DNA from: Candidatus Poribacteria bacterium
Lineage (GTDB): Bacteria > Abyssobacteria > SURF-5
NCBI GenBank assembly: GCA_016215705.1
Contig: JACRIR010000146.1
Span: forward strand, 1-10,080
Length of the DNA: 10,080 bases
Direction of reading: 5' to 3'
A program made the translations under genes and the position numbers. Each line of letters starts with the position of its first letter. Position 1 is the stretch's first letter. Below are positions 1 to 10,080 of this stretch, one piece after another. A model generated the notes under the pieces. That model did not search any database and was not told the DNA's origin. It saw only the letters and a program-made list of their open reading frames with translations.

Positions 1-14
1 AAGGGACGAATCAA

Positions 15-33
15 ACCGCAAAGGCGCAAAGAG
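15..33 (+). repeat. GCAAAG-type dispersed repeat, second copy
   Basis: ACCGCAAAGGCGCAAAGAG matches the minus-strand copy at 6098-6124 over about 17 bases. It is followed by a purine-only run up to about position 53. Confidence 0.5.
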
Positions 34-86
34 GGAGAAGGAAAAGAGAAAAGTTGGATCACGAATGGAACGAATGAAAAGGAAAT

Positions 87-115
87 GAGATTCTTCGCTT
101 TGCTCAGAATGATGG
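87..115 (+). repeat. Dispersed GAGATTCTTCGCT repeat, copy A
   Basis: GAGATTCTTCGCTTTGCTCA followed by GAATGATGG matches, with about two differences, the reverse complement of the stretch at 7536-7570. A related sequence with a GCTCCGCTCGCAATGAC end occurs at 1780-1809. These are intergenic copies of a short repeat that recurs widely in bacterial genomes; no function is established here. Confidence 0.6.
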
Positions 116-181
116 GAGGAAGAAGGCGGCGCTCATTGAAGCGAGATGAAGAGAGCCTGAAGATCGGGGAAATGATGCGCC

Positions 182-224
182 TGAAAATTGGGGACACGAT
201 GCGGCATCGTGTCCCCAATTTTCA
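182..224. repeat. Palindromic repeat, copy 1 (perfect 21-bp arms)
   Basis: The left arm (182-202) and right arm (204-224) are exact reverse complements around a single G at 203. The core is GGGGACACGATGC on the left and GCATCGTGTCCCC on the right, with A/T-rich outer ends (TGAAAATT / AATTTTCA). Because the element is symmetric, a T-run follows the stem on either strand, so it could work as a bidirectional terminator or a stable mRNA hairpin. A degenerate extra left arm (ATCGGGGAAATGATGCG, about 163-179) precedes it. The design resembles REP-type palindromes mobilised by REP-associated tyrosine transposases, but none is encoded in this window. Confidence 0.85.
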
Positions 225-281
225 TTCAGCGATCCTTGCGTTCTTGCGGTTTGATTTCTCCCTTTCGCTTTGACCTATCGC

Positions 282-318
282 CAAATCCCCCTCAATCCCC
301 CTTTGCGAAAGGGGGAAG
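282..318 (+). repeat. C-rich dispersed hairpin repeat, intergenic copy
   Basis: The order is CAAATCCCCCT, then a spacer, then CCCCCTTTGCGAAAGGGGG, which folds into a short GC-rich hairpin. The same element occurs in the opposite orientation at about 8522-8555 inside the hydrolase gene. Translated, it gives the peptide NPPLxKG, a common sign of this repeat type in annotated genomes. Confidence 0.7.
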
Positions 319-400
319 GAACAGGCTACCTTGCTAAAGGGGATGATAGGTTCACCATGTTTCATCTCTTTTTCTCCCTTTCGCCTTTCGCCTTCCTCTG

Positions 401-1714
401 TTATGCGCAGAAGCTCGAGACGACGCGGTGCATCATCCGTGTTCCGAATGTGAGGTTTTCAATCGAGATTCTTTCGTTTGCGCCGTGGATCGTCGCGATG
501 TCGTCTCTGGTCACAATGATGGGCGCGAACCCGTAAGCCGGCACACCCTTTAATCGAAGGAAACGCGAGTCTGTTCCGCCGGGCATCATGAGGGGACTGA
601 CGAGATACTCGGGATGACCTGCGGTGATCACTTGTTCGATCGTGGAGTAAATCTCGGTGTCGATCGGCGATTCCGTCGCTTCATTAAAGATATCGAATTC
701 CAGCTTCATTTTCTCTGTTGAGCCTGCCAGCCGAAGGATTGTGGTTTCGATTTCTTGCCGGGTGACGCCGGGCAGGAGCCTGCAATCAATCATGAGCTCA
801 CAAGTGTCGGGGATCACGTTCACTTTGACTCCGCCTTTTATGGCTGTAGGGGTGATTGTGGTCCGCAGCATGACTTTGACCATATCGTCTTTGACGAGTT
901 TCAGGAGGAGGTCTCCCAGAAGGGGGATACTGAGGAGCTTGAGCAGATGCGCGCGCGCGTCCGCTTTCGAGAGAACCTCCGCGAAACGTCGCAGTGTGTC
1001 GGTGACAACAATCGGTGTGCGATAGTCCGTGATATTCTTTATCGCCCGGGCCATATGGAGCGTCGCATTATCCGAATGCGGCATCGAGCCGTGTCCGGCC
1101 CGCCCTTTCGCCGTCAGTTTCACCCATGTCATACCCTTTTCCGCGTTCGAGCACATGAAAATCGTCTTGGCGCCGAACTTCATAGCGGACCCACCTTCGT
1201 TCAGGGCGCATTCGGCCTTTATTTTATCGAAGTGGTTGTCCACCATCCACACGGCTCCGTGTTTGCCGCCGGTCTCCTCGTCGGCATTGGCCATGAAGAT
1301 TATGTCACGCTTCAGGGGAATTCCATGTCGCTCGAGGAGGAAAATGGTCATGAGGTGCATCACGGTCAGGTTCTTGGTGTCGAGGGTTCCGCGGCCCCAG
1401 AGGAATCCGTCGCGAATCTCGCCGGAGAAGGGAGGGACCTCCCAGTGAGAGCTTTCTGCCGGAACAACGTCGATGTGCGACATGAGGAGGAGCGGTTTTT
1501 TCGAGCCGTCGCCTCGCAGCCGGCCGACGACGTTCGCTCTCCCCGGAGCAGACTCGAGCACAAGAGACTCGATGCCTTCCTTTGAGAGCAGCGCAGCGAT
1601 GTATTTGGCGCATGCGAGTTCATTGCCGGGTGGGTTCGTGGTGTCGAACCGCACGAGGTCAGCAAGATATCGGGCGGCTTCGTCGGTCGCGGCTTTCCAA
1701 TCGATGTCGTTCAT
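401..1714 (-). CDS. M20-family zinc metallohydrolase (peptidase/deacylase)
   Basis: A 437-residue cytoplasmic enzyme of the M20 (ArgE/DapE/carboxypeptidase S/PM20D1) clan, which hydrolyses amide bonds using two metal ions. Visible landmarks: metal ligand H80 in MSHIDVVP with D82, the bridging ligand D112 in GRGTLDTK, the catalytic-base and metal Glu pair in ADEETGG (E146, E147), an ALNEGG motif, a dimerisation-domain glycine/histidine stretch (GRAGHGSMPH), PGGTDSRF (D382) and the C-terminal metal His in IHGANE (H410). All five metal positions appear intact. The NEGG motif and overall layout fit the carboxypeptidase S/PM20D1-like branch, so N-acyl amino acids or peptides are possible substrates; the exact one cannot be read. 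I chose the ATG at 1714 because GGGAGG lies 9 nt upstream. The frame stays open to 1843, but that extension translates intergenic repeats. An intrinsic terminator separates it from fadN, so it probably has its own promoter, which I could not identify. Confidence 0.92.
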   Translation of the reverse strand: MNDIDWKAATDEAARYLADLVRFDTTNPPGNELACAKYIAALLSKEGIESLVLESAPGRANVVGRLRGDGSKKPLLLMSHIDVVPAESSHWEVPPFSGEIRDGFLWGRGTLDTKNLTVMHLMTIFLLERHGIPLKRDIIFMANADEETGGKHGAVWMVDNHFDKIKAECALNEGGSAMKFGAKTIFMCSNAEKGMTWVKLTAKGRAGHGSMPHSDNATLHMARAIKNITDYRTPIVVTDTLRRFAEVLSKADARAHLLKLLSIPLLGDLLLKLVKDDMVKVMLRTTITPTAIKGGVKVNVIPDTCELMIDCRLLPGVTRQEIETTILRLAGSTEKMKLEFDIFNEATESPIDTEIYSTIEQVITAGHPEYLVSPLMMPGGTDSRFLRLKGVPAYGFAPIIVTRDDIATIHGANERISIENLTFGTRMMHRVVSSFCA

Positions 1715-1779
1715 AAAATGCTTCCTCCCAAGAAAGGGGAAAAGCGAAAGGAGCACGGCGACAGGGAAAAACCAAAAAA

Positions 1780-1809
1780 GAGATTGCCTAGCTCCGCTCG
1801 CAATGACCG
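1780..1809 (+). repeat. Dispersed GCTCGCAATGAC repeat
   Basis: GAGATTGCCTAGCTCCGCTC followed by GCAATGACCG shares its frame and layout with the GAGATTCTTCGCT repeats at 87-115 and 7536-7570. When read on the minus strand in the M20 frame it gives VIASGARQSL, a peptide pattern typical of translated repeats rather than of a real N-terminus. Confidence 0.5.
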
Positions 1810-1815
1810 TAATGG

Positions 1816-1862
1816 GCTCTAATTCGGGGACACCATGTCGCATGGTGTCCCCGAATTAGAGC
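1816..1862. repeat. Palindromic repeat, copy 2 (perfect 22-bp arms)
   Basis: Arms 1816-1837 and 1841-1862 are exact reverse complements around the loop TCG. The core here is GGGGACACCATG / CATGGTGTCCCC. Relative to the other copies the inner arm has changed on both sides (GATGC to CATG), so pairing is kept by compensatory change. It lies 18 nt past the terminator stem of fadN and 102 nt before the M20 start. Confidence 0.85.
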
Positions 1863-1870
1863 TGATTTCG

Positions 1871-1910
1871 CAAAAAGCAAGAGGCCACGGCGCGGAAACG
1901 CCGTGGCCTC
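1871..1910 (-). terminator. Rho-independent terminator of fadN
   Basis: On the minus strand a perfect 12-bp GC-rich stem (GAGGCCACGGCG / CGCCGTGGCCTC, 1881-1892 and 1899-1910) with a 6-nt loop is followed by the T-rich run TTGCTTTTTG. The stem starts 12 nt after the fadN stop codon. This is a standard intrinsic terminator and marks the end of the fad transcript. Confidence 0.85.
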
Positions 1911-1922
1911 CGAGCTTCAGAC

Positions 1923-4319
1923 TTAGTTCCGCAACGGTTTGCCGGTCATCAGCATGTGCTGCATTCTCTCTTGAGATTTCTTCATGCCGCAGAGGCTAAG
2001 GAACGCCTCACGCTCCAAATCGAGCAGGTACTGCTCGGTGACGGGACGCACCGGCTGCGCCTCGCCGCCGCTGAGCACGTATGCGAGTTTCTTCCCGATG
2101 GTTTCGTCGTGGTCGCTTATGCGCTTCAAGAGTTTGAAGCCCTCGAGCGTCTGCTCGATGACGAGCCGTCCGCCCGAACCGGCCACGCGAATATCCTCAC
2201 GCGGAGTCGGCCTCACGTAGCCCTTCGCGAGGTCTAGGACGTCCTGTTTGGCGTCGTAGATGAGCCGGTCGCGGCCAAGCGTGATCTTATCGGACGCACG
2301 GAGGATTCCCATATCCATAGCTTCCTTCGCGCTCGTGGACACTTTTGCGAATGCGATTGTCTCGAATGCGATTTGCAGAGGCGCAAACGGCCCCTTGGCC
2401 TTGGCGATAGCTTGTCCACGCAACAACATCTCTTTGGTGCCGCCGCCGCCGGGAATGATGCCGACTCCGACTTCGACCAATCCGATATAGAGTTCTCCGT
2501 ATGCCCGGATCATATCGGCGCCCATCGGTATTTCGCATCCGCCGCCGAGCGACATTCCGAACGGCGCGCACACGACGGGCTTGGCCGAGTAGCGCAGGCG
2601 CATATTCGCATCCTGGAACGCCTTCACTATCTGGTTGATGCGCTCCCAGTTTTCCTGCTGGCTTTCCATCATGAGCAGGAACAGGTTGGCGCCGACCGAG
2701 AAACTGTCGGCATGGTTGCTTACGACCATTCCGGCGAAGTTCTTCTCGACTTCATTGACGCCCTCGTTCATCATCGAGATGATGTCGTCGTCGACTGAAT
2801 TCATCTTCGTGTGGAACTCGAGACAGATGACGCCGTCGCCGATATCGACAAGCGTTGCGCCCGGGTTCTGTTTCACGATCTTGTTGCGCTCTTTGAGCGA
2901 CGGCAAGAGGATCATCGTGGATTTCTGCGGGAGTTCTTTATAGGCTTCCATCTTGAGGTCGAAATAGCTGACCTTTCCGTTCGAGCGCTTGTAGAACACG
3001 CCCTCGCCCTTCGTCAATACCTTCTCGACGATGGCCGGAATCTTGCGGCCTTCCTTTTTCATCCGCTCGACGGATTCCTTGACCCCGATTGCGTCCCATG
3101 TCTCGAACAGGCCAAGGGACCAGTTGAAGCCCCACTTTATGCCGTTGTCGATGTTGACGATATCGTCGGCGATTTCGGGGATGCGGTTGGCGGCGTAGAT
3201 CAGGCTGTCGACGAGAACGCGCCAGGCGTACTTGCCGGCCTTATCGTCTGAATTCACGAGCGCTTTGATTCGCTCGCCCACGTCCTCGATGTCTTTCACT
3301 GCCTTGAGCGAGTCGTATCTGACTTTCTGACCCGGGGCGTATTCGAGCGTCTTCAGATCGAGCGAAAGTATCTGTTTCTCCGGCTTCTTGATCATTTTGT
3401 AGAAGCCGCCGCCGGTCTTGTCGCCGAGCCATTTGTTCTCAAGCATTTTCTTGAGGACATCCGGTATTGCGAACGTGTTGCGCTCTTCATCGCCGGGCGC
3501 ATTGTTATAGACGTTACCCGCAACGCTGATGAACGTGTCGAGACCGACAATGTCGGCGGTCCGGAACGCAGCGCTCTTGGGCCGCCCGAGGGCTGGCCCA
3601 AGGATTTTGTCTACCTCATCGATCGTGAGGCCTTCCTCGAGCATGATCCGAATGGCGTCCATCATGCCGTACACACCGACGCGGTTGGCAACGAAGTTCG
3701 GCGTGTCTTTCCCGAAGACGATCCCCTTGCCGAGCACGTTTTCGCCGAAATCGGCAATAAACTCGACAATCTCGCGATTGGTCTTCTTGTTCGGAATGAT
3801 TTCGAGGAGTTTCATGTAGCGGACAGGATTAAAAAAATGGGTTCCGAGGAAATGCTCCTTGAATTCATCGGGTTGTCCGTCGGCCATCGCCTCGATCGAG
3901 ACGCCGGAAGTATTCGAACTGACGATTGTCCCCGGTTTTCGGACCGCGGCCACCTTCTTGAAGAGTTCCTGCTTTATTTTCAGGTTTTCGACCACTACCT
4001 CGATTATCCAATCGACCTCTTTCAGCCAGTCGAAGTTGTCCTCGAAGTTGCCGACGGTAATCAGCTTTGCGTCCTTGGCGGAGTACAGAAGCGCGGGACG
4101 CGACTCGAGCAGTTTCTGTTTGCCCGTTGCCGCAAAGCGATTGCGGAACGCGGGGCTGCTCGTGGTCAGCCCCTTGGCCTTTTCCTCTTCGGTCAATTCC
4201 TTCGGCACGATATCCATCATGTAGCTTGGAATCCCGGCGTTGGCAAGGTGGGCGGCGATACCGCTGCCCATGACGCCTGAGCCGAGAACCGCTACCTTCT
4301 TGATTTCGCGTTTACTCAT
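1923..4319 (-). CDS. fadN: FadN-type 3-hydroxyacyl-CoA dehydrogenase/enoyl-CoA hydratase
   Basis: A 798-residue cytoplasmic bifunctional beta-oxidation enzyme that hydrates trans-2-enoyl-CoA and then oxidises L-3-hydroxyacyl-CoA with NAD. Domain order is dehydrogenase first, hydratase last, as in Bacillus FadN (about 789 residues) and opposite to E. coli FadB. The Rossmann nucleotide loop is GSGVMG (13-18). The dehydrogenase catalytic His-Glu pair is H161 (GTHFFNPV) and E173. The 3HCDH C-terminal domain begins near PNFVANRVG (207) and a second, degenerate one near 365-440. The crotonase domain spans about 485-690, with both catalytic glutamates present: E596 in LGGGCE and E616 in LVEVGVGIIPGGGGT. 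The C-terminus ends TGKPLRN, typical of the family. The start is ATG 4319 with GGGAGG 11 nt upstream. An in-frame GTG at 4328 is only 2 nt from that SD and is unlikely. It is followed by a strong terminator. Confidence 0.95.
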   Translation of the reverse strand: MSKREIKKVAVLGSGVMGSGIAAHLANAGIPSYMMDIVPKELTEEEKAKGLTTSSPAFRNRFAATGKQKLLESRPALLYSAKDAKLITVGNFEDNFDWLKEVDWIIEVVVENLKIKQELFKKVAAVRKPGTIVSSNTSGVSIEAMADGQPDEFKEHFLGTHFFNPVRYMKLLEIIPNKKTNREIVEFIADFGENVLGKGIVFGKDTPNFVANRVGVYGMMDAIRIMLEEGLTIDEVDKILGPALGRPKSAAFRTADIVGLDTFISVAGNVYNNAPGDEERNTFAIPDVLKKMLENKWLGDKTGGGFYKMIKKPEKQILSLDLKTLEYAPGQKVRYDSLKAVKDIEDVGERIKALVNSDDKAGKYAWRVLVDSLIYAANRIPEIADDIVNIDNGIKWGFNWSLGLFETWDAIGVKESVERMKKEGRKIPAIVEKVLTKGEGVFYKRSNGKVSYFDLKMEAYKELPQKSTMILLPSLKERNKIVKQNPGATLVDIGDGVICLEFHTKMNSVDDDIISMMNEGVNEVEKNFAGMVVSNHADSFSVGANLFLLMMESQQENWERINQIVKAFQDANMRLRYSAKPVVCAPFGMSLGGGCEIPMGADMIRAYGELYIGLVEVGVGIIPGGGGTKEMLLRGQAIAKAKGPFAPLQIAFETIAFAKVSTSAKEAMDMGILRASDKITLGRDRLIYDAKQDVLDLAKGYVRPTPREDIRVAGSGGRLVIEQTLEGFKLLKRISDHDETIGKKLAYVLSGGEAQPVRPVTEQYLLDLEREAFLSLCGMKKSQERMQHMLMTGKPLRN

Positions 4320-4344
4320 AGCGTGCACTACCTCCCGGAAAGCT

Positions 4345-4376
4345 GGTTTATGGTTCAGAGTCCATGGTTTATGGTT
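4345..4376. repeat. GGTTTATGGTT direct repeat upstream of the fadN SD
   Basis: The 11-mer GGTTTATGGTT occurs at 4345-4355 and again at 4366-4376, a spacing of 21 bp. This equals three 7-bp periods, with TCCATGG-like intermediate units between. On the coding strand it reads AACCATAAACC and ends 8 nt before the GGGAGG SD of fadN. The same style of heptamer array sits before the acyl-CoA dehydrogenase gene (7419-7476). Confidence 0.6.
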
Positions 4377-4408
4377 AAAGTCGCACGGAATGGTCTGAGC
4401 ACACGCTC

Positions 4409-4455
4409 ATTCGGGGACATCCCGCCTCAGGCGGGACCGCATCGTGTCCCTGAAT
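4409..4455. repeat. Palindromic repeat, copy 3 (interrupted by a nested hairpin)
   Basis: Outer arms ATTCGGGGACA (4409-4419) and TGTCCCTGAAT (4445-4455) pair with one G-T style mismatch. The right inner arm CGCATCG (4438-4444) is kept, but the matching left inner arm is replaced by a separate perfect hairpin, TCCCGCC-TCA-GGCGGGA (4420-4436). The copy looks like a palindrome whose centre was hit by another small inverted repeat. Confidence 0.75.
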
Positions 4456-4502
4456 AAGCCATATGGGTCCCAGTCGTTGCATGGCAGTATCGGCCCGGTT
4501 CC

Positions 4503-5657
4503 TCAGACGCGTTCGACGATGGTGGCGATGCCCTGGCCGCCGCCGATGCACATGGTTTCGAGGCCAACTGTCTTGTTCAAGCCCAACAAATCGCTGAGGA
4601 GCGTGTTCATGATACGCGCGCCAGTCGCGCCGAGCGGATGACCGATTGCGATGCCGCCGCCATGCGGATTCAATTTGGTCTGGTCGATCTTGAGCTCGCG
4701 GACGACGGCGATGCTCTGAGCCGCGAACGCCTCGTTGAGCTCGATGATGTCGATATTACCGATCTCCATTCCCGCCTTCTTGAGCGCCTTGCGCACTGCG
4801 GGTATCGGGCCTATTCCCATGACCTCGGGCTCGACGCCTGCATACGCCATTGCGACTATTCTTACTAGCGGCTTGATTCCGAGTTCCTTCGCCTTTTTCT
4901 CCGACATCAACACGACCGCTGCCGCGCCGTCGTTGAGCGGGCTGGAATTACCGGCAGTGACCGATCCGTCGGCTCTGAACACCGGCTTCAGCCCGGCGAG
5001 TTTTTCGAGAGTGGTTTCCTTGCGAGGGCATTCATCGGTGTCAAAGACCTTCACTTTGCCACCCGGCTGAGGCACTTCGACCGGAATAATCTCTTTCTTG
5101 AATTGACCGGCTTCGATCGCCTTAATGGCCTTTTGGTGGCTGGCCAGAGCGAACTTGTCCTGGTCTTCGCGGGAAACCTCGAACCGCTCGGCTACATTCT
5201 CGGCGGTGAGTCCCATCGGGATGTAGGCGGCCGGAAATTCGCCGCTCAGGAATTTTTCATTGAAGCTGGGATTGAAGCCGCCCATCGGGACGCGCGTCAT
5301 GCTCTCGACGCCGCCGGCGACGATAACGTCGGCGTTCCCGACCATTATTTCGGCAGCGGCCTGGTTTATCGTATCGAGGCTCGAGCCGCAGAACCGGTTA
5401 GTGGTCGAACCGCCCGAATCAAGCGACAACCCTGCCAGAATTCCGATCATGCGGCCGACGTTCATTCCCTGGTCGCCCTCGGGAAACGCACAACCTATCT
5501 TCACGTCTTCGACTACTTTCGGGTCAACGCCCGCGCGCTTAACCGCTTCTCTCACCACCAGTGCGCCGAGATCGTCCGAGCGCATTGTCACGAGTGATCC
5601 TTTATTTGCGCGGGCAACCGGCGTTCTGGCATAACCGACTATGACAGCTCTCTCCAT
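4503..5657 (-). CDS. fadA: Acetyl-CoA acyltransferase (3-ketoacyl-CoA thiolase)
   Basis: A 384-residue thiolase that cleaves 3-ketoacyl-CoA with CoA to give acetyl-CoA and a shortened acyl-CoA. The nucleophile is C90 in the NRFCGSS motif. The NEAFAAQ motif is near 308, the catalytic His is H340 in GGGIAIGHPLGATGAR, and the second catalytic Cys is C370 in CIGGGQG near the C-terminus. Length and motifs are normal for type I/II thiolases. Biosynthetic acetyl-CoA acetyltransferases share these motifs, but the neighbours (acyl-CoA dehydrogenase and FadN) favour the degradative role. The start is ATG 5657, preceded by an excellent AAGGAGG (5664-5670) with 6-nt spacing. The frame is open upstream to 5852, but that adds 65 residues of intergenic translation. 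It is probably co-transcribed with the flanking fad genes, although the gaps are large. Confidence 0.95.
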   Translation of the reverse strand: MERAVIVGYARTPVARANKGSLVTMRSDDLGALVVREAVKRAGVDPKVVEDVKIGCAFPEGDQGMNVGRMIGILAGLSLDSGGSTTNRFCGSSLDTINQAAAEIMVGNADVIVAGGVESMTRVPMGGFNPSFNEKFLSGEFPAAYIPMGLTAENVAERFEVSREDQDKFALASHQKAIKAIEAGQFKKEIIPVEVPQPGGKVKVFDTDECPRKETTLEKLAGLKPVFRADGSVTAGNSSPLNDGAAAVVLMSEKKAKELGIKPLVRIVAMAYAGVEPEVMGIGPIPAVRKALKKAGMEIGNIDIIELNEAFAAQSIAVVRELKIDQTKLNPHGGGIAIGHPLGATGARIMNTLLSDLLGLNKTVGLETMCIGGGQGIATIVERV

Positions 5658-5997
5658 GATGATCCTCCTTGATCCAGTTTGATCGAAATGCAATTGATGA
5701 TGTTTGGAAACCCTGCGGGCACGCTTACTTATGGAAGCGGGGGTATCGCCGCAGGCTAACGTTAGGCGAAAGGCGAAAGGGGAATCGGAGGAAACCCATA
5801 GTGTTCTCGCCTGCCCTATCCGCTTTTTCGCACTGCGCAGTTGCGAATTCATTTACAGGACCGAATTCGGGCCATAAACTACCGGCGCTTTGCGCTTCAC
5901 AGAATCTTATCAGAAGAAACGGGGTTTTGCAAATTGGACGCATTGCGTCATTCCGTTTTCGCCTTTTGACGGTTTCCCCTTTTCCCGCTCTATTGCA

Positions 5998-6038
5998 GAA
6001 AATCGGGGACACGATGCCGCATCGTGTCACCGATTTTC
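5998..6038. repeat. Palindromic repeat, copy 4 (20-bp arms, one mismatch)
   Basis: Arms 5998-6017 and 6019-6038 surround a single C at 6018 and pair except at 6029, where A replaces the C of the family core (GTGTCACC instead of GTGTCCCC). The outer ends are GAAAATC/GATTTTC, so both strands have a short T-run after the stem. It lies 96 nt past the dehydrogenase stop codon. Confidence 0.85.
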
Positions 6039-6097
6039 GGGGCGGGCGCAATTTATCGCGCCCAATACATCATGGTTAAGGCTATGCTGCGCTGTTA

Positions 6098-6124
6098 CTT
6101 TGCGCCCTTTGCGCCTTTGCGGTG
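6098..6124 (-). repeat. GCAAAG-type dispersed repeat at the dehydrogenase 3' end
   Basis: On the minus strand it reads CACCGCAAAGGCGCAAAG and continues GGCGCAAAG. The plus-strand stretch at 15-33 carries ACCGCAAAGGCGCAAAGAG. The repeat begins 10 nt after the acyl-CoA dehydrogenase stop. It is a short intergenic repeat of unknown function with no clear hairpin. Confidence 0.6.
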
Positions 6125-6134
6125 AGAAATCCTC

Positions 6135-7397
6135 TCATTTCAGTTTGTCGCGCCCGAAACCGAGGACGTTGCGGGCGACGATGAGCATATTGATCTGGCC
6201 GGTGCCCTCGAAAATATCGTTTATTTTGCAGTCGCGCATCCATTTTTCGAGGAGGTAGTCGCGCGAGTAGCCCAGCGGTCCCATGAGTTCGACTGCTTTC
6301 TGGCAAATGTGAGTGACGGCCAAGCCGGCCTTTGCCTTCGCCATCGAGGCCTCGAGGCTGTTGCGCTGGCGGCGGTCGAGCAAGCAGCATGCGCGCCACG
6401 TGAGCAGACGGGCGGCCTTGAGGTTGGCCTCCATGCCGTGGATGTCTTTTTCAATCGCAGTCATGCGGTAAGGGGATATCCCGTAGCGGACGGCTATTCC
6501 GTTCTCGGCGAGTTTTTCTCTTACGAACTCGAGCGCGGCCCGGCCGATGCCGATAGCGCTGGCGGCGACTCCCGGACGCGTGGCGTCGAACGTGGCCATG
6601 ACGCCCTTGAATCCTTTGGTTGTGTCGCCTTTCTGGACTTCGGGCGCGCCGAGAATGTTATCGAGCGGGATGCGGCAGTCCTCGAAGACGATTGTGGCAG
6701 TGTCGGAAGCGCGGATGCCGAGTTTGTGCTCGACCTTCGTGACGGTCATGCCGGGTGTGCCCTTCTCAACCACAAAGCTTTTGATGCCCGCTCGGCCGGC
6801 AGACCTGTCGATGGTCGCCCAGACGACCACCCAGCCGTCGCTTTCCTGCGCCGCCATCTTGCCGCTGGTGACGAATATTTTTTCGCCGTTGAGCACCCAT
6901 GAATCGCCGTCTCGCGTGGCGGTGGTAGTGATGGCCGCCGTGTCGGAGCCCGCGTTGGCTTCGGTGATGGCCATTGCGCCCCACTTCGGAGGATCTTCCG
7001 TGAAACGTTTGAAGAAACGTCGTTTCTGCTCAGGCGTGCCGACGGCGTTGATCGCGGCGCCTCCAAGTCCGCCACCCGGGCGGCAAAGGCTTATTCCGGC
7101 GTCGCCCCATGCGCCCTCTTCACGCAGCAGCGCACCCATAAGCATGGCCTGTCCGCCAACCTGCGCCGCGCTTTTCTTTTTGGCCTCGGCTCGCTCCTCC
7201 TCGGTCTGGTCGAGGGCTTTCAGTTGACCTGCGACTTCCCTTTTCGTGTCTCCCCACATGAAGTTGATGAAGTCCCACGGTTTCTCATGTTCCCGCTCGT
7301 CAAATTCCCTCGCTATGGGCCGCATGCGTTTCTCGGCGAGGGCATGCATCTTGTCCTGAGCGGTGACTAACTGTTCCGGCAGTTCGAAATCGATCAT
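6135..7397 (-). CDS. fadE: Acyl-CoA dehydrogenase
   Basis: A 420-residue FAD enzyme catalysing the first beta-oxidation step, acyl-CoA to trans-2-enoyl-CoA, passing electrons to electron-transfer flavoprotein. Signature 1 (ITEANAGSD, near 144-152) and the middle beta-domain (WVLNGEKIFVTSG, 167-179) contact FAD and substrate. The C-terminal helical domain contains GIGRAALEF (283-291) and LMGPLGYSRD (371-380). The catalytic base is E397 in IFEGTGQINMLIVAR, the medium-chain-type position. The N-terminal domain carries a Lys/Glu-rich stretch (about 60-80), probably a helical insertion. The start is ATG 7397 with GGAGG 8 nt upstream (7406-7410). A GTG at 7406 overlaps that SD and is rejected. It is first in the fad set, with the thiolase and fadN genes downstream. 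The symbol reflects the Bacillus-type set; chain-length specificity cannot be read. Confidence 0.93.
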   Translation of the reverse strand: MIDFELPEQLVTAQDKMHALAEKRMRPIAREFDEREHEKPWDFINFMWGDTKREVAGQLKALDQTEEERAEAKKKSAAQVGGQAMLMGALLREEGAWGDAGISLCRPGGGLGGAAINAVGTPEQKRRFFKRFTEDPPKWGAMAITEANAGSDTAAITTTATRDGDSWVLNGEKIFVTSGKMAAQESDGWVVVWATIDRSAGRAGIKSFVVEKGTPGMTVTKVEHKLGIRASDTATIVFEDCRIPLDNILGAPEVQKGDTTKGFKGVMATFDATRPGVAASAIGIGRAALEFVREKLAENGIAVRYGISPYRMTAIEKDIHGMEANLKAARLLTWRACCLLDRRQRNSLEASMAKAKAGLAVTHICQKAVELMGPLGYSRDYLLEKWMRDCKINDIFEGTGQINMLIVARNVLGFGRDKLK

Positions 7398-7418
7398 TGC
7401 GAGCACCTCCGATCAGTT

Positions 7419-7476
7419 CACGGTCTACGGTTTGCGGTCACGGTCTACGGTTTGCGGTTTACGGTTTACGGTTACC
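7419..7476. repeat. Heptamer array in the acyl-CoA dehydrogenase leader
   Basis: A 20-bp unit, CACGGTCTACGGTTTGCGGT, is repeated exactly (7419-7438 and 7439-7458), followed by TTACGGTTTACGGTTACC. The underlying period is about 7 bp (TACGGTT/TGCGGTY; AAACCGT on the coding strand). It ends 8 nt before the GGAGG SD (7406-7410), so it would form part of the 5' leader if the promoter lies upstream. Confidence 0.75.
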
Positions 7477-7535
7477 TAGTATGACGTTTCCGAAATAACA
7501 TAGCATAAGCATTTTGAGGATGAGCCTAACAATAA

Positions 7536-7570
7536 CCGTCATTCTGAGCGAAGCGAAGAATCTCGTTCTT
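7536..7570 (-). repeat. Dispersed GAGATTCTTCGCT repeat, copy B
   Basis: On the minus strand this reads AAGAACGAGATTCTTCGCTT and continues CGCTCAGAATGACGG. It matches the plus-strand copy at 87-115 in about 27 of 29 positions. It is intergenic and has no recognisable function. Confidence 0.6.
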
Positions 7571-7706
7571 TATGGCTATTGCAACGTTACTTAGGAAGCG
7601 CTCTACTAGTCCACTGTTCACACCTTCAAGAACCGATTAGTCAATAGCTATAGACCGTGGACTCCGCTTTGTTCCCCTTTCGTCTTGTTCCTTTCGTCTT
7701 TCGCCT

Positions 7707-9500
7707 TCAATGGATCATTTCTCTGAATCCGATTTCAGTTACCAGCGGAATCAGGCCGGCCAGGAATCCATTAAATGTAGTAACTCTGACCCACCATGAC
7801 AAGAACCAGTCGCCGGTCGTGGCGAAGAGATAGGTGGCCGGAACCTCGCATGCGACCATGAGTACAAAGAGTGTGACAGCGCCTGCCGTGAGAAACTCTC
7901 CCACCGGCGGCGGCATGAAAAACGCGGCGCCGCCTACTGAGAGCGCTGCGATAAGGCTTCCGGCCAGCCCCAGCGCAAAGCCGGTCTGCCAGTCGGTTGC
8001 GCACTGAACGCCCCGGCGCAGGAATTCATCCAGCGCGAAATAGCTTCCGGTGATGGCTCCGGCCAGAGAGAAACATAATAATCTGCGTCCCGTCGGCATC
8101 ACTCCTGCCAGCCACCGATCAAAGAGAAGCAGTGTTGCCGTTAACCCGATCAGGACCACTCGCGTTGTCCACGCTCCGCGAGGCGCGCCTGCGCCAAGCT
8201 TCGGTCTGGCTGCGGCAGTAATTGTCAGTGGAGCAGCCGCTATCAGGAAGAAGATCAGAACCCTTCCATAAACAAGCAGCGGGATTCGTTGGCCCAACGT
8301 GACCACGTTTGCGAGAGCAGCGGCGAGCGCCCAACCGGCAAGGATTAATAGTAGCATGGCCCACGCAGGGATTGCCTTATTGTTTCCCCCTTTTTGCGTT
8401 CCTCCACTATCTCCCCCCTTTTGCGCTACCTCATTGTCTTCGCCCCTATGCACTGCCTCGTCATCTTCTCCTCTATGCACTGCCTCGTCATCTTCTCCTC
8501 TATGCACTGCCTCATCATGTTCCCCCCTTTGCAAAGGGGGGTTAGGGGGGATTTGACAAGGGACGGTTCGCGAACCGTCCCTACATTCGGATTGCGGATG
8601 GGGGATTTCCTTGTCAGTTCGATTTTTCGGAAAAGCGAGGCCGAGACCCACGACTGCGACTGTGGCCGCCAGCAGAGCGCACAGAGCAAGTATCGGAAAT
8701 CTAATGGCGCTGCTGACACGGACTTTTGTGTCCGGGTTCCCGCTGATCTGGTTTATCCACTCTCCTATCCGGCGTTGTGAGTCTGCTTTCAGGAAGATGT
8801 TGAAATGGTTGCTCTTGGGCAGAATCCTGAACATCCGCGCTGTTCCGGCCTTCATGTCGCCGTACAGTGTTTCGATCTCCGGATGGACCAGACCCGTCCC
8901 GCTCATCAGCGAAACGTACGCCTGTTGCTTGATATTACCGAAGTCGTTTTCGGCAACCAGAATCAACACATTGGCAGGATGTTCGGTATCAAGAGCGGCC
9001 GACACGGGGGACATCACAATCACCCCGTCGACCGACGGAATCTCGTTCCCCGTCTGAAGGGCATAGCGTGTGCCCTCGCTGTGGCCTATCAAAAACAACG
9101 GGAGATTGGGAGCGTCCGATATGAAATCCTGTGTGGCCTCGGTCGACTCGACGGGATGCGACTTGTATGACATCTCCACCGGCGAATTCGGCGAGCCGGA
9201 GTGCGCGACGAGACGCACGGCATGGCCGGACCGAAGCAGCGTGAGGGCGAGCGGGAAATACACTTGCGTGCTTGCCGCGAATCCCTCATAGATGACAACG
9301 CGGCCGACTTCGGGTTTGCGCGGGTGCGCGTCATAGAACGAAAGGTCGTATCCGAGCGTTTCGGACCGGAATGAATCCCAGTGCCCGCCAAAGCGAAAAA
9401 GCTCCCATATTCCGGCGGCGTGGAATGCCAGCGTGAACATGAGACCAGTCGCAAGTATCCCTAATCCGACCTTGCGTTTGCGCGTCCATCCATCGGCCAT
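7707..9500 (-). CDS. Alpha/beta-hydrolase fused to a multi-pass membrane domain
   Basis: A 597-residue membrane protein I do not recognise as a named family. An N-terminal membrane anchor (about 12-30) leads into an alpha/beta-hydrolase fold (about 45-255). Its nucleophile elbow is G139-H-S141-E-G143, with likely acid D186 (VAENDF) and base H232 (KSNHFNIF), so a full Ser-Asp-His triad is visible. A second membrane helix (about 268-290) is followed by a hydrophilic linker (about 306-376) made of repeat-derived peptide. The C-terminal half (about 379-596) has some six or seven hydrophobic segments. The linker includes SRTVPCQIPPNPPLQRG and 9-residue units of the RGEDDEAVH type. Serine hydrolase activity is inferred; the substrate is unknown. 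There is no Shine-Dalgarno before ATG 9500, but a promoter abuts it. The next ATG (9440) would remove the first helix. It ends 309 nt before the acyl-CoA dehydrogenase start. Confidence 0.85.
   Translation of the reverse strand: MADGWTRKRKVGLGILATGLMFTLAFHAAGIWELFRFGGHWDSFRSETLGYDLSFYDAHPRKPEVGRVVIYEGFAASTQVYFPLALTLLRSGHAVRLVAHSGSPNSPVEMSYKSHPVESTEATQDFISDAPNLPLFLIGHSEGTRYALQTGNEIPSVDGVIVMSPVSAALDTEHPANVLILVAENDFGNIKQQAYVSLMSGTGLVHPEIETLYGDMKAGTARMFRILPKSNHFNIFLKADSQRRIGEWINQISGNPDTKVRVSSAIRFPILALCALLAATVAVVGLGLAFPKNRTDKEIPHPQSECRDGSRTVPCQIPPNPPLQRGEHDEAVHRGEDDEAVHRGEDDEAVHRGEDNEVAQKGGDSGGTQKGGNNKAIPAWAMLLLILAGWALAAALANVVTLGQRIPLLVYGRVLIFFLIAAAPLTITAAARPKLGAGAPRGAWTTRVVLIGLTATLLLFDRWLAGVMPTGRRLLCFSLAGAITGSYFALDEFLRRGVQCATDWQTGFALGLAGSLIAALSVGGAAFFMPPPVGEFLTAGAVTLFVLMVACEVPATYLFATTGDWFLSWWVRVTTFNGFLAGLIPLVTEIGFREMIH
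8370..8531 (-). repeat. Six-unit 27-bp tandem array inside the hydrolase gene
   Basis: Units of 27 bp lie at 8370-8396, 8397-8423, 8424-8450, 8451-8477, 8478-8504 and 8505-8531. Units at 8451 and 8478 are identical (plus strand CACTGCCTCGTCATCTTCTC then CTCTATG). The unit at 8505 shares its first half with them but ends like the adjoining C-rich repeat, and units towards 8370 are increasingly diverged. In protein each unit is nine residues, starting [Q/H][R/K]G[E/G]. Since 27 is divisible by three, gain or loss of units keeps the frame. Confidence 0.85.
8522..8555 (-). repeat. C-rich dispersed hairpin repeat, copy inside the hydrolase gene
   Basis: A perfect 20-bp palindrome, CCCCCCTTTG/CAAAGGGGGG (8522-8541), is followed by TTAGGGGGGATTTG. 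On the minus strand the order CAAATCCCCCC, TAA, CCCCCC is the same as in the intergenic copy at 282-318. It contributes the residues IPPNPPLQRG to the linker. Confidence 0.8.
8559..8582. repeat. 24-bp perfect palindrome inside the hydrolase gene
   Basis: AGGGACGGTTCG (8559-8570) is followed directly by its exact reverse complement CGAACCGTCCCT (8571-8582), with no loop. It encodes RDGSRTVP in the linker. It abuts the C-rich repeat, so two distinct mobile-type palindromes are stacked in the coding sequence. Confidence 0.85.
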
Positions 9501-9507
9501 AGCCCGC

Positions 9508-9537
9508 AGTATAGGCGATAAGGGATGAAGTTGTCAA
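9508..9537 (-). promoter_or_regulatory. Sigma70-like promoter of the hydrolase gene, probable leaderless mRNA
   Basis: On the minus strand TTGACA (9537-9532, consensus -35) is separated by 18 nt from TATACT (9513-9508, five of six matches to the -10). Seven nucleotides (GCGGGCT) separate the -10 from the A of ATG at 9500, so the expected start of transcription falls on or next to the start codon. This agrees with the lack of any Shine-Dalgarno there. The -35 also overlaps a TGTCA-N12-TGACA inverted repeat (9532-9553). Confidence 0.65.
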
Positions 9538-9608
9538 AAAAGCATTTATGACAGGCACAAAGGCCAAATTCTATTTCGGCGGTGATAGGCGTTTCGGAGA
9601 GATGACAC

Positions 9609-9676
9609 AGAAAATCGGGGACACGATGCCGCATCGTGTCCCCGATCTTTCTGTTCGGCATCGTGTCCCCGGTTTT
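9609..9676. repeat. Palindromic repeat, copy 5 plus an extra half-unit
   Basis: The core arms 9614-9629 and 9631-9646 are perfect 16-bp reverse complements around a C at 9630; the outer end differs by a one-base slip (GATCTTTCT against AGAAAATC). A second right arm, GGCATCGTGTCCCCGGTTTT (9657-9676), follows in direct orientation, giving a 1.5-unit structure. Confidence 0.85.
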
Positions 9677-9733
9677 CGCTGAAACGCCCACAGGCGTGGA
9701 TTCTGATTGGTAAATAGATCTCTGGGTGCAGAC

Positions 9734-9841
9734 TCAGAACACGTAAACTACGTTGAAGAAGATCGTATCTTGCTGGTCGTCGAAATCGTCATCCTCCAGG
9801 AACGAGTCCTTGCTGGACCAGTCGTGGCGGTATTCAGGCCT
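9734..9841 (-). pseudogene. Orphan C-terminal fragment of an outer-membrane beta-barrel protein
   Basis: Read on the minus strand from about 9841, a 35-codon stretch translates as RPEYRHDWSSKDSFLEDDDF and continues DDQQDTIFFNVVYVF before a TGA at 9734-9736. The RPEYRxDW strand, an acidic turn, a DQQ-T strand and a C-terminal aromatic ending with Phe look like the last two strands of a porin-like barrel, resembling the BBP2/OmpL-type family. There is no start codon, and upstream this frame has no barrel-like sequence. It begins only a few bases after the stop of the neighbouring barrel gene and is in a different frame. I read it as a leftover 3' end after a deletion or recombination. The family name is from memory of the motif, not from a search. 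Confidence 0.6.
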
Positions 9842-9846
9842 GGGGC

Positions 9847-10080
9847 CTAGAACAGTTTCTTGAGGACATCCCCCAAGTCCACATTGATATCGAGCTGTAT
9901 CGTCCATTTCCAGTCTCCGTTGATCTTCGACTCATTAAACCACACGGGACCAGTCAAAAGGCTTATGTCTTTTGTAAAGAAATAGTAGAGGCCGACGCCT
10001 CCACCACCGATAGAGTTTTCCCCGCTGGCATAATCAGCGGCAAAGATGAGCTTGCTGTACTCGTTGCCCTGCATATCCGT
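9847..10080 (-). CDS. Outer-membrane beta-barrel protein, C-terminal part (continues beyond the window)
   Basis: The frame is open to the window edge, so only the last 77 codons are seen. The translation alternates hydrophobic and polar residues in short strands: KLIFAADYASG, GGGGVGLYYFFTKDISLLTG, PVWFNESKINGDWKWTIQLD. It ends in Phe (LKKLF), the usual recognition end for the outer-membrane assembly machinery. This suggests a membrane barrel such as a porin or small-molecule channel. Neither signal peptide nor substrate can be judged. The apparent ATG at 10074 is internal, because the frame continues upstream and there is no ribosome binding site in view. The Gly-rich tract may be a turn. Confidence 0.65.
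   Translation of the reverse strand, partial: TDMQGNEYSKLIFAADYASGENSIGGGGVGLYYFFTKDISLLTGPVWFNESKINGDWKWTIQLDINVDLGDVLKKLF

Follow-up and report, generated by a model that had tools for sequence, protein, structure and literature searches.

The stretch of DNA analysed here (the window, 10,080 nt) carries on its minus strand a gene for a membrane-anchored alpha/beta hydrolase, whose parts and repeat elements are listed in Table 1. The protein matches PF12146 (Hydrolase_4) in Pfam with an E of 8e-9 and 35.6 bits, against a gathering cut-off of 27. Both the nucleophile motif G-H-S-E-G (GxSxG) with S141, and H232, are invariant in an alignment of six sequences. A sigma-70-like promoter match (11/12) is located at 9537-9508 of the minus strand, ending 8 bases before the hydrolase ATG; if this match is real, the hydrolase mRNA would be nearly leaderless. 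Within the gene, an ATG codon (M382) opens the C-terminal part. Outside the gene, a tandem array spans 7416-7473, immediately upstream of the gene for an acyl-CoA dehydrogenase; its unit is the 7-bp GTTTACG, although a 20-bp unit can also be read.

Table 1. Coordinates of the hydrolase gene, its parts and the repeats in the window
Feature	Position	Strand	Basis
Membrane-anchored alpha/beta hydrolase gene	7707..9500	-	ORF, 597 aa
N-terminal TM helix; Hydrolase_4 domain; TM helix	aa 66-169 (Hydrolase_4); aa ~267-289 (TM helix)		Pfam, hydropathy, AlphaFold
Repeat linker; C-terminal multi-helix membrane domain	aa ~300-378; aa ~376-597		alignment, hydropathy, AlphaFold
Whole insertion, ~79 codons, aa ~300-378	~8367..8603, approximate edges	-	absent from homologues in alignments
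24-bp perfect palindrome AGGGACGGTTCGCGAACCGTCCCT, low-copy interspersed repeat; encodes RDGSRTVP	8559..8582	.	
C-rich double hairpin AAATCCCCCC-n-CCCCCCTTTGCAAAGGGGGG; encodes QIPPNPPLQRG	8520..8555	-	
27-bp tandem array, ~six units	8375..8533	-	TRF, two rows, scores 72 and 145
Intergenic copy of the linker's hairpin family	282..318	+	inverted pair (282-317), 36 nt, 86%
GGGGACACGATG palindrome copies (second family)	174-222, 1810-1858, 5989-6037, 9601-9649		

The linker of this hydrolase is a mosaic of repeats. The original prediction had described a 24-bp palindrome, a C-rich hairpin with an intergenic relative and a 27-bp array, lying end to end without disrupting the frame. Sequence matches, the inverted pair and TRF recover all three elements, and the 597-codon frame is open across the entire repeat run. 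The repeat origin of the linker is thereby upheld, with a small refinement of its proposed extent of 71 codons: the unalignable stretch is slightly longer on the 8603 side. Likewise, the three repeats are present, but the array probably does not stand as an independent element, its units resembling the right arm of the hairpin. The hairpin core, CCCCCCTTTGCAAAGGGGGG, occupies 8522-8541, and its outer arm GGGGGGATTT reaches 8555; two such cores occur in the window, and no such match was found in 200 dinucleotide shuffles. The units of the array grade from EHDEAVHRG/EDDEAVHRG into GDSGGTQKG and then GNNKA, and the unit alignment shows their resemblance to the hairpin right arm plus 17 bp of flank, suggesting that the array probably grew out of that arm. 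Arm-versus-unit scores (18, 18, 14, 10 and 14 along the array, unit by unit) are a weak test of this link, the 99% point being 18 for random segments of the same gene that include the array; the link therefore comes mainly from the alignment in register. No Rfam family was found in the window. The coding strand of the insert showed no terminator-like site, and the folding of its RNA is only moderately more stable than that of shuffles (z -2.06), so that we do not favour a role as RNA. The 12-bp ATCCGCAATCCG motif adjoining the palindrome was considered as a repeat family and rejected on its mild enrichment (17 occurrences versus 5 in one shuffle).

Comparison with homologues delimits the insertion. 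A paralog encoded by the same genome (L003) and a homologue from a family relative (L002) pass straight from FP..KRTGREI into the membrane domain in the alignment, and relative to both, the hydrolase of the window carries ~79 additional residues. The stretch is also missing from three more full-length homologues, of which two come from Chloroflexota records and the third from a record titled uncultured archaeon; in each of them, a single chain carries both domains. Linker-free homologues with directly aligning flanks had been predicted, and all five are of this kind; since all are only ~20-24% identical to the window protein, the insert edges are approximate. No homologue closer than ~24-28% identity over long stretches was found in 386 genomes and two contig scans.

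As previously proposed, the linker is predicted to be disordered and to lie between a membrane helix and the C-terminal membrane domain, the latter placement agreeing with both hydropathy and AlphaFold predictions. In the AlphaFold model, residues ~290-375, between helices 267-289 and 376-397, have a pLDDT of 30-33 and no secondary structure, compared with ~67-87 across most of the hydrolase core. The model is modest overall (mean pLDDT 53, four-sequence alignment), and pLDDT is also low in the C-terminal membrane domain; thus, the low linker values support disorder without proving it alone. Additionally, 87% of the linker residues are disorder-promoting, and we consider the linker to be probably disordered and flexible. 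Taken at the level of sequence, the reading of this linker as captured repeat DNA is supported.

The hairpin belongs to a family that is dispersed throughout the source genome, a draft of 270 contigs in which repeat copies often lie at contig ends. With two mismatches allowed, the core yielded 225 and 235 matches by strand (reversed pattern, 0 and 1), and since it is nearly palindromic, these correspond to ~230 places in the genome. A stricter core was found 108 times in the source genome, 10 times in G002 and 3 times in G001; the hairpin is far commoner in the source genome than in these two known relatives. The 24-bp palindrome, with up to 3 mismatches, has 8 copies in the source genome, 2 in G002 and 0 in G001, and 0 in the reversed-pattern control. 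The genic fraction was counted in a 1.13-Mb sample of the source genome with 81 cores, the contigs having been picked mostly for holding the repeat, which inflates the density and should leave the genic fraction unbiased. There, 69 copies are intergenic, 11 lie inside called genes and 1 at a gene edge; set against the 79% of the sample that a simple gene caller marked as coding, the 11 in-gene copies indicate strong depletion from genes. The core measures 20 bp, or 33-46 bp with its outer arms, and an arm, AAATCCCC or GGGGATTT, stands beside 71 of the 81 cores versus 1.4% of random positions. Two in-gene arrays and an intergenic one have arms on either side that point outward, in the arrangement AAATCCCC...GGGGATTT. 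Intergenic hairpins often occur as dimers 73-82 bp apart with inward outer arms (8 pairs, e.g., L062:17455, L077:3101 and L083:6933), the opposite of the arms around the in-gene arrays.

Nine of the 11 in-gene copies fall in seven genes with intact frames, the hydrolase included, a count based on an open-frame requirement that frame-breaking insertions escape. The two other calls, L086 (GlnD-like) and L137 (MFS transporter), are likely not true insertions: the former is a weak match without arms, and the latter, like L005 and L048, was rejected as a probable 5′ leader read as coding. Empty sites or split domains were found for six of the seven genes; in the seventh, a double ABC ATPase (L139), the hairpin lies between the two ATPase domains. 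The closer relatives available for the other genes, with up to ~75% identity, give sharper empty sites than those of the hydrolase. An oxidoreductase (L092) has 32 extra residues, and its orthologues in G001 and G002 lack the insert and are ~63-76% identical in the flanks; no target-site duplication was resolved at this empty site, where the relatives are too diverged in DNA. In a CoA-ligase/RNase H fusion (L093), an array of 30-bp units and a hairpin occupy the interdomain linker, which is much shorter in the orthologues of G001 and G002 (62-75% identical). The toroid-like protein L018/L143, so called from its sequence and having no Pfam match, contains ~80 residues that are absent from the G001 orthologue (44-52% identity). 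In a GT2 protein (L088), two hairpins enclosing decayed cores split PF00535 between profile positions 48 and 53. In a TMEM260-like protein (L098), a 27-bp array and a hairpin are located near aa 610-650. At another place, the frame of L098 runs through a different palindrome, GGGGACACGATGCGGCATCGTGTCCCC, whose insert splits PF11028 between profile positions 69 and 76; this split thus tests the second palindrome and not the hairpin. In all, hairpins have entered at least seven protein genes and left the frame intact, and in several of these they have been multiplied into spacers that are probably flexible.

A second palindrome family, GGGGACACGATGCNGCATCGTGTCCCC, has 100 loose matches in the 1.13-Mb sample and four longer copies in the window (GGGGACACGATG, Table 1). 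Within called genes, it was located at L098:12914-12974, clearly in the domain-splitting insert, and at L065:6939 and L143:162. The second window copy in Table 1 extends over the 5′ end of an ORF for an M20-like peptidase; the gene model of this ORF ends at 1756, and its true start probably lies downstream.

The repeats are open in most reading frames. According to the state of a variable base, no more than two of the six frames are closed by a stop in the hairpin consensus; the 24-bp palindrome and the second palindrome family contain none in any frame. Thus, a hairpin insertion with a net length that is a multiple of three survives. The peptides encoded by the hairpin are rich in Pro, Gly and Lys (NPPLQRG, PPFAKGG, SPLCKGG and similar), and PPLxKGG-type peptides met in annotation can be a sign of translated repeat DNA rather than of a conserved motif. 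Tandem periodicity was found beside 4 of the 11 in-gene hairpins versus 2 of the 69 intergenic ones (p 0.003), an enrichment that rests on four genes, both intergenic copies belonging to a single locus. The in-gene periods are 27, 30, 27 and 30 bp, and the best intergenic periods are 29-34 bp. Considering all tandem arrays in the sample, the period is divisible by 3 in 60/81 in-gene and 42/129 intergenic arrays (p 4e-9); this excess is an ordinary signature of frame selection.

Based on these observations, we propose, with a probability of roughly 0.8, that a hairpin repeat was captured in a loop of the hydrolase and then amplified in tandem, giving a neutral or nearly neutral linker. A hairpin-forming interspersed repeat that had proliferated in the genome would have inserted between the membrane helix and the membrane domain, where the 24-bp palindrome, a different palindromic family, is also located. 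The Pro/Gly/Lys-rich and probably disordered repeat peptide would be tolerated in linkers and surface loops. Tandem duplication of the hairpin arm and adjoining DNA would have followed, probably through slippage, and units of 27 or 30 bp, which preserve the frame, would have been retained; frame-breaking insertions would be lost or would go unrecognised. The linker, presumably expressed as part of the hydrolase chain, would most likely be flexible and neutral or nearly so.

The array may instead have arisen, after the same capture, from individual hairpin copies inserting one after another where an insertion was tolerated, all at a single site, an origin that we regard as unlikely though worth weighing. 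A decayed hairpin core is found in each unit of L088, L093 and L098, and double or clustered insertions in one gene have been reported for intragenic REPs (PMC3733652). Nevertheless, the DNA between the cores repeats in register in the hydrolase, L093 and L098. This spacer is common within a gene and different between genes, which indicates duplication in place and is directly explained by it.

Still less probable is positive selection on the linker, in which capture and expansion would have been favoured for a longer charged spacer that gives the hydrolase domain freedom to move against the membrane domain. The richness of in-gene copies in arrays would agree with such selection, as would the location of the repeat between domains in three of the seven genes (the hydrolase, L093 and L139). 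The differences between adjacent 27-bp units, 3, 7 and 10 at codon positions 1, 2 and 3, point the same way, but the differences are too few for a dN/dS test, and the array enrichment has the four-gene basis given above. Moreover, the repeats of L088 and L092 are located in loops within a domain, as expected if any tolerant site serves, and the sequence of the repeat peptide varies freely between genes. That two genes were joined by chance or misassembly, with an accidental open frame and a separately translated C-terminal membrane domain, is very improbable: M382 could serve as a start and repeats break assemblies here, but both domains are on a single chain in all five homologues, from several groups, which contradicts two separate genes, and a like in-frame pattern recurs in six other genes.

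Extending the capture-and-amplification proposal, we tentatively suggest that this lineage could have a standing route to flexible linkers, in which a stop-poor hairpin inserts in frame where domains meet, after which amplification of its arm proceeds in 27/30-bp steps that preserve the frame. Linker length would then evolve fast, through one mechanism common to many unrelated proteins, and a similar repeat might act likewise in cyanobacteria. In a BREX pglX gene of Planktothrix agardhii (L152:4094-7711, plasmid NZ_LR882946.1), two closely similar hairpins, read in frame as PPLTPPYQRGE...SPLSKGGWGG, directly precede the methyltransferase motif DPACGSGH. Polaromonas PglX has a shorter, divergent segment at that place and no clean empty site. 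The Planktothrix hairpins belong to another phylum, and any common descent of the repeats would be hypothetical.

In-gene capture of palindromic repeats is established for the Rickettsia palindromic elements (RPEs) and for intragenic REPs (PMC2229807, PMC10969869, PMC3733652). RPEs, described by Ogata and Claverie, have been reviewed (PMC2229807, PMC10969869), and an RPE-bearing Gmk is translated and active, though its affinity is altered (PMC2229807). Like RPEs, the present hairpins are palindromic repeats found in intergenic regions and in frame inside unrelated conserved genes. In contrast, RPEs are ~105-150 bp long and encode a conserved peptide, whereas the C-rich double hairpin is ~33-46 bp long and read in several frames, a distinction drawn from size and reading frames and not from a consensus comparison; tandem amplification inside genes is a feature of the present hairpin.

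REPs are also similar, being palindromes of 20-40 bp, mostly intergenic, some of which lie inside genes of modular proteins (PMC3733652). Intragenic GTAG/CGTC REPs have been proposed to lie in flexible linkers or loops, and their clusters encode 43-82 aa (PMC3733652). The GTAG/CGTC tag at one end of REPs is absent from the present core; inspection by eye of the listed hairpin copies revealed neither this nor another recurrent end tag, their ends being the AAATCCCCCC / GGGGGGATTT arms. The enterobacterial RU/ERIC and the Neisseria Correia repeats are likewise small mobile repeats with open frames fused to host genes (PMC2229807, PMC2759123). They are different, longer repeats (~100-170 bp), most families of which show target-site duplications, whereas none was resolved here.

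Within this established phenomenon, the present genome shows many intergenic copies together with copies in frame in unrelated conserved genes and absent from their orthologues or homologues. Noncoding repeats have here turned into coding sequence, outside the intracellular bacteria in which the effect was first described, and for several genes of this single genome empty sites serve as controls. In the literature searched, mostly without subscription papers, we found no description of this hairpin family or of frame-preserving amplification of its arm inside genes. The hairpin family, its in-gene amplification in 27/30-bp units and the mosaic linker look new within known palindromic-repeat capture, and the arrays suggest a step past capture itself, in which a linker grows out of the repeat while the frame is preserved.
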